Source: an uncultured Ulvibacter sp.
GTDB lineage: Bacteria > Bacteroidota > Bacteroidia > Flavobacteriales > Flavobacteriaceae
Reading direction: 5' to 3'
DNA: 64,000 bases
Assembly (NCBI GenBank): GCA_913063405.1
Contig: CAJXZB010000014.1
Span: 1 to 64,000, forward strand
Position 1 is the stretch's first letter, and the number at the start of each line of letters is the position of its first letter. The translations under genes and the position numbers were made by a program. Under the pieces are notes generated by a model. It saw only the letters and a program-made list of their open reading frames with translations, ran no database searches and had not been told where the DNA came from. Positions 1 to 64,000 of this stretch are shown here, in pieces.

Positions 1-34
1 GCTATTGAGAAAGTTGAAGTTTTGAACAGTTTTA

Positions 35-66
35 TTGACCTTAAGATAGGGTTATAATTATTTTTG
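35..66 (+). promoter_or_regulatory. Flavobacterial promoter upstream of the Crp/Fnr gene
   Basis: TTG at 35-37 is followed after 21 bases by TATTTTTG at 59-66. This matches the Bacteroidota consensus TTG-N17-23-TAnnTTTG. Transcription would start near 72 and leave a leader of about 105 nt before the ATG at 178. The assignment to the regulator gene is inference from position. Confidence 0.45.
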
Positions 67-177
67 TAACTTTATCGAACACTAATGTTTGAAAACATAA
101 GGAAGGTATTTCACGTTGTATGTAAGTTACTCCCAGCTGCTGCGACTATAATTTGAACTAACTTAATATACTTCATA

Positions 178-846
178 ATGCGATTAATTTGGACTCTGGA
201 AGATGTCGATCTGTTTAGTATGCTTTGCCCCCATAAATTTAAAGCATATAAGAAAGAACATGATTTCTTAAACTATAAGAAAGAGGACTACATCTATTTT
301 GAAGAAGACAATGCGAATAAGGTCTACCTTATTGAAAAGGGAAAGGTTAAGATAGGTCGTTATACTGAAGAAGGAGATGAGGTGATAAAGGCTATTTTGT
401 CGAAGGGAGAGCTCTTTGGCGAGAACGCAATCCTAGGAATGGATAAGCGCGATGAATTTGCAAAATCTTTGGATAATATTACTTCGATTTGCCCTGTTGG
501 AGTCGACGCTATGCACGATCTGATGCGTGATAATAAACCATTCAGTTTTCGAATATACAAGCTAATAGGCTTTAGAATTAAACGTCTTGAAAGACGTTTG
601 GAATTAATAATGTTTAAAGACACAGAAACGAGAGTGGATGAGTTTTTAAAAGAACTTGCTGAAGATTATGGGTATTGTTGTCCCAATACAGGCGATACGG
701 TGATAAAGCATCCATATACTCAAAAAGATATTGCCCATTTAATAGGAACCTCTCGACCAACCTTTAATGCAATTATGAATAAATTCAAGGAAGAGAATCG
801 GATTGATTTTAGCCGAAATGAAATTAGATTAAAAATCTCTGCATAA
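178..846 (+). CDS. Crp/Fnr family transcriptional regulator
   Basis: A 222-aa cytoplasmic DNA-binding regulator. The first 120 or so residues form a cyclic-nucleotide-binding-type beta-roll (VYLIEKGKVKIGRYTEEGDE, then GELFGENAIL). The C-terminal part carries a winged helix with a clear recognition helix (YTQKDIAHLIGTSRPTFNAI, about residues 180-200). Length is normal for the family. It lacks the N-terminal cysteine cluster of oxygen-sensing FNR, so the ligand is unknown. The ATG at 178 is the first in frame and gives a normal N-terminus. An AT-rich hairpin follows the stop, and the next gene is a lipoprotein on the same strand, a plausible target. Family assignment is secure; the regulon is not known. 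Confidence 0.9.
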   Translation: MRLIWTLEDVDLFSMLCPHKFKAYKKEHDFLNYKKEDYIYFEEDNANKVYLIEKGKVKIGRYTEEGDEVIKAILSKGELFGENAILGMDKRDEFAKSLDNITSICPVGVDAMHDLMRDNKPFSFRIYKLIGFRIKRLERRLELIMFKDTETRVDEFLKELAEDYGYCCPNTGDTVIKHPYTQKDIAHLIGTSRPTFNAIMNKFKEENRIDFSRNEIRLKISA

Positions 847-880
847 TGTTAGCTAGCTGACATTTAATTAAAAATTAGCT

Positions 881-907
881 GTTTAATTTTGAAACTCAAA
901 ATTAAAC
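881..907 (+). terminator. AT-rich perfect hairpin after the Crp/Fnr gene
   Basis: GTTTAATTTTGA (881-892) and its exact reverse complement (896-907) are separated by AAC. It lies 35 bases after the regulator's stop codon. There is no GC-rich core, so it could be a weak terminator or a protein-binding dyad for the downstream lipoprotein gene. Confidence 0.35.
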
Positions 908-971
908 AATGTTCTATTTTTCAATAGAAATAAATAAATAAATAAACAAATAATTTAAAATTTAACAAACT

Positions 972-1859
972 ATGAAAAGATTATTTTTAGGATTACTATC
1001 CTTAGGGCTTTTGACAGCTTCCTGTAACAATGACGACAACGGCGATACAACTACTACTACTTCAGACTTAACACTTAACCTTTCCGGCCTTGAAGATCTG
1101 GGTACAACGAGTGTGTATGAAGGGTGGTTAATAGTGGGAGGGTTGCCTGTTTCTACTGGTATTTTTACGGTAGATGGAACTGGAACTTTATCGAAAACTG
1201 TGTTCCCAGTTGAAATTTCAACTTTGGCTACTGCAACAAAGTTTGTATTGTCTATTGAACCATCATTGGACACCGATCCAGCACCTTCAGATCAAAAGTT
1301 ATTAGCTGGAGATTTTAGTGGAGCATCAGCGGATGTATCCACCAGTGTGGCTCCTGCCGTTGGAGACTTTAGTGCATCTACGGGGTCTTTCTTTTTAAGA
1401 ACCCCAACAGACGAAGCGGGTGGATTAAACAATGGAAATGACGAAAATGGAGTTTGGTTTGGGGTTCCAGGAGCACCGCCAACACCAGATTTTACTCTTC
1501 CAACATTACCAGCAGGATGGGTATATGAGGGATGGGTAGTAACAGACAACGGGCCAATTTCTACGGGTACTTTTACAGCTTTTGATACAGCAGATAATTT
1601 TAGCGGGTTTAGTGGTATTAATCCTGGACCACCTGTTCCAGGTGAAGATTTTTTTAACAATCCACCAATGGGAGTTACATTTCCATTAGACGTACGGGAA
1701 AGAAATGTAGTAATAAGTGTTGAGCCATCCCCAGATAATTCACCGGCACCATTTGCCCTAAAACCTTTGGTAGGTATAGCAGGTTTGGATACAGCTCCAA
1801 CTGCCTATGCATTTACGTACAATGCTGCTTCGTTTCCAACAGGAACAGTGACGAGATAG
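972..1859 (+). CDS. Lipoprotein with two tandem copies of an anti-sigma-K-like domain
   Basis: A 295-aa predicted lipoprotein: the signal peptide ends in the lipobox LTASC (Cys at about residue 18), then an Asp/Asn-rich spacer. The rest is an internal duplication. YEGWLIVGGLPVSTGIF and YEGWVVTDNGPISTGTF start the two copies, and FVLSIEPSLDTDPAP and VVISVEPSPDNSPAP mark their ends. The EPS...PAP signature resembles the C-terminal domain of RskA-type anti-sigma factors, but there is no N-terminal zinc-finger or transmembrane anchor, so it is not a classical anti-sigma factor. It may bind a partner at the envelope. The ATG follows an A-rich leader, usual for these bacteria. Domain similarity is from memory of the family, not a search. 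Confidence 0.75.
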   Translation: MKRLFLGLLSLGLLTASCNNDDNGDTTTTTSDLTLNLSGLEDLGTTSVYEGWLIVGGLPVSTGIFTVDGTGTLSKTVFPVEISTLATATKFVLSIEPSLDTDPAPSDQKLLAGDFSGASADVSTSVAPAVGDFSASTGSFFLRTPTDEAGGLNNGNDENGVWFGVPGAPPTPDFTLPTLPAGWVYEGWVVTDNGPISTGTFTAFDTADNFSGFSGINPGPPVPGEDFFNNPPMGVTFPLDVRERNVVISVEPSPDNSPAPFALKPLVGIAGLDTAPTAYAFTYNAASFPTGTVTR

Positions 1860-1933
1860 TAAATTTATTTTGTTAGGAATATGGCGTACTACAGAACCTG
1901 TATTGCGCCTTATTTTTTGTCTACATTTAAGTT

Positions 1934-2494
1934 ATGAAGTTTCTTAGAAAAAATTGGGAAAATTTAATCTTTCTTGTTGTTATAAGTTTACTACTTATTC
2001 CTCAAACGGGAATGCCAATCAAGGTGCTGGTAAATAGACTTTTGGCTTTTAGCCCTTCAGAGGTATCTGTCGAAAAGGTGAGAATTTTGGAGGGCTACGA
2101 CTGGAATCTCACTTCGATGGGAGGAGATGAATTAAATTTTTCTAGATCTGAAGGAAAAGTGGTACTCGTAAATCTTTGGGCCACTTGGTGTCCTCCCTGT
2201 GTTGCCGAAATGCCTTCACTTCAAAAACTATATGATCAATACGGGGATAGAGTGGATTTTTATTTTGTCTCATCGGAAACATCTGAAAAACTAGAAAATT
2301 TTCTTCAGAAAAAAAAGTATAATTTCCCTGTATATATAGAATCTAATGCCCCACCTGCAATGCTACAAACACGAGCGGTACCTACAACCTATCTTATTTC
2401 GAAAGAGGGAAAAGTTGTAATCAATGAAACGGGAGCCGCCAATTGGAATAGTAAGAAAGTCCATGTTATTTTGGATGCTTTACTTCAGCAATAG
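1934..2494 (+). CDS. TlpA-like thiol:disulfide oxidoreductase, membrane-anchored
   Basis: A 186-aa protein with an N-terminal hydrophobic anchor (about residues 10-24) and a periplasmic thioredoxin fold. The active site is WATWCPPC with the redox cysteines at about 86 and 89, and the cis-proline loop is RAVPTTYLI. It matches the TlpA/ResA group, which reduces disulfides or supports cytochrome c maturation outside the cytoplasm. The substrate cannot be told from the sequence. It follows the duplicated-domain lipoprotein by 74 bases on the same strand and may be co-transcribed. No terminator is visible after it; a gene remnant on the opposite strand begins 10 bases later. Confidence 0.88.
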   Translation: MKFLRKNWENLIFLVVISLLLIPQTGMPIKVLVNRLLAFSPSEVSVEKVRILEGYDWNLTSMGGDELNFSRSEGKVVLVNLWATWCPPCVAEMPSLQKLYDQYGDRVDFYFVSSETSEKLENFLQKKKYNFPVYIESNAPPAMLQTRAVPTTYLISKEGKVVINETGAANWNSKKVHVILDALLQQ

Positions 2495-2504
2495 GAAAGG
2501 TTAA

Positions 2505-2930
2505 CTAGACTTCTTGGTTCCAATAAGGTATAAAAACTATACCAGGACCATATTTTCGTTTTCCAACGTCCCAGTCAAAAATATCGCTTCCCTCTACGTT
2601 AAGAATAAGGTCGTTCATTTCAGAGACTGAATAAGTTCTTAGGGAAGAAACAATACCGTCCCACCAAATAAATAGAGGTACAACAGGGATCAGATAGGTA
2701 AATAGAACCCTGCTTAGTTTAAAAGGGCGAATAAAAGGGGTTGTTAACATAACTACTTATCGGGGACAAGAACATTGCTAATAGACTGGGAAAGCTTCTT
2801 TCCTGTGCCTCGAATATGGCAATACCGTTTTTAGAATCAATAGCATTTTGTAGAATGGCGACCGCATCTTTTGGTTTAAAATGATGGAGTGATACATGGA
2901 CAGATATTAATTTAGGTTGGAGTCTTAATA
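2505..2930 (-). pseudogene. Decayed class I SAM-dependent methyltransferase (C-terminal part, frameshifted)
   Basis: The longest open piece (2505-2750) encodes 81 aa containing IPVVPLFIWWDGIVSSLRTY, a signature of the C-terminal part of a SAM methyltransferase family common in Flavobacteriia. Directly upstream on the same strand (2752-2930), another frame reads HHFKPKDAVAILQNAIDSKN and then FEAQERSFPSLLAMFLSP, which is the sequence this family has before that region. The two frames meet near 2750, so a single-base indel split the gene. The N-terminal SAM-binding half is absent: the homology stops near 2930, where an unrelated remnant begins. Not expected to give a working enzyme. Confidence 0.7.
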
Positions 2931-2945
2931 GGTTTGTAATAATTA

Positions 2946-3287
2946 GTGAAAATCTCGCCTATTGTTCGGGTGGGGATATATAAATTTGATGAAGATTTGT
3001 CTGTAGGTGATTTTAATGCTTTTGACCCAAATGATTTGGATATTATAATTGCGCTAATGCCAATTGATGATACACTAATTATTGAAATAAACTTTAAGCA
3101 TATTGACAATTTGGTGATCACACTATATGATATTAACGGCAAACGGATAGAGCAGCTAGCAAGAGAACAAATTGGGGATTCTGGTAAGAAGAAATATAGT
3201 TTCGATTTTTTCTATCCAAGTGGCACCTATATTTTAGACTTTCATAGTAATAATGGAAGACGAGCGAAAACAATCGTTAAAAAATAG
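2946..3287 (+). pseudogene. C-terminal fragment of a T9SS-secreted protein
   Basis: 113 codons ending in a recognisable type-A T9SS sorting domain: VITLYDINGKRIEQL, then FYPSGTYILDFHSNNGRRAK and a terminal IVKK. Such domains sit at the end of large secreted proteins and direct them through the type IX system. Here there is no signal peptide and no passenger, and the upstream DNA is the remnant of a methyltransferase on the other strand. I infer a deletion scar that left only the tail. The start codon is nominal. The stop lies 1 base from the end of the lycopene cyclase gene. Confidence 0.55.
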
Positions 3288-3288
3288 A

Positions 3289-3990
3289 CTATTGCTTTGA
3301 TTTAGAAATATATTGCTCTTCAAAAAATTCGGTCAAGGCCAAAACTGTTAACAGCATTCCTAATGCGTAGATAATGTCCTCAACTGGGATTGTAAGAAGG
3401 CGCACTCCAAGGTTTTCAGAATTGTCATACCAAACTATTGGATTGTTGATTCCAATTCCAGTAAGAATGCCATTTATTAAAAAAAAAGGCAATAAAATTA
3501 CCAAAAAGGTAGGAAAGAAAGTGTTTAACAGCTTAGAGTGATTATTATAAATCCAACCCAAGAGAAGAGCGGCATAACCAAAATTGACAACAGTATACCA
3601 GTGATCATAATAATACAAAAGTACTCCTAATAGAATACTAATAAGTAGGACATAAATTACTGAACTTGTTGTGTTTTTAAATCTCATTTTCGGAAAAAAA
3701 TACAGCAACGAATAATGGGTAAATAAACAGGCGTAGGGAATACATATAAAAAACAACCATTCCTCAATTGGAAGGTTGAGCAAATTATACCCAGAAAGAT
3801 AGGCCTTATTAAACCCCCAAATTCCTTTGTGTGTAAAGAAAATGTCCCAAGAAATAAAAAAAAGCATCATAATGAAAATCGCTGGAAAAAGTGATCGCCA
3901 TTTTTTGTAAAATTGTAGTTTGGGATGAAAACTAAACAAGAAGGGAATAAGCAAAGAACCAATATCCAACCATAGGTACAAGTATTTCAT
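3289..3990 (-). CDS. crtYcd: Lycopene beta-cyclase, fused CrtYc-CrtYd type
   Basis: A 233-aa integral membrane protein made of two homologous halves, each about three helices. It belongs to the lycopene cyclase domain family (fungal/archaeal/Bacteroidota type), not the FAD-dependent CrtY. Each half carries the conserved acidic motif: LPIEE (about 73-77) and IPVED (201-205). In this family these acidic residues are needed to cyclise both ends of lycopene to beta-carotene. It is the last gene of the crtI-crtB-crtZ-crtYcd run, starting 3 bases after the crtZ stop, so translation is probably coupled. Length is normal. Function is supported by motifs and operon; the gene name is by homology. Confidence 0.9.
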   Translation of the reverse strand: MKYLYLWLDIGSLLIPFLFSFHPKLQFYKKWRSLFPAIFIMMLFFISWDIFFTHKGIWGFNKAYLSGYNLLNLPIEEWLFFICIPYACLFTHYSLLYFFPKMRFKNTTSSVIYVLLISILLGVLLYYYDHWYTVVNFGYAALLLGWIYNNHSKLLNTFFPTFLVILLPFFLINGILTGIGINNPIVWYDNSENLGVRLLTIPVEDIIYALGMLLTVLALTEFFEEQYISKSKQ

Positions 3991-3993
3991 TCC

Positions 3994-4443
3994 TTATTTT
4001 TTAAAATATTTTAATGGCGGTACAAGCATACCAAAGCATTCGCCTTTTTCTTTTCCTAGGTGTTTATGATGCGTTTTGTGAGCACGTCTAATGCCCTTAG
4101 CATACCAGTTGTGGGCATTTTTAAACATCTTAAAACGTTGATGGATAAAAATATCATGTACCATAAAATAGGCGACACCGTAGGCAAAAATACCAAGGCC
4201 TATAGGTAATCCAGCCCAAAAGCCATAATAACTCCGACCAACAAAACAGCAGATACTTATAGTGGTATAAAAGATAAAAAAGAAGTCATTACGCTCCCAC
4301 CAACTTCCGTGGTCTTTATAATGATGATCCTTATGAAGGCTCCATAAAAATCCATGCATAACATATTTATGTGTAAACCATGCCATAAACTCCATCACAC
4401 TGAAGGTGCTTAGAAAAATAAGAATCCAAATCACAATTTCCAT
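3994..4443 (-). CDS. crtZ: Beta-carotene hydroxylase
   Basis: A 149-aa membrane di-iron hydroxylase of the fatty-acid-hydroxylase superfamily, which adds 3-hydroxyl groups to both rings of beta-carotene to give zeaxanthin. All histidine clusters are present: HKYVMH (25-30), HKDHH (37-41), HDIFIH (96-101) and HKTHHKH (122-128). Hydrophobic helices flank them. It starts 10 bases after the crtB stop and ends 3 bases before crtYcd. With cyclase and hydroxylase together, zeaxanthin is the predicted main pigment. No ketolase gene is in the window. Confidence 0.94.
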   Translation of the reverse strand: MEIVIWILIFLSTFSVMEFMAWFTHKYVMHGFLWSLHKDHHYKDHGSWWERNDFFFIFYTTISICCFVGRSYYGFWAGLPIGLGIFAYGVAYFMVHDIFIHQRFKMFKNAHNWYAKGIRRAHKTHHKHLGKEKGECFGMLVPPLKYFKK

Positions 4444-4453
4444 TATTACTATT

Positions 4454-5296
4454 TTATTTTACTAATTTTAGCTGATATTTCACATAGCTGCGCGTCAACA
4501 ATCCAAATTTTTCATAATTAGGTATCCTTATTCGCGTATTTTTAATAGCCGAGGCAGGGGTTTTATTTAATTTTTTTAACAATCTCCTGTAATAACGATA
4601 TGCCATAAAAACTCCAAATTTTGCTTCTGGAGGTAATTGCAATATACCCTGATAACCTTGCTTAAAATTCTCTTCTATCTCGTCTATGATCCTTTTTTTT
4701 GAAACTTCATTCAAGGATGCAAGATTCGTGTTTGGAAAGTAGGTGCGGTTTAAGTCCTCATAATCGGTCTTTAAATCTCGTAAAAAATTTACTTTCTGAA
4801 AAGCAGAACCTAAATGCATAGCAGACTCCTTCAGCAATTCATATTTTTTCACATCTCCTTTAACAAATACTTTTAGACACATAAGTCCAACAGCATCGGC
4901 AGATCCATAAATATACGCGTTGAATTCTTCGTCTGTACTATAATCTGCCTTCGTAAGGTCCATTCTCATACTTTCCATAAATGAATCGACCAAATGTCTC
5001 TCAATTCCATAGTTGTGAAAAGTATGTTGAAAAGAATTTAGAATTGGATTCAAACTAATTTTTTCAGTGAGAGCACTTGCTAAGTCTTGTTCAAACCGAT
5101 TGAATAAAGGTTTCTTATCGTACTCGTGAAAAGAATCGACTATCTCATCTGCGAATCGAACAAAACCATATACATTGTAAATATCTTGTCTTATCGAAGG
5201 AGATAACATCTTGGTGGCCAGCGAAAAAGAAGTACTATAAATCAGAGTGGTCTCCTTACTGCAGGTATTGGATAATATGTCAAATTTTTTTTTCAT
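4454..5296 (-). CDS. crtB: Phytoene synthase
   Basis: A 280-aa squalene/phytoene synthase family enzyme that condenses two geranylgeranyl diphosphates head to head into phytoene, the first committed carotenoid step. The two Mg/diphosphate-binding aspartate motifs are visible: DEIVD (50-54) and LRDLKTDYED (171-180). The substrate-region sequence STSFSLATKM is near residue 21. It starts 4 bases after the crtI stop, so it is translationally linked. No crtE (GGPP synthase) lies in the window, so the precursor must come from elsewhere in the genome. Confidence 0.95.
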   Translation of the reverse strand: MKKKFDILSNTCSKETTLIYSTSFSLATKMLSPSIRQDIYNVYGFVRFADEIVDSFHEYDKKPLFNRFEQDLASALTEKISLNPILNSFQHTFHNYGIERHLVDSFMESMRMDLTKADYSTDEEFNAYIYGSADAVGLMCLKVFVKGDVKKYELLKESAMHLGSAFQKVNFLRDLKTDYEDLNRTYFPNTNLASLNEVSKKRIIDEIEENFKQGYQGILQLPPEAKFGVFMAYRYYRRLLKKLNKTPASAIKNTRIRIPNYEKFGLLTRSYVKYQLKLVK

Positions 5297-5300
5297 CTTT

Positions 5301-6761
5301 TTAGCATTCTTTTTGTATTAAACTAGAAACCAATTTTCCTGAAATGAGCGAAGGAGGAACGCCAGGACCTGGAACAGTTAATTGTCCCGTGAAGAAAAGA
5401 TTCTTTACTTTTTTACTCTTTAACTTGGGTCTTAAAAACGCAGTTTGCTTTAGCGTGTTTGCTAAGCCATAGGCATTTCCTTTATAGGAATTATAGTCAT
5501 TGATAAAGTCATTTATACAAAAAGACTCTTTAAATATAACGAAATTTTCAATGTTCTGGTTGGTGAGTTTTTCAAGTCTTTTAATGATCTTTCGGAAATA
5601 TGTTTCTCGTATTTCTAGGGTGTCTTTTAGACCTGGAGCAAGGGGGATTAAGAAGATGCCAGCTTCATGTCCTTGTGGCGCAGCATTGGTGTCCGTTTTC
5701 GATGGAAAACTCGCATAGAATAATGGGTTGTCTGGCCAACGAGGATTGTCATATATCTCTTCGGAGTGTTTTTCGAAATCGACATCAAAAAACAAGGTGT
5801 GATGGTTTACGTTTTCTATTTTTTTATTGAAACCCACATAAAACAGCAGTGAAGAAGGGGCGAAGGTTTTCTTTTCCCAATAGCGCTCCGAATATTGCCG
5901 ATATTTTGTATCCAATAGTGTTTCGGTGTGATGATAATCAGCACCGCTTAAAACTACATCCGCAGTAACCCGTTCTCCATTTACTATAATTGCAGAAGCT
6001 TTTTTATTTTCAACGATTATTTTTTCAACGCTTTGATTTGTTTTTATCGTAACGCCCAGCTCAATAGCCAGAGATTCCATTCCTTTGATTACACTATACA
6101 TTCCGTTCTTTGGATGAAAGGTTCCCAAACCAAAGTCGGCATAATTCATAAAACTATAGAACGCTGGAGTGCTCGATGGTTTTGCCCCCAGAAATAGCAC
6201 TGGAAATTCCAATATTGAGATCAATCTGGGATTGCTGAATTCTCTTCGGACTTCTTTACTAATTGTGCTGAAGAACTGACCAACCTTCTTAATGGTTACT
6301 GGCGTCACCAGTTCTAAAGGTGATAAACCAGGGCGATATACCAAGTCCTTAATCGCGACATTGTAATTATCTAAGGCTTCGTTGATAAATTTAATTAGCT
6401 TCTTTGAAGAGCCTGGTTCTTCTTTTTCAAAAGCAATACAAATCTTATCTAAACCATCCTCGATGGTTATGTAATCGTTTTCAGCGAAGTAAACAGAATA
6501 AGCAGGGTTGAGTTTAACAAGATGGTAATAATCTGAAGGTTTTTTATTAAAGTCTGAAAAGAATCGTTCAAAAACATCAGGCATCCAATACCAGGTTGGG
6601 CCTATGTCGAAGGTAAACCCTTGATTTGTAAGTTGCCTTGCGCGACCACCAATAGTTTTGTTTTTTTCAAATATCGAAACTTCATTTCCAGCTTTTGCAA
6701 GGTATGCAGCGGCTGCGAGAGAGGAGAAACCAGAACCAATAATGGTGATTTTTTTCATCAT
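5301..6761 (-). CDS. crtI: Phytoene desaturase
   Basis: About 486 aa, a flavoprotein that desaturates phytoene stepwise to lycopene at the membrane. The N-terminal dinucleotide-binding fold starts at once with ITIIGSGFSSLAAAAYLAKA and an FEK acidic strand end. The C-terminal CrtI signature TGQLTVPGPGVPPSLISGK is intact. An ATG at 6773 would add four residues (MFNR), but it lies inside a TAAATTTG box (6771-6778) that looks like a promoter. I therefore prefer the ATGs at 6761/6758, which give the usual MMKK or MKK N-terminus. It lies downstream of the merR-type regulator gene and leads the biosynthetic genes. Confidence 0.93.
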   Translation of the reverse strand: MMKKITIIGSGFSSLAAAAYLAKAGNEVSIFEKNKTIGGRARQLTNQGFTFDIGPTWYWMPDVFERFFSDFNKKPSDYYHLVKLNPAYSVYFAENDYITIEDGLDKICIAFEKEEPGSSKKLIKFINEALDNYNVAIKDLVYRPGLSPLELVTPVTIKKVGQFFSTISKEVRREFSNPRLISILEFPVLFLGAKPSSTPAFYSFMNYADFGLGTFHPKNGMYSVIKGMESLAIELGVTIKTNQSVEKIIVENKKASAIIVNGERVTADVVLSGADYHHTETLLDTKYRQYSERYWEKKTFAPSSLLFYVGFNKKIENVNHHTLFFDVDFEKHSEEIYDNPRWPDNPLFYASFPSKTDTNAAPQGHEAGIFLIPLAPGLKDTLEIRETYFRKIIKRLEKLTNQNIENFVIFKESFCINDFINDYNSYKGNAYGLANTLKQTAFLRPKLKSKKVKNLFFTGQLTVPGPGVPPSLISGKLVSSLIQKEC

Positions 6762-6770
6762 TCTGTTAAA

Positions 6771-6778
6771 CAAATTTA
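6771..6778 (-). promoter_or_regulatory. Candidate internal promoter (-7 box) for crtI-crtB-crtZ-crtYcd
   Basis: On the minus strand, TAAATTTG fits the Bacteroidota -7 box TAnnTTTG, between the regulator gene and crtI. A TTG lies only 13 bases upstream, shorter than the usual 17-23, so the -33 match is poor. If used, transcription would start almost at the crtI start codon. Confidence 0.35.
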
Positions 6779-6815
6779 CGAATTATTTAAACAAATTGAC
6801 ACGAGGAGATGATAA

Positions 6816-7727
6816 TTATTTATTTTTCAATTCCTTAAGTCGATCCATTAAATGGGGCAGATTGTTAAGTATCTTTACATTGGACGGAATTTGTTCTTGA
6901 TCCACTATTTGTGCCTTATTTCCCAATAGCCAAAGAGCGCAATTTTTCTTCTTAGAAACTATTTCTTGGTAGTTGTCGATATAATCGTAAATGCTTTTGC
7001 CTTCTGGTAACATAGTAACATAGGATACGAAAATTATATCACCTTGTAATTTTGCAAGTTTATCTAGGCTATTTAAAGGGATATTTCCTCCTAGGTAAAT
7101 CGTTCTGTAACCAGCAGAAATTAGTTTGTAATTTGTATATAGTAGTCCTATTTCATGGATTTCTTCGTAAGGAAGAAATAAAACAAAACGCATATCTCCA
7201 GCCTTTTTGAAATTGCCTACAGCCCATTCTATATTTACAATTACTTTTCTTCGTATTAATTCAGAAATAAAACTTTCATGGCTCGGTTCAATTGTTCCAG
7301 TTTGCCATAGCATTCCTATATCCGTGAGAAGAGGAATAAATACTTCAAAGAAAATTTCGTTAAAAGTCTTTTCTGAAAGATAGTCCTGGTAAATTTTTAA
7401 AAAAAGATGCTCGTCAAAATCAAACATTGCTGTTTTTAGTACCTTAATCGCATATTCTTGTTTACTTGCAACGGCTTTTCCCTCTACCAGATTTTCTATT
7501 TCGTTTTCACTTAGTCCTGCAATTTTCGAAATCTTATGACCGTCATTATATAAAAAAGTAACATTAAGTAGCTTTTTTAGGCTATCTAAGTTGTATGTTC
7601 TTATGTTAGTTTCAGTTCTTTGAGGACATAGAAGATCATAGCGTTTTTCCCATATGCGTATCGTATGTGCCTTAACGCCACTTAAATTTTCCAGATCCTT
7701 TATACTGAACTGAGATTTAACATTCAT
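6816..7727 (-). CDS. MerR-type HTH regulator with B12-binding domain (CarH/LitR-like)
   Basis: 303 aa. An N-terminal MerR winged helix (about 6-75: SIKDLENLSGVKAHTIRIWE) is followed by a helical B12-binding cap and a Rossmann-type cobalamin domain. The cobalamin-ligand motif ExHxxG is present as EIHEIG (189-194, His191), so B12 binding is likely. CarH proteins repress carotenoid genes in the dark when adenosylcobalamin is bound and let go in light. The cap motif Wx9EH reads W141-x9-E151-S152, so the final His is replaced by Ser, a departure that could alter photochemistry. It sits directly upstream of crtI on the same strand, which fits control of the pigment operon. Confidence 0.88.
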   Translation of the reverse strand: MNVKSQFSIKDLENLSGVKAHTIRIWEKRYDLLCPQRTETNIRTYNLDSLKKLLNVTFLYNDGHKISKIAGLSENEIENLVEGKAVASKQEYAIKVLKTAMFDFDEHLFLKIYQDYLSEKTFNEIFFEVFIPLLTDIGMLWQTGTIEPSHESFISELIRRKVIVNIEWAVGNFKKAGDMRFVLFLPYEEIHEIGLLYTNYKLISAGYRTIYLGGNIPLNSLDKLAKLQGDIIFVSYVTMLPEGKSIYDYIDNYQEIVSKKKNCALWLLGNKAQIVDQEQIPSNVKILNNLPHLMDRLKELKNK

Positions 7728-7849
7728 AAGTGAACTACTAGAATTACTTGGTCAAGGTAGTAAAAGACATTGGAAAAGACAACAATCCATTAAAAACCAA
7801 GTAGGACACTAGACTGCTTCGAGTTAAACTCAAAATTTGGAGTAAATTG

Positions 7850-7933
7850 TACCCGGAATGGGACTTGAACCCACACGCCCGTAAGGACACATGGCCCTCA
7901 ACCATGCCTGTCTACCAATTCCAGCATCCGGGT
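7850..7933 (-). tRNA. tRNA-Leu (anticodon GAG)
   Basis: 84 nt on the minus strand. The acceptor stem ACCCGGA pairs with TCCGGGT, followed by discriminator A. The anticodon stem CATGG/CCATG encloses the loop TTGAGGG, giving anticodon GAG. The long variable arm (GTGTCCTTACGGGCGT region) is typical of leucine tRNAs, and the T-loop GGTTCAAGTCC is canonical. The CCA end is not encoded. Confidence 0.97.
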
Positions 7934-8076
7934 AGGGATTTGTCAATCTTATCTAGTAGAAATTGACATTTGGGTAAAAAAGTTAAACCACTGGGGATTA
8001 GCCTTTTGTGACCTGGCTGGGGCTATTTCATTAGAGTTAACTTGTTTGTAATCAATATAGTTCATTATGTTTTGTG

Positions 8077-8400
8077 TCAAATTTGTGTCAAAACAGCTCT
8101 TAGCGTATTGACATTTTTGTCTATAGCGGCCATTATTTTGTTTACTTCTGCACTTTTTTTATAGTTTAAAGTCGGTTCATTTAAATCATTTGATGATGGA
8201 GCATCATCACGAATGAGCCAATTCAAATCGATGTCGGGTTGAATTGAAACAACTTTCAGTATTAATTCGAAAGTTGGAGGTCGATGATTGTTCAGGACTT
8301 TATTCAATGTGCTGAAACTTTCTTCAATTACTTCCGCAAAATCGCTCTGATTATGCCCGCTACGCTTGATTACCTGCTTTAATTTATCGCCAAATGTCAT
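8077..8400 (-). CDS. XRE-family helix-turn-helix regulator
   Basis: 107 aa. An N-terminal Cro/C1-type helix-turn-helix covers about residues 5-60: KLKQVIKRSGHNQSDFAEVI, then LNKVLNNHRPPTFELILKVV. The C-terminal 40 residues are helical without a recognised domain. It is transcribed away from the 113-aa gene at 8500. The 100-bp space between holds repeated TATCCGT words, a small dyad and a striking 10-bp-phased AAACA array, a plausible operator. It may repress its neighbour and itself. Typical of mobile or phage-derived regions, but no integrase is nearby. Confidence 0.8.
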   Translation of the reverse strand: MTFGDKLKQVIKRSGHNQSDFAEVIEESFSTLNKVLNNHRPPTFELILKVVSIQPDIDLNWLIRDDAPSSNDLNEPTLNYKKSAEVNKIMAAIDKNVNTLRAVLTQI

Positions 8401-8464
8401 TTAGAATGATTATAAATTATCCGTATATAGACGATTTTATCCGTTTATTGTCCATACTTGGATA

Positions 8465-8518
8465 TATATTTGTAAACAATTAGAAACAGCTATAAACAAT
8501 TGGAAACAAATTTAAACA
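8465..8518 (+). promoter_or_regulatory. Promoter -7 box followed by five AAACA words on an exact 10-bp period
   Basis: TATATTTG (8465-8472) fits TAnnTTTG. Then AAACA begins at 8474, 8484, 8494, 8504 and 8514, exactly one DNA turn apart, running across the putative transcription start and the TTG start codon at 8500. Upstream, TATCCGT occurs twice (around 8419 and 8439), and TCCA-TACT-TGGA forms a small dyad (8451-8462). I infer an operator for the divergently encoded XRE protein. Not tested. Confidence 0.45.
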
Positions 8519-8841
8519 AAAAATCTAAGCAAAAGAATGTGCAGTTGCATAAAGAGCGATTAATCGCCTTTCAAAAGTTTTATAGTCTAACTGAAATAGA
8601 AGCTGAAAGCACAATGAAACTGCTAGATGATAAGCTAAAGTACGGTTACAGCGAAGAGATTGTTAGTAGAGCAAAAAAAGATAATTACGAAACTTCCAAT
8701 CAGGTGGCTTGGAAGGACAGTTACAGGTCACTACTCAACAGGTTCGATACTACTATTGAAAGCTGGAAAGGATTCAACCTACTAGCGTTCATTGTTATAG
8801 CTCTCAAAAAATTTAAAAAGAAAATAATAGAAAAAGTCTAA
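8500..8841 (+). CDS. Hypothetical protein, 113 aa
   Basis: Not recognised. The protein is Lys-rich and mostly helical, with a hydrophobic patch near the end (FNLLAFIVIALKKF) and a basic tail (KKKIIEKV), which might touch the membrane. The only plausible start in this frame near the promoter is TTG at 8500; the first internal ATG (about codon 41) would remove the first third. It is divergent from the XRE regulator and probably controlled by it. An imperfect inverted repeat (8856-8963) begins 15 bases after the stop. Confidence 0.5.
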   Translation: METNLNKKSKQKNVQLHKERLIAFQKFYSLTEIEAESTMKLLDDKLKYGYSEEIVSRAKKDNYETSNQVAWKDSYRSLLNRFDTTIESWKGFNLLAFIVIALKKFKKKIIEKV

Positions 8842-8855
8842 ATCATTTCAGATTA

Positions 8856-8963
8856 TGTTTTAGAATATTATGGAACAACTAGATTCAATATAATTACTTA
8901 TAAAATACCCATAAATTCAATTTTTTATCATAAGAACAATGAAATCCACAATATTCTAAAACA
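8856..8963. repeat. 108-bp element bounded by 19-bp inverted repeats (18/19 match)
   Basis: TGTTTTAGAATATTATGGA (8856-8874) is matched in inverted orientation at 8945-8963 with one mismatch. The 70 bp between them is AT-rich with no supported gene. It could be a long-range hairpin or terminator for the 8500 gene or a miniature transposable element. The rest of the gap up to 9157 shows only a small dyad near 9055-9075 and the operator-like dyad at 9125-9146. Confidence 0.5.
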
Positions 8964-9124
8964 CAACCACTAATGCACAACAAAGACGTATAAAATACGC
9001 GGTTTTTCCGTAATTTTGTTTTGTAGATTATTTCTACCTTGCCCGTTTTTTGTATATACAAGGTTAATAACTTGTACATAAAACAATAGAAAACAAATGA
9101 TTATGATTTGATGTAAAGGCTAAC

Positions 9125-9146
9125 TTTAAGGTGTATAAACCTTAAA
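9125..9146. promoter_or_regulatory. Operator-like dyad upstream of the TPR/HTH gene
   Basis: TTTAAGG (9125-9131) and CCTTAAA (9140-9146) are perfect inverted 7-mers with an 8-base spacer, about 55 bases before the start codon at 9201. The downstream protein has a DNA-binding domain, so autoregulation is possible. Inference only. Confidence 0.3.
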
Positions 9147-9200
9147 ATCCTTACACAATGAAAAAAGTATTATTTGTTTTCGCAATGATGTATATAACCT

Positions 9201-10754
9201 ATGAAGTTTTTATTTTTTTTAAGCATTTTACTTGTATTACCAGGATACAGTCAAGATAAAAAGACTGCAGAAAAACAATTTGATAGTTTGTTAAAAGTAA
9301 AAACGGATAATTTTCAACAAAAAATAGAGACATATAAAGAGGCATTAAAAAAAGCTGAAAATCTTGGTGAATTAGAGCTTTCATATTTAATAACTAGGAG
9401 GCTAGGGCGGACTTACAAGCGCATTGGTTTGGATTTAATGTCATTGAACCATTATCAAAGAGCGATGGTTATTGCAAAAGAGGTTAATGATCTTGAATTC
9501 ATTCAAGAAAGTGAATTTAATCTTGGAAGAGAATACATAGATATTGAGAAATATGCTAATGCAGAAGAGCTTTTTTTTAATGGTTTAGAAAGAACAAAAA
9601 ACGATAATAAGTCAAGCATTACTTATGATGAAAGTTATTATTATCATTATTTGGGTTATTTATACCTAAATAAGAAAAATTTGAAACTTGCCAAAAAGTA
9701 TTTAGATTCTTCACTTTTTTTAATCCATGATCATCCATCTCGGCTATCTCAAATCTATGATGATTATGCAAATTTTTATAGAAACAAATCAAAAAAAGAT
9801 TCATCCTTATATTATCAGAGGAAAAGCTATGAAATTGCTAAGAAAATAAGTAACCAATCATCGAGGCGGCGGACGACAAAGAGGTCTGGAGTTTATTTCT
9901 TACAAAAAGAAAGTTTTCCTTTAAGGGAGAGAATAGATATTCTTGATTATTTACTCAACACTATTAATAAAAACAGTATCGATAAATATGATTTATACAT
10001 ATATAACGAGCTTTCATACAGCTATTCAAAATTAAAAAATGTAAAAAAAAGAGATAGCTTTAAGGTGATTTATGATACTTTAAATAGTAATTATCTAAGA
10101 TTTAAAAAAATAGAAAATAAGGAAATAGCAGAGTTAGTAAGCAGTTTAAAAGAGAAAGAAATAATACTTAAAAACGAAAATGTTAAGAAAAAAAGAACAA
10201 TAAGAGAGAAAACAAATCAAATTATCATTATTGCTTTCATTGCTTTAGGCTTGTGTTTATTTATGTATTTTGTCTATCGAAACTATTTAAAAAAGAAAGA
10301 TGATAAGCTTAAAAATTACATTAAAGATCTGATTTCTATGTCTTTAGACAGGAGACGAAACTACAACTATTTGGAAGGTACATTAAAGTCATTAAAAGAT
10401 ATAGACTTATCGGATATTAAGGAAACTTCTGTTAAGCAAGATGTTTTATTTTTAAAATCAAGTTTAATAAGGCAGGTTGAATTAAATAAAGATCAAGAAA
10501 CTAAAATTATAGGGGACCCTGAAAAGGTCGATTTTAATTTTATGTTAGATAAAATATATCCAGGATTAACAATATCAGAAAAACAGCTTTGTGGCTTTAT
10601 TAAAATTGATTTAAGTTACAAAGAGATAGCGGAACAGATGAATATTAGAAAAAAAACATTAGAAATGAGGATCTTTAGACTTCGAAAAAAATTTGGTTTC
10701 TCAACTATTAAAGACTTTAAAGATAAGATAAAGAATATCGAGGGTGTAAATTAA
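9201..10754 (+). CDS. TPR sensor with one transmembrane helix and C-terminal LuxR-type HTH
   Basis: 517 aa. Signal peptide (MKFLFFLSILLVLPGYSQ), then tetratricopeptide-like helical repeats over about residues 20-290. These include a run of paired helices such as SYLITRRLGRTYKRIGLDLM and YYHYLGYLYLNKKNLKLAKK. After a coiled stretch there is a transmembrane helix (IIIIAFIALGLCLFMYFVY, about 345-363) and a C-terminal helix-turn-helix (LSYKEIAEQMNIRKKTLEMR). This layout, periplasmic TPRs joined to a cytoplasmic DNA-binding domain, is common in Bacteroidota. An overlapping 33-codon frame (9158-9259) precedes it and may be spurious. The stop is directly followed by IS256-derived DNA. Confidence 0.82.
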   Translation: MKFLFFLSILLVLPGYSQDKKTAEKQFDSLLKVKTDNFQQKIETYKEALKKAENLGELELSYLITRRLGRTYKRIGLDLMSLNHYQRAMVIAKEVNDLEFIQESEFNLGREYIDIEKYANAEELFFNGLERTKNDNKSSITYDESYYYHYLGYLYLNKKNLKLAKKYLDSSLFLIHDHPSRLSQIYDDYANFYRNKSKKDSSLYYQRKSYEIAKKISNQSSRRRTTKRSGVYFLQKESFPLRERIDILDYLLNTINKNSIDKYDLYIYNELSYSYSKLKNVKKRDSFKVIYDTLNSNYLRFKKIENKEIAELVSSLKEKEIILKNENVKKKRTIREKTNQIIIIAFIALGLCLFMYFVYRNYLKKKDDKLKNYIKDLISMSLDRRRNYNYLEGTLKSLKDIDLSDIKETSVKQDVLFLKSSLIRQVELNKDQETKIIGDPEKVDFNFMLDKIYPGLTISEKQLCGFIKIDLSYKEIAEQMNIRKKTLEMRIFRLRKKFGFSTIKDFKDKIKNIEGVN

Positions 10755-10801
10755 ACTCTGTCTAAGAGGAATTAGAATATTAATTTAACTTAGATAGAAA
10801 A

Positions 10802-11180
10802 ATGAAAAAATTAGAACAAACAGAATTTGAGAAAAAGATTCTTGACCAATTTATGTCAGGCAAGAATCTTTTCGGTAAAGACGGTGCATTTGCTCCGATG
10901 TTAAAGAATGTCATTGAAAAAAGCCCTTGAGTCTGAGATGGGAGTGAGCGTTCAGGGGGTAATAAACGTAATGGTCGTGGCAAGAAAACGATCAAGAGTG
11001 GTTTTGGCACTTTTGATATTGACACTCCCCAAGATCGCCAAAGCAACTTTGAACCTGAACTAGTAAAGAAACGTCAGACGATTCTAGCAGATAACCTTTC
11101 CGAGAAGATCATTGGTCTCTACGGTCTTGGGATGAGTTATCGGAATATATCCTCCCATATTAAAAAGATGTATGGACTTA
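10802..11180 (+). pseudogene. IS256-family transposase, N-terminal remnant with frameshifts
   Basis: The reading begins with ATG at 10802 and gives GKDGAFAPMLKN, the hallmark N-terminus of IS256/Mutator-type transposases. The frame breaks at an A6 run (about 10920, just before ALESEM) and again at a G5 run (about 10958). It continues as RNGRGKKTIKSGFGTFDIDT, FEPELVKKRQTILADN and LGMSYRNISSHIKKMYGL, all in family order. Homology then stops near 11180, so the catalytic DDE part is missing. Neither a right inverted repeat nor a target duplication was found. Confidence 0.82.
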
Positions 11181-11356
11181 CTATTATCTGCAACAATAGC
11201 ATACGTAGCACCCGCTTCACTTATCTGGATCTCTCCTGCATTTTCACCTAGACCATTAATGGCTAACAAAGCGGCCTTAAAATTAGGGTCCGGAATGTCT
11301 ACTATTTGAGCAGAGGAAACTGTGAGGGACAATAAAACAAGTAAGAGGTTTTTCAT
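11181..11356 (-). pseudogene. N-terminal fragment of a secreted leucine-rich-repeat type protein
   Basis: From ATG at 11356: a signal peptide (MKNLLLVLLSLTVSSAQ), then IVDIPDPNFKAALLA and EIQISEA, the opening of the Bacteroidota secreted LRR family. Coding sense stops after about 58 residues at the junction with the IS256 remnant. I infer that the IS256 insertion or a later deletion removed the rest. An open frame continues into the transposase DNA but is not meaningful. Confidence 0.6.
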
Positions 11357-11453
11357 GGCGGCTATATTTAAGATTAATTCCTTAAATCTAAGCGTTTTAC
11401 ACATGAAATAAAAGAAGCTGAAAAGAAAAGCTTTATAAACTTAAAAATAAAGG

Positions 11454-12845
11454 CTACATCAAATTAGAAAACTCTTTCACGAGGTTCTCACAGTCCAAGG
11501 TTTTCTGCTCACCACTTGCCATATTCTTCAAGGTATAAGTGTTTGCATTCATTTCATCTTCTCCAGCTAGAACCGTAAAAAGAATGTTTCTTTTGTTGGC
11601 ATAGGTAATCTGCTTCCCTAAGTGCTTCTGGCTCTTGGCAATATCGGGATACAACTCAGCAGCAATTCCTTGTAAACGTAATTTTGAGATCGCTTGCATT
11701 GCATACAGTGCTTCCTTTTCACCAAAATTGATGAAAAGAACCTTGGTATTTTCTGAAACTGTTTCAGGGAAAAGATTCAATTCTTCAAGTACAAGATAAA
11801 TTCTATCAAGTCCAAAAGAAATTCCAACACCACTAACATCTTTTAAGCCAAAAATCCCTGTAAGATCATCATAACGTCCACCTCCGCCAATACTTCCCAT
11901 TTTCACTTCGGGAGGAGCTGAAACTTCAAAGATTGCCCCTGTATAATAGTTTAATCCGCGAGCCAAGGTCACATCTATTTGTAATACGGCTGACTGAAGC
12001 CCTAATGTGTCAATATTGTTGGTTATAAATTTCAATTCTGAAACACCTTCCAATCCAGTTTCAGAAGAAGCCAATAAATTATTCAACATTGTAAGTTGCT
12101 CTGAAGCACTACCCGTCAAAGTAAAAAGAGGTTTCAGTTTTTCGATAGCACTTTCAGAAATGCCCTTGGAAAGCATTTCAGTTTTAACACCCTCTTCCCC
12201 TATCTTGTCGAGTTTGTCAAGTGCCACGGTAAAATCAATAAGCTTATCTTCAGCACCAATTACTTCGGCAATACCGCTTAGGATTTTACGATTGTTGAGT
12301 TTGATTACAACACCTTCTAATTTCAATTTTGAAAAGACCGCATCGTACAATTGTACCAACTCTACTTCCTGCCATAACGACTTAGACCCCACCACATCTG
12401 CATCACATTGGAAGAACTCTCTAAAGCGTCCTTTTTGTGGTCGGTCCGCTCTCCAAACAGGTTGGATTTGATATCTCTTAAAGGGAAACGTAATGTCGTT
12501 TTGGTGTTGTACCACATAACGTGCAAATGGCACTGTAAGATCATAACGGAGAGCTTTTTCAGAAATTTTGGGTGTCAATTCTCCACTATTTCTTTCAGAA
12601 TAAAGTGTGTCATCCACCTTATTCAAATAATCCCCACTATTCAGTATCTTAAAAATAAGACGATCGCCTTCTTCCCCGTATTTTCCCATCAACGTTTCGC
12701 TATTCTCGAAAGACGGCGTTTCAATAGGTTGAAAACCATAGGTAGTAAAACACCCTCTTATGGTATTCATAATATAGTTGCGTTTTACAACTTCGGAAGG
12801 AGAAAAATCTCTCGTCCCCTTTGGTATGGAAGGTTTTTGAGCCAT
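11454..12845 (-). CDS. hisS: Histidyl-tRNA synthetase
   Basis: 463 aa, a class II aminoacyl-tRNA synthetase that charges tRNA-His in the cytoplasm. Motif 1 region [12 protein letters not shown] is at the N-terminus. Motif 2 is [19 protein letters not shown]. The histidine-specific motif is [15 protein letters not shown], and motif 3 lies in [10 protein letters not shown]. The anticodon-binding domain fills about the last 100 residues. Length is normal. It stands alone on the minus strand, next to a decayed IS region downstream and a palindromic repeat upstream. Confidence 0.97.
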
Positions 12846-12921
12846 GGTATTTAGTGTTGTGCAAATATCATAAATTATTAGAGAAATTGTAACTTTAAAG
12901 TCAGATTATAGTCTAACCTTA

Positions 12922-13095
12922 AACCTGCTTTATGCATTAGAACTTCGCTATGAAATTTTGAGACACAATAAAGACTGATTTTTTTCTTAATTTTAGCATA
13001 GCGCGGTTATGGTGAAGTCAAAAAAATAGAAAAACGACAGTATTTGTTGCAGTAGCTCAAAGATGTAATAGATTTTCTAATGCATAAAGCAGGTT
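12922..13095. repeat. 174-bp palindromic element with perfect 21-bp terminal inverted repeats (MITE-like)
   Basis: AACCTGCTTTATGCATTAGAA at 12922-12942 recurs exactly inverted at 13075-13095. Further inverted words lie inside: TTCGCTATG near 12945 against CATAGCG near 13000, and a GAAGT at 13013-13017. TAA flanks both ends and could be a 3-bp target duplication. It sits between the divergent hisS and ABC permease genes and has no coding frame. It fits a non-autonomous miniature transposon or a large cruciform. Confidence 0.6.
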
Positions 13096-13114
13096 AAACT
13101 ACATTCCAAAACCT

Positions 13115-14350
13115 ATGTTTAGTCTCTTCCGAGAAAATGTTCTTATCGCACTAGATTCTATTAGAACACAGCTTCTTAGAACCATCTTAACCATTATTAT
13201 TATTGGAATTGGAATATGGGCTTTAGTTGGGATTTTAAGTGCTGTAAAGGCCTTAGAAAACACAATTTCGGGTGACTTCGCTTCAATGGGTGCGAACACT
13301 TTTAATATTCAACGTTATGAATTCAATGTTGTGAGGGTTGGAGAACGCGAGAAAGTGAATCCAGTAATTGCTTATTCAGATGTGCGAGACTTTTTAGACA
13401 CCTATTCTTACCCTTTTACAAATACCTCAGTTTCATTCCGCGGAACAGGAGCCGCAGAAGTGAAATATGAAAGTGAAAAAACAGATCCAGAAGTTCAGGT
13501 ATATGGCGTAAATGAACATTATCTTGACAATACTGGAACAGAAATAGATGCCGGAAGAAACTTTACAGTTTTTGATATTGAGAACAATAATAAGGTGTGT
13601 TTAATTGGAGCCGACTTCCTTAAAAGTTTATTTAAAACCGACAATCCAATTAATAAAACCATTAGCATACGCGGTGTAAAGTTTAAAGTTGTGGGTGTTT
13701 TGGAATCTAAAGGAGCCACTTTTGGAAACAATCAAGATTTAAAAGTTCTCATACCCATTCAAATGGCGCGAAGTATTTTTACACAGGCGAAAATTAATTA
13801 CACCATAAGCATTAAAGTGGATGACAAGGAAATGATGCAAGGTGCACAAGACGCGGCGATCGTTGCTTTTAGAAATACCCGAAGATTAAGTCCAATTGAA
13901 GAAAACAACTTTGGTATTGAACGCAGTGATGACCTTATCAACAGGATAGGTAAAATTACTGGTTATTTGGAAGCGGCAGCCTGGATTATTAGTATCATTA
14001 CCATTTTAGGTTCCTCTATTGCTTTAATGAATATCATGTTGGTTTCTGTAACAGAACGCACCAGAGAGATTGGAGTGCGCAAGGCACTTGGAGCAAAAAG
14101 ATCTACAATTTCAATGCAGTTCTTTATTGAAACAATTGTAATTGGCCAGTTTGGGAGTATACTCGGTATTGTACTAGGTATTGTAACCGGTTTTGCATTC
14201 GCTAAGATTTTAGAATTCGACTTCTCCTTACCCTGGTCAGCCATGATTTGGGCAACTATAATCACATTTTTAGTTGCTGTTATCGCAGGCTCCTATCCTG
14301 CGACAAAAGCGGCTCGACTAGACCCTATTGAAAGTTTACGATACGAATAA
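13115..14350 (+). CDS. ABC transporter permease, MacB/FtsX family
   Basis: 411 aa. One N-terminal transmembrane helix (about 22-42) is followed by a long periplasmic domain of the MacB_PCD type (about 45-250), and then three C-terminal helices (about 285-400) forming the FtsX domain. The cytoplasmic coupling sequence TERTREIGVRKALGAKRSTI is typical, and the end PATKAARLDPIESLRYE is the family's usual C-terminus. Such permeases pair with an ATPase and act in mechanotransmission or export. No ATPase gene lies beside it, so the partner is elsewhere. Confidence 0.92.
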   Translation: MFSLFRENVLIALDSIRTQLLRTILTIIIIGIGIWALVGILSAVKALENTISGDFASMGANTFNIQRYEFNVVRVGEREKVNPVIAYSDVRDFLDTYSYPFTNTSVSFRGTGAAEVKYESEKTDPEVQVYGVNEHYLDNTGTEIDAGRNFTVFDIENNNKVCLIGADFLKSLFKTDNPINKTISIRGVKFKVVGVLESKGATFGNNQDLKVLIPIQMARSIFTQAKINYTISIKVDDKEMMQGAQDAAIVAFRNTRRLSPIEENNFGIERSDDLINRIGKITGYLEAAAWIISIITILGSSIALMNIMLVSVTERTREIGVRKALGAKRSTISMQFFIETIVIGQFGSILGIVLGIVTGFAFAKILEFDFSLPWSAMIWATIITFLVAVIAGSYPATKAARLDPIESLRYE

Positions 14351-14359
14351 ACGAGAGGG

Positions 14360-14833
14360 TTATTTATTTAATACCTCTTCAAAGAATTGATACAATTCAC
14401 CTTTCGTGATGATAGCTCCTTGTTGAACTAAAGAAAAAATATCTGCTTTTTTATTCTCAGAAAACTCTTTAGTAGAGGTAAAAAACTCAACTTCATCTGA
14501 AGTAAAATTCTGTTGCAACCATCTATAACCTTCGGCTGTGGTAATGTCCTGTAATTCATTTGTCACTTTTACTACGATCAAGGACATTTCGGTTTCGTCA
14601 ATATTAAAAAGGAAAAGCTGCTGCGCAGAAATATTTTCCAAATACTTGGCTTGATTGAGGACACCTTCCCAAACAAGGTCACTAAAAATATCTAATTCTT
14701 GTTCTGCTACCTCAGGTTTGTTCTCCTTTATGCTTGCCCATTCCTCTCCAGTAATGGATTGTGTTGCCAAGAAGTTTATAAATTCCTGGTGTAAAGCTTC
14801 AAATTGTTCTTTGGTGAGTCTAGCGTACTTCAA
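14360..14833 (-). CDS. DUF6495 family protein
   Basis: 157 aa, acidic, soluble. The N-terminal run KYARLTKEQFEALHQEFINF and the motif EVAEQELDIFSDLVWEGVL match a small Flavobacteriia family of unknown function that I recall beside the rpsF-rpsR-rplI genes, as here. No catalytic motif is visible. A bidirectional-looking hairpin (14864-14896) separates it from rplI, so it may have its own promoter. Confidence 0.75.
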   Translation of the reverse strand: MKYARLTKEQFEALHQEFINFLATQSITGEEWASIKENKPEVAEQELDIFSDLVWEGVLNQAKYLENISAQQLFLFNIDETEMSLIVVKVTNELQDITTAEGYRWLQQNFTSDEVEFFTSTKEFSENKKADIFSLVQQGAIITKGELYQFFEEVLNK

Positions 14834-14863
14834 AATCTAACTCTTTGCGGATTAATTGTAAAG

Positions 14864-14896
14864 AAAAAACCTTCCTCAGAAATGAGGAAGGTTTTT
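14864..14896 (-). terminator. Rho-independent terminator after rplI
   Basis: AACCTTCCTCA and TGAGGAAGGTT form a perfect stem around GAAA, flanked by A and T runs on both sides, so it can work in either direction. It ends the rpsF-rpsR-rplI transcript, 20 bases past the rplI stop codon. Confidence 0.85.
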
Positions 14897-14916
14897 ATAA
14901 TAATACTTGTTAAAAT

Positions 14917-15369
14917 CTATTTTGCTTCTGCAACTACGTCAAACGCAAAGTTAGCAACCACATCTCTGTGGAAACGAATCGTTGCATCGTAATTACCAGT
15001 ACGCTTAATGGTACCTCCAGCGATTGAGATAAATTTCTTATCAATAGAAATTCCTTCTTTTCCAAAAGCTTCAGAAAGATTCGCATTATTGATAGAACCA
15101 AATAATTTGTCTCCCTCTCCAGTTTTTGCAGAGATTTTAATTTCTAATCCATTTAATTTAGCTGCTTCTGTTTGAGCATCTTCAATCACTTTCTTCTCTT
15201 TAAAAGCACGTTGCTTAAGAGTCTCAGCTAAAACTTTCTTCGCAGAAGGAGTAGCTAATGCAGCATGTCCTTGAGGAATTAAAAAGTTTCTTCCGTATCC
15301 GTTCTTTACAGTAACTAAGTCATCTGTAAAACCAAGATTTTCTACGTCTTTCTTTAATATAAGTTCCAT
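14917..15369 (-). CDS. rplI: 50S ribosomal protein L9
   Basis: 150 aa, binds 23S rRNA. The N-terminal L9 signature is clear (ELILKKDVENLGFTDDLVTV and GYGRNFLIPQGHA). A long connecting helix (about 40-75) is followed by the C-terminal domain. Length is normal. It is last in the rpsF-rpsR-rplI operon, starting 14 bases after the rpsR stop, with a strong hairpin terminator downstream. Confidence 0.97.
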   Translation of the reverse strand: MELILKKDVENLGFTDDLVTVKNGYGRNFLIPQGHAALATPSAKKVLAETLKQRAFKEKKVIEDAQTEAAKLNGLEIKISAKTGEGDKLFGSINNANLSEAFGKEGISIDKKFISIAGGTIKRTGNYDATIRFHRDVVANFAFDVVAEAK

Positions 15370-15383
15370 AATCTATCTGGTTT

Positions 15384-15680
15384 TTATTTTAATAAATCGG
15401 CTACATAAGGCATTAATGCCAAGTGACGCGCTCTTTTTACTGCTACAGCAACTTTACGTTGGTATTTTAATGAAGTACCTGTAAGTCTCCTAGGTAAAAT
15501 TTTACCTTGTTCGTTTACAAATTTCAATAAAAAGTCTGGATCTTTATAATCTACATACTTGATACCAGATTTTTTAAAACGACAGTATTTCTTCGTTTTA
15601 TTTGTCTCTATATTAAGAGGAGTAAGATATCTAATCTCTCCGTCCTTTTTTCCTTTTGCTTGTTCTTGGATAGATGCCAT
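15384..15680 (-). CDS. rpsR: 30S ribosomal protein S18
   Basis: 98 aa, longer than the 75-aa E. coli protein because of an N-terminal extension ([20 protein letters not shown]) usual in Bacteroidota. The core shows [20 protein letters not shown], then [20 protein letters not shown] and a C-terminal [11 protein letters not shown]. It binds S6 in the small-subunit platform. It starts 3 bases after the rpsF stop. Confidence 0.97.
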
Positions 15681-15683
15681 AGC

Positions 15684-16025
15684 TTATGCGGTTTTTTTGT
15701 TATCACGAACTCTTCTTCTCTCTGCCCAGGAAATCGCGTGTTTGTCTAAGGCAACAGTTAGATAACGCATTACACGTTCATCTCTTCTAAATTCTACTTC
15801 TACATCATTGATAGCTTCACCTGGTGTGGTGTATTCGAACAAATGGTAAAAACCACTCTTTTTGTGTTGAATTGCGTAAGCTAACTTTTTTAGCCCCCAA
15901 TTTTCTTTGGATATCATCTTAGCACCTTTAGAAACAAGAATATCTTCGTATTTCTTAACTGTTTCCTTTATCTGATCTTCAGATAAAACGGGATTTAAGA
16001 TGAAAACAGTTTCGTAATGATTCAT
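15684..16025 (-). CDS. rpsF: 30S ribosomal protein S6
   Basis: 113 aa with the S6 ferredoxin-like fold: NHYETVFILNPVLSEDQIKE at the start, the ENWGLKKLAYAIQHKKSGFY strand region, and a charged tail. It heterodimerises with S18 on the 30S platform. It leads the operon. A well-formed promoter (16079-16108) and a hairpin at the expected 5' end of the mRNA (16055-16074) precede it, with a leader of about 50 nt. Confidence 0.97.
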   Translation of the reverse strand: MNHYETVFILNPVLSEDQIKETVKKYEDILVSKGAKMISKENWGLKKLAYAIQHKKSGFYHLFEYTTPGEAINDVEVEFRRDERVMRYLTVALDKHAISWAERRRVRDNKKTA

Positions 16026-16054
16026 AAAAAATCTATTAAAATTATTTGTATTAA

Positions 16055-16074
16055 CTCTGGCACTTTGCCAAGAG
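16055..16074 (-). promoter_or_regulatory. Hairpin at the 5' end of the rpsF mRNA, candidate ribosomal-protein leader
   Basis: On the minus strand CTCTTGGCA, AAG, TGCCAGAG folds into an 8-bp stem with one bulged T and a 3-base loop. Given the promoter at 16079-16108, it would lie at the very start of the transcript. It could be a binding site for S6:S18 feedback or a 5' stabiliser. I do not see the CCG bulge of the known S6:S18 leader motif clearly, so the role is open. Confidence 0.4.
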
Positions 16075-16078
16075 CGTG

Positions 16079-16108
16079 CAAAAATACTATATTATTTACA
16101 ATTTTCAA
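16079..16108 (-). promoter_or_regulatory. Promoter of the rpsF-rpsR-rplI operon
   Basis: Minus strand: TTG (16108-16106), 19 bases, TATTTTTG (16086-16079), then CA. This is a near-perfect Bacteroidota TTG-N19-TAnnTTTG promoter, the best in the window. The start site is expected near 16072. Confidence 0.75.
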
Positions 16109-16234
16109 ACCTAAATTACATAAGTTATTTTTTTCTTGCAAATTGATAAAGTGGTCGATTATTACGTTAAAAGTTAAAAAGGTTGCAGTTCATCGGATTT
16201 TTGACTATTATTGCCGTAAGAAAACGACAACACC

Positions 16235-16948
16235 GTGGATAAACCAATTCTTAAATGTGCCATTGTAGATGATTCTACGCTACAGAGACTCTCCATTGTA
16301 AAACTTATTGAAAATCACCCTGCACTTAATTTAGTTGCGGAGTACAATAATGCAATTGAGGCGAAAATGGGATTGGCCACAACCGAAATCGATCTTATCT
16401 TTTTGGATATTGAAATGCCAATTCTTTCTGGTTTCGATCTATTAGATGATCTAACGCACAAGCCACAAATTATTTTTGTTACAGGAAAAACCAAATACGC
16501 ATTTAAAGCCTTTGATTATGACGCTGTTGACTATTTGCGTAAGCCTATTTCAAAAGAACGTTTTTTAAATGCTGTGCATAAGGCAATTACTAATTACAAA
16601 CTTAAAAACGATGAAGGCTTCGATGACGAAGACTTTATTTTCGTGAAGAGTAATCTTAAAAAACGAAAAGTTTTCTTAAATGAGTTGCGCTACATCGAGG
16701 CTCTTGGTGATTATGTGAAACTCGTAACAGAACATGATGCTCTTGTGGTTCTTTCAACTATGAAGGCATTTGAAGCGTTACTGCCACCCGAAAGGTTCCT
16801 TAGAATTCACAAGTCTTATATTGTGAACCTTGATAAAGTGGAGCGTTACAACAGTAAAGTAATTGAGCTTGATAAAGAGCAATTACCTTTAAGCCGTAAC
16901 CGAAAGGCAGATCTTGTAGAAGCGCTTGCTGCGACCATCCGCTCTTAG
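16235..16948 (+). CDS. LytTR-type response regulator
   Basis: 237 aa. An N-terminal receiver domain (about 5-120) has the acidic pair DD at 12-13, phospho-acceptor Asp58 in LDIEMP and Lys in RKPIS. A C-terminal LytTR DNA-binding domain follows (about 135-232: FIFVKSNLKKRKVFLNELRY, ERFLRIHKSYIVNLDKV). The start is GTG at 16235, which puts the receiver at the proper N-terminus. No histidine kinase lies next to it. The 3' end overlaps the convergent priA stop by 4 bases. The trigger and targets are unknown. Confidence 0.92.
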   Translation: MDKPILKCAIVDDSTLQRLSIVKLIENHPALNLVAEYNNAIEAKMGLATTEIDLIFLDIEMPILSGFDLLDDLTHKPQIIFVTGKTKYAFKAFDYDAVDYLRKPISKERFLNAVHKAITNYKLKNDEGFDDEDFIFVKSNLKKRKVFLNELRYIEALGDYVKLVTEHDALVVLSTMKAFEALLPPERFLRIHKSYIVNLDKVERYNSKVIELDKEQLPLSRNRKADLVEALAATIRS

Positions 16949-19395
16949 TAATTATCTACATCAATTGTTAACCGTACCGATGAAAATTCCTTTATGGAGT
17001 TAAAACTTCTGTACACTCCATTGATATAATCTTTTGTTTTTGATAGTGATTGTTGCTTCGGAATTTTAATCAATACATTAGATATATACTGATTTCGAAT
17101 TCTTGAAACTGGCGGCGCCTCAGGCCCTAACACATTTTCTTTCAACCTTAGCGCTAAGGCGTTTGTAAACCATAGAGCCGATCTCTGCATCTTCTGAAGG
17201 TTTCTATCCTTGAAGGTAATCTTTATAGTTCTGTAAAAAGGAGGGTACTTATACTGATAACGTTCTTCCTTTTGTTGCTTATACATTCCGCCAAAATCAT
17301 TTACACTAACCTGCTGCAATATTTGATGAAATGGATTAAATGTCTGAATAAGAACCTTTCCACGTTTTTTAGTACGCCCTGCCCTACCTGCTACTTGTTG
17401 TAACAATTGAAAACTGCGTTCATGGGCACGAAAGTCTGGGAAATTTAGTAAATTATCTGCGTTCATAACACCTACCAAACTTATATTCCTAAAATCTAAT
17501 CCTTTGGCAAGCATTTGTGTCCCCACCAAGATATCTATCTCTTGGTTATCGAGGCGTTCAATGAGTTTTGCATATGCATGCTTCCCTCTTGTGGTATCTT
17601 GATCCATGCGTGCCACACTATAGTCGGGAAACAATGACTTTAACTCTGTTTCAATTTGTTCCGTTCCAAAACCCTTGGTGTCTAGCGTTTCACTTCCACA
17701 TGCCATGCATGATTTGAGCATTGCAGTATGGTACCCACAATAATGACATCGTAATTCATTTTTATATTGGTGATACGTTAGACTTACATCACAATTGGAA
17801 CATTGGGGGGCAATACCACAAGTAGTACACTCTACAACAGGTGAAAAACCCCGTCTATTCTGAAATAAAATGATCTGCTCCTTGGCATCAAGTGCTATTT
17901 TCACTTCTTCCAATAGGCGATCGCTAAAGTGGCCTTTCATTTGTTTTTTGCGATACTTTTCCTTTATATCTACCAATTCAATTTCTGGCATTAACACATT
18001 TCCGAAACGTTTTTTCAATTCAACCACACCGTATTTATCCACCTCACAATTATAATAACTCTCCAATGAAGGTGTTGCCGAACCTAGCAATAACTTGGCT
18101 TTGTGTAAATTTCCTAATACCACCGCGCTGTCTCTACCATGATATCGTGGAGATGGGTTAAATTGTTTAAATGAAGGTTCATGTTCTTCATCAACAATGA
18201 CAAGCCCAAGGCTTGAAAACGGTAAAAATAGCGACGAACGCGCACCTATAATAATTTGGGCTTTTGGTTGATTATCGATTACATTATTCCACACCTCTAT
18301 TCGTTCGTTCACTGAATATTTAGAATGGTAAACAGATATCTTTTCTCCAAAATAGTGCTGCAGCCTTGTGATCAATTGTGTAGTCAATGCAATTTCGGGA
18401 AGCATATACAACACCTGTTTTCCTTTAGAAATAACTTCCTCAATAAGTCTAACATAAATCTCAGTTTTCCCGCTCGACGTAACCCCATGTAGTAAGGTAA
18501 CATCGTGCTTTTTAAAGGATGTTTTAATTTCTGAAAAAGCAACTTCTTGGGCGTCATTTAACTTTTTGATTTGCGCTTCTCCTTCTCCAGTGAATTCTAC
18601 TCGATCTTTCTGAATGTAATACTCCTCAAGAATACCTTTATCTATCAAAGTTCTTAAAACAGTTGCAGAAGTTTCACTTTTTTTCTGAAGCGAAATAGAA
18701 TCCACAGGTTGCTTCTCCTGAGCGGTAAGCATAAAGAGAGTCATTAAAACGGAACGTTGTTTAGGCGCTCTGGTAAGACTATCTAACAATGCTCTTAAGC
18801 TTTCTTCTGAAGTATAGGCTGGAACCAATTTTATATAGCGCTTAAGCTTAGGCGTATATTGCTCATAGATTTCTTCCTGCACAGAAATCACATTTTTTTC
18901 TAACAATTGAGAAATCACTTTTACCACATTTTTTCGATCGAGAATTGAACGAATATCATTAACATGAAGAGAGGACTGGTGAAGAAGTGCTTCATAAACC
19001 AAAAACTCATCATCGTTAAAACCAGATTCTCCAGCAACAACATTAGGCGACAAACTCACAATGGTCTCACTCTCCAGTAGAAAAGCGCTTGGAAGTGCAG
19101 CCCGTATAACCTCTCCTAAAGTGCACATATAGTACTTAGACATCCATTCCCAGTGCTTTATCTGAGTACTTGTTATTATTGGGGTTTCATCTAGGATTTG
19201 ATCTATTTCTTTGGTTTCGTATGTAGGTGGACGATCTTTGTAAACAACATATACAATTCCAGTGTAGATTTTAGATTTTCCAAATGGCACAGCAACCCGC
19301 ATACCTTGTTTTAAAAAAGCAGCTTCGTCTTTATTTACATTATAAGTAAACGACTGTTTTAATGGTATTGGAAGGATAACGTCTATGAAGTACAA
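16945..19395 (-). CDS. priA: Primosomal protein N' (replication restart helicase PriA)
   Basis: 816 aa, a 3'-5' DNA helicase that reloads the replisome at stalled forks. The order is normal. The N-terminal 3'-DNA-binding domain comes first (VILPIPLKQSFTYNV, GMRVAVPFGKSKIYTGIV). Walker A GVTSSGKTEIY (about 305), DEEHEPSFKQ and GSATPS follow. Next are the zinc-binding cysteines inserted in the helicase (CTTC, CSNC, CHYC, CMAC), and then helicase motifs LVGTQMLAKGLDF and QVAGRAGR. Length is usual for Bacteroidota. It is convergent with the response regulator. Confidence 0.97.
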   Translation of the reverse strand: MYFIDVILPIPLKQSFTYNVNKDEAAFLKQGMRVAVPFGKSKIYTGIVYVVYKDRPPTYETKEIDQILDETPIITSTQIKHWEWMSKYYMCTLGEVIRAALPSAFLLESETIVSLSPNVVAGESGFNDDEFLVYEALLHQSSLHVNDIRSILDRKNVVKVISQLLEKNVISVQEEIYEQYTPKLKRYIKLVPAYTSEESLRALLDSLTRAPKQRSVLMTLFMLTAQEKQPVDSISLQKKSETSATVLRTLIDKGILEEYYIQKDRVEFTGEGEAQIKKLNDAQEVAFSEIKTSFKKHDVTLLHGVTSSGKTEIYVRLIEEVISKGKQVLYMLPEIALTTQLITRLQHYFGEKISVYHSKYSVNERIEVWNNVIDNQPKAQIIIGARSSLFLPFSSLGLVIVDEEHEPSFKQFNPSPRYHGRDSAVVLGNLHKAKLLLGSATPSLESYYNCEVDKYGVVELKKRFGNVLMPEIELVDIKEKYRKKQMKGHFSDRLLEEVKIALDAKEQIILFQNRRGFSPVVECTTCGIAPQCSNCDVSLTYHQYKNELRCHYCGYHTAMLKSCMACGSETLDTKGFGTEQIETELKSLFPDYSVARMDQDTTRGKHAYAKLIERLDNQEIDILVGTQMLAKGLDFRNISLVGVMNADNLLNFPDFRAHERSFQLLQQVAGRAGRTKKRGKVLIQTFNPFHQILQQVSVNDFGGMYKQQKEERYQYKYPPFYRTIKITFKDRNLQKMQRSALWFTNALALRLKENVLGPEAPPVSRIRNQYISNVLIKIPKQQSLSKTKDYINGVYRSFNSIKEFSSVRLTIDVDNY

Positions 19396-19450
19396 AGTGC
19401 CGATTCGTTGATTGAGATGCTCTATTTTCCTAGATTCTTAATTTTTCTTC

Positions 19451-19478
19451 AAAAAAAAAGCTGTCCAAACGGACAGCC
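19451..19478 (-). terminator. Rho-independent terminator after the chalcone-isomerase-like gene
   Basis: Minus strand: GCTGTCC, loop, GGACAGC, then an uninterrupted run of nine T. It lies about 27 bases after the stop of the gene at 19505. Confidence 0.88.
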
Positions 19479-19504
19479 TAAAGATAGTATTTAAATACTT
19501 TTAA

Positions 19505-20068
19505 CTATTTACCGAGCATTGCTTTTTTAAGTTTGTTATCGGCAGGGTCATTTCCTAACCAGATTCCGAAGAGCGCTTTCTTAAAAGCCATTCCTGAAAT
19601 GGTTCCTTTCTCTTTACCATTTTTGTAAACAATGGCTCCTGTTCCACTCTGATACGTAATGTCGAATATATCATTTTCAACAATTTCATCGCTAAAGAAA
19701 CTAATAAATTTTTTAATTTCCGTAGCTAAAGGAGTTGTATTTCCACCGGTAGACGCATCAAATCCTTCCAACACAGCTTCGCTCATTGCTTCACTAGATA
19801 CAAATCCAGAGGTAATAACAAGCTTAATAGCCATGGTCTCATCTGCAGCAATTATACTCTTTGCATCCTTAGATTTTTTAGCGAGATATAATCCTCCAGA
19901 GTACAACTTCAATACCATTGCTTTCTTACGAATTCCGGCACCATTTAATTGAAGATCAGTATTTCCAAAATTAACTGTATTTGGTAGAGTCACACTTCCA
20001 ACTTCCGTTTGAGCAACAGCCATATTTATTGTTACCATTGAAATGACAAGTACTAATAGATTTTTCAT
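19505..20068 (-). CDS. Secreted chalcone isomerase-like (Chalcone_3) protein
   Basis: 187 aa with a signal peptide ending in NMAVAQ (about residue 20). The mature part matches the bacterial chalcone-isomerase-like fold: VTLPNTVNFGNTDLQLNGAG, then RKKAMVLKLYSGGLYL and a C-terminal KALFGIWLGNDPADNKLKKA. These proteins share the fold of plant chalcone isomerase but not its chemistry, and are probably fatty-acid or hydrophobe binders in the periplasm. Single gene with its own terminator. Confidence 0.85.
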   Translation of the reverse strand: MKNLLVLVISMVTINMAVAQTEVGSVTLPNTVNFGNTDLQLNGAGIRKKAMVLKLYSGGLYLAKKSKDAKSIIAADETMAIKLVITSGFVSSEAMSEAVLEGFDASTGGNTTPLATEIKKFISFFSDEIVENDIFDITYQSGTGAIVYKNGKEKGTISGMAFKKALFGIWLGNDPADNKLKKAMLGK

Positions 20069-20101
20069 TTGTTATTCTTTACGTTAAAATTAGTTATAGT
20101 T

Positions 20102-21022
20102 TTAAAATTTATCTTTTAATCGTTGTAGGGAAATATTTAATTCGAAGCCCAACAACAATAGGTTTGAGTTAATCCAAATATATAACATCATGATTAAAAG
20201 TGCACCAATGGAACCATATAACTCATTGTACTTTGAAAAGTTATCAATGTATATACCAAATAAATAGGTGGTTAGTAAAAACAACAAAGTTGTTACCAAT
20301 GCCCCAATTGAAAAGAACTTTGACTCTCTTCCTTCCACAGTGCCAAAATAATAGAGAATCGCTATTACCACATAAACCATAATGACAAAGACCGCTAGCT
20401 GTAAAGCCGAAATCCAAAAAAGATCATTCTGTATAAGGTGGTTCCCTTTCAAACTATGAATCGCATACTCACCATATAGTATCACTCCAACCGTAATTAG
20501 CAACAACAATGCCAAAACAATCGATACGGCAAATGCTACAAAATACTGTTTAAAAAAGGATCTGTTTAAGATAATATGCACAGAGTACTCAAAAGCACTA
20601 AAAATGGCATTTACACCATTCGCTGCTAAGAACAAGGATAAAATAATCACAAAAGACAGCAAACCTCCACCTCTTGGATTTACCGCAATATCCGCAATGG
20701 TGGGATAAAAGAAATCGGCAGTTTGAGGTGGTAATAATTCTTCTATGAAAATCAAAAAACGTGTCTGAAAACCTTCTATCGGAATATAAGGAATCAGGTT
20801 CATGATGAACAGAATAAAAGGAAATAGGGCCACAAAAAAACTATAAGCCACGGAACTAGCCCTTGAAGAAAAAGTACCCTTAATTATTCCAGTAATATAA
20901 ATTTCGTGAAAATCGTATAAAGAAAGCCCTCCAAAACCAGGCAAAATAATTAGTTTATGTAGTTTAACTAAAGTCCGAACTATTGGTATCTTGTTGAGCT
21001 TTTCTTCAATCTCCGCACTCAT
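20102..21022 (-). CDS. YihY/BrkB family inner-membrane protein
   Basis: 306 aa with about six transmembrane helices, the layout of the YihY/virulence factor BrkB family (formerly annotated ribonuclease BN). Family landmarks include SSRASSVAYSFFVALFPFIL in the first helix and the C-terminal GSIGALLIMMLYIWINSNLL. Transport function is presumed but not known. The start overlaps nothing; nadC stops 1 base upstream, so the two genes are probably co-transcribed. Confidence 0.9.
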   Translation of the reverse strand: MSAEIEEKLNKIPIVRTLVKLHKLIILPGFGGLSLYDFHEIYITGIIKGTFSSRASSVAYSFFVALFPFILFIMNLIPYIPIEGFQTRFLIFIEELLPPQTADFFYPTIADIAVNPRGGGLLSFVIILSLFLAANGVNAIFSAFEYSVHIILNRSFFKQYFVAFAVSIVLALLLLITVGVILYGEYAIHSLKGNHLIQNDLFWISALQLAVFVIMVYVVIAILYYFGTVEGRESKFFSIGALVTTLLFLLTTYLFGIYIDNFSKYNELYGSIGALLIMMLYIWINSNLLLLGFELNISLQRLKDKF

Positions 21023-21880
21023 TTAAACTGCTTTTAGACTTAAATCCAAATTATACACAGAATGAGTTAGTGTACCACTAGAAATATAGTTTACACCGCA
21101 CTCAGCATACTTTCCGGCTGTTTCAAGGGTTATTCCACCACTAGATTCTGTAAGACATTTATCTCCAATAAGTTCAACCGCCTTTCGTGTATCTTCATAA
21201 TTAAAGTTGTCAATTAGAATACGATACACACCTTCTATGCTCAGGATTTCTTTAATTTCTGCAAGATCTCTTGCCTCTACAATAATTTTTAGACCTAGGC
21301 TATTATCCCTTAAATATTGTTTTGTTGTTTCAATTGCCTTGGTAATTCCTCCGCAAAAATCAATATGATTGTCCTTAAGCATAATCATATCGTACAATGC
21401 AAAGCGGTGGTTCTCTCCTCCTCCTATTTTTACGGCCCATTTTTCTAGCGCCCGAATTCCAGGGGTTGTTTTTCGTGTGTCCAGAATCTTTGTTCCCGTT
21501 CCATCAAGCAACTTCGCATAGGCGTTGGTCTTAGTAGCAATTGCACTCATTCGTTGCATTGCATTGAGTACAAGGCGTTCCGACTTCAAAATAGATTGGG
21601 AAAGACCGGAAACATAAAAACATACATCACCATAGTTTACCTCGCTCCCATCTTTAATTCTCACATCCAATTCCAAACCCGGATCTACAAAATTAAAGAC
21701 CTGTTGAGCGAAATCAACTCCAGCAATAATACCTTCATCTTTAACAAGGAGTTTGGCGGTACCATTTGCGTCTTCTGGAATACAAGCAAGCGAGCTATGA
21801 TCACCGTCTCCCACATCTTCACGAATGGCATTGGCGATAATAAGATCAATCTCCTTATTAAATTGCTTTTCTGAAATCAT
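21023..21880 (-). CDS. nadC: Nicotinate-nucleotide pyrophosphorylase (carboxylating)
   Basis: 285 aa, quinolinate phosphoribosyltransferase: makes nicotinate mononucleotide, CO2 and PPi from quinolinate and PRPP in de novo NAD synthesis. Typical motifs are EDVGDGDHSS near residue 17, RLVLNAMQRMSAIAT, LDTRKTTPGIRALEKWAV and GGGENHRFALYDMIMLKDNH, then SSGGITLE near the C-terminus. Length is normal. No nadA or nadB is adjacent. Confidence 0.96.
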   Translation of the reverse strand: MISEKQFNKEIDLIIANAIREDVGDGDHSSLACIPEDANGTAKLLVKDEGIIAGVDFAQQVFNFVDPGLELDVRIKDGSEVNYGDVCFYVSGLSQSILKSERLVLNAMQRMSAIATKTNAYAKLLDGTGTKILDTRKTTPGIRALEKWAVKIGGGENHRFALYDMIMLKDNHIDFCGGITKAIETTKQYLRDNSLGLKIIVEARDLAEIKEILSIEGVYRILIDNFNYEDTRKAVELIGDKCLTESSGGITLETAGKYAECGVNYISSGTLTHSVYNLDLSLKAV

Positions 21881-21960
21881 GATAATTAAATTTTAGCTAA
21901 AATACTAAAAGTAGCCCGAAAGAAGAAGAAGCTTGAGGGAAGAAGTACCAAGGAACTTTG

Positions 21961-21968
21961 TATTTTTG
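21961..21968 (+). promoter_or_regulatory. -7 box of the rlmH promoter
   Basis: TATTTTTG fits TAnnTTTG and lies 16 bases before the ATG at 21984. A TTG at 21933 is 25 bases upstream, slightly far. Its position argues against starting rlmH at the earlier in-frame ATG at 21933. Confidence 0.45.
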
Positions 21969-21983
21969 ATTCAAATACATCTC

Positions 21984-22457
21984 ATGAAAATCACTTTATT
22001 GGCTATTGGCAAAACTGATAACAAAAACCTTCAAAGCTTAACGGAGCTATACACAAAAAGGCTTAAGCACTATGTTACCTTTTCGTTCGAGATGATTCCA
22101 GATATTAAGAATGTCAAAAATATTTCGGAAACGCTCCAGAAACAAACTGAAGGAACGGAAATACTCAAACGTATCTCGACAGCCGATACGATTATACTCT
22201 TAGACGAAAAGGGAAAGTCATATAGTTCGGAAGATTTTTCGGAATTCCTTCAGAAAAAAATGAATAGTGGATTGAAAAATCTAGTCTTTATTATTGGTGG
22301 TCCCTATGGGTTTTCAGAGGAAATCTACAAAAGGGCGGATGGAAAAATATCACTTTCTTCTATGACTTTTTCTCATCAAATGGTACGATTGTTCTTTATC
22401 GAACAGTTGTATAGAGGATTTACAATTCTGCGAAACGAGCCGTATCACCATAGATAA
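21984..22457 (+). CDS. rlmH: 23S rRNA (pseudouridine(1915)-N3)-methyltransferase
   Basis: 157 aa, the exact usual RlmH length when begun at ATG 21984 (an open frame extends 17 codons upstream but runs through the promoter box). SPOUT-fold methyltransferase acting on the 70S ribosome at pseudouridine 1915. Landmarks: MKITLLAIGKT, then TIILLDEKGKSYSSEDFSEF, the SAM-loop FIIGGPYGFS, and the C-terminal MTFSHQMVRLFFIEQLYRGF with ILRNEPYHH. Confident. Confidence 0.96.
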   Translation: MKITLLAIGKTDNKNLQSLTELYTKRLKHYVTFSFEMIPDIKNVKNISETLQKQTEGTEILKRISTADTIILLDEKGKSYSSEDFSEFLQKKMNSGLKNLVFIIGGPYGFSEEIYKRADGKISLSSMTFSHQMVRLFFIEQLYRGFTILRNEPYHHR

Positions 22458-22464
22458 AAGAATC

Positions 22465-22947
22465 CTATCGTCTTATCTTTTTGTAATTTGACTTCCTAGC
22501 AAATAAGAATTTAAAACTATTAGACTTGTCAAAATTAGGAGGATAGGTAACTTCAGCAATAAAACCACCATGCCTAAAGACTTTAATAATATTACCGCTG
22601 ACAGTCTTGGAGGGTTTTAACTTAAACTTCAATGTATCCAATTGACTCATATAAGAATCATATACCTGCTTGTTTCTAAATGAAATATCTAGGGCATTCG
22701 CCAAATCATCTTGTGAATAATAATAGGTTATAAAATATTGACCAACATCTCCTTTTTTAAATTTAGGGCGATCGTAAACAAGTTTGGCATTACCAAATGT
22801 TTCTTCGGTTTCATCCACTCCTTGAAAAAAGCACCAATTATTCGAAGTAATATCTTGCTCAACTTCTCCCAAGCTCTTTTTACTTAAATTGAGTAATTGC
22901 CTAACTGTTAAATTTTGGCCAACGGCCATACTAGTCAAAAATGCCAT
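22465..22947 (-). CDS. Hypothetical secreted protein whose signal peptide is broken by an in-frame TGA
   Basis: The mature part is about 150 aa (NLTVRQLLNLSKKSLGEVEQ, then YFITYYYSQDDLANALDISF) of a family I do not recognise. From ATG 22947 the protein begins MAFLTSMAVGQ, the second half of a signal peptide. The missing first half, MKKIVLL, is encoded in frame from ATG 22974 but is cut off by TGA at 22951-22953, followed by one Gly codon. So the original gene ran 22465-22974. The downstream start lacks the lysines needed for export. Either a recent nonsense mutation or a base-call error. Confidence 0.6.
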   Translation of the reverse strand: MAFLTSMAVGQNLTVRQLLNLSKKSLGEVEQDITSNNWCFFQGVDETEETFGNAKLVYDRPKFKKGDVGQYFITYYYSQDDLANALDISFRNKQVYDSYMSQLDTLKFKLKPSKTVSGNIIKVFRHGGFIAEVTYPPNFDKSNSFKFLFARKSNYKKIRR

Positions 22948-23050
22948 CCCTCACAACAGTACTATTTTTTTCATAATTAAAATTTTAATTCTTTTAAGGG
23001 GATGTTAGTTTATGAATTCAATAAACAATATTAAGAAAAATAAACAAAAT

Positions 23051-23359
23051 TCACTCCATCCATAGACGATCAATAAAATCTGTCAACATATGTAATAACA
23101 AACCAACAGCTAAAATTCTCGTCTTTCCGTAGAAGGCTAAAACAATAAATGTGCCAATCGCGAAATACGAATGTAACGGGTGATATCCAATACTGCAACG
23201 GGAGGCCGAAAAAATGGGCTTAGCCAGCAAATGGTCTAAATCTACAAGCATTGTCGCAGTCATTATCAATAAAGCCTTTTTCCAGTTTTTCTAAAAAAAC
23301 CAAGCCATGAACACAGGAAGTAAAAAATGTAGGCCGTAATGAGTTAACGTTTGAAGCAT
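23051..23359 (-). pseudogene. DUF6122 family membrane protein with in-frame TAG
   Basis: The full-length frame starts at ATG 23359 (MLQTLTHYGLHFLLPVFMAW) and hits TAG at 23291-23293. It then continues in the same frame as KNWKKALLIMTATMLVDLDH and CSIGYHPLHSYFAIGTFI to the stop at 23051. Everything matches the small DUF6122 membrane family, with the stop at a residue that is normally Arg or similar. An ATG at 23269 could give a 72-aa C-terminal piece lacking the first helix. This is the second adjacent gene with a nonsense codon. Confidence 0.72.
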
Positions 23360-23375
23360 ATCCGAAAAACTCTTC

Positions 23376-24236
23376 TTATCGTTTTTTTAAGACTAGCATA
23401 TCTTGATATTCAAGTTCGCCGTCTTCTTTAACCATATCTTTCCAAAAGCCATCGATAAGAGACACTTTTTCCAATTGAGTTTTAGCAATCATTTCGTCGA
23501 GTTTGGATTCGCTAATGGCAATGTTCGCTGATTTCACCTTATCACTCATTAAGCGATATCCATCTTTTTTTACTGAAAAACTGAACCCTTCTTTAGTTGA
23601 AATAAAGCCCTCATTTTCATCATCATAAACAAACACAGTAGAAAGGCATCTGCCTCCTGGCTTCAGTACTCGCTCTATTTCTTTGAAATAATTTTCAATC
23701 TCATTAGGCATCATATGTGTAAACACCGAAAATAAAAACACCTTATCAAATGTATTATTTTCGTAGATAAATCTATAGTTATCTGCCTTGATATTTGATT
23801 TATTATACAGATCATTATCTAACGATACGTAGGTGAAATTGAAGTTTGGAAAGTCCTTTTTAATCTTAGAGTTACACCATTTTACGCCTTCCTCAACTGC
23901 ATCAAATCCTTCATACCCACCACCACCATTTAGAAAATGAGTTAGCGCAATTGCTGTTCTTCCTACACCACTGCCAATATCTAACACCTTATCTTCGGGT
24001 TGTAACGCAATAAACTTTTTAAGTAAGTCTAGCTGAAATTCTCCTTGTTTCAGATATTCCTCTGCATTTGCGGATGATCCTGTATAGATATAACCTCTAG
24101 GAGCCACGTATTTATGTCGCTTTCCAGTAAGCTTATCTTTAAAGTCTGATGGAAAAAAATAAAGTCTACGTATTAAAAAACGTTGATTTGCCGAGAGGCT
24201 GTACCATAGTTTTCTGAGGGTGTTTGTCTTTTTCAT
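23376..24236 (-). CDS. Class I SAM-dependent methyltransferase
   Basis: 286 aa. SAM-binding motif I is DKVLDIGSGVGRTAIAL (about 98-114), followed by an acidic residue at the end of the next strand (GFDAV). The post-motif region FDKVFLFSVFTHMMPNEIEN and LKPGGRCLSTVFVYDDEN follow family order. The N-terminal 80 residues are basic and may contact substrate. The target (sugar, lipid or small molecule) cannot be told. Single gene between the DUF6122 remnant and a CarboxypepD_reg-like gene. Confidence 0.85.
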   Translation of the reverse strand: MKKTNTLRKLWYSLSANQRFLIRRLYFFPSDFKDKLTGKRHKYVAPRGYIYTGSSANAEEYLKQGEFQLDLLKKFIALQPEDKVLDIGSGVGRTAIALTHFLNGGGGYEGFDAVEEGVKWCNSKIKKDFPNFNFTYVSLDNDLYNKSNIKADNYRFIYENNTFDKVFLFSVFTHMMPNEIENYFKEIERVLKPGGRCLSTVFVYDDENEGFISTKEGFSFSVKKDGYRLMSDKVKSANIAISESKLDEMIAKTQLEKVSLIDGFWKDMVKEDGELEYQDMLVLKKR

Positions 24237-24353
24237 AATCTGGGTTGCCAGTTTTCAAAAAAGCCTTGATCAAACGAAATTGATTGGCAGTTTTTGCTTA
24301 CAAAGCGAAGATAAAATAATTTTGAAAGACAGGTAGAAAATAATGAAGAGAGA

Positions 24354-25127
24354 TTAATTTCTATCTCTATTCAACACCTTGTACTCTTCGTAGCACTCAC
24401 TTATAGCGTCCAAAATCTGTAGATCGTTAGCAGTGCGAATGAAATCTGAGGAGTAACTACATTTATTAAGTATTTCATCGATATCTACCCGTTCCAATTG
24501 CAAGACCGCCATAAGAGTTTCCCTGTCAAACTTGCTCTGTAATAAGTTTCTAATGTTATCATCTTCTTTCATTTGTCTTAATTTCCGCATCTGTTTGGGT
24601 CGCTTTCCGAAGACATTATAAAGGAAATCTGCTGGGTTAAATACAGCATTCAATACTTTGTTAACCGCCCCGGGTTGCGAACTTCCTCCTTCATAACCAG
24701 ACCCCAAACCAGCAATACGGTATCTATAGTTATCATAAATAGGAATAATCCGTGCATCCACCTCAACATAACCTGTTAGTTGTACAGGCCTAACTACCAC
24801 TTCCTCTAGAGCAATACCCAGTTCCGTCATTTTTACCTTTATCTCACCAAATTTCAACCAGTCATTAGTTACTCTTACACGAATGGATTTAAAACCTAAA
24901 TATGAAAAATAGAGTGTATCATTTACGGTTGCTCGAATAGCAAAATCTCCTTCACGAGTTGAAGTGGTTCCCTTAACATTGTTAAGATTTACAATATTCA
25001 CATTCTCCAGTGGAGCGTCATCCGCGTCGTTTAACACTTTACCGTTGATCACAACATTCTGCTGTGCCCAAGAAAAGCCTGCTATAAGAAAAAATATAAA
25101 AAGTAAGGCGAGTTTTTTCATATCCAT
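24354..25127 (-). CDS. Secreted protein with carboxypeptidase-regulatory-like domain
   Basis: 257 aa. A signal peptide ending in FSWAQ is followed by a CarboxypepD_reg-like domain, about residues 24-110: VVINGKVLNDADDAPLENVN, TTSTREGDFAIRATVNDTLY, FSYLGFKSIRVRV. This is the domain found at the N-terminus of TonB-dependent receptors, but no barrel follows. The remaining 145 residues are helical and basic (GKRPKQMRKLRQMKEDDNIR). Probably a periplasmic or outer-membrane-associated protein of unknown function, common in Flavobacteriia. Confidence 0.82.
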   Translation of the reverse strand: MDMKKLALLFIFFLIAGFSWAQQNVVINGKVLNDADDAPLENVNIVNLNNVKGTTSTREGDFAIRATVNDTLYFSYLGFKSIRVRVTNDWLKFGEIKVKMTELGIALEEVVVRPVQLTGYVEVDARIIPIYDNYRYRIAGLGSGYEGGSSQPGAVNKVLNAVFNPADFLYNVFGKRPKQMRKLRQMKEDDNIRNLLQSKFDRETLMAVLQLERVDIDEILNKCSYSSDFIRTANDLQILDAISECYEEYKVLNRDRN

Positions 25128-25198
25128 AACTATTTGGTCTACAATTATAGACCATAATTTCGTGCCAAAGTTTATTTGACACGAAATTTAATAAAACT

Positions 25199-27067
25199 TT
25201 ATACTCTTCTTCGGCGTTTTCCTCCAGTTCCCTTAGAGTCTGGTTTGTCTGATCTTCCACGACGTTTTCCTGAAAACTTTGGTTTATCATCTCCAAAACC
25301 TCCGCTTCTTTTCTTAAATCCTCCTCTGTCGCTACTTCCTCTATCTCTTTCTCCTTTATCTCCTCTATCATGATCTCCTCTTCTTCTGTCTCCTCCTCCG
25401 CTTCGGCTTCGATCTCCACCTCTACCTCTGTCTCTTCCTCCTCTACCACGACCACCACTTCTTCCGTCGCGACCTTTATCTTTAGAAATTTCAACAGAAA
25501 CTCTTCTTCCTTCCAATTGAAATTCACTAAACACACTTAACACCAATTCTTGATGTTTATCGTCTGTATTAAAGAATGAAAAACTGTCCTTTACATCCAC
25601 TTTATACACATCATCCTTCCCAAGGTTCAATAGATCTTTTAAGAAGTCCTTCATCGTCATCCAATCAAAATCATCCTTCGCACCTATGTTAATGAAGTAA
25701 CGAGTGCTATCTTTTTGATCTTCTTCATAATTGCTTCGTCTGCCTTCGACATTAAGGTCCTTAGATTTTTTATAGTAGTTGTTAAATCTTGTAAACTCTA
25801 CAGAGAAGAACTTCTTTATCAATTCTTCTTTGCTGAAGTCTTCTAAAACTTCATTCAACTTCGGAAGGTGAATATCAATCTCATGATTGATTTCGGTCTT
25901 TGCAATATTATTTGCTAAATGATACAGCTGTACCTCGCAAATCTGGTCTCCAGAAGGAATGTCCTTCTTTTCAAATTTCTTCTGAATCTTTTTCTCAATA
26001 CTAGAAATCTTTCTCACCTCACTTTTCGAGACAATTACCATTGAAATCCCTGTTTTCCCAGCGCGACCAGTACGTCCGCTACGATGGGTATACGTTTCTA
26101 TCTCATCGGGGAGTTGGTAGTTAATTACGTGCGTAATATCATCCACGTCAATTCCACGCGCCGCTACATCTGTAGCAACCAACATTTGGATTTGTCTGTT
26201 TCTGAAAGAACGCATCACCATATCACGCTGGTTCTGACTCAAATCACCGTGAATAGCACCAGCGTTATATCCGTCTTGAATCAATTGCTCAGCAACTTTC
26301 TGAGTATCCCGCTTTGTTCTACAAAAAACAACCGAAAAGATATCGGGCTGTGCATCTGCCAGTCGCTTTAAAGCAGAATAACGATCCCTTGCGTTCACGA
26401 GATAGTATTCGTGAGAAACTTGAGATGATCCTACATTCGCAGAACCTACAGTAACCTCAACGGGATTATGCATAAATTTCTTAGCAATCGTTGCCACCTC
26501 TCTTGGCATGGTTGCACTAAACAACCAAGTACTTTTATCACCTGGAGAATACGAAAGAATTTCAGTAATATCTTCATAAAACCCCATATTCAACATTTCA
26601 TCCGCCTCATCAAGAACGCAATATTCAATTTTCGAAATATCGATCATATTTCTACTAATCATATCCTTCATACGGCCAGGAGTAGCAACAATAACCTGTG
26701 CTCCTTTTTTGATGGCTCTTGCTTGATCTGAAATACTTGCACCCCCGTAAATTGCAACCACGTTTAAGCCTTTTTCATGCTTTCCGTAGTTTTTCATTTC
26801 ATTGGTGATCTGTAAACATAGTTCTCGTGTTGGAGAAAGAATCAAGCCTTGTGTGGTTCTGCTTTTAATATCTATTTTCTGAAGCATTGGAAAACCAAAT
26901 GCAGCAGTTTTTCCAGTTCCAGTCTGCGCTAACGCAACTAGATCTGTATCTTTTTCTAATAAGATTGGAATTGTTTTTTCTTGAACTTCCGAAGGAGTTT
27001 CAAACCCTAGGTCGGTAATTGCCTGCAGTAGTGTATCGTTAAGACCTAACGATTTAAATTTAGTCAT
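25199..27067 (-). CDS. DEAD-box ATP-dependent RNA helicase with RGG-rich tail
   Basis: 622 aa, DeaD/CsdA-like. Core motifs in order: Q-motif (SEVQEKTIPILL), AQTGTGKTAAF (motif I), SPTRELC, TPGR, DEAD in VLDEADEMLNMGF, SAT, ATDVAARGIDV and HRSGRTGRAG. A DbpA-like RNA-binding domain covers about 440-530. The last 90 residues are a low-complexity Arg-Gly-Asp tail (SGGRGRGGRDRGRGGDRSRS), likely disordered and RNA-binding. It acts in ribosome assembly or RNA decay, especially in the cold. A leader of about 140 nt precedes it. Confidence 0.95.
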   Translation of the reverse strand: MTKFKSLGLNDTLLQAITDLGFETPSEVQEKTIPILLEKDTDLVALAQTGTGKTAAFGFPMLQKIDIKSRTTQGLILSPTRELCLQITNEMKNYGKHEKGLNVVAIYGGASISDQARAIKKGAQVIVATPGRMKDMISRNMIDISKIEYCVLDEADEMLNMGFYEDITEILSYSPGDKSTWLFSATMPREVATIAKKFMHNPVEVTVGSANVGSSQVSHEYYLVNARDRYSALKRLADAQPDIFSVVFCRTKRDTQKVAEQLIQDGYNAGAIHGDLSQNQRDMVMRSFRNRQIQMLVATDVAARGIDVDDITHVINYQLPDEIETYTHRSGRTGRAGKTGISMVIVSKSEVRKISSIEKKIQKKFEKKDIPSGDQICEVQLYHLANNIAKTEINHEIDIHLPKLNEVLEDFSKEELIKKFFSVEFTRFNNYYKKSKDLNVEGRRSNYEEDQKDSTRYFINIGAKDDFDWMTMKDFLKDLLNLGKDDVYKVDVKDSFSFFNTDDKHQELVLSVFSEFQLEGRRVSVEISKDKGRDGRSGGRGRGGRDRGRGGDRSRSGGGDRRRGDHDRGDKGERDRGSSDRGGFKKRSGGFGDDKPKFSGKRRGRSDKPDSKGTGGKRRRRV

Positions 27068-27211
27068 AAAGTAATATTATCATGTTATTTGTGCTCATTG
27101 GAAGTAAGTCGACACATAATAACCCTATCACTTCTTGCAGCACTACCTCACCCTGAGGATTTTTCTATAAAATTCGCAACTATATAATTGACAGTCTAGA
27201 ATTTGAAGGTG

Positions 27212-27219
27212 CAAAGGTA
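27212..27219 (-). promoter_or_regulatory. -7 box of the DEAD-box helicase promoter
   Basis: Minus strand TACCTTTG followed by CA is a canonical TAnnTTTG box; no clear -33 TTG is at the right distance. Transcription would start near 27205, giving an untranslated leader of about 138 nt, long for this genome and reminiscent of cold-regulated helicase mRNAs. Confidence 0.5.
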
Positions 27220-27255
27220 CTGTTTTATTTAAGATCTTGAAGTATGGATTACGTT

Positions 27256-27828
27256 TTATTCTGAAAGGTGCTCAATCAGCCTTCTAATTGCCTTGCCTCG
27301 ATGACCAATTTCACTTTTTTGCTCAAGTGTCATTTCTGCAAATGTTTGATTAAAACCAACAGGTTGAAAAATAGGATCATATCCAAATCCATCCGTTCCT
27401 CTTTGTACCTGCGCAATTTCTCCTTCGCAAATCCCTAAAAAAATATTTTCCTCTTCGCCGTATACTAATGAAATTGCCGTTTTAAATCGAGCGTTTCTAT
27501 TTTCTTTTTCAGAAAGATTTAAAAGAAGTTTTTGCATATTCGCTTGGGCATCATTGGCTGGTCCTGCGTAACGTGCACTGTAAACACCTGGCTCATTATT
27601 GAGAACTGGCACTTCAAGCCCGGTATCATCTGCAAAGCAATCGTAGCCATAATGCTTTTTTACATATTTTGATTTTAACACCGCATTGCCTTCTATAGTA
27701 CTCTCAGTTTCCGGAATGTCCTCGCTACAATTAATATCCGTAAGACTCAACAGTTCAATATGAGAAGGCATTAGTACTTTTACTTCTTTGAATTTATTCT
27801 GGTTATGGGTAGCAAATACGAGTTTCAT
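27256..27828 (-). CDS. rdgB: Non-canonical purine NTP pyrophosphatase (dITP/XTP)
   Basis: 190 aa, Ham1/RdgB family. It hydrolyses dITP, XTP and related triphosphates to keep them out of DNA. Family landmarks: LVFATHNQNKFKEVKVLMPS at the N-terminus, YDCFADDTGLEVPVL with the catalytic Asp, YSARYAG, and the C-terminal GFGYDPIFQP with SEIGHRGKA. Length is normal. It is followed on the same strand by three other minus-strand genes upstream, probably loosely clustered rather than functionally linked. Confidence 0.95.
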   Translation of the reverse strand: MKLVFATHNQNKFKEVKVLMPSHIELLSLTDINCSEDIPETESTIEGNAVLKSKYVKKHYGYDCFADDTGLEVPVLNNEPGVYSARYAGPANDAQANMQKLLLNLSEKENRNARFKTAISLVYGEEENIFLGICEGEIAQVQRGTDGFGYDPIFQPVGFNQTFAEMTLEQKSEIGHRGKAIRRLIEHLSE

Positions 27829-27837
27829 TAATATAAT

Positions 27838-28188
27838 TTAATTCTTCTTTAAACGAGCATTTATCCTCTCACAAACTTTAATTACATCCGAATCTTTACA
27901 GTTCTTTGTTAAGATAATTATGTCCTTCGATTTTCGTGAAATACGAATCCCACCTTTGTTGTTATAAAGTCCATAATCGTTGTGTGTAGAGAAAAAAATC
28001 AATAAAATGTTCAAAAATGAAAGCCACCAATTCAACGATTTAGGTGCATAGCTAACCTCTTGGATTTCTTCAAAATCAATGAACTGATTTGTATTACTCT
28101 CTGAGTCATCTGTGATTCGAATTCCATTGTCTAAAAATTCAAATTCGAACAAAGGCTTTAGCCTTAGGACTATTTTATCTGAAGACAT
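27838..28188 (-). CDS. Hypothetical protein, 116 aa
   Basis: Not recognised. Acidic N-terminus (KIVLRLKPLFEFEFLDNGIR), one short hydrophobic segment (SLNWWLSFLNILLIFFST, about 55-72) and a C-terminal half with alternating strand-like sequence (GGIRISRKSKDIIILTKN). It could be a membrane-attached PH-like domain protein. The ATG directly abuts the stop of the SRPBCC gene (28189), so the two are translationally coupled. Confidence 0.6.
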   Translation of the reverse strand: MSSDKIVLRLKPLFEFEFLDNGIRITDDSESNTNQFIDFEEIQEVSYAPKSLNWWLSFLNILLIFFSTHNDYGLYNNKGGIRISRKSKDIIILTKNCKDSDVIKVCERINARLKKN

Positions 28189-28701
28189 TTATCTCTCCAA
28201 TTCAATTTTCAAATCAGATAATCCTTCTTCAAAATCTTTTCCAACGGCCTTATCCATATTAAAGAATAACATCATAACATTGACAGGTACTTTATGAGTG
28301 CCATAAAAGCCCCAAGTTACCTTGGTTTTACCGTTTGTTTCCTCTAGATCGAAAAAGCCTTGGCTTAGGCTCTTAAAAGGCTTTAGAAACCGTAATGTGG
28401 ATTCAATTCTTTTGTTCTCCTCAAGGCTAGCTATTTCCTGTTCTCCAGAACCAACCGTTCCATCTATTCCCGTATCTGTTTGTTTCATATTTGGATCTCT
28501 CTTTTTCCATGGAGACCAATAATCTTTATTTTTAATAAACCGTAGATATTCATAAACATCACTAATTAGCCTACCAATTTCGACACTTCGACTCACGTGG
28601 TACTTCTTTGGAGCCGCAGCTATGAGAATTAGAAATATAACAACGATAATTACTAATATGTAAAGAAGCATGGACATAATTGTAGATTTTTGATTAGTCA
28701 A
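28189..28701 (-). CDS. SRPBCC-family (polyketide cyclase-like) protein, membrane-anchored
   Basis: 170 aa. An N-terminal transmembrane helix (LLYILVIIVVIFLILIAAAP, about 11-30) is followed by a START/Bet-v1-like fold. Its characteristic strands include HVSRSVEIGRLISDVYEYLR, WSPWKKRDPNMKQTDTGIDG and TKVTWGFYGTHKVPVNVMML. These bind lipids or other hydrophobic ligands; the ligand is unknown. It is upstream of and touching the 116-aa hypothetical gene. Confidence 0.85.
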   Translation of the reverse strand: MTNQKSTIMSMLLYILVIIVVIFLILIAAAPKKYHVSRSVEIGRLISDVYEYLRFIKNKDYWSPWKKRDPNMKQTDTGIDGTVGSGEQEIASLEENKRIESTLRFLKPFKSLSQGFFDLEETNGKTKVTWGFYGTHKVPVNVMMLFFNMDKAVGKDFEEGLSDLKIELER

Positions 28702-28706
28702 TAAAT

Positions 28707-29366
28707 TTACAACTTTTTGGTTGAAAGATATCGCTCTATTATCTCCTCACTGCTCTTAATTGTCTTTTTGGTCCAATCCAACTCCATCTCTAGCTTTTCC
28801 GCTTCAGAAAGTTTCCAATCAACGTTCGTCTGCTTGAGTCTAGTCACAACTGATTGCAATATTATCGCTGCTGAAACTGATATATTCAAACTTTCAGTAA
28901 AACCATACATAGGTATTTTAAGAAATCCATCGGCTTCTTTTAAAACGGTTTCACTCAAACCATCTCGTTCTGTTCCAAAAATGAAAGCCGACTTATTCGT
29001 TACATCAAAATCGTGAAGCATAGTGGAATTATCATGGGGTGTTGTAGCAATTATCTGGTATCCCTTCTCTCGTAATCTATCCATACATAGTTTAATAGAA
29101 TCATATCGATGAAAATCGACCCATTTTTGAGCCCCCATAGCTATTTCTTTATCAATACGTTTGCCTAATCGTTCCTCCACGACATGCAAATCCTGTATTC
29201 CAAAAACATCACAGGAGCGCATTACCGCACTTGTATTATGCAATTGATAAACATCTTCAGTGACCACTGTAAAATGCCGTGTACGCTTAGACAGTACTTC
29301 CTGAAACAAATTTTGTCTTCTCTCGGTGAGGAACGTTCTTAGATGTTCGAGCAATTGTAAATCCAA
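28707..29366 (-). CDS. trmH: TrmH-family tRNA (guanosine-2'-O-)-methyltransferase
   Basis: 219 aa, SPOUT methyltransferase that probably methylates the 2'-O of G18 in tRNA. The SpoU motifs are in order: motif 1 NTSAVMRSCDVFGIQDLHVV, motif 2 FIFGTERDGLSE, motif 3 IPMYGFTESLNISVSAAIIL. The C-terminal extension ending in EEIIERYLS is typical of the TrmH group. Length matches. Divergent from the Sir2 gene, with only 39 bases between the two start codons, so their promoters must overlap. Confidence 0.9.
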   Translation of the reverse strand: MDLQLLEHLRTFLTERRQNLFQEVLSKRTRHFTVVTEDVYQLHNTSAVMRSCDVFGIQDLHVVEERLGKRIDKEIAMGAQKWVDFHRYDSIKLCMDRLREKGYQIIATTPHDNSTMLHDFDVTNKSAFIFGTERDGLSETVLKEADGFLKIPMYGFTESLNISVSAAIILQSVVTRLKQTNVDWKLSEAEKLEMELDWTKKTIKSSEEIIERYLSTKKL

Positions 29367-29405
29367 AGGAAATGGGTAATTTTATAACGAAGATAAAAAA
29401 GTATT

Positions 29406-30086
29406 ATGAAAATCGCCGTACTTACCGGAGCAGGAATGAGTGCCGAAAGTGGATTGAAGACTTTTAGAGACAGTAACGGTCTTTGGGAAGGACATAACGT
29501 TATGGAAGTTGCTTCACCTGAAGGTTTCAAAAGCAACCCAGAGTTAGTCTTGGATTTTTACAACCAACGACGGCAACAATTATTAGAGGTACATCCAAAT
29601 GTTGGACATACAGCTCTGGCAAAACTTGAGCAAAACCACGAAGTAAAAATAGTTACCCAAAACGTAGATGATCTCCACGAACGTGCTGGCAGTTCGAAAG
29701 TACTTCACCTGCATGGAGAATTGCTAAAGGCTAGCAGTACTTATGATAGATTGGACGTTTTGGATTGGAGAAATGATCTCAATTTAGGGGATTTTTGTAA
29801 ACAAGGCTACCAGTTACGTCCGAATATCGTCTGGTTTGGAGAAGCTGTACCTCTTATGGATGATGCTATTTCTATAGTTGAACAAGCAGATATTGTTATC
29901 ATTGTTGGAACTTCCATGCAGGTATATCCGGCCGCTGGCCTTATCCAATATGCTACATCAAATGCTCAAATTTATTTTGTAGATCCCAAACCGTCAATTA
30001 ATTCTTCTGAAAAAATTACCGTTTTTACTGAAAAGGCCACTACAGGAATATTAAAAGTAATTTCTCAAATTAACAAAGCACTATGA
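29406..30086 (+). CDS. NAD-dependent protein deacylase, Sir2 family
   Basis: 226 aa. The sirtuin motifs are complete: TGAGMSAESGLKTFRDS, TQNVDDLHERAG, catalytic His in HLHGE, NIVWFGEAVP and GTSMQVYPAAGL. The YxxR pair in DFYNQRRQ is the signature of SIRT5-like enzymes that remove succinyl or malonyl groups, so desuccinylase activity is plausible. The usual zinc-binding cysteines are missing after the catalytic His, as in some Bacteroidota sirtuins. Its stop overlaps the next gene's start (ATGA). Confidence 0.93.
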   Translation: MKIAVLTGAGMSAESGLKTFRDSNGLWEGHNVMEVASPEGFKSNPELVLDFYNQRRQQLLEVHPNVGHTALAKLEQNHEVKIVTQNVDDLHERAGSSKVLHLHGELLKASSTYDRLDVLDWRNDLNLGDFCKQGYQLRPNIVWFGEAVPLMDDAISIVEQADIVIIVGTSMQVYPAAGLIQYATSNAQIYFVDPKPSINSSEKITVFTEKATTGILKVISQINKAL

Positions 30087-30448
30087 AAATGATTGCGTAT
30101 TTATACGGTGGAATGTTGTTGATCTCAATAGCGCTTATCTATTTTGCTTATAAACACTATTACAGTACTAAAGAATTGATAAATCAAGAGGTAAAAACAA
30201 CAGCAAGAGTTATCGATTTAATTGAAATAAGTGGAGATGAGATTACGTTTAAAAGTGAGGTTAGCTCAAGTCCCGCACCCTATAAAATTGGAGATAGTGT
30301 ACAAATTATATATTCTAGAGGTGGAGATGAAAAAAGAGTTGTGTCATTTTGGGGGTTATACCGATGGACAATTATCCTCTTAGCCATTGCTTCCCCTTTA
30401 CTAATTATTGGTGGCGGATATTTTCTGTATACTAATGAATATATCTAG
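30083..30448 (+). CDS. DUF3592-like membrane protein
   Basis: 121 aa with one helix at each end (IAYLYGGMLLISIALIYFAY and WTIILLAIASPLLIIGGGYF) and a small strand-rich domain between, including YKIGDSVQIIYSRGGDEKRV. This is the usual DUF3592 arrangement. Function unknown. Overlaps the Sir2 stop by 4 bases, so the two are co-translated. Confidence 0.7.
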   Translation: MKMIAYLYGGMLLISIALIYFAYKHYYSTKELINQEVKTTARVIDLIEISGDEITFKSEVSSSPAPYKIGDSVQIIYSRGGDEKRVVSFWGLYRWTIILLAIASPLLIIGGGYFLYTNEYI

Positions 30449-30466
30449 AGCAGTAAAAAATGTGAT

Positions 30467-31045
30467 ATGAGTTCTTCGGAATTATTTGAAAAAATAAATT
30501 TTAAAAAAGCCTACCGTGAAAATCGATTGGGCGCAGCGAATTGGGTGCTTGCAAATCCCGAAACTTTTGAAGAACTACTTGTGTATTGCTTTGGGAAAGA
30601 CAAGGAACTGGCGAAAAAGGCAACCTGGGCACTCGAATTTATTGCTCGAGATAAGTTAGATATGTTATATCTCCATCTAGACTTCTTTTTTGACAATCTG
30701 CCTCATGCAACCGGAGATGGTGCCCTAAGATCTGTGGGATTTATCTGCGAATTGCTTTGTATAGAGCATTATAAAAAGAAGAACGAAGTTTTAGGGAATT
30801 CACTTACCCGAAAACACAAACTAATTATGACCGATTGCGCCTTTGATTGGATGATTACCAATCAAAAAGTTGCTTGTCAGGCAAGGGCGATGACCGCGCT
30901 TTACTTTCTTGGAACTGAACAGAATTGGATTCACCCAGAATTAGTTCAAATAATAAGGCAAAACATGCATCAAGGAAGTGCAGGATACAAGGCTAGAGGA
31001 AAAAACACCTTAGATCTAATAAAGAAGTTTCAATCGAACCTATAA
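30467..31045 (+). CDS. HEAT-like helical protein found beside purB
   Basis: 192 aa, entirely helical with repeat-like pairs (KELAKKATWALEFIARDKLD, then ALRSVGFICELLCIEHYKKK, NQKVACQARAMTALYFLGTE). The family is widespread in Flavobacteriia next to purB and is often labelled adenylosuccinate lyase in databases, but it has none of that enzyme's motifs and is less than half the length. I regard it as a HEAT-type adaptor of unknown role. Confidence 0.75.
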   Translation: MSSSELFEKINFKKAYRENRLGAANWVLANPETFEELLVYCFGKDKELAKKATWALEFIARDKLDMLYLHLDFFFDNLPHATGDGALRSVGFICELLCIEHYKKKNEVLGNSLTRKHKLIMTDCAFDWMITNQKVACQARAMTALYFLGTEQNWIHPELVQIIRQNMHQGSAGYKARGKNTLDLIKKFQSNL

Positions 31046-31092
31046 ATTAAAAATTTTAAAAATTCACCACCAATAAACTCCCAACTGTTCCC

Positions 31093-31100
31093 TATCTTTG
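31093..31100 (+). promoter_or_regulatory. -7 box of the purB promoter
   Basis: TATCTTTG followed by CA fits the TAnnTTTG box and lies 20 bases before the purB ATG. The -33 TTG is not evident. Confidence 0.55.
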
Positions 31101-31119
31101 CAGCTTCAAATTTCAAGCC

Positions 31120-32463
31120 ATGAACACAAACGCTTTACAGGCAATTTCGCCGATAGATGGAAGATATACATCAAAAACTGCTTCGCTAATTCCCTTCTTT
31201 TCTGAAGAAGCTCTCATACGTTATAGAGTGCAGGTAGAAGTCGAATATTTTATCTCCTTAGTAGAGCTTCCTTTGCCACAATTAAGTGATTTCGACACCA
31301 ACTTATTTCCTAAGTTACGTGACTTATATCTAGAGTTTACTGTTTCGGATGCACAACACATCAAGGATACTGAAAAAGTAACCAATCACGACGTGAAGGC
31401 AGTAGAGTATTTTATCAAGGAAAAATTTGATGGTCTGGGGCTTCAGAAATACAAAGAATTTATTCACTTTGGTTTAACATCTCAGGATATTAACAATACG
31501 GCCATTCCACTTTCATTGAAAGATGCCATTAATACCGTTTATGTTCCTCAATTATTTGAATTAAAAGACAAGTTAAAAGAACTGGCTTCAGAATGGGCGG
31601 ATGTCCCAATGCTAGCCAGAACACATGGTCAACCAGCATCTCCTACTCGTCTGGGAAAAGAGATTGAAGTATTTATAGTTCGAATTGAAGAACAGTTTGA
31701 CCTTTTAAATGATATTAAGAGCGCAGCCAAGTTTGGTGGGGCTACAGGAAATTTCAATGCACACAAAGTAGCGTATCCATCCATTGACTGGAGAGCATTT
31801 GGTTCTCAGTTTGTGCAAGAAAAGCTTGGGTTGCACCATTCATTTCCAACCACGCAAATAGAGCATTATGACCACATGGCGGCTTTATTTGACACTTTGA
31901 AACGAATAAACACTATTCTCTTAGATTTGGATAGAGACATCTGGACCTATGTTTCGATGGATTATTTCAAACAAAAAATTAAAAAGGGTGAGATTGGATC
32001 TAGTGCAATGCCACATAAGGTGAATCCAATAGATTTTGAAAATAGCGAAGGAAACCTAGGTATTGCAAATGCAATATTTGAACATCTCTCATCAAAACTA
32101 CCTGTAAGCAGATTACAACGCGATTTAACAGATAGCACGGTACTTCGGAATATTGGAGTACCAATTGGTCATACCATCATTGCCTTTCAATCTACCTTAA
32201 AAGGGTTGAATAAATTGTTGCTGAATGAATCTAAGTTTGCTGAAGATCTAGATAACAATTGGGCAGTAGTGGCCGAAGCCATTCAAACAATTTTGAGACG
32301 TGAGGCCTATCCAAATGCTTATGAAGCACTAAAAGGTTTGACACGAACTAACGAAAAGATCAATAGAAAATCGATTTCTGACTTCATTAAAACATTAGAA
32401 GTTTCCGAAGCTATTAAGGAAGAAATGCACCTAATAACGCCAAGTAATTATACCGGAATCTAG
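31120..32463 (+). CDS. purB: Adenylosuccinate lyase
   Basis: 447 aa, fumarase/aspartase superfamily. It splits adenylosuccinate to AMP and SAICAR to AICAR, releasing fumarate. Key segments: ISPIDGRYTSKTASLIPFFS at the N-terminus, FIHFGLTSQDINNTAIPLSL, ARTHGQPASPTRLGKE with the catalytic His, and the mobile-loop signature GSSAMPHKVNPIDFENSEGN. Length is standard. It ends 80 bases before the IS6-family element. Confidence 0.97.
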   Translation: MNTNALQAISPIDGRYTSKTASLIPFFSEEALIRYRVQVEVEYFISLVELPLPQLSDFDTNLFPKLRDLYLEFTVSDAQHIKDTEKVTNHDVKAVEYFIKEKFDGLGLQKYKEFIHFGLTSQDINNTAIPLSLKDAINTVYVPQLFELKDKLKELASEWADVPMLARTHGQPASPTRLGKEIEVFIVRIEEQFDLLNDIKSAAKFGGATGNFNAHKVAYPSIDWRAFGSQFVQEKLGLHHSFPTTQIEHYDHMAALFDTLKRINTILLDLDRDIWTYVSMDYFKQKIKKGEIGSSAMPHKVNPIDFENSEGNLGIANAIFEHLSSKLPVSRLQRDLTDSTVLRNIGVPIGHTIIAFQSTLKGLNKLLLNESKFAEDLDNNWAVVAEAIQTILRREAYPNAYEALKGLTRTNEKINRKSISDFIKTLEVSEAIKEEMHLITPSNYTGI

Positions 32464-32543
32464 TTCTCAATATAAATAAGGTGTTGTTTTATTTGGGTTT
32501 TGATATTTCCCTTTGACCCTTTTTCTTCTATTGTCCAATGATC

Positions 32544-33327
32544 GGTTCTGTCGCATTAATTAGTGTTCTTTCAAATATAGTTAAGTTTGAGGTTTCTAAA
32601 GTTGTTCCATGTACAAACATCATAGATATCCTCAGATCATCATACAACAAGCGGTATATTTAAAATTTCGATTTAGTCTGAGCTATCGCGATATTGAAGA
32701 ACTTATGGCAATTCGAGGTGTCAAAGTTGACCATTCTACAATCCAGCGATGGGTATTTAAGTTTTCTAAAGAGATAGAGCTAAATATGAACATTCGTAAA
32801 AGACCAGTGATGGATAGTTGGAGACTTGATGAAACGTATATTAAAGTGGCAGGTAAGGACATATTTATACCGAGCGGTGGATAAACAGGGGAACACGATA
32901 GATTTCTTACTGACCAAACGAAGAATGAAAGGCTCGGCTCAAAAGTTCTTGAATAAAGCTATTGGAAATAATGGAAAGCCAAGGGTTATCAATATTGATA
33001 AGAGTGGAGCAAATACGGCTGGAATACGGACTTGGAACAAAAGAAATATGACATCAAAAAAGATAAAGATTAGACGAGTCAAGTATCTAAATAATATCGT
33101 AGAACAAGATCATCGAAATATAAAAAGGAGAATTACCATTACTACAGGATTTAAAGAGTTTGAATCAGCACAAAGAACACTAGCAGGAATAGAAATCATA
33201 CACATTATTAGAAAAGGGCAAATATTGAATCCTAAAACTTCAACGTTTAAAACTTTTTGTTCACTGGCTGCATAGTAGGTACGTTTCTTTCAAAATTACT
33301 GATTAACTGAAATAATGCGACAGAACC
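32544..33327 (+). mobile_element. IS6-family insertion sequence with intact ends but broken transposase
   Basis: Terminal inverted repeats GGTTCTGTCGCATTA at 32544-32558 and, inverted, at 33313-33327. Total 784 bp, a normal size for the IS6/IS26 group. The flanking octamers CAATGATC and AACCTATA differ, so there is no target-site duplication. This suggests that one side was deleted or rearranged after insertion. The right flank is an RHS-core fragment cut off exactly at the IS end. Confidence 0.88.
32609..33275 (+). pseudogene. IS6-family transposase, frameshifted
   Basis: The N-terminal 90 codons (YRDIEELMAIRGVKVDHSTI, then SWRLDETYIKVAGKD with the first catalytic Asp) are in one frame. The rest (TYLYRAVDKQGNTIDFLLTK, VINIDKSGANTAGI, LNNIVEQDHRNIKRR with the later acidic residues) is in another. 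The switch is at about 32866-32880, where the family normally reads through a YLYRAVD strand, so one or two bases were gained or lost. All three DDE residues survive, but on separate frames, so the element is probably inactive on its own. Confidence 0.85.
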
Positions 33328-33410
33328 AACCTATAGGCTTGTGCTAGTCCATTTCCATTACTGGAAACCACGTTATTATACCCTTTTTGTTTCAGCCCGA
33401 ATGGATAGTA
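33328..33410 (-). pseudogene. RHS-core stub truncated by the IS6 element
   Basis: Minus strand reads NYYPFGLKQKGYNNVVSSNG and then NGLAQAY up to the IS end. This repeats the core sequence found at 35275-35360 and 37320-37404 with a handful of base changes. It is the leftover of a further RHS unit whose tip was lost. The following 100 bases to 33515 show no gene. Confidence 0.75.
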
Positions 33411-33515
33411 ATTACACACGCAACAAGCTAATTTTCATATATTTAACTTCTATTTTTCATTTCTATGTTATTCTTTCTTTTCATCTAATATGGGGAGCTA
33501 TTATTCACTTAAATA

Positions 33516-33881
33516 TTAATATTTTTGTACAATTAACACCAATGTTAATCCTATCAATCCAAGCGTAAAACTATGACACATAACTCTATAAGTTAAGCTC
33601 TTTGAATCCCAACTCTCAATTATTTCTTTAAATCGATCATTCTTAACTATTAAAAAATGGATCAAAATAAAAAATAGAACATATATGCTTATAAACCCTA
33701 AAGGGTTGTCATAGCGCTTATAATCTATTAGCTCTTCCTTATTTAGATATGTAAAAAGAAAAATCAAATCAAAAGATAATATAACCGAAAGGACTATATT
33801 ACTAATATATTGAGGTTGCTCGTCGCTAGATGGAGTTATCTGGATGAATTTAAAAATCGAATAATAAAGACAGTTAATCAT
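33516..33881 (-). CDS. Small multi-helix membrane protein, candidate immunity protein
   Basis: 121 aa with three to four predicted transmembrane helices (NIVLSVILSFDLIFLFTYL, GFISIYVLFFILIHFLIV, a C-terminal GLIGLTLVLIVQKY). Not recognised by sequence. Its ATG overlaps the stop of the HINT-tip RHS fragment by 8 bases (ATGATTAA), the tight coupling expected of a toxin-immunity pair. If so, the toxin would act at the membrane. Inference from position only. Confidence 0.6.
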   Translation of the reverse strand: MINCLYYSIFKFIQITPSSDEQPQYISNIVLSVILSFDLIFLFTYLNKEELIDYKRYDNPLGFISIYVLFFILIHFLIVKNDRFKEIIESWDSKSLTYRVMCHSFTLGLIGLTLVLIVQKY

Positions 33882-35370
33882 TTAATTTATTGTGAACAAG
33901 AATTCCATTTGCAAAGAAATTATGATTTCCTTCTACTTCTGATAGATTATAAGTTGTTTCCATTCTATCCGTCATTTGTATGTTAATTATTTTAACCTCA
34001 CTCATTTCATTAGTACTTTTCAATAAAAAACATATATCGTTCTCTTTTAATTGACCCACTTCGATTCCATAATTTTCTTTCGTTTTTAACGGATCAAAAG
34101 AGCACCAACCTTTACCTTTTACCATATATGGATGATCGGTGGTATTTATATTCTGTATTGAATTATCAAACTCGATTTGTACTAAATTATCGTGAACAGG
34201 AGTATCAATCTTTAAGACCTTTTTACTTTGAACTAGACCAGTTTGTAAGTTATATGTTTTGACTGAATTTCCAACTTTAATTGTTTCGATACTTTTTATA
34301 GATCCATCCCCCATTGAGATCTGTGTTCCTGCTACAAAACAATTATATTTCTTTTTAGCTTGTTGAAGATTCATCCCTTCTTTAATCTCGTGCTGAATTC
34401 TCAACGCCCTTGTTTGCATTATTTCCAACCCTCCCGTAGCCTTAAAGATAAAATAAGATGCAGAAACACCCCATCCTATTGGACCGCCAAACATTCCTAT
34501 TCCAGTTGCAAAAGAATCACTTCCAAATTCATATCCTCCGATATAATTATTTTTATAGCTATAATATCCGAATAAAATACTTGCACCACCAACAAATCGT
34601 CCAGCTGATCTTAATCCAGTTAGGGTTTCTTTGTTCATAGTTTGCACAATATCTGACAAACCTACTGTATTAGAATATGACATTCCAATTGCTAATGCAG
34701 AAGAAAGTTTACCAATAGCTCCAATAACTTGCATTCCCTCGCTTCTATCATTCCATATTTCCGCAGTATAATCTGTTTTTTGAGTATTTCCCCCAACAAC
34801 TTCGGTACCATCGGCACCCATTACAAGTTTGCCTCCTCCTGTTAAAGATATTCCTCCTCCTTCATTCTTGTTGTTGTTAGTTGTATTTCCATCAGAATTA
34901 TCACCCTCTTCAACTTTCTTTGGGCCACTTCCTTCAGATATAAAAGATCCAGGGTTACTAGTGATGCTATTTCCTACCAGATTCGAAGAAGCCCCTTCAA
35001 CCTTATCAGCATCAAATTCAGAAAATGTAACACCGGATGTTTGCGGTCTAAATCCACTCGTGAGATCGCCAACTGTGGAGGAGCCAAAGGTCATTCTTCC
35101 ATCTGGGTCAAGGTAAAAGATTGGATTATCAAAGGCATAGGTGTAAGGAGAGTGTCTCCTCATTAGTTCTGCCAATGGATCAAGGTTCATCCAGCGCCCT
35201 ATGGAAGCATCATAATTTCTTGCTCCAAAATCGTACCATTCCAATCCTAATTCTTGGTTTTGTTCTTTACCGCCAAACTTATAGGCTTGTGCTAGTCCAT
35301 TTCCATTACTGGAAACCACGTTATTATACCCCTTTTGTTTTAAGCCAAAAGGATAGTAGTCTAAGGTCAT
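33874..35370 (-). CDS. Orphan RHS-core fragment with C-terminal HINT (pretoxin) domain
   Basis: 498 aa. It lacks an N-terminus and signal peptide. The first 95 residues are the last part of an RHS core (YYPFGLKQKGYNNVVSSNGN, ARNYDASIGRWMNLDPLAEL, FDNPIFYLDPDGRM), then a Ser/Asn-rich linker. Residues 150-340 are a hydrophobic, Gly-rich tip of unknown type. The last 150 residues form an intein-like HINT domain: catalytic Cys in YNCFVAGTQISMGDGS, TTDHPYMV with the TxxH block, and NHNFFANGILVHN at the end. Only KLND follows, so no cargo remains after the cleavage site. The start codon is nominal, at the edge of the 436-bp repeat. An apparent displaced cassette. Confidence 0.75.
   Translation of the reverse strand: MTLDYYPFGLKQKGYNNVVSSNGNGLAQAYKFGGKEQNQELGLEWYDFGARNYDASIGRWMNLDPLAELMRRHSPYTYAFDNPIFYLDPDGRMTFGSSTVGDLTSGFRPQTSGVTFSEFDADKVEGASSNLVGNSITSNPGSFISEGSGPKKVEEGDNSDGNTTNNNKNEGGGISLTGGGKLVMGADGTEVVGGNTQKTDYTAEIWNDRSEGMQVIGAIGKLSSALAIGMSYSNTVGLSDIVQTMNKETLTGLRSAGRFVGGASILFGYYSYKNNYIGGYEFGSDSFATGIGMFGGPIGWGVSASYFIFKATGGLEIMQTRALRIQHEIKEGMNLQQAKKKYNCFVAGTQISMGDGSIKSIETIKVGNSVKTYNLQTGLVQSKKVLKIDTPVHDNLVQIEFDNSIQNINTTDHPYMVKGKGWCSFDPLKTKENYGIEVGQLKENDICFLLKSTNEMSEVKIINIQMTDRMETTYNLSEVEGNHNFFANGILVHNKLND
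34925..35360. repeat. 436-bp RHS-core direct repeat, copy 1
   Basis: Practically identical to 36969-37404 in the same orientation (offset 2044). I see one difference, which changes a Val to Ala. The repeat starts on one side where the two toxin tips diverge (after FISEGSG) and ends on the other at YYPFG, where this copy runs into a palindrome and copy 2 continues into more RHS core. Confidence 0.9.
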
Positions 35371-35382
35371 TTTTTTGACCTT
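35363..35382. terminator. Palindrome at the breakpoint of the RHS fragment
   Basis: AAGGTCA, six T, TGACCTT: a perfect 7-bp inverted repeat, placed exactly where the homology with the other RHS copy ends. It may be a terminator for the gene upstream (35505-35843) or a recombination scar. The 120 bases up to 35504 hold nothing else recognisable. Confidence 0.4.
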
Positions 35383-35504
35383 TTAACAATTTTTAAAGCC
35401 TGTTTCTTGCTTTTACTACAGTATATTCAAAGAACGTTTGCTTTTATTGTTAATCTTCAATTTGGAATTATTATCCTTTAGACCCACAATAAAATTGACA
35501 TAGT

Positions 35505-35843
35505 TTAATTAGATTCATAACAAGAAATACATAAGGAAATATCTTTTTCCCCAACTCGTATTAAATCTTTGGGAGAAAATTCAATATTACATTGATCATC
35601 ATATTCATAGACCATCCAAAACTCAATGTCGGAATTGTCAATCCCTATTGATTCTAAATCTTTTTCTTTACCCTCAAGAATCTTTAAAAAAACATCAATA
35701 AAATTTATAGAAGTATCTTTTTCTTCTTCTACAATTTCATATGCCCATCCATTTTTTGCATTTGCCGTAACACCTAGCAATCCATTTAAATAAAAGTGAT
35801 TCTTTTTTGGTGTATGTATTCTCAATGTATAATAATATCTCAT
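35505..35843 (-). CDS. Hypothetical protein, candidate immunity protein
   Basis: 112 aa, acidic, mixed strands and helices (RYYYTLRIHTPKKNHFYLNG, then FIDVFLKILEGKEKDLESIG and IEFWMVYEYDDQCNIEF). No family recognised with confidence. Its ATG lies 7 bases after the stop of an orphan toxin-tip remnant (35851-36042), the position of an immunity gene. An acidic soluble protein would suit binding of a basic nuclease-type toxin, and the remnant upstream is basic. Inferred from context. Confidence 0.6.
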   Translation of the reverse strand: MRYYYTLRIHTPKKNHFYLNGLLGVTANAKNGWAYEIVEEEKDTSINFIDVFLKILEGKEKDLESIGIDNSDIEFWMVYEYDDQCNIEFSPKDLIRVGEKDISLCISCYESN

Positions 35844-35850
35844 GCTTTTC

Positions 35851-36042
35851 CTAATTAAAAAAGTCTACCGCTTTTAAACCTGTTTCATAAACCTTTCCTT
35901 TAAATTTTCCTCCAACTCCCTTTAAAAAGATTCCTCCATTCTTAATAAAGACATCTGGGTTCTTTCCTACAAATTTGGAAAAAGTTCCTCTTCCAGCCGC
36001 ACCCAATATATCTGGTTTTAATTTATGAAAAATACAGCTTAA
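35851..36042 (-). pseudogene. Orphan polymorphic-toxin tip remnant
   Basis: An open frame without a start codon, bounded upstream by TGA (36043-36045). It reads KPDILGAAGRGTFSKFVGKN, then PDVFIKNGGIFLKGVGGK and a C-terminal YETGLKAVDFFN. The KPDILG opening followed by a short basic Gly-rich stretch looks like the end of a secreted toxin of the RHS/polymorphic class. The core and the start of the tip are gone. The gene just downstream is likely its retained immunity gene. Confidence 0.5.
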
Positions 36043-36097
36043 TCACCCTTAACTAATTCTCCACTAAAAGGTAGGAAGTCCATTACCTACATTACCT

Positions 36098-36337
36098 CTA
36101 ATCTCGAATATTCTTTCTTGCCTCTAATAGTATATCATTATACTTATCATCAAGAATATCATCCGATATTTTCTCTAATATCGCCTCGATATCCCATAAA
36201 ATTCGCTCTTCAGATTGATCTTCAAAGGAGTCCGAGTTAGTTTTCTGATTAAATCTACAGACCCAATCAAATAAAACAATAGCTTCTTCTTTGTTCAATT
36301 CTATTAAAAATTTTTTATTTTGTTTTCTTGATTCCAT
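36098..36337 (-). CDS. Putative immunity protein for the colicin-D-like tip
   Basis: 79 aa, very acidic, helical: FLIELNKEEAIVLFDWVCRF, FEDQSEERILWDIEAILEKI and a DILLEARKNI end. I recognise it as a common small protein downstream of polymorphic toxins in Bacteroidota, but no activity is assigned. It lies 9 bases after the stop of the RHS gene with a colicin-D-like tip. Colicin D immunity protein is likewise small, acidic and helical, which fits. Confidence in the gene is high, in the role moderate. Confidence 0.75.
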   Translation of the reverse strand: MESRKQNKKFLIELNKEEAIVLFDWVCRFNQKTNSDSFEDQSEERILWDIEAILEKISDDILDDKYNDILLEARKNIRD

Positions 36338-36346
36338 AGTTTTTCT

Positions 36347-38542
36347 TTATAGTCTTCCATGTTTAAGAACATTCCCTAATTGATTGGCATTAAGTTTCCA
36401 ACCGCTGATAAATTGTCCTGATTTACTAGATATAACGTTTAATCCCGTTTTAGAGTTTAAATAATGAGTTACTGAATTTCCACGATACGAGCCTTGGATG
36501 ATTTTTGTGCTGGCTGCATTAACATGTTGATTAATAGCTGCACTAAATTTTCCAGCAGCAGCTTTATTCCAGTTTCCTTTTATTCCAAAATCTACAGCAT
36601 GCTTAAACTTCGTCTGTAATTGCTTCGTAGTAGCATTTAGAATTAAACTACTTAATTTGGTTGCTTTATTTGCAGAAAACAATGCTGTCAAGACCTTTGG
36701 GGCCTTAAAAACTGCACCTCCTCCAATAAGCTCTAATGCACCCGCTCCACCTATTGTTTTATGAGAAAGAGTCAACATGGTTTCTCCAGTAGTAGCCCCA
36801 ACACCATCCAGACTATCGAAGTCGAACACCGGTGTTTGTCCAAAATTACTACCATTACAAGGAGGAAAAGGGCAACCACCGTTTTTCGTATTTTCCCCTA
36901 CATTTCCCTCCAAACTCAAATCTTTCTGTGCAAAGTTCGCGGCAATTTGGGCAAAGGCACCACTTCCTCCACTTCCTTCAGATATAAAAGATCCAGGGTT
37001 ACTAGTGATGCTATTTCCTGCCAGATTCGAAGAAGCCCCTTCAACCTTATCAGCATCAAATTCAGAAAATGTAACACCGGATGTTTGCGGTCTAAATCCA
37101 CTCGTGAGATCGCCAACTGTGGAGGAGCCAAAGGTCATTCTTCCATCTGGGTCAAGGTAAAAGATTGGATTATCAAAGGCATAGGTGTAAGGAGAGTGTC
37201 TCCTCATTAGTTCTGCCAATGGATCAAGGTTCATCCAGCGCCCTATGGAAGCATCATAATTTCTTGCTCCAAAATCGTACCATTCCAATCCTAATTCTTG
37301 GTTTTGTTCTTTACCGCCAAACTTATAGGCTTGTGCTAGTCCATTTCCATTACTGGAAACCACGTTATTATACCCCTTTTGTTTTAAGCCAAAAGGATAG
37401 TAGTTACTTTCCTCAATAATTTCACTCGATGGATCAATAGTTCCATCTAAATCACTATCACTATAAGACAATCGAATATTACCTAAATGGTCTCTATACT
37501 GGAATACGTACTTAAAATCACTATAGGTAATTCCACCAGTATCAGTATCAAACCCTTTTACTGAGTATTTCGAACGAATACCATTTTGAACCATTGGTTC
37601 AATATATCCTTCTGGGTGGGTAAAAAATTGTAGTTGAATACTCCCCACATTTTCTTGATCGCTATATACATAACCATTTACATATTCGGTATGTATAATG
37701 GCATTCGTCCCAATCTGGGCGATTTTTTTTAGTTTTAATCCTGCCGCATCATAGATATAGGTGATCGTACCACTTTCATTCCCGTTATTTACGGTAACCG
37801 TTTTGGGTAAATTCAAATAATTGTAAACAATATTATCCATTCCTTTATTGCGATCTTTTACTATATTTCCATTATCATCATAAAGATAATCATTATTTTG
37901 GGTGACGATGTGATCATTCCCGTCCTTAAACCCAAAATCTTCATACGTAGGATGAGTACTGGCATCACTTACGTTGTTAAGTCGGTTTCCATTATATTGA
38001 TAACTTAAATTATCCCAAAGATCCGCTGGACTATTATTTATATCGGTTCCAAATCGTTTTAATGTTAAAATATTTCCGTTTTGATCATAGGTGAGATCTG
38101 CCAAAGTATGTGTATCGGTATGGGTCATTGACGTTACCGTACCTTTGTAACTTTTGGCCTCGGTAACCCTATTAAGGTCATCATATCCATAATTATATCC
38201 CCGCGTTTGGGTGTCACCGTTTTTACTTTTCCATAAGGTTTGAGCAATATTACCATTATACAAAGGTGTCCCATTGTTATTACCTTCTACCTTATTGTAA
38301 TTAATTCTAAAATCAAAAAGGTCACTGTACTTATCTAAAGCCTTTAAACTTCCATTGTTTTCAATATCATTAATATCAGTAAGCCAACCACGAACGTTGA
38401 ATTTATAATTAATAGCCTGTAATCTTTTATCAATGAGTGATCCAAAAAGATTAAGGTTAGAAACACTCCCTGGGTCACCATTAAAGGACACTTTCCCTAT
38501 TAGTGGGGCGTCCATTTGCTCTTGAGTAATGTTAGAAATCAC
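36347..38542 (-). CDS. 5'-truncated RHS protein with colicin-D-like C-terminal tip
   Basis: 731 aa by its first ATG; the frame is open to 38644 but there is no signal peptide or N-terminal half. Residues 1-395 repeat the full-length RHS protein upstream (INYKFNVRGWLTDINDIENN, many YD-type repeats, YQYRDHLGNIRLSYSDSDLD). The RHS core ends with IGRWMNLDPLAEL and YLDPDGRM, then a linker. The last 90 residues (FKHAVDFGIKGNWNKAAAGK, THYLNSKTGLNVISSKSGQF, SGWKLNANQLGNVLKHG) match colicin-D-type nuclease domains, which cut tRNA anticodon loops. A duplicated copy that probably serves as a tip store. Confidence 0.85.
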   Translation of the reverse strand: MISNITQEQMDAPLIGKVSFNGDPGSVSNLNLFGSLIDKRLQAINYKFNVRGWLTDINDIENNGSLKALDKYSDLFDFRINYNKVEGNNNGTPLYNGNIAQTLWKSKNGDTQTRGYNYGYDDLNRVTEAKSYKGTVTSMTHTDTHTLADLTYDQNGNILTLKRFGTDINNSPADLWDNLSYQYNGNRLNNVSDASTHPTYEDFGFKDGNDHIVTQNNDYLYDDNGNIVKDRNKGMDNIVYNYLNLPKTVTVNNGNESGTITYIYDAAGLKLKKIAQIGTNAIIHTEYVNGYVYSDQENVGSIQLQFFTHPEGYIEPMVQNGIRSKYSVKGFDTDTGGITYSDFKYVFQYRDHLGNIRLSYSDSDLDGTIDPSSEIIEESNYYPFGLKQKGYNNVVSSNGNGLAQAYKFGGKEQNQELGLEWYDFGARNYDASIGRWMNLDPLAELMRRHSPYTYAFDNPIFYLDPDGRMTFGSSTVGDLTSGFRPQTSGVTFSEFDADKVEGASSNLAGNSITSNPGSFISEGSGGSGAFAQIAANFAQKDLSLEGNVGENTKNGGCPFPPCNGSNFGQTPVFDFDSLDGVGATTGETMLTLSHKTIGGAGALELIGGGAVFKAPKVLTALFSANKATKLSSLILNATTKQLQTKFKHAVDFGIKGNWNKAAAGKFSAAINQHVNAASTKIIQGSYRGNSVTHYLNSKTGLNVISSKSGQFISGWKLNANQLGNVLKHGRL
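36969..37404. repeat. 436-bp RHS-core direct repeat, copy 2
   Basis: Partner of 34925-35360, same orientation. Here the block sits inside the colicin-D-tipped RHS gene. The high identity implies recent duplication or gene conversion and gives a long substrate for homologous exchange of the two tips. Confidence 0.9.
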
Positions 38543-38765
38543 ATGGAAGGCTGGGTCATTATCATGATAGGGTGGGCACTTGTGGTGTGGTTCAAGGATT
38601 CCGTATTGGTCAATAATGTATTGTGCTATGGTGACTTTGTTCCGTTAAATGAACGTACTCCAGTGTTTCGATTTTAGCTTTATGGTGAATCGTTAATTGG
38701 CAAAAGACAGTTTTTATCAAGTGATTTTTTCCTTCTTATTTTCAATACAAAAGTCACATTATCTA
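38543..38765. other. Breakpoint region upstream of the truncated RHS copy
   Basis: Homology to the full-length RHS gene (around 42470-42505) continues to about 38573 and then stops. The minus-strand frame stays open to 38644 with unrelated sequence (RNKVTIAQYIIDQYGILEPH), possibly the end of another gene or mobile element that I do not recognise. The remaining 120 bases show no gene, promoter or terminator that I can support. Confidence 0.4.
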
Positions 38766-39215
38766 TTATTCAACGGTACCTTTTTTTTTCCAATTTAGTT
38801 TTCTTTTACTATAACCATATTGAAAATATTCTTTTTCTGTTATCTCCTTATTAATGAATTTTTCCAAAGAATATGGATTGTCTGGAATTTTTTTTAAAAA
38901 TCCCGTTTTTCCTTGAATTTTCAGCTCAATAACGTCTTCGGTCATTTTCACTTCTATAAAATCATTTTCTGACTCTTCATTCAAATACAAAAACATTTTG
39001 TCTATTTCTATAGAATATTTTCCTCCAAATTTTAAACCAGATTCTTCATAGTAAAGATAGTAAATATCGCTATCGTAGTAAGTTTCAACATATGACACGT
39101 TGCTATTACCTGTGGGATAATAATTATACCAATTACCCGTGACATCTAGATCAGTTTTTTGTGAAACACAAGATAAACTAATCATAAAAAGCAAAATATA
39201 AATTGTTGTTTTCAT
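38766..39215 (-). CDS. Small lipoprotein in the RHS locus
   Basis: 149 aa with a lipoprotein signal peptide (lipobox LSCVSQ, Cys at about residue 16). The mature part is strand-rich and aromatic (VTGNWYNYYPTGNSNVSYVE, IYYLYYEESGLKFGGKYSIE), like a lipocalin/META-type barrel. No family recognised. Being exported and lying within a toxin locus, it might protect the envelope against a toxin, but there is no direct evidence. Confidence 0.65.
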   Translation of the reverse strand: MKTTIYILLFMISLSCVSQKTDLDVTGNWYNYYPTGNSNVSYVETYYDSDIYYLYYEESGLKFGGKYSIEIDKMFLYLNEESENDFIEVKMTEDVIELKIQGKTGFLKKIPDNPYSLEKFINKEITEKEYFQYGYSKRKLNWKKKGTVE

Positions 39216-39221
39216 ATAAAA

Positions 39222-39416
39222 TTAATTTTTAATAAGAGGAAATGGTATAAAAGGGTCATTATCTCCATCTGGATTATAAAGATTATTCTCAGCGTGTAGT
39301 CTTTCCATTATTCGATTATAAAAGCCTTCTCTTAAAAAAGGAAAAATGAAATCAGTTACGGACAAGAATAAGGTAATAACCAATACCGTATATTTATACC
39401 CATAAATAGGATACAT
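39222..39416 (-). CDS. Hypothetical 64-aa membrane protein
   Basis: From ATG 39416: one predicted helix (KYTVLVITLFLSVTDFIFPF) and a polar tail (ENNLYNPDGDNDPFIPFPLI). The frame can be extended to 39551, but that part lies antisense to the better supported gene at 39418 and looks like a shadow. Its ATG is 1 base from the divergent ATG at 39418, so the two cannot both have ordinary promoters of their own. The lipoprotein at 39215 follows closely. Confidence 0.35.
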   Translation of the reverse strand: MYPIYGYKYTVLVITLFLSVTDFIFPFLREGFYNRIMERLHAENNLYNPDGDNDPFIPFPLIKN

Positions 39417-39417
39417 T

Positions 39418-39870
39418 ATGCTCGAATTTATTGGTGAATTGTTCTTACTTTTCAAAGAATTTAAATTTTGGAAAAAAAATAAAAACTCTTCAAATAAAAA
39501 AAATAAGATAAGACCTGTTACCAAGGTATTAATCCTTGGATTGTTTTTCATATTGCTATTAAGAATTTCTTTGACTTTTATTGAATTAAACCCTAAAGGT
39601 AAAGTTACTAAAGAAAGATTAGGAAGAATCGAAAAGATTTTAGAAAAAAATAAAAAAGACTTAGGAGTATACCCCTCAAATCTGAATATTATTATAAGAA
39701 ATAATCCAAATAGAAAAGGGATTACAAAAGATGGTTGGGATAATGAATTCTATTATCAGCTAGGTGAAAATGGACTAAATTATTTTCTGGCATCCAAGGG
39801 ACCAGATAATATATTAAATACGAAAGATGATATTAACAATGAAAACGTTAATAATCCCAATAATGAATAA
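39418..39870 (+). CDS. T2SSG (pseudopilin GspG)-like domain protein
   Basis: 150 aa. A basic N-terminus is followed by a single transmembrane helix (TKVLILGLFFILLLRISLTF, about 40-60) and a periplasmic domain with the order of the type II secretion pseudopilin GspG fold: LGVYPSNLNIII, ITKDGWDNEFYYQL, NYFLASKGPDNILNTKDD. The usual prepilin cleavage site is not obvious. It is the only plus-strand gene inside the RHS locus. Its 3' end overlaps that of the TPM-domain gene by 23 bases. Role unknown. Confidence 0.6.
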   Translation: MLEFIGELFLLFKEFKFWKKNKNSSNKKNKIRPVTKVLILGLFFILLLRISLTFIELNPKGKVTKERLGRIEKILEKNKKDLGVYPSNLNIIIRNNPNRKGITKDGWDNEFYYQLGENGLNYFLASKGPDNILNTKDDINNENVNNPNNE

Positions 39871-40348
39871 TTTTATTAACGCCTTCCTCAACACCTTCAA
39901 AATAATTACCTTCTTTCATTTCGGGAATAATAAAATCCTCGATTATTTCTTTACACTCGTTATCAGTTAAGAACATACGAGCTTTTTCATTCGTGGAGAT
40001 TGCTGTTTTTCTTAATTCACAACTTATTACAAATACTGCAATTTGACCATTATTATTTGTTATTTCTTCAAATCTAATTCTTACGAAATCAGAATAATCC
40101 CTTATTGATTCAATTGGTCCCAAAGAACTAGTAGTTACTATTATTAGTCTATTACTCGTTCTTTTTTCAAAATCATCAATTGTTTTTATCAATTCTATCT
40201 CTTCTTCATTACTAAGAAATGATTCCATATCAAATAAAAATAGATTATTCGAAAAATCTTGACCACTAAAAACTCCTTCGTTTTCAACTTGCGCATTAGC
40301 TGAAAAACAAATAAGAAAAATGCAAATTATATAATTATATAGCTTCAT
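39848..40348 (-). CDS. TPM-domain protein, secreted
   Basis: 166 aa from ATG 40348, which gives a clean signal peptide (KLYNYIICIFLICFSANAQ); an earlier ATG at 40375 overlaps the RHS gene and is less likely. The mature protein is a TPM domain: MESFLSNEEEIELIKTIDDF, RTSNRLIIVTTSSLGPIESI, then FLTDNECKEIIEDFIIPEMK and EGVEEGVNKII. TPM proteins occur in photosystem repair and as envelope proteins. Placed right after the full-length RHS gene, it is the best candidate for that toxin's periplasmic immunity protein, or simply a co-transcribed envelope gene. Confidence 0.75.
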   Translation of the reverse strand: MKLYNYIICIFLICFSANAQVENEGVFSGQDFSNNLFLFDMESFLSNEEEIELIKTIDDFEKRTSNRLIIVTTSSLGPIESIRDYSDFVRIRFEEITNNNGQIAVFVISCELRKTAISTNEKARMFLTDNECKEIIEDFIIPEMKEGNYFEGVEEGVNKIIHYWDY

Positions 40349-40359
40349 ATTAATAACTT

Positions 40360-43300
40360 CTACGGACTCCACCAATCTCCACTTGCACCACCACCACCAA
40401 AACTACCTCCAGTATGAGGAACATAAGGAAGGCTTCCAATGTTTTTTTCATAATAATTTGGGCTGTGCTCCATAATTCTATCAGCTAACCCTGAATTTAC
40501 AGAATGTAGATAAACCGTTTCAGACATGTAACTAACTGAAATGAGCATTGCTGCAACTTTAATTTGTGGAACCCCTGTTGTAACCACTATACCCAGGGCT
40601 GTAGCAGCATCCTGTATTTCCGAAAGTATTGCGATAGCTTCATCTTCTGAATAGTTCTTATTCGTGGACTCTGCCCAATCTTTTAACACAGATCTAACAA
40701 CATTTTTTAATTGCCCCAAGGTTGTAAAGTTACTTAAAACATCTAATATTTTTGAATTCCTAATAATTTTCTTATCATTTTTCTCCCAATTTTCTATATC
40801 CTCTTGGGGCGTCGCAGATATTAATAGGGTGTTTTCCGCCGTTTGTTGTGCAGTATGTATAACAGCCTTCCTCCAGTCTGTTGTCGTTTCTCCAGTGGTC
40901 GAATTATAATATTCCCCATTACCTATATTTGTAAAAGTTCCTACGCCAGTTGGATCACCAACTAATCCACCTTCTCCACCTATAAAATTAGTCGCGGCAC
41001 TACTAAGATTATTCCAGCCAATGAAACCTCCTAATTGATCCATTTTATTGAAACTATCTATATAATTTTCTCCATCTGCGCCAGTGGGATCTGCCCAATA
41101 AACTGGATTATTATCAAAAGCTGAATATGGCGAATAATCCCAATGCGTAACTGGATCAACACCATTCCATCTTCCAATTGCAGGGTCATGCATCCTAAAA
41201 AACATCTCTGACATATTAAGACCCAATGCCTGTTCATATTCCACTCCATTGTGTTTCCATTTTTGAGCTATAGAATTTCCATTTGAAGAAACGTCGTAAT
41301 TATACCCTAGTTGTTTTAAACCGAAAGGGTAATAATTACTTTCTTCAATAATCTCACTAGCAGGATCAATGGTTCCATTTAAGTCACTATCACTATAGGA
41401 TAAGCGAATATTACCCAAATGGTCTCTATACTGGAATACGTACTTAAAATCACTATAGGTAATTCCACCAGTATCAGTGTCAAATCCTTTTACTGAGTAT
41501 TTCGAACGAATACCATTTTGAACCATAGGCTCTATATATCCCTCAGGGTGAGTAAAGAATTGTAGTTGAATACTCCCCACATTTTCTTGATCGCTATATA
41601 CATAACCATTTGCATATTCGGTATGTACCGCTGCATTTGCCCCAATCTGGGCGATTTTCTTTAATTTTAGTCCAGTAGCATCATAGATATAGGTAATAGT
41701 GCCGTTTTCATTTCCATTATTGATTGTAACAGTTGTAGGTAAATTTAAGTGGTTGTAAGCAATGTTGTTCATTCCCTTGTTACGATCTTTGGTTATATTT
41801 CCATTAAAATCGTGAAGGTAATCATCATTTTGAGTAACAATGTGATCATTCCCATCCTTAAACCCAAAATCTTCATACGTAGGATGGATACTTGCATCAC
41901 TCACATTGACTAGTTGGTTTCCGTTATATTGATAACTCAAATTATCCCACAGATCTGCCGGATTATTGTTTATGTCGGTTCCAAATCGTTTTAAAGTAAG
42001 AATGTTTCCGTTTTGGTCATACGTAAGATCCGACAAAGTATGTGTATCGGTATGGGTCATTGACGTTACCGTACCTTTATAACTTTTAGCTTCAGTAAGC
42101 CTATTGAGGTCGTCATAGCCGTAATTGTAGCCCCGAGTTTGAGTGTCGATATTTTTACTTTTCCACAGAGTTTGTGCAATATTACCATTATACAAAGGTG
42201 TCCCATTGTTATTACCTTCTACCTTATTGTAATTAATTCTAAAATCAAAAAGGTCACTGTACTTATCTAAAGCCTTTAAACTTCCATTGTTTTCAATATC
42301 ATTAATATCAGTAAGCCAACCACGAACGTTGTATTTGTAATTAATGGCTTGCAATGTTTTATCAATGAGTGATCCAAAAAGATTGAGATTAGAAACACTT
42401 CCTGGAGCACCATTAAAAGACACTTTGCCTATTAGTGGGGCGTCCCTTTGCTCTTGAGTAATATTAGAAATCACGTGAAATGCAGGGTCATTATTATGAT
42501 AGAATTTTATATTGTTACCCGCTCGCTCTACTCGAAAAAGATCACCAGCTACATAAGGAAGACCTGTGCCAGAATATGTAGTGCCTCCAACGATATAATA
42601 ATAGTTGTTATTTGAGGAGAGAAAAATACCATAATCATAATAATCATTTGTGGAAGAATTGTTAGCAGATTCCACAAGTCCTATACGTACATCTTTGTCA
42701 TTTTGAGAAACGATCAAATCAATACCTCCATCAAAATCACTGGGAATTACTCCCTTTGTTTTTGCTTTGGCTGGCCAAGATGAAGCATTAGAAATTTTAG
42801 TTATAGTGCCATCGCTAGAAATATCCACATCTTCCAAATCGGTATAACCCGAAAGCATTGTAGTTCCACCTACATTCTTTTGAGTGAGCTGACCCAGTTC
42901 ATCATAATGATTATTTGCAATTAGTTGAACTGGCTCATTTGCTATTTTTTGTTTATGTGAAAGCAATCTTCCCATATGGTCGTATTGGAAGTAATTTTTA
43001 GTAATAATGGCGGGGTTTCCATCTTTAAAATGTTGCGTTTCATTTTCCAGAACTTTTCCAGTAAAATCTAACTTTGTTTTTACAATATCCCTACTATTTA
43101 AATAACTATTTCTTGATTCAGCATAAATCCTTCTACCTTCATCATCATAAGCGATAAGGGAGGTAGTCCATTGAACAGGGTTAACATCCAAAACTCGTAC
43201 CTTGGAAACAGTCGGCAATCCTAAAGTATTTATTGTGACGAGTTGTCCAAGGACAGAAGTAGGTAGTGCTACTCCTGAATAATCAACATAATCACTGTAA

Positions 43301-44577
43301 TATTTTATGGTGTGAATTTCGATATCACTTTGAGGAAAAGCATCATTTCCATAGTACATCACCGTGCCATCGGGGGCGGTGAATGGTGTATTTCTTTGCG
43401 TTTCATAAAAGGGAAGCGAACTAGTCTTGAGCGTGTTTGACAATAATGTTCTCGTATAATTGACCAAAATACCAGTATAGGCTACTCGACCAAGTACATC
43501 GTATTTTATAAATACCCACCTCTTACCATTTTCCTTCATATTGGGGTCTTGCGTTAATACAGGGCGGTCTAGTTTATCATATAAAATGACATCCCAACCA
43601 TCTCTTCCCGGAATATGTTTATCCGTTAAACGATTTTTATAGTCGTACTTGTATTGATAGCAAAGATCATTAAGAATATCTTGATGATTATTTGCCAAAG
43701 CACCACTTACCACAATTTTATTAGAACCCTCTGGCGAGAGGACGTAAGTAAGATTTCCAAGATCATCATAGATATAGTAGGTATCGTGAAAATTAGGGTC
43801 TTGAGTTCCTCTATTTGGATCTGCAACGGATTTACGTTTTAATACTGTCTGGCCCAACTTGTTTGTAAACTGATAGGAAATGCCATAAATCCCGTCAGTA
43901 CTCGTCCAATTTTCATCCTTTATTACACTTTTAAAAAGTTGTCCAGCTTCAAAGTAACCGTCGTATTTCAATTCTGGAGTATAATCATCATCTAGAAAGG
44001 CAACAGAAAATTTATAAACCTCACTAGCTATATTGGTTTGGTATTCAAATTCAACACTGTGATTACTGTAAGTAGCATGCCAATCAAAACCAGGAGCGGC
44101 TTGTTTTTGAACTCTACTCAAAGGAGAGGCTTCTAATACCTGCTGGCTATAAGGATTGTCATAGTCTGGTATGAAACCCGAACCCTGATAAAAATCATCA
44201 GGAAATTTATTTCGATAGAAATCTTTGATTTCCTGCTGTACGCCAGGGCCGGTAGTAGTTGTATAGAATTCTCCATCGGGATTATTGGTTACTGCCAACG
44301 GTAACCAACTTTTAGGAGTTCTTCCAATGGCATCATAATAAACAGGGGTGATTAAATCTTCCCGATTTCCTCCTGCACGTTGAACCACGCTTTGTTCAGG
44401 ACGACCTAGGCCATCATAGTAAGTAACGTTTTCTATTTTTTGGTCGTCCATTACAATTCCATCCGTGGTTTCAACCTGATAGGCTGTTGTTTTCACGTAA
44501 TTCTCGGTAAGGGTCTGAGCTTCCACTACAAAAGAGGAAACTAAAAGTGCCAGTGTGATATATACTAACTTTTTCAT
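40360..44577 (-). CDS. Full-length RHS protein (DUF6443 N-terminus, RHS repeat core, unknown C-terminal tip)
   Basis: 1405 aa from ATG 44577 (signal peptide KKLVYITLALLVSSFVVEAQ). The N-terminal DUF6443 region (TAYQVETTDGIVMDDQKIEN, YYDGLGRPEQSVVQ) leads into several hundred residues of YD repeats (YDDLGNLTYVLSPEGSN, YDHMGRLLSHKQ). The RHS core follows at about 1090-1170 (YQYRDHLGNIRLSYSDSDLN, MHDPAIGRWNGVDPVTHWDY). The variable tip, about 230 residues, is helical with one hydrophobic segment and ends GGSFGGGGASGDWWSP. RHS shells wrap and deliver toxic tips. It starts 13 bases after the partner gene's stop and is followed by the TPM gene. Confidence 0.88.
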   Translation of the reverse strand: MKKLVYITLALLVSSFVVEAQTLTENYVKTTAYQVETTDGIVMDDQKIENVTYYDGLGRPEQSVVQRAGGNREDLITPVYYDAIGRTPKSWLPLAVTNNPDGEFYTTTTGPGVQQEIKDFYRNKFPDDFYQGSGFIPDYDNPYSQQVLEASPLSRVQKQAAPGFDWHATYSNHSVEFEYQTNIASEVYKFSVAFLDDDYTPELKYDGYFEAGQLFKSVIKDENWTSTDGIYGISYQFTNKLGQTVLKRKSVADPNRGTQDPNFHDTYYIYDDLGNLTYVLSPEGSNKIVVSGALANNHQDILNDLCYQYKYDYKNRLTDKHIPGRDGWDVILYDKLDRPVLTQDPNMKENGKRWVFIKYDVLGRVAYTGILVNYTRTLLSNTLKTSSLPFYETQRNTPFTAPDGTVMYYGNDAFPQSDIEIHTIKYYSDYVDYSGVALPTSVLGQLVTINTLGLPTVSKVRVLDVNPVQWTTSLIAYDDEGRRIYAESRNSYLNSRDIVKTKLDFTGKVLENETQHFKDGNPAIITKNYFQYDHMGRLLSHKQKIANEPVQLIANNHYDELGQLTQKNVGGTTMLSGYTDLEDVDISSDGTITKISNASSWPAKAKTKGVIPSDFDGGIDLIVSQNDKDVRIGLVESANNSSTNDYYDYGIFLSSNNNYYYIVGGTTYSGTGLPYVAGDLFRVERAGNNIKFYHNNDPAFHVISNITQEQRDAPLIGKVSFNGAPGSVSNLNLFGSLIDKTLQAINYKYNVRGWLTDINDIENNGSLKALDKYSDLFDFRINYNKVEGNNNGTPLYNGNIAQTLWKSKNIDTQTRGYNYGYDDLNRLTEAKSYKGTVTSMTHTDTHTLSDLTYDQNGNILTLKRFGTDINNNPADLWDNLSYQYNGNQLVNVSDASIHPTYEDFGFKDGNDHIVTQNDDYLHDFNGNITKDRNKGMNNIAYNHLNLPTTVTINNGNENGTITYIYDATGLKLKKIAQIGANAAVHTEYANGYVYSDQENVGSIQLQFFTHPEGYIEPMVQNGIRSKYSVKGFDTDTGGITYSDFKYVFQYRDHLGNIRLSYSDSDLNGTIDPASEIIEESNYYPFGLKQLGYNYDVSSNGNSIAQKWKHNGVEYEQALGLNMSEMFFRMHDPAIGRWNGVDPVTHWDYSPYSAFDNNPVYWADPTGADGENYIDSFNKMDQLGGFIGWNNLSSAATNFIGGEGGLVGDPTGVGTFTNIGNGEYYNSTTGETTTDWRKAVIHTAQQTAENTLLISATPQEDIENWEKNDKKIIRNSKILDVLSNFTTLGQLKNVVRSVLKDWAESTNKNYSEDEAIAILSEIQDAATALGIVVTTGVPQIKVAAMLISVSYMSETVYLHSVNSGLADRIMEHSPNYYEKNIGSLPYVPHTGGSFGGGGASGDWWSP

Positions 44578-44590
44578 CTTCTTCGTGGTT

Positions 44591-47500
44591 TTAGTAATTA
44601 ATTCTATAGTTATACTCTGTCTCACTTAAGCGATTTCCATCCTTATCCTTAACATATTCTAGACGATTAAGTTCATCGTAATGAAAAGAGATAATATCTC
44701 CTCGGGGATCAGTTATGGTACTAATCCCTATATGAGGTTTATAGGTGTATGTGGTGATAAGTGCGCCGCTTAGAACGGATAAGCCTCTTAATGTTTGTAA
44801 TTTACTTTGTAAGGTGGCTTCATCGGTTGCAGAATTAATCTCTCCGAGGAGGTTTGAATCCAAACTACTATAAGGCACGTTGTGTTCTATCCTAGCCACA
44901 GGAAACTGATTGTTATAGCCCCAAACATAAAGTGTTGGTACATCACCTGATTTGGAGACCTCTACTAAATTTCCATCTTCATAATCCTTAAAAATTACGT
45001 CTGTTTGTAGCGACTCATTCATTTTAGCCGATTGCATATAATGAGGAAAAATTTTCCCATTAAAACTACCATAAAATGTCTTTTGGTAATTCAAAAGTTC
45101 TGGAGGATCGGTTCCTTCTTTTTGATATGTTTTCACTTCAACTGGACTCGCAATACGACCTTCGGCAATAAGATTGGTCATATGAGACTCATTGGGAACG
45201 TCTTGAGGATAAGTGTATTCTCTAAGAATTGTTTTATCATTTTCACTGGTTCCACTCTCTGTACTTCTTGTAAAATATCCGCGTTCTGGAGCGAAATTAG
45301 TTTTAGTAGTTGTGCTAGTTTCTAGCCCATTGAGGTATTGTTTAGATGTCCCTTGAGCAGTAATAGGATATTGCGTATAGGTATAATTCACATATGGAAT
45401 GACTCTTGAATTGACGTTCTGTTCAAGAACATCAATACACCCATTATTGGTATTACAAGGCGGGGCAACTAATTCATTTCCGTTAACCCCTCCCATATGT
45501 CCTGTGGCCAGTGAAAAATGTACTAGGCCACTTTGCCAATACAGCATCACAAAGCGCACGTTGTTATATGCCCAATCGGTGGTTGATATACTTTTGAAGG
45601 TTTGATTTCCACTAGGGTCAGGCTCGATAATACTTTCGGAGGTGCGTAACAGATTATCGTTTACATCAAAAATCCTTTGATTTTTAATAGTTCCTTTCTT
45701 GATATTCATATGAAAATCGTTTCCATAAGGAGGTAACCAGTTAGGAACAGTACCACTTAACTCTTCTGGATCATTGTAAAATTCGTAGGTTGTATATCCA
45801 AAATTTGCTGCATCACTATTGGGGTTAACCCTAGATTCTGTAACCTTATCATAGGTGATGTATGGGTTACTCCCCATTATTGGTTTTGAGACACGATGAT
45901 GCACTAACCCACCTGTTTCCTGATTATTTGAATCTAAGTAATTAATATTTTGCGCATAATACAATTTAGGGATATAGTTTTCTGTTAACCCCTCATATTT
46001 AAAACTCTTTTTAGTAGCAATACTACCTGCCTCTTCATATTCGCTAACCGACTTTACTCTAATACCAGGATATTCTTTTATCTCTGTACTTTCGTGATAT
46101 GTTTCCCTTTCTATATTAAGAACTACTTCAGAACAATCATAACCTTGTAATGCACATACTTCTTCATAAGTGTCATCATCAAGATTTACAACGATAAGCT
46201 TGTAAAATCCTATAGGAAGGATTTGATCTAAAATTTCTTCTGTATCTCCCGATGCTGGGGCAGCATCAAAACTATATAATGCCAATGTAGCATCATTACA
46301 AATATCTTCATAGGTTACATTGGGATTGCTTTGGGCAGAATGTACTAAGTATCCTCTATAATTCGTATCTGGCCCTTGTTTATCATAAACAGAAAACGCT
46401 ATGTCATAGGTTCTATTGGTGTTGTTTGATATTTCAAAAGAATTTATATCAGTACTCGCTATTTCTCCTGAAGTTGGAGCTTGAGCCTCACAACAAGCAC
46501 CGCATTCACTGGGGTCGTTAAATTCAAAAAAGTTTTTAACAGACGCCGTGGCAACAGTCCTATTGCTAGTAGACCCTTGAATGAACTCCTCTTGGTTTGG
46601 TTCGTATTCAAAAGTAGAATAACCTCCTGTTGGATAATTAACCTTTGTAAGTATTCCTATTTTAGATTTTTCAAAATCATGAGTTCTATCAGCACCTTGC
46701 ATAATGTCACCTGACTGTGTACCATATTGAACCTCGGGATAAAGTACGGTATTCTCTTTATCGTTAAAAAATCCCAGAAGATCAAAATCTAAGCTAGTCC
46801 GAGAAGGCATTAACTCTGGGCTTTCGTATTCAAAAGAGTATTCTTTTTTAAATTCATAATTGGGATCAGTAGGATCGTAATCTTGTCCAGCAACAAAGAT
46901 CTTATTTAACTTCAATCTTTTTTCCTCCATTGATCCACTTAGATTTCCAAAGTAATGGTCATTATCAAATTCGAAATGATTGATGATATTATTGCTATTG
47001 AAAGGATCCTTTATGGTTAGAGATTTAACTCGCGAGTTGGAAACATCTAAGTCATCCCTATCTGCAAGTCCTACTTCGACAATTGTATTGCCATTGTGTT
47101 TTACACGAGCCAAAAACTGTTGATCTATATAATAACGACTTTCAGGGTCGTATTCTTGAGGGGGTACATTTGGGTTTGAGTTTGTGAAATGTGCGTTGTT
47201 CGTTTTTATAGGTGCAGCCCAATATTCGCTCACCTGATCATACTCAAAAGTATAAGTATCTTTCCCATTAGGAGAAATTACTTTTGTAAGAAGCCAAGAA
47301 GATCGATACCAAGTTCTATAATTACCTTCAATAGGATCAACCCCAATATTTTCTCTTAACGTATTTTCAAAGGCGTCTTCGGTTGCGAAATTACCAAAAT
47401 AGTATTTGGTTCCAGAAGCATCAATAACCTCCCAATATACAATGTCAAGCACCGCGAATTTTGATACTTTAAGATTTGGGTTATTTAATGGAATACATGC

Positions 47501-48121
47501 CATTGCATTTTCTACATCTAGAATAACTTCGTCATTAAGCCCCATCGCATTTATGCTGTACTTGTCAGGAGAAATATCTCTTTCAGACTCAGAAACATCA
47601 TATAAAAATTCAAAAAAGTCCTCCGCCTCCGCTGGAGTAGTAAATGTAATTCCATTGGGGTATCCACTTGCATATTGAATTAACTTATCTTTATAGCTTA
47701 GGTATTTAGCACGTGTAATCCCTGGGCTATTTTCTAATGTACTATAAGCAAATCCCGTTGAATTAAAATAGTGATCAGAGAGGCCGTTAATCATCCTTGA
47801 AACCCTTCCTCCCAAGTTTAAATTCCAACTTGCACCAACATTAGAGGCCACATCATCAACCTTTCTGGCATTGATATCATAGGTAAGTCCAATAGGAAGA
47901 TTCATTTCTCTACCATTAAAGGAGTATAAAGGAATTGAAACTTTAGGTGCTCCCACATAGAGATTTACAGGAATGTCACCATATTTAGCAAAAGCCTGCG
48001 CCTCAGGAGAATTAGGAGACCCCACCATTTGATTTACCTGATCGGTATAGTTATAGGAGTTTTGAGCAAACGTTAGAAAACTGCATAACAAGATACCTGA
48101 AAACAACACGAATTTTTTCAT
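44591..48121 (-). CDS. Large secreted partner of the RHS protein
   Basis: 1176 aa from ATG 48121, which gives the signal peptide KKFVLFSGILLCSFLTFAQ; the frame extends 15 codons further upstream. The N-terminal region (GDIPVNLYVGAPKVSIPLYS, LPIGLTYDINARKVDDVASN, GASWNLNLGGRVSRMINGLS) is typical of the first member of RHS gene pairs in Bacteroidota. The C-terminus ends in YD-like repeats (HYDELNRLEYVKDKDGNRLS), which could link to the next protein's repeats. By analogy with TcB/TcC pairs it may build the shell together with the 1405-aa protein; this is inference. Possibly exported, with no T9SS tail seen. Confidence 0.82.
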   Translation of the reverse strand: MKKFVLFSGILLCSFLTFAQNSYNYTDQVNQMVGSPNSPEAQAFAKYGDIPVNLYVGAPKVSIPLYSFNGREMNLPIGLTYDINARKVDDVASNVGASWNLNLGGRVSRMINGLSDHYFNSTGFAYSTLENSPGITRAKYLSYKDKLIQYASGYPNGITFTTPAEAEDFFEFLYDVSESERDISPDKYSINAMGLNDEVILDVENAMACIPLNNPNLKVSKFAVLDIVYWEVIDASGTKYYFGNFATEDAFENTLRENIGVDPIEGNYRTWYRSSWLLTKVISPNGKDTYTFEYDQVSEYWAAPIKTNNAHFTNSNPNVPPQEYDPESRYYIDQQFLARVKHNGNTIVEVGLADRDDLDVSNSRVKSLTIKDPFNSNNIINHFEFDNDHYFGNLSGSMEEKRLKLNKIFVAGQDYDPTDPNYEFKKEYSFEYESPELMPSRTSLDFDLLGFFNDKENTVLYPEVQYGTQSGDIMQGADRTHDFEKSKIGILTKVNYPTGGYSTFEYEPNQEEFIQGSTSNRTVATASVKNFFEFNDPSECGACCEAQAPTSGEIASTDINSFEISNNTNRTYDIAFSVYDKQGPDTNYRGYLVHSAQSNPNVTYEDICNDATLALYSFDAAPASGDTEEILDQILPIGFYKLIVVNLDDDTYEEVCALQGYDCSEVVLNIERETYHESTEIKEYPGIRVKSVSEYEEAGSIATKKSFKYEGLTENYIPKLYYAQNINYLDSNNQETGGLVHHRVSKPIMGSNPYITYDKVTESRVNPNSDAANFGYTTYEFYNDPEELSGTVPNWLPPYGNDFHMNIKKGTIKNQRIFDVNDNLLRTSESIIEPDPSGNQTFKSISTTDWAYNNVRFVMLYWQSGLVHFSLATGHMGGVNGNELVAPPCNTNNGCIDVLEQNVNSRVIPYVNYTYTQYPITAQGTSKQYLNGLETSTTTKTNFAPERGYFTRSTESGTSENDKTILREYTYPQDVPNESHMTNLIAEGRIASPVEVKTYQKEGTDPPELLNYQKTFYGSFNGKIFPHYMQSAKMNESLQTDVIFKDYEDGNLVEVSKSGDVPTLYVWGYNNQFPVARIEHNVPYSSLDSNLLGEINSATDEATLQSKLQTLRGLSVLSGALITTYTYKPHIGISTITDPRGDIISFHYDELNRLEYVKDKDGNRLSETEYNYRINY

Positions 48122-48641
48122 ATTGGAGAATTTAAAAAATTTAAAGAAAAATGATGGTTTAGACAATACAATAGTTTTTCAAGGACAGTAATACAATACT
48201 GCGTTGAAATTAATAAAGCTAAATTAAAACGAGTAATCACACGAAATCCAAAGTAATAACTGTCTCTTTATCAACATAAACGTAATTGATCGCAAACTTA
48301 CTTAAAAATCACGTATTAAAAAACAGGGTTTTTCCTGTTTTTTAACATCAGAGTTTATTCTAGCTTTGAGCGATTACTTCTTGTTGTATTAACTGGGGAG
48401 TTTTTCTTCAAGACATAAAAAGCCCGCCTTAAGCGGAGGCCTTTTATATAAACCTGTCCCTTTCTTTTCAGGGGTCTCTGGCTTTTTATAATGATCTAAT
48501 TAATTAGGGCTTTAAGAATATCATCTGTTGTAAGAGTTTCAAACTATATGCCAAAGAAGGCAAGAAGTACTTTCAAAAACTCGTTTTCGATAAAGAACAA
48601 AAAAAACCTCGTAAGGGGCTTTTTATTTCATAATCAACTAA
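48122..48641. other. 520-bp intergenic region with two terminators
   Basis: It separates the DUF4252 operon from the RHS operon, both on the minus strand. Near 48601-48625 a stem CCCC/GAGG with A and T runs ends the DUF4252 transcript. A second GC-rich hairpin with a T run is at 48416-48446. Between 48530 and 48600 a plus-strand frame (FKLYAKEGKKYFQKLVFDKE) reaches a stop at 48633, but I recognise nothing in it. No clear TAnnTTTG promoter was found for the RHS operon. Confidence 0.5.
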
Positions 48642-49184
48642 TTACATATCAAATAGATCTCCTATTCCAGATAGTTTGGAAACATCTAGATCACCATTAT
48701 CAATTGAATTCATTAATTTAATCATTTGGTCTGGTCTCATATCCTTTCCAAGTAATCTAAATACTGCAAATCCCTTCTCACTGTCACTAGCAAAAACAAT
48801 TACCTCATCTATTGCATCTTCTTCTCCTAGGTATTTCAATGTTGCTCCTTTATTATTAGAACCAAATTTCATTAAAGTTTTGTATTTCTCTTGACTAACT
48901 ATTTCGGCTAACTTCTTTTTTTCAGCTTCATAGTCGGCTGTATTTCCATCTTGGATTTTATATGCTACAACATTAACCTTCTTAATGGTTTCAAGTATTT
49001 CATTTTCTTCTTCGGAAAATGAAATATCATCAGACTTCAACAAACTCGTTGCCACATCTACTTTCAGAAATTTGTCGTCATCTTGTTTGTCAACCAAGTA
49101 TTTCTGAAGTGATTTTTCATTGCTGCAGCTTGCCAATGCAAGTACAGCCAAAATAAGCGGAATTATATATTTTGTCAGTACCAT
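48642..49184 (-). CDS. DUF4252 family lipoprotein
   Basis: 180 aa with lipobox ALASCSNEK (Cys at about 20). The mature domain carries DUF4252 landmarks (EEENEILETIKKVNVVAYKI, ALMKFGSNNKG-like strand, EVIVFASDSEKGFAVFRLLG, DPDQM-type helix PDQMIKLMNSID). Function unknown; envelope-located. It starts 2 bases after the stop of the other DUF4252 gene, so it is co-translated as the last gene of the sigma-factor operon. Confidence 0.85.
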   Translation of the reverse strand: MVLTKYIIPLILAVLALASCSNEKSLQKYLVDKQDDDKFLKVDVATSLLKSDDISFSEEENEILETIKKVNVVAYKIQDGNTADYEAEKKKLAEIVSQEKYKTLMKFGSNNKGATLKYLGEEDAIDEVIVFASDSEKGFAVFRLLGKDMRPDQMIKLMNSIDNGDLDVSKLSGIGDLFDM

Positions 49185-49186
49185 AA

Positions 49187-49729
49187 TTATCCTTTTTTCT
49201 TGTTCTTATCAATATTCTTCAACTCCTCACTACCTGGAACATTAAGCTCTTGGGTAAGTTTAGAGATTTGTTTTAGATCTATGTTTCCTGTGATACTCAT
49301 TATCACGGTCATCTGTTTTCCTTCTATTTCTCCATTCATATGCATTAAAAGTTCACTAACAAAATTCTCATTCTTACCGTCTTTAGAGTAGAATTTGATG
49401 TTCTTTCCATCATCTTTTACCCGCATCAGCTCACCCAAACCTGAAGAACCTGTTACATATTTATCTACTGAAGCATTCATCCGTTTTGCAACGTCCAGAT
49501 TCTCTGTAGTGAAAATCTTGATGTTATCTAGATTATCTACCATCGCCAAATATTCTTTCGCCTCAGGGTCTGTAGAATCCAAATCCATCTTGCTTAATAA
49601 TTTGAACATATTCTTTGTAACCACCACAGATGTCACATCATTCTCATCTTCAAAAGAATCGAAGGCATTTTGAGCCGACGTAAACATTGGAGCCATTATA
49701 AGTGCTATTATTATTATTAGTTTCTTCAT
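49187..49729 (-). CDS. DUF4252 family secreted protein
   Basis: 180 aa with a signal peptide ending FTSAQ rather than a lipobox. The domain matches its neighbour: DVTSVVVTKNMFKLLSKMDL, LDNIKIFTTENLDVAKRMNA, VSELLMHMNGEIEGKQMTVI and MSITGNIDLKQISKLTQEL. It ends in a Lys-rich tail (KNIDKNKKKG). The pair of one soluble and one lipid-anchored DUF4252 protein behind an ECF sigma factor is a recurrent Flavobacteriia arrangement. Role unknown, perhaps envelope stress sensing. Confidence 0.87.
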   Translation of the reverse strand: MKKLIIIIALIMAPMFTSAQNAFDSFEDENDVTSVVVTKNMFKLLSKMDLDSTDPEAKEYLAMVDNLDNIKIFTTENLDVAKRMNASVDKYVTGSSGLGELMRVKDDGKNIKFYSKDGKNENFVSELLMHMNGEIEGKQMTVIMSITGNIDLKQISKLTQELNVPGSEELKNIDKNKKKG

Positions 49730-49750
49730 TTTTAATTTATTTTATAGGGG

Positions 49751-50188
49751 TTATTTTAATATTCTATTTTTAGTTTCTGTGAACTGATTTACAAGCGCCA
49801 ATTGTTCAGTTCCTTTATTTAAGTTTTCTGAAAGAAACAGTAAAGCTTCTTTACTCTCGTTTAATGCCATTAAGGCTTCTTTCTCCTTTTGAGATATTGA
49901 TGTATTAGAAAATAGCATTCCGCCAACCGTTAAAACAACTATAACTGAAGCCGCTATACCATACCACCAGTTATTCTGAAAATTTGAAGACTTTACAGGC
50001 ATTTTAATATCTCTTTGAGACACTTCATTACCTGCTATTTCTAAACCCGCAAATAAAGCTTGGTACATTTGTACGCTAGCATCTACTCTATTGCCTTTAA
50101 AATAGGCTCGAAGTGTTATTTCTTCGGCTAGAGAAGTATTCCCTTCAAAATAAGCCTCCAATAGTTTTTCTATTCTAGCTAACTCCAT
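49751..50188 (-). CDS. Putative anti-sigma factor, single-pass membrane protein
   Basis: 145 aa. The N-terminal cytoplasmic helices (IEKLLEAYFEGNTSLAEEIT) resemble anti-sigma factor N-termini and the transmembrane helix is WYGIAASVIVVLTVGGMLF (about 75-93). The rest is a helical extracytoplasmic segment with ALMALNESKEALLFLSENLN. There is no zinc-binding HxxxCxxC. It overlaps the sigma-factor gene by 14 bases, the usual sigma/anti-sigma coupling. The role is inferred from context and layout. Confidence 0.75.
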   Translation of the reverse strand: MELARIEKLLEAYFEGNTSLAEEITLRAYFKGNRVDASVQMYQALFAGLEIAGNEVSQRDIKMPVKSSNFQNNWWYGIAASVIVVLTVGGMLFSNTSISQKEKEALMALNESKEALLFLSENLNKGTEQLALVNQFTETKNRILK

Positions 50189-50681
50189 AATTGTATTTTT
50201 TAATTAATTGTTCTCTTAAGGTTTTACGAGCTCTTGAGAGTGCTACACGGATAGCAGTTTCATTACTATCGAGCATTTTTGCTATTTCCGCAAATTCAAA
50301 TTCTTCTACATCTCGCAATTGCAGAATAATTTTTTGTTGCTCGGGAAGTGATTCCATAAGTTTAAAAACCAAGGCCACTCCGTCATTTGCTTCAATCTGC
50401 TTTTCTAAATTATCACTGTTCTGGTAATTACTATGAACAATCTTCAAATTTGAAGCCTGTTTCGATTTAAGTCGGTCCAGGCAATAGTTTTTTGTCATTG
50501 TAATAGCAAAAGCTTCAGGGTTTTTATAGTTTTTAATCTTCTCTTTGCCCTTCCATAATTTCAAATACACTTCTTGAACAGCATCTTCGGCTTCGTCATT
50601 AGAAACAAGAATCCTTTTGGCTATTCGATACAGTCTATCCTTAAAAGGAAGTACCGTTGCTATAAAGTCATTTTGTTTCAT
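50175..50681 (-). CDS. ECF-type RNA polymerase sigma factor
   Basis: 168 aa. Region 2 spans about 10-80 (LPFKDRLYRIAKRILVSNDE, AEDAVQEVYLKLWK with the DAVQE core-binding motif, then AFAITMTKNYCLDRLKSKQA). Region 4 spans about 110-160 (LPEQQKIILQLRDVEEFEFA, EIAKMLDSNETAIRVALSRA). First gene of the operon with the anti-sigma-like protein and two DUF4252 proteins, which are likely its own targets. No extra C-terminal domain. Confidence 0.93.
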   Translation of the reverse strand: MKQNDFIATVLPFKDRLYRIAKRILVSNDEAEDAVQEVYLKLWKGKEKIKNYKNPEAFAITMTKNYCLDRLKSKQASNLKIVHSNYQNSDNLEKQIEANDGVALVFKLMESLPEQQKIILQLRDVEEFEFAEIAKMLDSNETAIRVALSRARKTLREQLIKKYNYGVS

Positions 50682-50823
50682 TGTTACTTGGTTAATGTTG
50701 CAATTGCTATGCCGTTCTTTAATAATGACGAACCACCCTAGTTTTTGTTACAATTTATTTTAATTCCGCAATAATGTCCTTATTTTCGGAGTTTACAAGA
50801 CAAATACCAAAAAAAGCCTGCTC

Positions 50824-52224
50824 ATGAAAAAGAAACTATTCCTCTTCTTATTTGCTACATCAGTTATTTTTTCTTCCTGCTTTAAGGATTTAGACGATGA
50901 AGAGCAGTTTGCTTCGGTTCAAGAAATTCAAGACTTTATATATCGTGGTCTCAACTACTTCTATCTTTACAAGGCCGATACACCGGAATTAGCCAACGAT
51001 GCTTTTACTTCCGAAGACGAAAAAAACAACTTTATAAATAGTTATAGTACTCCCGAAGCCCTTTTCGATTATTTAAAATCTTCACAAGACAGATTCAGCA
51101 TTTTAGTCGATGATTATATCGAGTTGGAAAACGCCCTTAATGGCGTTACGCTAAATAATGGGATGGAGTTTGGTTTGGTGAGGTATCCTGATGGTAGCAG
51201 TAATGTCTTTGGATATGTACGCTACATTCTTCCTAATTCCAGCGCAGAGTCAACAATTTTAGAACGTGGAAGTATTTTTACCACCGTTGATGGACAACAA
51301 CTAACAGAAAACAACTTTAGCAGCTTATTAGCTCCAGATACCTATACGATTGGACTAGCCACTTATAACGGAACTGCAATTACTCCAACAAGCGACACTG
51401 TTTCCCTTACCAAAACGCAGTATTCTGAAAACCCGATTTATATCGCTAGAACACTTACTATCAATGGGATGAATATTGGATATTTAATGTACAATGCCTT
51501 TACTTCGGAATTTGATTCTCAATTAAATGCCGTTTTTGCGCAATTTCAAGCGGATGGAATCACAGATCTAGTGTTGGACCTTCGTTATAACGGAGGTGGT
51601 TCGGTTAGAACAGCTACTTATCTTGCCAGTATGATTACTGGGCAGAACACGGGACAGTTATACTTTAGCGAACAATGGAATGCAGATAGGCAAATTGAAT
51701 ACGCAGAAAACGGATTATTTGTGGATAGTTTTACGGGCGGAGGAGAGGCTATTAATAGCCTAAACCTCAACAGAGTTTATGTACTTGCCACCGGAAGAAC
51801 AGCTTCAGCGAGTGAACTCGTTATTAACGGTCTTGATCCATATATTACAGTTAACCAAGTGGGAGGAAACACCACTGGTAAATTCCAAGCGTCTTTTTTA
51901 TTATATGATGCACCAGCTCCGGGCTTCAGCAGAAGCCAGGCGAATCCAAGGCATACCTATGCGATGCTTCCTTTAGTTTTTAAAACAGCAAATGCAAATG
52001 GAGTTACTGATTTTATAGACGGTCTTGTGCCAGATTTTCCATTGGATGAAGATTATAGTAATTTAGGTGTCTTAGGAGACCCTAGCGAGCCTTTGTTGAC
52101 TGTAGCGCTAAACGACATTCTTCCATCCCCAATTCCTCTTAGAGCCAGCTTTAATGTGCTGGAGGAGATTTCTGAAAGCAAGGCAAGTTCTCCTGTGTAT
52201 CAAATAATGATAGCAGAACAATAA
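50824..52224 (+). CDS. S41 family peptidase, lipoprotein
   Basis: 466 aa. The lipobox FSSCFKD puts Cys at about 19. A small helical N-terminal domain (SVQEIQDFIYRGLNYFYLYK) is followed by a PDZ-like part (SAESTILERGSIFTTVDGQQ) and the tail-specific protease core. This has VLDLRYNGGGSVRTATYL, the nucleophile Ser in GRTASASELVINGL, and the Lys general base in GNTTGKFQAS. Ser-Lys dyad proteases of this type trim C-termini of envelope proteins. Single gene, closed by a strong hairpin. Confidence 0.93.
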   Translation: MKKKLFLFLFATSVIFSSCFKDLDDEEQFASVQEIQDFIYRGLNYFYLYKADTPELANDAFTSEDEKNNFINSYSTPEALFDYLKSSQDRFSILVDDYIELENALNGVTLNNGMEFGLVRYPDGSSNVFGYVRYILPNSSAESTILERGSIFTTVDGQQLTENNFSSLLAPDTYTIGLATYNGTAITPTSDTVSLTKTQYSENPIYIARTLTINGMNIGYLMYNAFTSEFDSQLNAVFAQFQADGITDLVLDLRYNGGGSVRTATYLASMITGQNTGQLYFSEQWNADRQIEYAENGLFVDSFTGGGEAINSLNLNRVYVLATGRTASASELVINGLDPYITVNQVGGNTTGKFQASFLLYDAPAPGFSRSQANPRHTYAMLPLVFKTANANGVTDFIDGLVPDFPLDEDYSNLGVLGDPSEPLLTVALNDILPSPIPLRASFNVLEEISESKASSPVYQIMIAEQ

Positions 52225-52242
52225 TAAGATTCGCCCCAATGC

Positions 52243-52282
52243 AAAAAGGCGTCAATTCTATAATAGAATTGACGCCTTTTTT
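52243..52282. terminator. Bidirectional terminator between the S41 peptidase and btuB genes
   Basis: AGGCGTCAATTCTA, TAA, TAGAATTGACGCCT: a perfect 14-bp stem flanked by A5 and T6, serving both convergent genes. Confidence 0.92.
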
Positions 52283-52297
52283 AGAACTTATTCTGTA

Positions 52298-54226
52298 TTA
52301 AAACTCCAAAGTAAACCCTACTCTTAGGTTTCTTCCTCTCGTTTGAAAGCGATACAATTCCTCATATTCTTCATCTAGTATATTACTCAACGTAGCGAAC
52401 ATTTTAAAGACGCTATTAAATCGATGCGTAGCGGTTAGGTCAAGTAGTCCATAACTATTCAAGGTGATATTCTCAGATTCAAAAGTATTCGAGTTAAAGA
52501 AAGTATCTTCTCGCTCGCTGTTATATTGATAACCAACGGAAATTAAACTTTTTTTAGTTAATTGATAACTTAAATTGGCATTCGCTTTATGTTCTGGAAT
52601 ACGCAGCGCAAATCTTTCATCGGTCTGTGTATTGGTATAGTTTGCCGAGAAATAAACCTTTTTTCCAAAGCTCTTAGACACCTCAACCTCTACACCACTT
52701 GCCATAAACTCATCAGCAATATTCTGGTATTGAAAAATAAACAGATCTGGGTCCACAGTTACAAAGTCCACAAAATTTGCTTCGTTTCGGTTAAAGTACA
52801 CAGCGCTTAAACTTAGATTATTCTCTGAAGTAAACACCAATCCTCCTTCAATAGTTGTATTTTCCTCAGGTTGTAATTCTTCATTTCCATAAAGAGGGTC
52901 GTACAATTGAAATAAAGACGGGGTGATATATGCAGTGCTATAAGAAGCCAATAGTTTTAGAGTATTCTTTCCAAAGTCAAAAGCATAGGAAGGATTTACA
53001 TTGTAAACCAAATGGTTCCCATAATTGCTATGTATATTTAATCTTGCTCCAGCGTTTAGATTCAATCCAAAATTCGAAACATAAATCAAATTTAAATAAG
53101 GATCAATTATATCAAACTTTGCCTCTTCTTCATTTACATTTTGTGCGAAATCAGTTGCTCCAAATGGAATACTAAATGAGTTGAAACTGCTAAGATTTCC
53201 GTTTACTCCTAGCAAAACGGTAAGTTCATTGGTAATTTTCTGATTCGCAAAAGCATCGAATGTATAAGAGGTTGCATCGTATTTAGAAGGAAACGAAGAT
53301 TGAATGTCTCGATCCAACCAACTATAGCTATCATTGAAATTTACACTACCCTTCTTATGCTTCCAAACTAAACTCCCACCAACTCTTTTCTGTTCCGAAA
53401 CAGTTTGACTATCGGCATCTGCAAAGCTAAAATCATCAAAGCCCGCTTTATAGTTGTTAAAGCTAAAAAAACGACTAAATGTTATGTCTTTACAAAACAC
53501 ATACCCAAGATTAACTTTTCCACTTACACGGTTAAAAACATCTTCTTCGTTGGTTGGCGCATCTTCGGCAGCTGCAATAGCAGAAAGACCTTCCACATAT
53601 CGATTACTAAAATCCAATTGATAAAAGAAGTTTTTAAGCGTTCCATTTATCGCAGCGTAATTTGTAAACTCCTCTAGATCACTGTCTTCATTTTCGGCCG
53701 CGCGATTCGTTCCTACCGTACTCGAAAACAGTGCAGAAATGGGTTTGTTTGAGGCTTTCTTAGTAGTAATACTAATTACAGCGGTGGCAGCACCAGACCC
53801 ATACAATACACTAGAGGCACCTTTAATAATTTCAATGTTCTCAATAGACGAAGCTGGTACCAGACGTAAATCGTAGTCGTTTGCGATTTGCGAGGGGTCA
53901 TTAAGTTGAATTCCATCAACCATAATCACCACCTGTCTGTTTCTACCACCGCGAACAAAGTAGCCCAAGTTCTGACCTGCGTTGCTGCGACTACCGTTAA
54001 TTTCCATTCCAGAAACTTGGTTAATTACCTCAGAAACGGATTTCCCGCCACTTCTTTCAAGTATTTCTGAAGTGATCTTCGTTATTACTTTTCCACTATT
54101 TTTTAGCGGAAGTTGTGTTTTGGTATCAAGATACACCGAGTCTAGTTTTTCGATGTCTTGAGATTCTTGCGCAAACAGAACACTGCTCGCCGATAGGCAT
54201 AAAGCCAAAAGTAAATTTTTGTTCAT
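52298..54226 (-). CDS. btuB: TonB-dependent cobalamin receptor, BtuB-like
   Basis: 642 aa outer-membrane receptor. A signal peptide ends in SVLFAQ. A TonB-box-like stretch (KLDSVYLDTKTQLP) precedes the plug domain (about 45-150: VSEVINQVSGMEINGSRSNA, GIQLNDPSQIANDYDLRLVP, IIKGASSVLYGSGAATAVIS). A 22-strand-type barrel follows, ending in RGRNLRVGFTLEF with the terminal Phe. Short for a TBDR and without a CarboxypepD domain, like BtuB. A cobalamin riboswitch in its leader identifies the substrate as B12 or a corrinoid. Divergent from btuF-btuC-btuD. Confidence 0.92.
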   Translation of the reverse strand: MNKNLLLALCLSASSVLFAQESQDIEKLDSVYLDTKTQLPLKNSGKVITKITSEILERSGGKSVSEVINQVSGMEINGSRSNAGQNLGYFVRGGRNRQVVIMVDGIQLNDPSQIANDYDLRLVPASSIENIEIIKGASSVLYGSGAATAVISITTKKASNKPISALFSSTVGTNRAAENEDSDLEEFTNYAAINGTLKNFFYQLDFSNRYVEGLSAIAAAEDAPTNEEDVFNRVSGKVNLGYVFCKDITFSRFFSFNNYKAGFDDFSFADADSQTVSEQKRVGGSLVWKHKKGSVNFNDSYSWLDRDIQSSFPSKYDATSYTFDAFANQKITNELTVLLGVNGNLSSFNSFSIPFGATDFAQNVNEEEAKFDIIDPYLNLIYVSNFGLNLNAGARLNIHSNYGNHLVYNVNPSYAFDFGKNTLKLLASYSTAYITPSLFQLYDPLYGNEELQPEENTTIEGGLVFTSENNLSLSAVYFNRNEANFVDFVTVDPDLFIFQYQNIADEFMASGVEVEVSKSFGKKVYFSANYTNTQTDERFALRIPEHKANANLSYQLTKKSLISVGYQYNSEREDTFFNSNTFESENITLNSYGLLDLTATHRFNSVFKMFATLSNILDEEYEELYRFQTRGRNLRVGFTLEF

Positions 54227-54339
54227 TTTAAAAAATTAAAACGAGAAAAAGAAGAAGTTTAGAACGTACATCATCATTAAATTAATGGATTGGTACAGTT
54301 TTACTCCCAAAACCCTTATCCCGAAGGTTTGACATAGTG

Positions 54340-54510
54340 AATTACGGCAGGTCTCCTGGCTTGTCTCTCGTGCCACCTTCCCATTAACCAAAGGTTAACA
54401 GTGGTTGAAGTTTGCACTTTCCGCCAAGGGCGGAATGACTTACAGTTGCGGGAACAGCTTCGGCATCTAACCGAATTCCCTTTTAAGGAAAAAATATTTC
54501 CACCAAAATT
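54340..54510 (-). ncRNA. Cobalamin (B12) riboswitch
   Basis: On the minus strand the B12 box GCCAGGAGACCTGCC (54360-54346) is exact. Upstream lie CCCGCAACTGTAAG (54452-54439), the GGGAATTCGGTTAGATGCCG arm (about 54482-54463) and a GC-rich side hairpin at 54419-54435. All core elements are present. It precedes btuB by about 115 nt, so B12 should shut off the receptor. No strong poly-T hairpin follows, which suggests control of translation rather than termination. Confidence 0.95.
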
Positions 54511-54515
54511 CGAGG

Positions 54516-54549
54516 CAAAAATAACGTAATTAATTGGTAGATAAGCCAA
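54516..54549 (-). promoter_or_regulatory. Promoter of the riboswitch-btuB transcript
   Basis: Minus strand TTG (54549-54547), 23 bases, TATTTTTG (54523-54516). It fits the Bacteroidota consensus and starts transcription just before the riboswitch. A plus-strand TATTTTTG at 54561-54568 lies back to back with it, touching the btuF start. Confidence 0.6.
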
Positions 54550-54571
54550 ACAAAAAATATTATTTTTGAGG

Positions 54572-55708
54572 ATGCAAAAGCTGTACATCTTCATTGGAAT
54601 CTTTCTATTTCTTTCATCTTGCAAGGAAAATGAGAAGTCATCTTCTATAGACTCAGAAATCAAAGAAAGAGTTCAAGTAAATTACGCTAAGGGATTTAAA
54701 ATAAATACTTATAGCTCTCATAAAGATATTGAATTGATTAACCCATGGCCTGGAGCTGAAGTAACTTTTAAGTATGCGCTAATTAAAAAAGGTATGACGC
54801 TCCCTACTTCAGAAAAATTTGATGCGGTGATAGAAATTCCTGTTTCAAACATTGTTGTAACCTCCACAACCCATATTCCCTCTTTGGAAATGCTCGGTGT
54901 TTCTGAAGCCTTAGTAGGGTTTCCAAACATCGATTATATCTCTTCAGAAACCACCAGAAAAAGAATTGATGATGGGAAAATAACCGAGCTTGGAAAAAAT
55001 GAAGACATCAATACCGAAGTTCTTATTGACTTATCCCCCGATGTTATTGTGGGTTTTGCAGTAGACGGAAACAATAGTGCTTTCAACATTATTAAAAAAA
55101 CTGGAATCCCCGTTGTATATAATTCAGACTGGACCGAAACCTCCCCCCTTGGAAAAGCCGAATGGATAAAGTTCTTTGGGGCTTTATTTGACAAGCAAAA
55201 AGAAGCCGACAGTATTTTTAGTACAATTGAATTGCAATACAATAGTGCTAAGAAAATAGCTTCGAAAGCCATTTCCGAGCCTACTGTTATTAGCGGTGCT
55301 ATGTATAAGGATGTTTGGTATATGCCACAAGGTAAAAGTTGGGCAGCCCAGTTTATCAAAGATGCACACGGTGATTACCTATGGAAGGAAACAGAAGGAA
55401 CCGGAAGTTTATCACTCAACTTAGAATCTGTGCTGGAAAAAGGAAAGGAGGCCGAATTCTGGGTGGGTTCTGGGCAATTTACAAGCCTTCAGCAAATGAA
55501 AGATACACATAGTGTTTATGGACAGTTTGAAGCTTATAAAAACAAAAAAGTTTTCAGTTTTACATCTAAAAAAGGCGCAACGGGCGGTGTTTTGTACTAT
55601 GAACTTGCCCCTAATAGACCAGACCTTGTTCTTAAAGATATTATTAAGATCTTGCATCCCGAGTTACTCATGGACTACCAACCTTACTTTTTCTCTCATT
55701 TAGAATAA
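54572..55708 (+). CDS. btuF: Corrinoid ABC transporter substrate-binding lipoprotein
   Basis: 378 aa from ATG 54572 (a TTG six bases earlier is in frame). The lipobox is LFLSSCKEN. It has two Rossmann-like lobes joined by a long helix, as in BtuF/FecB proteins: VSNIVVTSTTHIPSLEMLGV, NEDINTEVLIDLSPDVIVGF, and KVFSFTSKKGATGGVLYYEL near the end. It should receive B12 from the receptor and pass it to the permease. It shares one base with btuC (TAATG). The substrate assignment rests on the riboswitch and receptor across the divide. Confidence 0.88.
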   Translation: MQKLYIFIGIFLFLSSCKENEKSSSIDSEIKERVQVNYAKGFKINTYSSHKDIELINPWPGAEVTFKYALIKKGMTLPTSEKFDAVIEIPVSNIVVTSTTHIPSLEMLGVSEALVGFPNIDYISSETTRKRIDDGKITELGKNEDINTEVLIDLSPDVIVGFAVDGNNSAFNIIKKTGIPVVYNSDWTETSPLGKAEWIKFFGALFDKQKEADSIFSTIELQYNSAKKIASKAISEPTVISGAMYKDVWYMPQGKSWAAQFIKDAHGDYLWKETEGTGSLSLNLESVLEKGKEAEFWVGSGQFTSLQQMKDTHSVYGQFEAYKNKKVFSFTSKKGATGGVLYYELAPNRPDLVLKDIIKILHPELLMDYQPYFFSHLE

Positions 55709-56739
55709 TGCAAAGCCAAAAAACATACAGCTCCTATTTTATCATTCTATTGATATTGTTAGTGTTTTCGGCATTATTAAACATTAGTCTAGGTTCGGTA
55801 AGCATACCAATTAATGAAGTGATTTCTGGTCTGTTTGGTGGCGAAACTTCCAAGGAGTCTTGGCACTATATTCTAATTGATTATCGCTTACCAAAAGCCA
55901 TTACCGCAATTCTCGCTGGTGGAGGCCTTGCTGTTTCAGGTCTTTTAATGCAAACCTTATTTCGAAACCCACTGGCCGGACCTTTTGTTCTAGGACTAAG
56001 TAGCGGAGCAAGTTTGGGCGTAGCAATATTAATTCTAGGAGCCGGAGCTTTTGGTGGTTTTATTAGTGGATTCTTGCTTAATCAATGGAGCTTGGTAATT
56101 GCCTCAGCGTTGGGTAGTTTTTTAGTTTTACTTGCGGTAATGGTTGTTTCTTTTAAGATAAAAGACACTATGGCGATCCTCATTATTGGTTTGATGTTTG
56201 GTAGTGTCACAGCGGCAGTGGTAGGTGTATTGTCATATTTTAGCAATGCGGAACAACTACAACAATATATCTTTTGGTCTTTTGGCAGTCTAGGAAATCA
56301 ATCCTGGAATGGAGTTTTAATATTAGGAATTTGTGCTGTCATTGGTTTAGCGCTGAGTTTTTTCAGCAGCAAATCATTAAATGCCCTACTTTTAGGTGAG
56401 AATTATGCTAAAAGTATGGGGCTACACATTAAGAAAACTACATTCGTAGTTATTCTGGCAACTAGTATTCTTGCTGGTAGTATAACTGCTTTTGTTGGAC
56501 CTATAGCCTTCGTAGGGCTGGCCGTACCACATCTTGTTCGACAATTTTTCACTACCTCAAATCATCTTGTACTCATCCCCGCTGTTTTACTTTGCGGAAG
56601 TATTCTTATGCTTGTTTGTGACACTTTAGCACAGCTTCCATTTAGCGAATACACCCTCCCTATTAATGCTATCACCTCTCTGGTTGGAGCTCCTGTGGTT
56701 ATCTGGTTATTAGTTAGAAAACGTAAATTATTGTTTTAA
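55708..56739 (+). CDS. btuC: Cobalamin ABC transporter permease, FecCD family
   Basis: 343 aa with about ten transmembrane helices, FecCD/BtuC type. Landmarks: DYRLPKAITAILAGGGLAVS, GLLMQTLFRNPLAGPFVLGL, a coupling-helix region around VGPIAFVGLAVPHLVRQFF, and a C-terminal PINAITSLVGAPVVIWLLV. It forms a homodimer that moves B12 across the inner membrane. It overlaps both neighbours by one base, so the three genes are translated together. Confidence 0.92.
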   Translation: MQSQKTYSSYFIILLILLVFSALLNISLGSVSIPINEVISGLFGGETSKESWHYILIDYRLPKAITAILAGGGLAVSGLLMQTLFRNPLAGPFVLGLSSGASLGVAILILGAGAFGGFISGFLLNQWSLVIASALGSFLVLLAVMVVSFKIKDTMAILIIGLMFGSVTAAVVGVLSYFSNAEQLQQYIFWSFGSLGNQSWNGVLILGICAVIGLALSFFSSKSLNALLLGENYAKSMGLHIKKTTFVVILATSILAGSITAFVGPIAFVGLAVPHLVRQFFTTSNHLVLIPAVLLCGSILMLVCDTLAQLPFSEYTLPINAITSLVGAPVVIWLLVRKRKLLF

Positions 56740-57533
56740 TGACTTCAGAAACAAAACATATCATACTTGAGGCAAAAGAGTTGTCTATTGGGTATTCTAG
56801 TAAGAAGAAAACCGAAGTGATTTCCTCTAATATTGATTTTTCAATTTCTGAAGGGGTACTTGTGGCTCTGGTAGGGGCAAATGGAATTGGAAAATCCACC
56901 TTACTTAGAACTTTAGCCGGAATGCAGCCTGCTTTACAAGGAAGCGTACAATTGAACGGAACCTCTTTAAAAGAATACACAGCGCTTCAAATGGCAAATC
57001 AGTTGAGCGTAGTCCTAACAGAAGCACCTGCATCAAAGAACTTAACTGTCTTAGAATTGATTTCACTGGGTAGGCAACCCTATACAAACTGGATGGGAAA
57101 ACTTTCCGAAACCGATCAAAAGGCTATTCAATTTGCCCTTCACGCCACCGATACTGAAAGCTTGTTAGAACGAAAATGCTTTGAACTAAGTGACGGCCAA
57201 CTACAACGTGTATATATTGCGAGAGCTTTGGCCCAGGACACTCCGCTTATCATTTTAGATGAGCCGACGACTCATTTAGATCTTTATCACCGAGCATATG
57301 TCCTAAAATTATTAAAAAAACTAACGAAAGAAACTGGAAAAACTATTTTGTTTTCGACTCATGAAATAGATTTAGCAATTCAGTTAGTTGACAAAATGCT
57401 AGTAATGACTCCAAAAGCCATGTATTTCAATGAGCCAAACAGATTAATTGAAGATGGGAGGTTTGACACGCTTTTCCCCAAAGAAACCATTGATTTTGAT
57501 AAGAATAGTGGCAGGTTCCAAGTCAAAAAATAA
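56739..57533 (+). CDS. btuD: Cobalamin ABC transporter ATP-binding protein
   Basis: 264 aa ATPase. Walker A GANGIGKSTLLRTLAG (about 47-62), Q-loop near LTEAPASKNLTVLEL, and Walker B LIILDEPTTHLDL. The signature motif reads LSDGQLQRV instead of LSGGQ, the second Gly-position residue being Asp, a mild variant also seen in some iron-siderophore/B12 ATPases. The H-loop is FSTHEIDLA. Last gene of the btuFCD run. Confidence 0.92.
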   Translation: MTSETKHIILEAKELSIGYSSKKKTEVISSNIDFSISEGVLVALVGANGIGKSTLLRTLAGMQPALQGSVQLNGTSLKEYTALQMANQLSVVLTEAPASKNLTVLELISLGRQPYTNWMGKLSETDQKAIQFALHATDTESLLERKCFELSDGQLQRVYIARALAQDTPLIILDEPTTHLDLYHRAYVLKLLKKLTKETGKTILFSTHEIDLAIQLVDKMLVMTPKAMYFNEPNRLIEDGRFDTLFPKETIDFDKNSGRFQVKK

Positions 57534-57663
57534 CCTTCTTTGGTAATTCGCAATATTGTTCATTTCTAATTCCAATCATTTAACTAAAAAATATAATTTG
57601 TGGTTATCTTTACTTGCAGCTATACATAATCAAATGGAAACTAAAATTATCAATATAAAATAA

Positions 57664-59007
57664 ATGAACGAAACCTTTCTCTTTTTACTACTCGCAGCAG
57701 TCTGCCTCCTAATTGGGGCTTTTGTGGGGAATCTTATAGCCAAACTTAAAGAAAAGTCTGAAACCAGTAAGTTGGAGGTGCGATTAGAGCAATCACATGA
57801 ACAGGAAGAAAAGCTTAGTGAACAATTTGATAGAATGCAGTTAGATAAGGAAGAAATACGCAAGGAAAAAGAGTTTTTAAATGTTGAACTAACAAAACGA
57901 AATACCGAAATGAACGGCTTGGAGGTTAAGTTACGAGAACAGAAAATAGAAGTAGAGAAACTTCAAGAGAAATTTGCGAATGATTTTGAAGTATTGGCAA
58001 ACAAAATCCTTGAAAGCAAGTCTGAAAAATTCACAAAGCAAAACAAGGAAAATATCGACGGTATTCTTAAACCACTTCAGGAGAAAATAGAAAAATTCGA
58101 AAAGAAGGTAGATGACACTCATAAAGAAAGTATAGATCGCCACGCTATGCTACGACAGCAAATTATAGGTTTAAAAGAACTCAACGAACAAATGAGTAAA
58201 GAAGCCACCAATCTTACTAAGGCGCTAAAAGGGGACAGTAAAACGCAGGGGAATTGGGGAGAGTTAGTATTGGAACGTGTTTTAGAAAAGAGCGGACTGG
58301 AAAAAGACCGGGAATACTTTGTTCAAAATAGCTTTACAACAGATGACGGGAAACGTGTTCTTCCGGATGTTGTCTTGCATCTGCCAGACAATAAAAAAAT
58401 GATTATTGACTCCAAGGTGTCCTTGGTTGGTTATGAACGATTTGTGAATGAGGAAGAGAAGGATCTACAAGCTCAGTATTTAAAAGAACATATAAGTTCT
58501 TTAAAAAAGCACATTGAACAGCTTAGCGATAAAAATTACCAAGATATTTATAAAATTGAAAGTCCAGATTTTGTCTTACTCTTTATTCCCATTGAGCCGG
58601 CTTTTGCTGTGGCAATCAATGAAGACAACAATCTATACAATTGGGCATTCGAAAAAAACATTGTGATCGTTACCCCTACTACCCTGCTAGCAACCTTACG
58701 AACCGTTGACAGTATGTGGAACAACGAGAAACAACAGCAAAATGCTTTGGAAATTGCAACTCAGGCTGGAAGACTGTATGATCAATTTGTGAATCTCACG
58801 GACGATCTAATAAAAATTGGTAATCAATTAAATACAGTAAAAGGTAGTTATGAAGGTACCATGAAAAAATTAACAGGTAAAGGAAATCTAATAACTCGGG
58901 TAGAAAAACTAAAAAAACTTGGTTCAAAGGCTAGTAAATATATCAATGAAAAGCTTTTGGAAAAAGCCACGGACGAACACGAACACCAAGAATTAATCGA
59001 TAATTAA
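57664..59007 (+). CDS. rmuC: DNA recombination protein RmuC
   Basis: 447 aa. An N-terminal transmembrane anchor (FLFLLLAAVCLLIGAFVGNL) is followed by a long coiled coil (about 30-190, Glu/Lys-rich) and the RmuC nuclease-like domain: GDSKTQGNWGELVLERVLEK, LPDVVLHLPDNKKMIIDSKV, and VIVTPTTLLATLRTVDSMWN. It limits DNA inversions in E. coli; the exact activity is uncertain. Followed by two short genes on the same strand with 2- and 1-base gaps, likely one operon. Confidence 0.94.
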   Translation: MNETFLFLLLAAVCLLIGAFVGNLIAKLKEKSETSKLEVRLEQSHEQEEKLSEQFDRMQLDKEEIRKEKEFLNVELTKRNTEMNGLEVKLREQKIEVEKLQEKFANDFEVLANKILESKSEKFTKQNKENIDGILKPLQEKIEKFEKKVDDTHKESIDRHAMLRQQIIGLKELNEQMSKEATNLTKALKGDSKTQGNWGELVLERVLEKSGLEKDREYFVQNSFTTDDGKRVLPDVVLHLPDNKKMIIDSKVSLVGYERFVNEEEKDLQAQYLKEHISSLKKHIEQLSDKNYQDIYKIESPDFVLLFIPIEPAFAVAINEDNNLYNWAFEKNIVIVTPTTLLATLRTVDSMWNNEKQQQNALEIATQAGRLYDQFVNLTDDLIKIGNQLNTVKGSYEGTMKKLTGKGNLITRVEKLKKLGSKASKYINEKLLEKATDEHEHQELIDN

Positions 59008-59009
59008 TA

Positions 59010-59378
59010 ATGAGAAAAACGCTCTTTATAATCTTAGGTAGCACCCTAGCCTTATTTTTGCTCTATTTTGCTTTTATTTATTATGTGCCGTACAGTGAAG
59101 GGACACGTGCAGGAGAACTGATTAAATTTAGTCATAAAGGAGTGATCGTAAAAACTTATGAAGGTGAGATTAGTCAAGGAATAAGTGGTGCTCAAATTTT
59201 CCCTTTTTCGGTTTTGGATGAGGAAAAAGAAGTAATCGAAAAGATGAAGGAATATCAGGGTCGATATGTGAAATTAACCTATATAGAGCGCTACAGCACT
59301 TTCTTCTTTTGGGGAGATACCAAATATTTCATTACAGAAGTATCTCAAGAGAATTCGCCTCACATCAAAGGAAATTAA
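59010..59378 (+). CDS. Hypothetical membrane-anchored protein, 122 aa
   Basis: One N-terminal helix (ILGSTLALFLLYFAFIYY), then a small strand-rich domain: EGTRAGELIKFSHKGVIVKT, YEGEISQGISGAQIF, KEYQGRYVKLTYIERYSTFF. The family is widespread in Bacteroidota and sometimes mislabelled 6-phosphogluconate dehydrogenase, though it has no dinucleotide fold. Function unknown. Tightly packed between rmuC and the thioesterase gene. Confidence 0.78.
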   Translation: MRKTLFIILGSTLALFLLYFAFIYYVPYSEGTRAGELIKFSHKGVIVKTYEGEISQGISGAQIFPFSVLDEEKEVIEKMKEYQGRYVKLTYIERYSTFFFWGDTKYFITEVSQENSPHIKGN

Positions 59379-59379
59379 C

Positions 59380-59937
59380 ATGAGTGATATTCATAAAAAC
59401 GTCGAAGAATCTCAGGTGACATTTTCAGAATTAATGCTTCCCTCCCACACTAATTTTAGTGGAAAGATACACGGAGGTTATATACTTTCCCTAATGGATC
59501 AAATTGCCTTTGCTTGTGCCTCAAAACACAGCAGGAATTATTGTGTGACGGCATCTGTTGATACCGTAGATTTTTTAAAACCTGTGAAAGTTGGTGAAAT
59601 GGTATTGATGAAAGCTTCTGTAAATTATGTGGGTAAGACTTCAATGGTTATTGGTATTCGAGTAGAAACAGAGAATATTCATACGGGGCTTAAAAAACAC
59701 TGCAATTCCTCTTACTTTACGATGGTGGCTAAGGATAAATCTGGAAAAAGTGTTTCAGTTCCTGGACTAATTTTAGACTCAGAAATAGAAATAAGACGTT
59801 TTATTAAAAGTGCGAGACGTTCAGAACGAAAAAGAAATAGAAAGAATGAATTTATAGATTCTAAATTCGACGTGAATTCCTACATGGAGGAATTGAAAAA
59901 TTACAATGTAATCGTTCCCTTTAGATCTAAAAATTAA
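59380..59937 (+). CDS. Acyl-CoA thioesterase, hotdog fold
   Basis: 185 aa. Hotdog-fold landmarks: SELMLPSHTNFSGKIHGGYI with the catalytic Asn/Gly-rich turn, LSLMDQIAFACASKHSRN, VTASVDTVDFLKPVKVGEM and VNYVGKTSMVIGIRVETEN. It hydrolyses acyl-CoAs to free acid and CoA in the cytoplasm. The last 40 residues are a basic extension (SARRSERKRNRKN) beyond the usual YciA length. Its stop overlaps that of the convergent DUF5777 gene by 4 bases. Confidence 0.92.
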   Translation: MSDIHKNVEESQVTFSELMLPSHTNFSGKIHGGYILSLMDQIAFACASKHSRNYCVTASVDTVDFLKPVKVGEMVLMKASVNYVGKTSMVIGIRVETENIHTGLKKHCNSSYFTMVAKDKSGKSVSVPGLILDSEIEIRRFIKSARRSERKRNRKNEFIDSKFDVNSYMEELKNYNVIVPFRSKN

Positions 59938-60818
59938 AAGACACGGCTTATGTTAAACCCAAAGAATATATCGCCATCGGTCCAATCACCTTGACCATTT
60001 ACGATAAAACCTTCTTCAAACATCGCCTGAGCGTTAGTAAAATGCATTTGAAATACATGTCCTCCGGTTTCAATATCAACACCAACAGATAATGGGTTTC
60101 TGAAATTCGAGTTTTTATTTCTATTTAAATGAACAGCGTAATCAACATTTACACTCCAACGGCTAGCAATTTTATACCTTCCCCCTAGTCCAACTGCAAA
60201 CTGATTTGGATCTTCATCAAAAGTTAAAGTGCCTGTAGAAACTACTTCTACGCTCCTTGTAGCGAGATTTTCATGTATAAAAGTAGGTGCTATCAACAAT
60301 GAGAAAGATTCGCTAAATTTTCTAGAAATTAGCAATTGTGTGGTATACGTCAATCTATCCGTAAATTCTATGTTTGGAAATTGATCTTTATCTAAAGCAG
60401 TATTTGCTGTAATTAGGTTATACCCTGTAAGAGTTACAGGAAACCCTTCTTTCTCCTGATGCTTAAGTCGGTATTTGGCGTGTACTCCGTATTTTTTCAT
60501 AAAGGAGCTTCTTGCAACTCCAATATTTAACCAGTCATTAAAACCGTAGATAAATTTAAGCTGAGTAACAGCATTGTCCAAACCAAAAAAATCATCAAAA
60601 CCATATTTAACAGAACCGAAACGATGTGCTACCACAAAAAAGAAATCTCCTTTACTTGCTAGTTTCGTTGATTCCATGTTGACAATTTTAAGTCCTTTGA
60701 AAGCCGACACGACTGTTTTGTCCTCAACCACTTCACTTTCTAACTCACCAAGAAGGTCGTCCTGAGCAATAAGTTGTAACGGAATGAATAACAAGAATAA
60801 GATGGTAATTTTCCTCAT
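59934..60818 (-). CDS. DUF5777 family outer-membrane beta-barrel protein
   Basis: 294 aa. Signal peptide ending IPLQLIAQ, then alternating strands typical of a small barrel (GDFFFVVAHRFGSVKYGFDD, LKFIYGFNDWLNIGVARSSF, FAVGLGGRYKIASRWSVNVD), ending in aromatic FGFNISRVF. The family is found in Bacteroidota next to YceI and heme lipoprotein genes, as here. Transport or structural role unknown. Last gene of a four-gene minus-strand group (62141 to 59934). Confidence 0.87.
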   Translation of the reverse strand: MRKITILFLLFIPLQLIAQDDLLGELESEVVEDKTVVSAFKGLKIVNMESTKLASKGDFFFVVAHRFGSVKYGFDDFFGLDNAVTQLKFIYGFNDWLNIGVARSSFMKKYGVHAKYRLKHQEKEGFPVTLTGYNLITANTALDKDQFPNIEFTDRLTYTTQLLISRKFSESFSLLIAPTFIHENLATRSVEVVSTGTLTFDEDPNQFAVGLGGRYKIASRWSVNVDYAVHLNRNKNSNFRNPLSVGVDIETGGHVFQMHFTNAQAMFEEGFIVNGQGDWTDGDIFFGFNISRVF

Positions 60819-60825
60819 TTACAGT

Positions 60826-61203
60826 TTATTTAATTATTGTACACTGATCTAGTTTCACAATCTCAAAAAGATCATCATACCCAATACATCGTCCTTTAAT
60901 AGTCATTTTACTACCTTCAACCAAACCAACAGATCCATCTATTAGGCTACAATGCACACCAGAATCTAAGGTCACTGTTCCTTCTTCAACCTGAGTGATT
61001 AATCCATTTACTGTAATGGTTGTATTTAAAAGCTCATCCCCATCATTGGTTTTGTAACGTTCCAATAAATAAGAGGCAGAAATCTCTAGTTTCGAAGTCT
61101 CAGAACTTATATCTCGATGTTCTTTATACATATAATTATATGCAAAATACCCCCCAGCTAGGAGCAGTAATACCGCTAATAACAAACGTCTTCTTTTATT
61201 CAT
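60826..61203 (-). CDS. OB-fold (tRNA_anti-like) membrane-anchored protein
   Basis: 125 aa. An N-terminal helix (LLLAVLLLLAGGYFAYNY) is followed by an OB-fold of the tRNA_anti-like type: ELLNTTITVNGLITQVEEGT, VTLDSGVHCSLID and MTIKGRCIGYDDLFEIVKLD. It probably faces the periplasm. No catalytic residues. It lies 7 bases upstream of the DUF5777 gene, probably in one operon with YceI and the heme lipoprotein. Confidence 0.82.
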   Translation of the reverse strand: MNKRRRLLLAVLLLLAGGYFAYNYMYKEHRDISSETSKLEISASYLLERYKTNDGDELLNTTITVNGLITQVEEGTVTLDSGVHCSLIDGSVGLVEGSKMTIKGRCIGYDDLFEIVKLDQCTIIK

Positions 61204-61218
61204 AAGATCTAAATTATG

Positions 61219-61767
61219 TTATTTTTTTAGAGAAAACACAGCTACAACATTAATATCTTCTGCAATTTTACTACTAACTATTTTTGGGATTTTTATATTG
61301 AATTCTTCAGGTTTAAGCACAAATTCAAGGCTTACAGTAACACAGTCATCTACCAAACTAATCATAGCAGGAACCTCAATTTCCTTAGCTTCCCCGTGCA
61401 GGTTTATTGTTCCAACAAAGAGGTACTCCTTTTTACTAGCCGATAATCCTGAAATGTCAAAGCCTTTTATCTTTCCTTTAAAAGTAGATTTTGGGTATTT
61501 TGAAGATTCAATATAATTCTCATTGAAATGCTCTTCCATAAGGGCAACTTTAAATCTGAAGCCTTTTACCAAAGCCAGTGCTGCAAATTCACCTGTTTCC
61601 GATTTTAATATTGCGCTTACTCCGCTGTTTTTTGCCTTTACCTCTTCAAAAGAAGGGACAGAAGCCTCAAATTGTATTTCTCCCGATTTGGTAACATATC
61701 TTCCTTGCGCTTGCAAAGTTGATAAACTACATAATAAAATAACTAAAAGTGTGATTCTTGTTTTCAT
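61219..61767 (-). CDS. YceI family periplasmic protein
   Basis: 182 aa with a signal peptide ending TLQAQ. The lipocalin-like YceI fold is indicated by YVTKSGEIQFEASVPSFEEV, the motif FNENYIESSKYPKSTFKGKI, and FVGTINLHGEAKEIEVPAMI. YceI proteins bind isoprenoid quinones or similar lipids in the periplasm. It follows the heme-type lipoprotein gene by 5 bases, suggesting a shared redox or quinone role. Confidence 0.9.
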   Translation of the reverse strand: MKTRITLLVILLCSLSTLQAQGRYVTKSGEIQFEASVPSFEEVKAKNSGVSAILKSETGEFAALALVKGFRFKVALMEEHFNENYIESSKYPKSTFKGKIKGFDISGLSASKKEYLFVGTINLHGEAKEIEVPAMISLVDDCVTVSLEFVLKPEEFNIKIPKIVSSKIAEDINVVAVFSLKK

Positions 61768-61772
61768 ATCAA

Positions 61773-62141
61773 TTAATTTTCTAAAAGTCCATCTTCATTC
61801 CATTGCACAATCAAATCAATACTTTGTTGCGACAACCTTGGACCTCCTAATGGCATTAAACCATTGGCTCCATCATTTCTGCTTATCCTATCTATCAAAC
61901 CTCTATTCAAAATCGCGTTCATAACATCATTAAATGAACTTAATGACATTGGAGCTCCGTTTTGCGGTGGATTAGAGTGACAGTTTAAACAATTATCATT
62001 AAAAATTGAAGTCACGTCTTGATAGGTCACAACAATTGGACCGATTTCATCCACTATTGGGACTAAATCATCCATCGTATGACTAGTACATCCAGAAACT
62101 AGCATCCCTCCTATTATAAGAAATGGAATTATTTTTTTCAT
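61773..62141 (-). CDS. Lipoprotein with a cytochrome-c-type CxxCH motif
   Basis: 122 aa. Lipobox MLVSGCTSH. A single heme-binding motif CLNCH lies in FNDNCLNCHSNPPQNGAPM (about 50-68), and a possible distal Met is in GLMPLGGPRLS. The order fits a small monoheme cytochrome-like domain of the type fused to or found beside YceI proteins in Bacteroidota. It probably sits at the envelope as an electron carrier or heme-based sensor. First gene of the group ending at 59934. Confidence 0.82.
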   Translation of the reverse strand: MKKIIPFLIIGGMLVSGCTSHTMDDLVPIVDEIGPIVVTYQDVTSIFNDNCLNCHSNPPQNGAPMSLSSFNDVMNAILNRGLIDRISRNDGANGLMPLGGPRLSQQSIDLIVQWNEDGLLEN

Positions 62142-62292
62142 TGGTACCGATTTAAAAGTTTAATAAGAGTTGTTTTATTTTAATATTGATAATCTAAGAA
62201 ATTACCTTGGATAAAGTTAATAAAAACTTTTGGCAGTTAATACTATAACAAGCATAACATTAAAAACCCTACTAGGCATGTAGAGTAAAAGA

Positions 62293-64000
62293 TTACTTAC
62301 TTAGATACATTTTTCTACGAGAATATAGGTCATAAAAAACATCATCCTTCAAACTATCGATAAAAAGAATACTCTCTCCAGTACTTTTCATTTCAGGCCC
62401 AAGTTGCTTATTTACATTTGGAAATTTATCGAAACTAAAAACTGGCTGCTTAATTGCATAACCCTCCAGCTTCGGATCAAAATTGAAATCCGTTACCTTG
62501 TTGTACCCTAACATCACCTTAGTGGCATAATTCACATAGGGCTCACCGTAAGCCTTTGCAATAAACGGTACAGTTCTAGAAGCCCTTGGGTTAGCTTCGA
62601 TTATATATACCATATCATCTTTTACCGCAAATTGGATGTTTATAAGTCCAACAGTGTTAAGTGCTAAGGCTATATTCTTAGTATGGTCCTTTATTTGTTG
62701 CATCACAAACTCTCCTAAATTGAAAGGAGGCAAAGTAGCATTTGAATCGCCTGAATGTATACCACAGGGTTCAATATGCTCCATTATACCTATGATATAT
62801 ATGTTCTCACCATCACAGATCGCATCAGCTTCGGCCTCTATAGCACCATCAAGATAATGATCTAAAAGTAACTTATTGTTAGGTATTTTCCGAAGTAAAT
62901 CAACTACGTGTTCCTCTAGTTCTTGTTTGTTGATGACAATTTTCATTCCTTGCCCTCCGAGGACATATGACGGTCTAATTAATAAAGGGAAATCCAATTG
63001 ATCGGCAAGTGCAATTGCCTCTTCTGTTGTTTCGGCAACACCAAACTCTGGATAAGGAATCTTAAGATCTTTCAAAATATTAGAAAAGCTACCTCTATCT
63101 TCAGCTAAGTCCAATGCCTGAAAGCTAGTACCAAGTACTTTAATTCCGTAACGATCCAGTTTTTCAGCAAGCTTCAATGCTGTCTGTCCCCCTAATTGAA
63201 CTATAACACCTTCGGGCTTCTCATGTCTAATAATATCATAAATATGTTCCCAAAAAACAGGTTCAAAGTAAAGCTTATCGGCAACGTCAAAATCGGTAGA
63301 AACCGTCTCTGGATTACAATTAATCATGATGGTTTCATAACCAATTTCTGAAGCGGCAAGAACGCCATGCACACAGCAGTAATCAAATTCAATTCCCTGT
63401 CCTATTCGGTTTGGGCCGGATCCTAGTACAATTATTTTCTTTTTATCTGTAACTATACTATCATTTTCAGCATAGGAATTTCCATCCGCCATTTCCATAT
63501 CATTCTCAAAAGTCGAGTAGTAATATGGAGTCTGCGCTTTAAATTCTGCAGCACAGGTATCAACTAGTTTATAAACTCGTTGTACCTTTAGTTCTTCTCT
63601 TTTGCTATATACCTCACTTTCTAAGCATTTTAGCATATGGGCAATTTGACGATCTCCATATCCTTTTTGCTTTGCCTCTAACAATAATTCCCTCGGAAGA
63701 GTTTCTAAGGTAAAGGTTGTCATTTCTTTTTCAAGCATATACAGTTCTTCGTATTGACGAAGGAACCACATATCAATTTTTGTTATCTCATGAATTCTAC
63801 TCAATGGAATACCAATCTGAATAGCATCATAAATGACAAATACGCGATCCCAGCTGGCGTGCTTCAGCTTATCGAGGATTTGCTCGTAATCTTTATAGCT
63901 TTTCCCATCGGCACCTAACCCATTTCGTTTAATCTCCAAGGACTGCGTTGCTTTATGCAGGGCTTCCTGAAAAGATCTACCAATTCCCATTACTTCACCA
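62293..64000 (-). CDS. carB: Carbamoyl-phosphate synthase large subunit, 3' part (runs off the right edge)
   Basis: About 568 C-terminal residues; the frame stays open through 64000, so the first ATG at 63990 is internal (GEVMGIGRSFQEAL). It contains the middle oligomerisation domain and the second ATP-grasp half: KKKIIVLGSGPNRIGQGIEF, FPLLIRPSYVLGGQGMKIVI, FNLGEFVMQQ, INIQFAVKDDMVYIIEANPR and ASRTVPFIAKAYGEPYVNYA. It stops soon after FIDSLKDDVFYDLYSRR, so the C-terminal MGS-like allosteric domain of the E. coli enzyme is absent, as is usual in Bacteroidota. It makes carbamoyl phosphate for arginine and pyrimidines. Confidence 0.96.
   Translation of the reverse strand, partial: GEVMGIGRSFQEALHKATQSLEIKRNGLGADGKSYKDYEQILDKLKHASWDRVFVIYDAIQIGIPLSRIHEITKIDMWFLRQYEELYMLEKEMTTFTLETLPRELLLEAKQKGYGDRQIAHMLKCLESEVYSKREELKVQRVYKLVDTCAAEFKAQTPYYYSTFENDMEMADGNSYAENDSIVTDKKKIIVLGSGPNRIGQGIEFDYCCVHGVLAASEIGYETIMINCNPETVSTDFDVADKLYFEPVFWEHIYDIIRHEKPEGVIVQLGGQTALKLAEKLDRYGIKVLGTSFQALDLAEDRGSFSNILKDLKIPYPEFGVAETTEEAIALADQLDFPLLIRPSYVLGGQGMKIVINKQELEEHVVDLLRKIPNNKLLLDHYLDGAIEAEADAICDGENIYIIGIMEHIEPCGIHSGDSNATLPPFNLGEFVMQQIKDHTKNIALALNTVGLINIQFAVKDDMVYIIEANPRASRTVPFIAKAYGEPYVNYATKVMLGYNKVTDFNFDPKLEGYAIKQPVFSFDKFPNVNKQLGPEMKSTGESILFIDSLKDDVFYDLYSRRKMYLSK

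Follow-up and report, generated by a model that had tools for sequence, protein, structure and literature searches.

What does a run of five AAACA pentamers, set at exact 10-bp steps beside the gene of an XRE-type repressor, do in the DNA that carries it, and which protein would read it? The run lies in a stretch of 64,000 nucleotides from an uncultured Ulvibacter sp. (hereafter the window). A first-pass annotation had placed the pentamers at 8474, 8484, 8494, 8504 and 8514, and all five coordinates hold; its claim that the 10-bp steps bring every site onto the same helical face is supported. The array had also been described as lying over a promoter and over the TTG start of the opposite gene, which we call the partner. 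The TTG at 8500 is indeed within it, and in two close Altibacter-type loci the same reading frame opens with TTG at the same place, as judged from mechanical ORF starts. The promoter elements proved to lie outside: the array adjoins the -7 box on its downstream side and covers the inferred transcription start. In the available part of the published account, the -7 consensus of Flavobacterium psychrophilum is TAnnTTTG, at -12 to -5 (PMC9723704), and this box position would put the start near 8477. The array consists of direct repeats, without the inverted-repeat make-up of a dyad operator for an XRE dimer (Table 1).

Table 1. Features of the locus and decamers of four related leaders.
Feature	Position in the window	Strand	Basis
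tRNA-Leu, beyond the XRE gene, left of the array	7849-7933		
Attachment-site-like remnant, agccttttgtgacctggctggggct	8000..8024	.	By eye, compared with relatives
11-bp direct repeat pair at the XRE stop codon, TTTGACACAAA x2	8071..8092	-	
XRE/HTH_3 repressor gene, 107 aa, divergent	8077..8400	-	HTH_3 match; phrog_21356 over 1-106
Spacer, presumed site of the XRE operator; by eye, TATCCGT occurs at 8418 and at 8438	8409..8464	.	
Sigma-A -7 box of the partner promoter, flavobacterial type, TATATTTG	8465-8472	+	Sequence, published consensus
Five tandem decamers, TAAACAATTA GAAACAGCTA TAAACAATTG GAAACAAATT TAAACAAAAA	8473..8522	+	Sequence, lag 10/20/30 statistics
Partner gene, 5' part (phrog_18835-type early regulator), truncated, TTG start	8500..8706	+	
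IS4/5-type DDE transposase gene, 3' end, and IS end; multi-copy here	8706..8850	+	Longer relative is a DDE transposase
L049 leader decamers, TACACACAAC TACACATAAT GACACATACC AACACAAAAG			
L094 leader decamers, TGTAATAAAA TGTAAATAAG TGTAAATATA			
L107 leader decamers, TACACATATA TACACAAATG TACACAGATA			
L103 leader decamers, TGTCAGAAAT AACAAATATA TGTCAAAAAT AATCAAAAAT			

Taken by itself and after full look-elsewhere correction, the window array is striking but only borderline against chance. Three in-phase AAACA units gave 3 overlapping matches in the window and 0 in 100 dinucleotide shuffles, and the same pattern has 4 matches in the 3.16-Mb genome, 3 of which are the window array and the fourth a short-period repeat on a different contig. 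When any 5-mer at any exact step of 6-25 was allowed, with near-perfect microsatellites excluded, no other five-copy array was found in the window; a total of 12 random first-order Markov windows contained one (0.083 per window). In a score of matches at lags 10, 20 and 30 the array is the top place in the window (20; runner-up 6), and that score is the highest of the 18 leaders introduced below (p 0.0003, the floor for 3000 shuffles). Its significance comes from relatives.

The genes beside the array place it in a phage setting. The window XRE protein matches 11 phage records, all from Flavobacterium (31.8% over its length), and no peptidase domain was among its Pfam matches. The opposite gene, first annotated as coding for 113 aa, turned out to be a chimera of a truncated partner and, from about 8706, IS sequence. 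Relatives of its first 68 codons were found in 3 other genomes (397 searched in the family), all three with a divergent XRE gene alongside, and the tail matches six further places in the genome, mostly contig ends. The junction falls within about 8700-8712, so that the partner is broken after about 68 codons, and the IS-side DNA repeat ends at about 8850. Since the tail is the end of an IS transposase, the gene is either a shortened partner joined to an IS end or an assembly join. The IS4/5-type 3' end is found on contigs C22, C29, C30, C41, C60 and C8, and the element breaks the assembly. Copies on C30, C41 and C60 have exactly 77 bp in common at contig ends, which we infer resembles an assembler k-mer overlap; the fusion could be an assembly artefact, joined at an IS copy. 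Elsewhere in the window, positions 6816-7727 encode a MerR-type regulator with a B12-binding-type domain, whose neighbours look by eye like carotenoid-biosynthesis genes.

Judged from its gene content, we interpret the window locus as the relic of a Duneviridae-like prophage switch of XRE repressor, partner and LuxR-like regulator. In this module the XRE gene diverges from a partner of ~90-110 aa, which is followed by a predicted transcription regulator of the LuxR-like type in the same operon (phrog_10300). This gene order was found in an Altibacter relative and in two Duneviridae phages of Flavobacterium, 6H and laban6-1, and the full three-gene order is present in L017, L057 and L058; the window retains XRE and the 5' half of the truncated partner, with no third gene beside it. 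The relatives were reached via the third gene, and searches with third gene and partner then led to further phage contigs and prophages. Matches to phrog_10300 occurred in 368 of 397 genomes, mostly owing to the LuxR domain, and a single locus among them, in G178, was both new and useful; direct searches with the partner found none in viral contigs or phage records. Sixteen of 19 partners match phrog_18835, a family whose function is not assigned. Pfam gave no convincing family for the partner, and a sequence search against solved structures no convincing match. Its structural model has four helices, all-alpha and without strands (mean pLDDT 84.8), and no solved structure matched the fold in Foldseek at E<=0.001 (best Z 3.6).

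The discovery set comprised 18 leaders, those of the window and 17 relatives in which the pattern was first noticed, aligned on the -7 box TAnnTTTG. Outside this count stand duplicates (L090, L091, L105, L114), near-duplicates (L041, L100, L104), a locus with no leader (L102) and two with no convincing partner (L059, L126); L108-L113 and L116-L125 were analysed apart. We found that identical 5-mers recur in the 18 leaders 50, 45 and 32 times at lags 10, 20 and 30 (5.8, 3.7 and 2.1 expected; z 13.0, 15.4 and 14.8), and 0-4 times at lags 9, 11, 19, 21 and 29. The next highest counts were 15 at lag 7 (z 2.6) and 12 at lag 31, 11 of them from L096. The summed score was 125 against 9.4 +/- 4.3 in shuffles (maximum 27 in 3000) and, leaving out the window, 105 against 9.0 (maximum 27 in 1000). 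Individually, 14 leaders reached p<0.05; L040 and L096 were not significant, and L058 and L097 had zero in-phase matches. In a control set of 188 further TAnnTTTG leaders, drawn from the window and the loci above, the maximum score was 8, and none reached 10.

The signal lies mostly in the first 40-50 bp past the box, and upstream bins hold far fewer matches. In most relatives, direct repeats spaced by multiples of 10 bp start immediately past the -7 box and continue for ~45 bp, over the inferred start site and into the first codons, the start codon standing 18-20 nt past the box in 11 of 18 loci and 29 nt past it in 3. The most regular of these arrays is that of the window. The first-pass annotation had proposed that the array be sought with the homologous gene pair; when this was done, the phasing was present in 16 of 18 leaders at lag 10, 20 or 30, but AAACA itself is not kept. 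The unit varies by phage (ACACA, TGTAA, TACAC, TATAAC, AAATAAC), and decamers within one phage are modestly more alike (0.486) than decamers taken from different slots of different phages (0.411). The intrinsic bending by A-tracts that had been suggested for the array does not stand as a shared function, because most units (TACAC, TGTAA, ACACA, TATAAC) are not A-tracts.

Eight loci (L132, L138-L142, L160, L166) were found after the score had been fixed. Their scores summed to 26 against 3.0 expected (maximum 20 in 1000 shuffles), and 4 of the 8 were individually significant at p<0.01; L132, L142 and L160 scored 0, and L166 had p 0.08. The L138 leader is 0.96 identical to a discovery leader and nearly the same as that of L100, and without it the sum was 20 against 2.8 (maximum 14). 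The held-out signal is chiefly lag 30 (19 of 26), and lags 10 and 20 contribute 3 and 4 matches; for comparison, lag 11 gave 9, of which L160 supplied 8, and lags 12 and 18 gave 7 each. With its 8 matches at lag 11, the L160 leader may be an 11-bp-step variant of the array. In L138, L139 and L140 the units are AAATAAC, AAATATTAAT and AAATAGTAAC, each identical at two positions 30 bp apart; that both copies differ together argues for a co-evolving reader.

Seventeen related Flavobacterium-type loci, which are close relatives, gave a weak 24 against 7.7 (maximum 23 in 500 shuffles), with 8 matches each at lags 27 and 31 as well; L108-L113 were not significant (5 against 2.6, p 0.17), and ten distant g91 loci had no signal (1 against 1.5). 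In Flavobacterium phage 6H (L127; Duneviridae, Unahavirus), gp63-gp61 have the gene order of the module with homologous XRE and partner, and the leader repeats TTATGACA at 20 bp, whereas the window differs in its five AAACA decamers, in the truncation of its partner and in the absence of a third gene. The 6H leader scores 4, which several places equal, and a place at 34069 scores 7; the lag score is therefore unfit as a genome-wide detector. The strongest 10-bp periodic repeat of this phage, near 34069, lies outside the switch.

Two other origins of the phasing were rejected. Chance in A-rich DNA was ruled out by the shuffles, the 188 controls and the held-out loci. A codon or protein-repeat artefact was ruled out because 10 is not divisible by 3, because arrays straddle the start codon, and because the non-coding leader alone has a lag-10 identity of 0.547 (other lags 0.24-0.41); in addition, the L104 sequence has a conserved leader block in a frame other than that of the partner, where a sequencing indel is possible. 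Another reading is that the repeats act in mRNA, as a leader with a 10-nt repeat that a phage or host RNA-binding protein binds or that favours ribosome loading, and so exert translational control. If the inferred start is right the array is mostly transcribed, and it covers the start codon; furthermore, in the part of the study available, adenines upstream of the start codon aid initiation in Flavobacterium johnsoniae (PMC6847099). We consider this reading improbable: there is no obvious reason in single-stranded RNA for multiples of 10 (10, 20, 30) in which one slot is taken up by the start codon, 15 ordinary A-rich control leaders lack the pattern (maximum score 2), and the four bases before the start site inferred from the available text of PMC9723704 are in phase too (0.486 vs 0.333).

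If the array is read as DNA, the most likely reader on sequence comparison is the partner (phrog_18835). Leader similarity followed partner similarity once XRE was controlled (partial correlation 0.49, 0/3000), in a set of 25 loci that includes six held-out loci and omits the window, and it did so in 20 loci as well. With the partner controlled, the leader had no residual correlation with XRE (0.09, p 0.17 in 25 loci; 0.075, p 0.22 in 20 loci), whereas the spacer tracks XRE (0.34, 0/2000 in 20 loci; weaker in 25, 0.157, p 0.04). Compared with partner residues from 17 on, the 18 non-coding bases gave a non-significant 0.11 (p 0.17, 20 loci) and the non-coding leader a weak 0.18 (p 0.033, 25 loci); for residues 44-64 the value was 0.22 (p 0.004, 25 loci). 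In the pair L093/L104 the array is kept (0.81) and the partner is similar (0.76), while the spacers share few 5-mers (0.12). Physical linkage of neighbours alone could give an array-partner correlation, and since linkage could explain part of it, the partner is favoured as the reader rather than proven.

The XRE repressor, to which the first reading of the locus had looked, could instead read the decamers as half-site direct repeats and so extend repression from dyads in the spacer over the start site. It is the module's only intact regulator in the window, where the array is intact, and by eye the L094 leader unit TGTAA(AT) resembles half-sites of the spacer dyad. We nevertheless regard XRE as an unlikely reader: when each protein is controlled for the other, leader similarity still tracks the partner but no longer XRE, with the linkage caveat applying here too, and L092 and L098 share an array type (0.69) despite an XRE identity of only 0.31. 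XRE is also less likely because inverted repeats are found in 5 of 18 spacers (L093, L094, L098, L101, L115), each matched by at most 1/60 shuffles, and these would be expected to be its operators. The inverted repeat of the window spacer was not significant (60/60 shuffles equally good), and the spacers of L057 and L103, shortened to 45 and 16 bp, allow no fair test. The operator-like array does adjoin the XRE gene, as first described, with XRE as its less likely ligand. Just upstream of the XRE start (8401-8420), TTTAGAATnATTATAAATTA recurs by eye where the operators of relatives differ and is perhaps the core XRE promoter.

Repeats are also present on the attachment side. At the XRE stop codon a lag-11 pair with at least 7/9 matches occurs in 14 of 17 loci and pairs at other lags in at most 4 of 17, with L092, L103 and L106 of the 20 loci short of sequence; these 11-bp pairs are possible integrase arm sites. 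The leader unit was no closer to the attachment-side repeats of the same phage than to those of other phages (p 0.30), and the idea of one protein at both places is unsupported by this comparison. The same value counts against an integrase or recombination directionality factor in the broader proposal that the reader is some other protein, be it that of the LuxR-like third gene, the integrase or a host factor. The third gene, as a predicted transcription regulator in the operon, speaks for that proposal, which we rate as marginally less probable still than action in mRNA. As a separate observation, a TCAC(A/G)A-type stretch lies ~40-100 bp past the XRE stop in the window (8000-8024) and in L049, L057, L093, L096, L101 and L107; it resembles tRNA 3' ends by eye and is perhaps the attachment site.

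On balance, we favour the view that the array is a cooperative operator that spans the start site and the opening codons, filled by one subunit per 10 bp, probably read by the partner and autoregulatory in the manner of Apl; the operator idea itself is probably right. The array would be a multi-site operator belonging to a Duneviridae-like prophage and located in the leader of its first early gene, on the lytic side. A small DNA-binding protein would fill it cooperatively along one helix face, and the bound subunits would shut off or tune their own early promoter by blocking the open complex or early elongation. With the partner as reader, the operator would be autoregulatory, as with Apl of phage 186, and the XRE repressor would instead use the inverted repeats of the spacer. 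As the partner is truncated in the window, the array there is probably a relic, usable only by the intact XRE or by a resident relative.

It has been reported, in the part of the source available, that the operators of Apl in coliphage 186 are direct repeats 10-11 bp apart, bound cooperatively at the early promoters of the switch (PMC7498355). The partner would resemble Apl, and also P2 Cox and lambda Xis, all recombination directionality factors, as a small early protein with presumably one monomer per site, and the leader sites share the Apl/Cox-type trait of direct repeats that are spaced by roughly a helical turn and placed at early promoters. They differ from those of Apl in a spacing of 10.0 in most loci, in lying across the start site and the opening codons, and in a divergent rather than convergent switch; the searches gave the partner no sequence-family or fold match, and the attachment-side comparison gave no support for a matching array there (p 0.30). 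Head-to-tail cooperative oligomers with about one subunit per turn of DNA are described for Streptomyces BldC and for RdfS of ICEMlSym(R7A) in the available portions of two papers (PMC5859096, PMC11963761). The likeness to BldC is the oligomer on direct repeats, although BldC repeats are 9 bp at whiI and RdfS sites are without a consensus in what was available of PMC11963761. Both are wHTH proteins, whereas the partner is predicted to be all-alpha with four helices. Lambda CII, a small helical phage regulator, recognises TTGC-N6-TTGC, two direct repeats at a 10-bp step, and activates from two repeats at -35; the array differs in having 2-5 repeats downstream of the -7 box.

In the literature available to us, from which subscription papers are mostly absent, there was no account of this array or of lysis-lysogeny operators in Duneviridae or other Bacteroidota phages. 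The phase-spaced arrays at the start of the early genes suggest that a group of temperate phages of Flavobacteria and their relatives use a little-known switch protein, each subunit of which would read one helical turn. More tentatively, phrog_18835-type partners may form a new family of switch proteins that bind head-to-tail on decamers at 10.0-bp steps over their own start site and first codons; their unit specificity would drift by phage and give each prophage an immunity-like address. The array is thus a candidate operator, visible in sequence, for a protein family of unassigned function, and because it spans phages with different units, the reader protein and its DNA code are directly testable. 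A step of 10.0 bp rather than about 10.5 predicts a defined contact between adjacent subunits.
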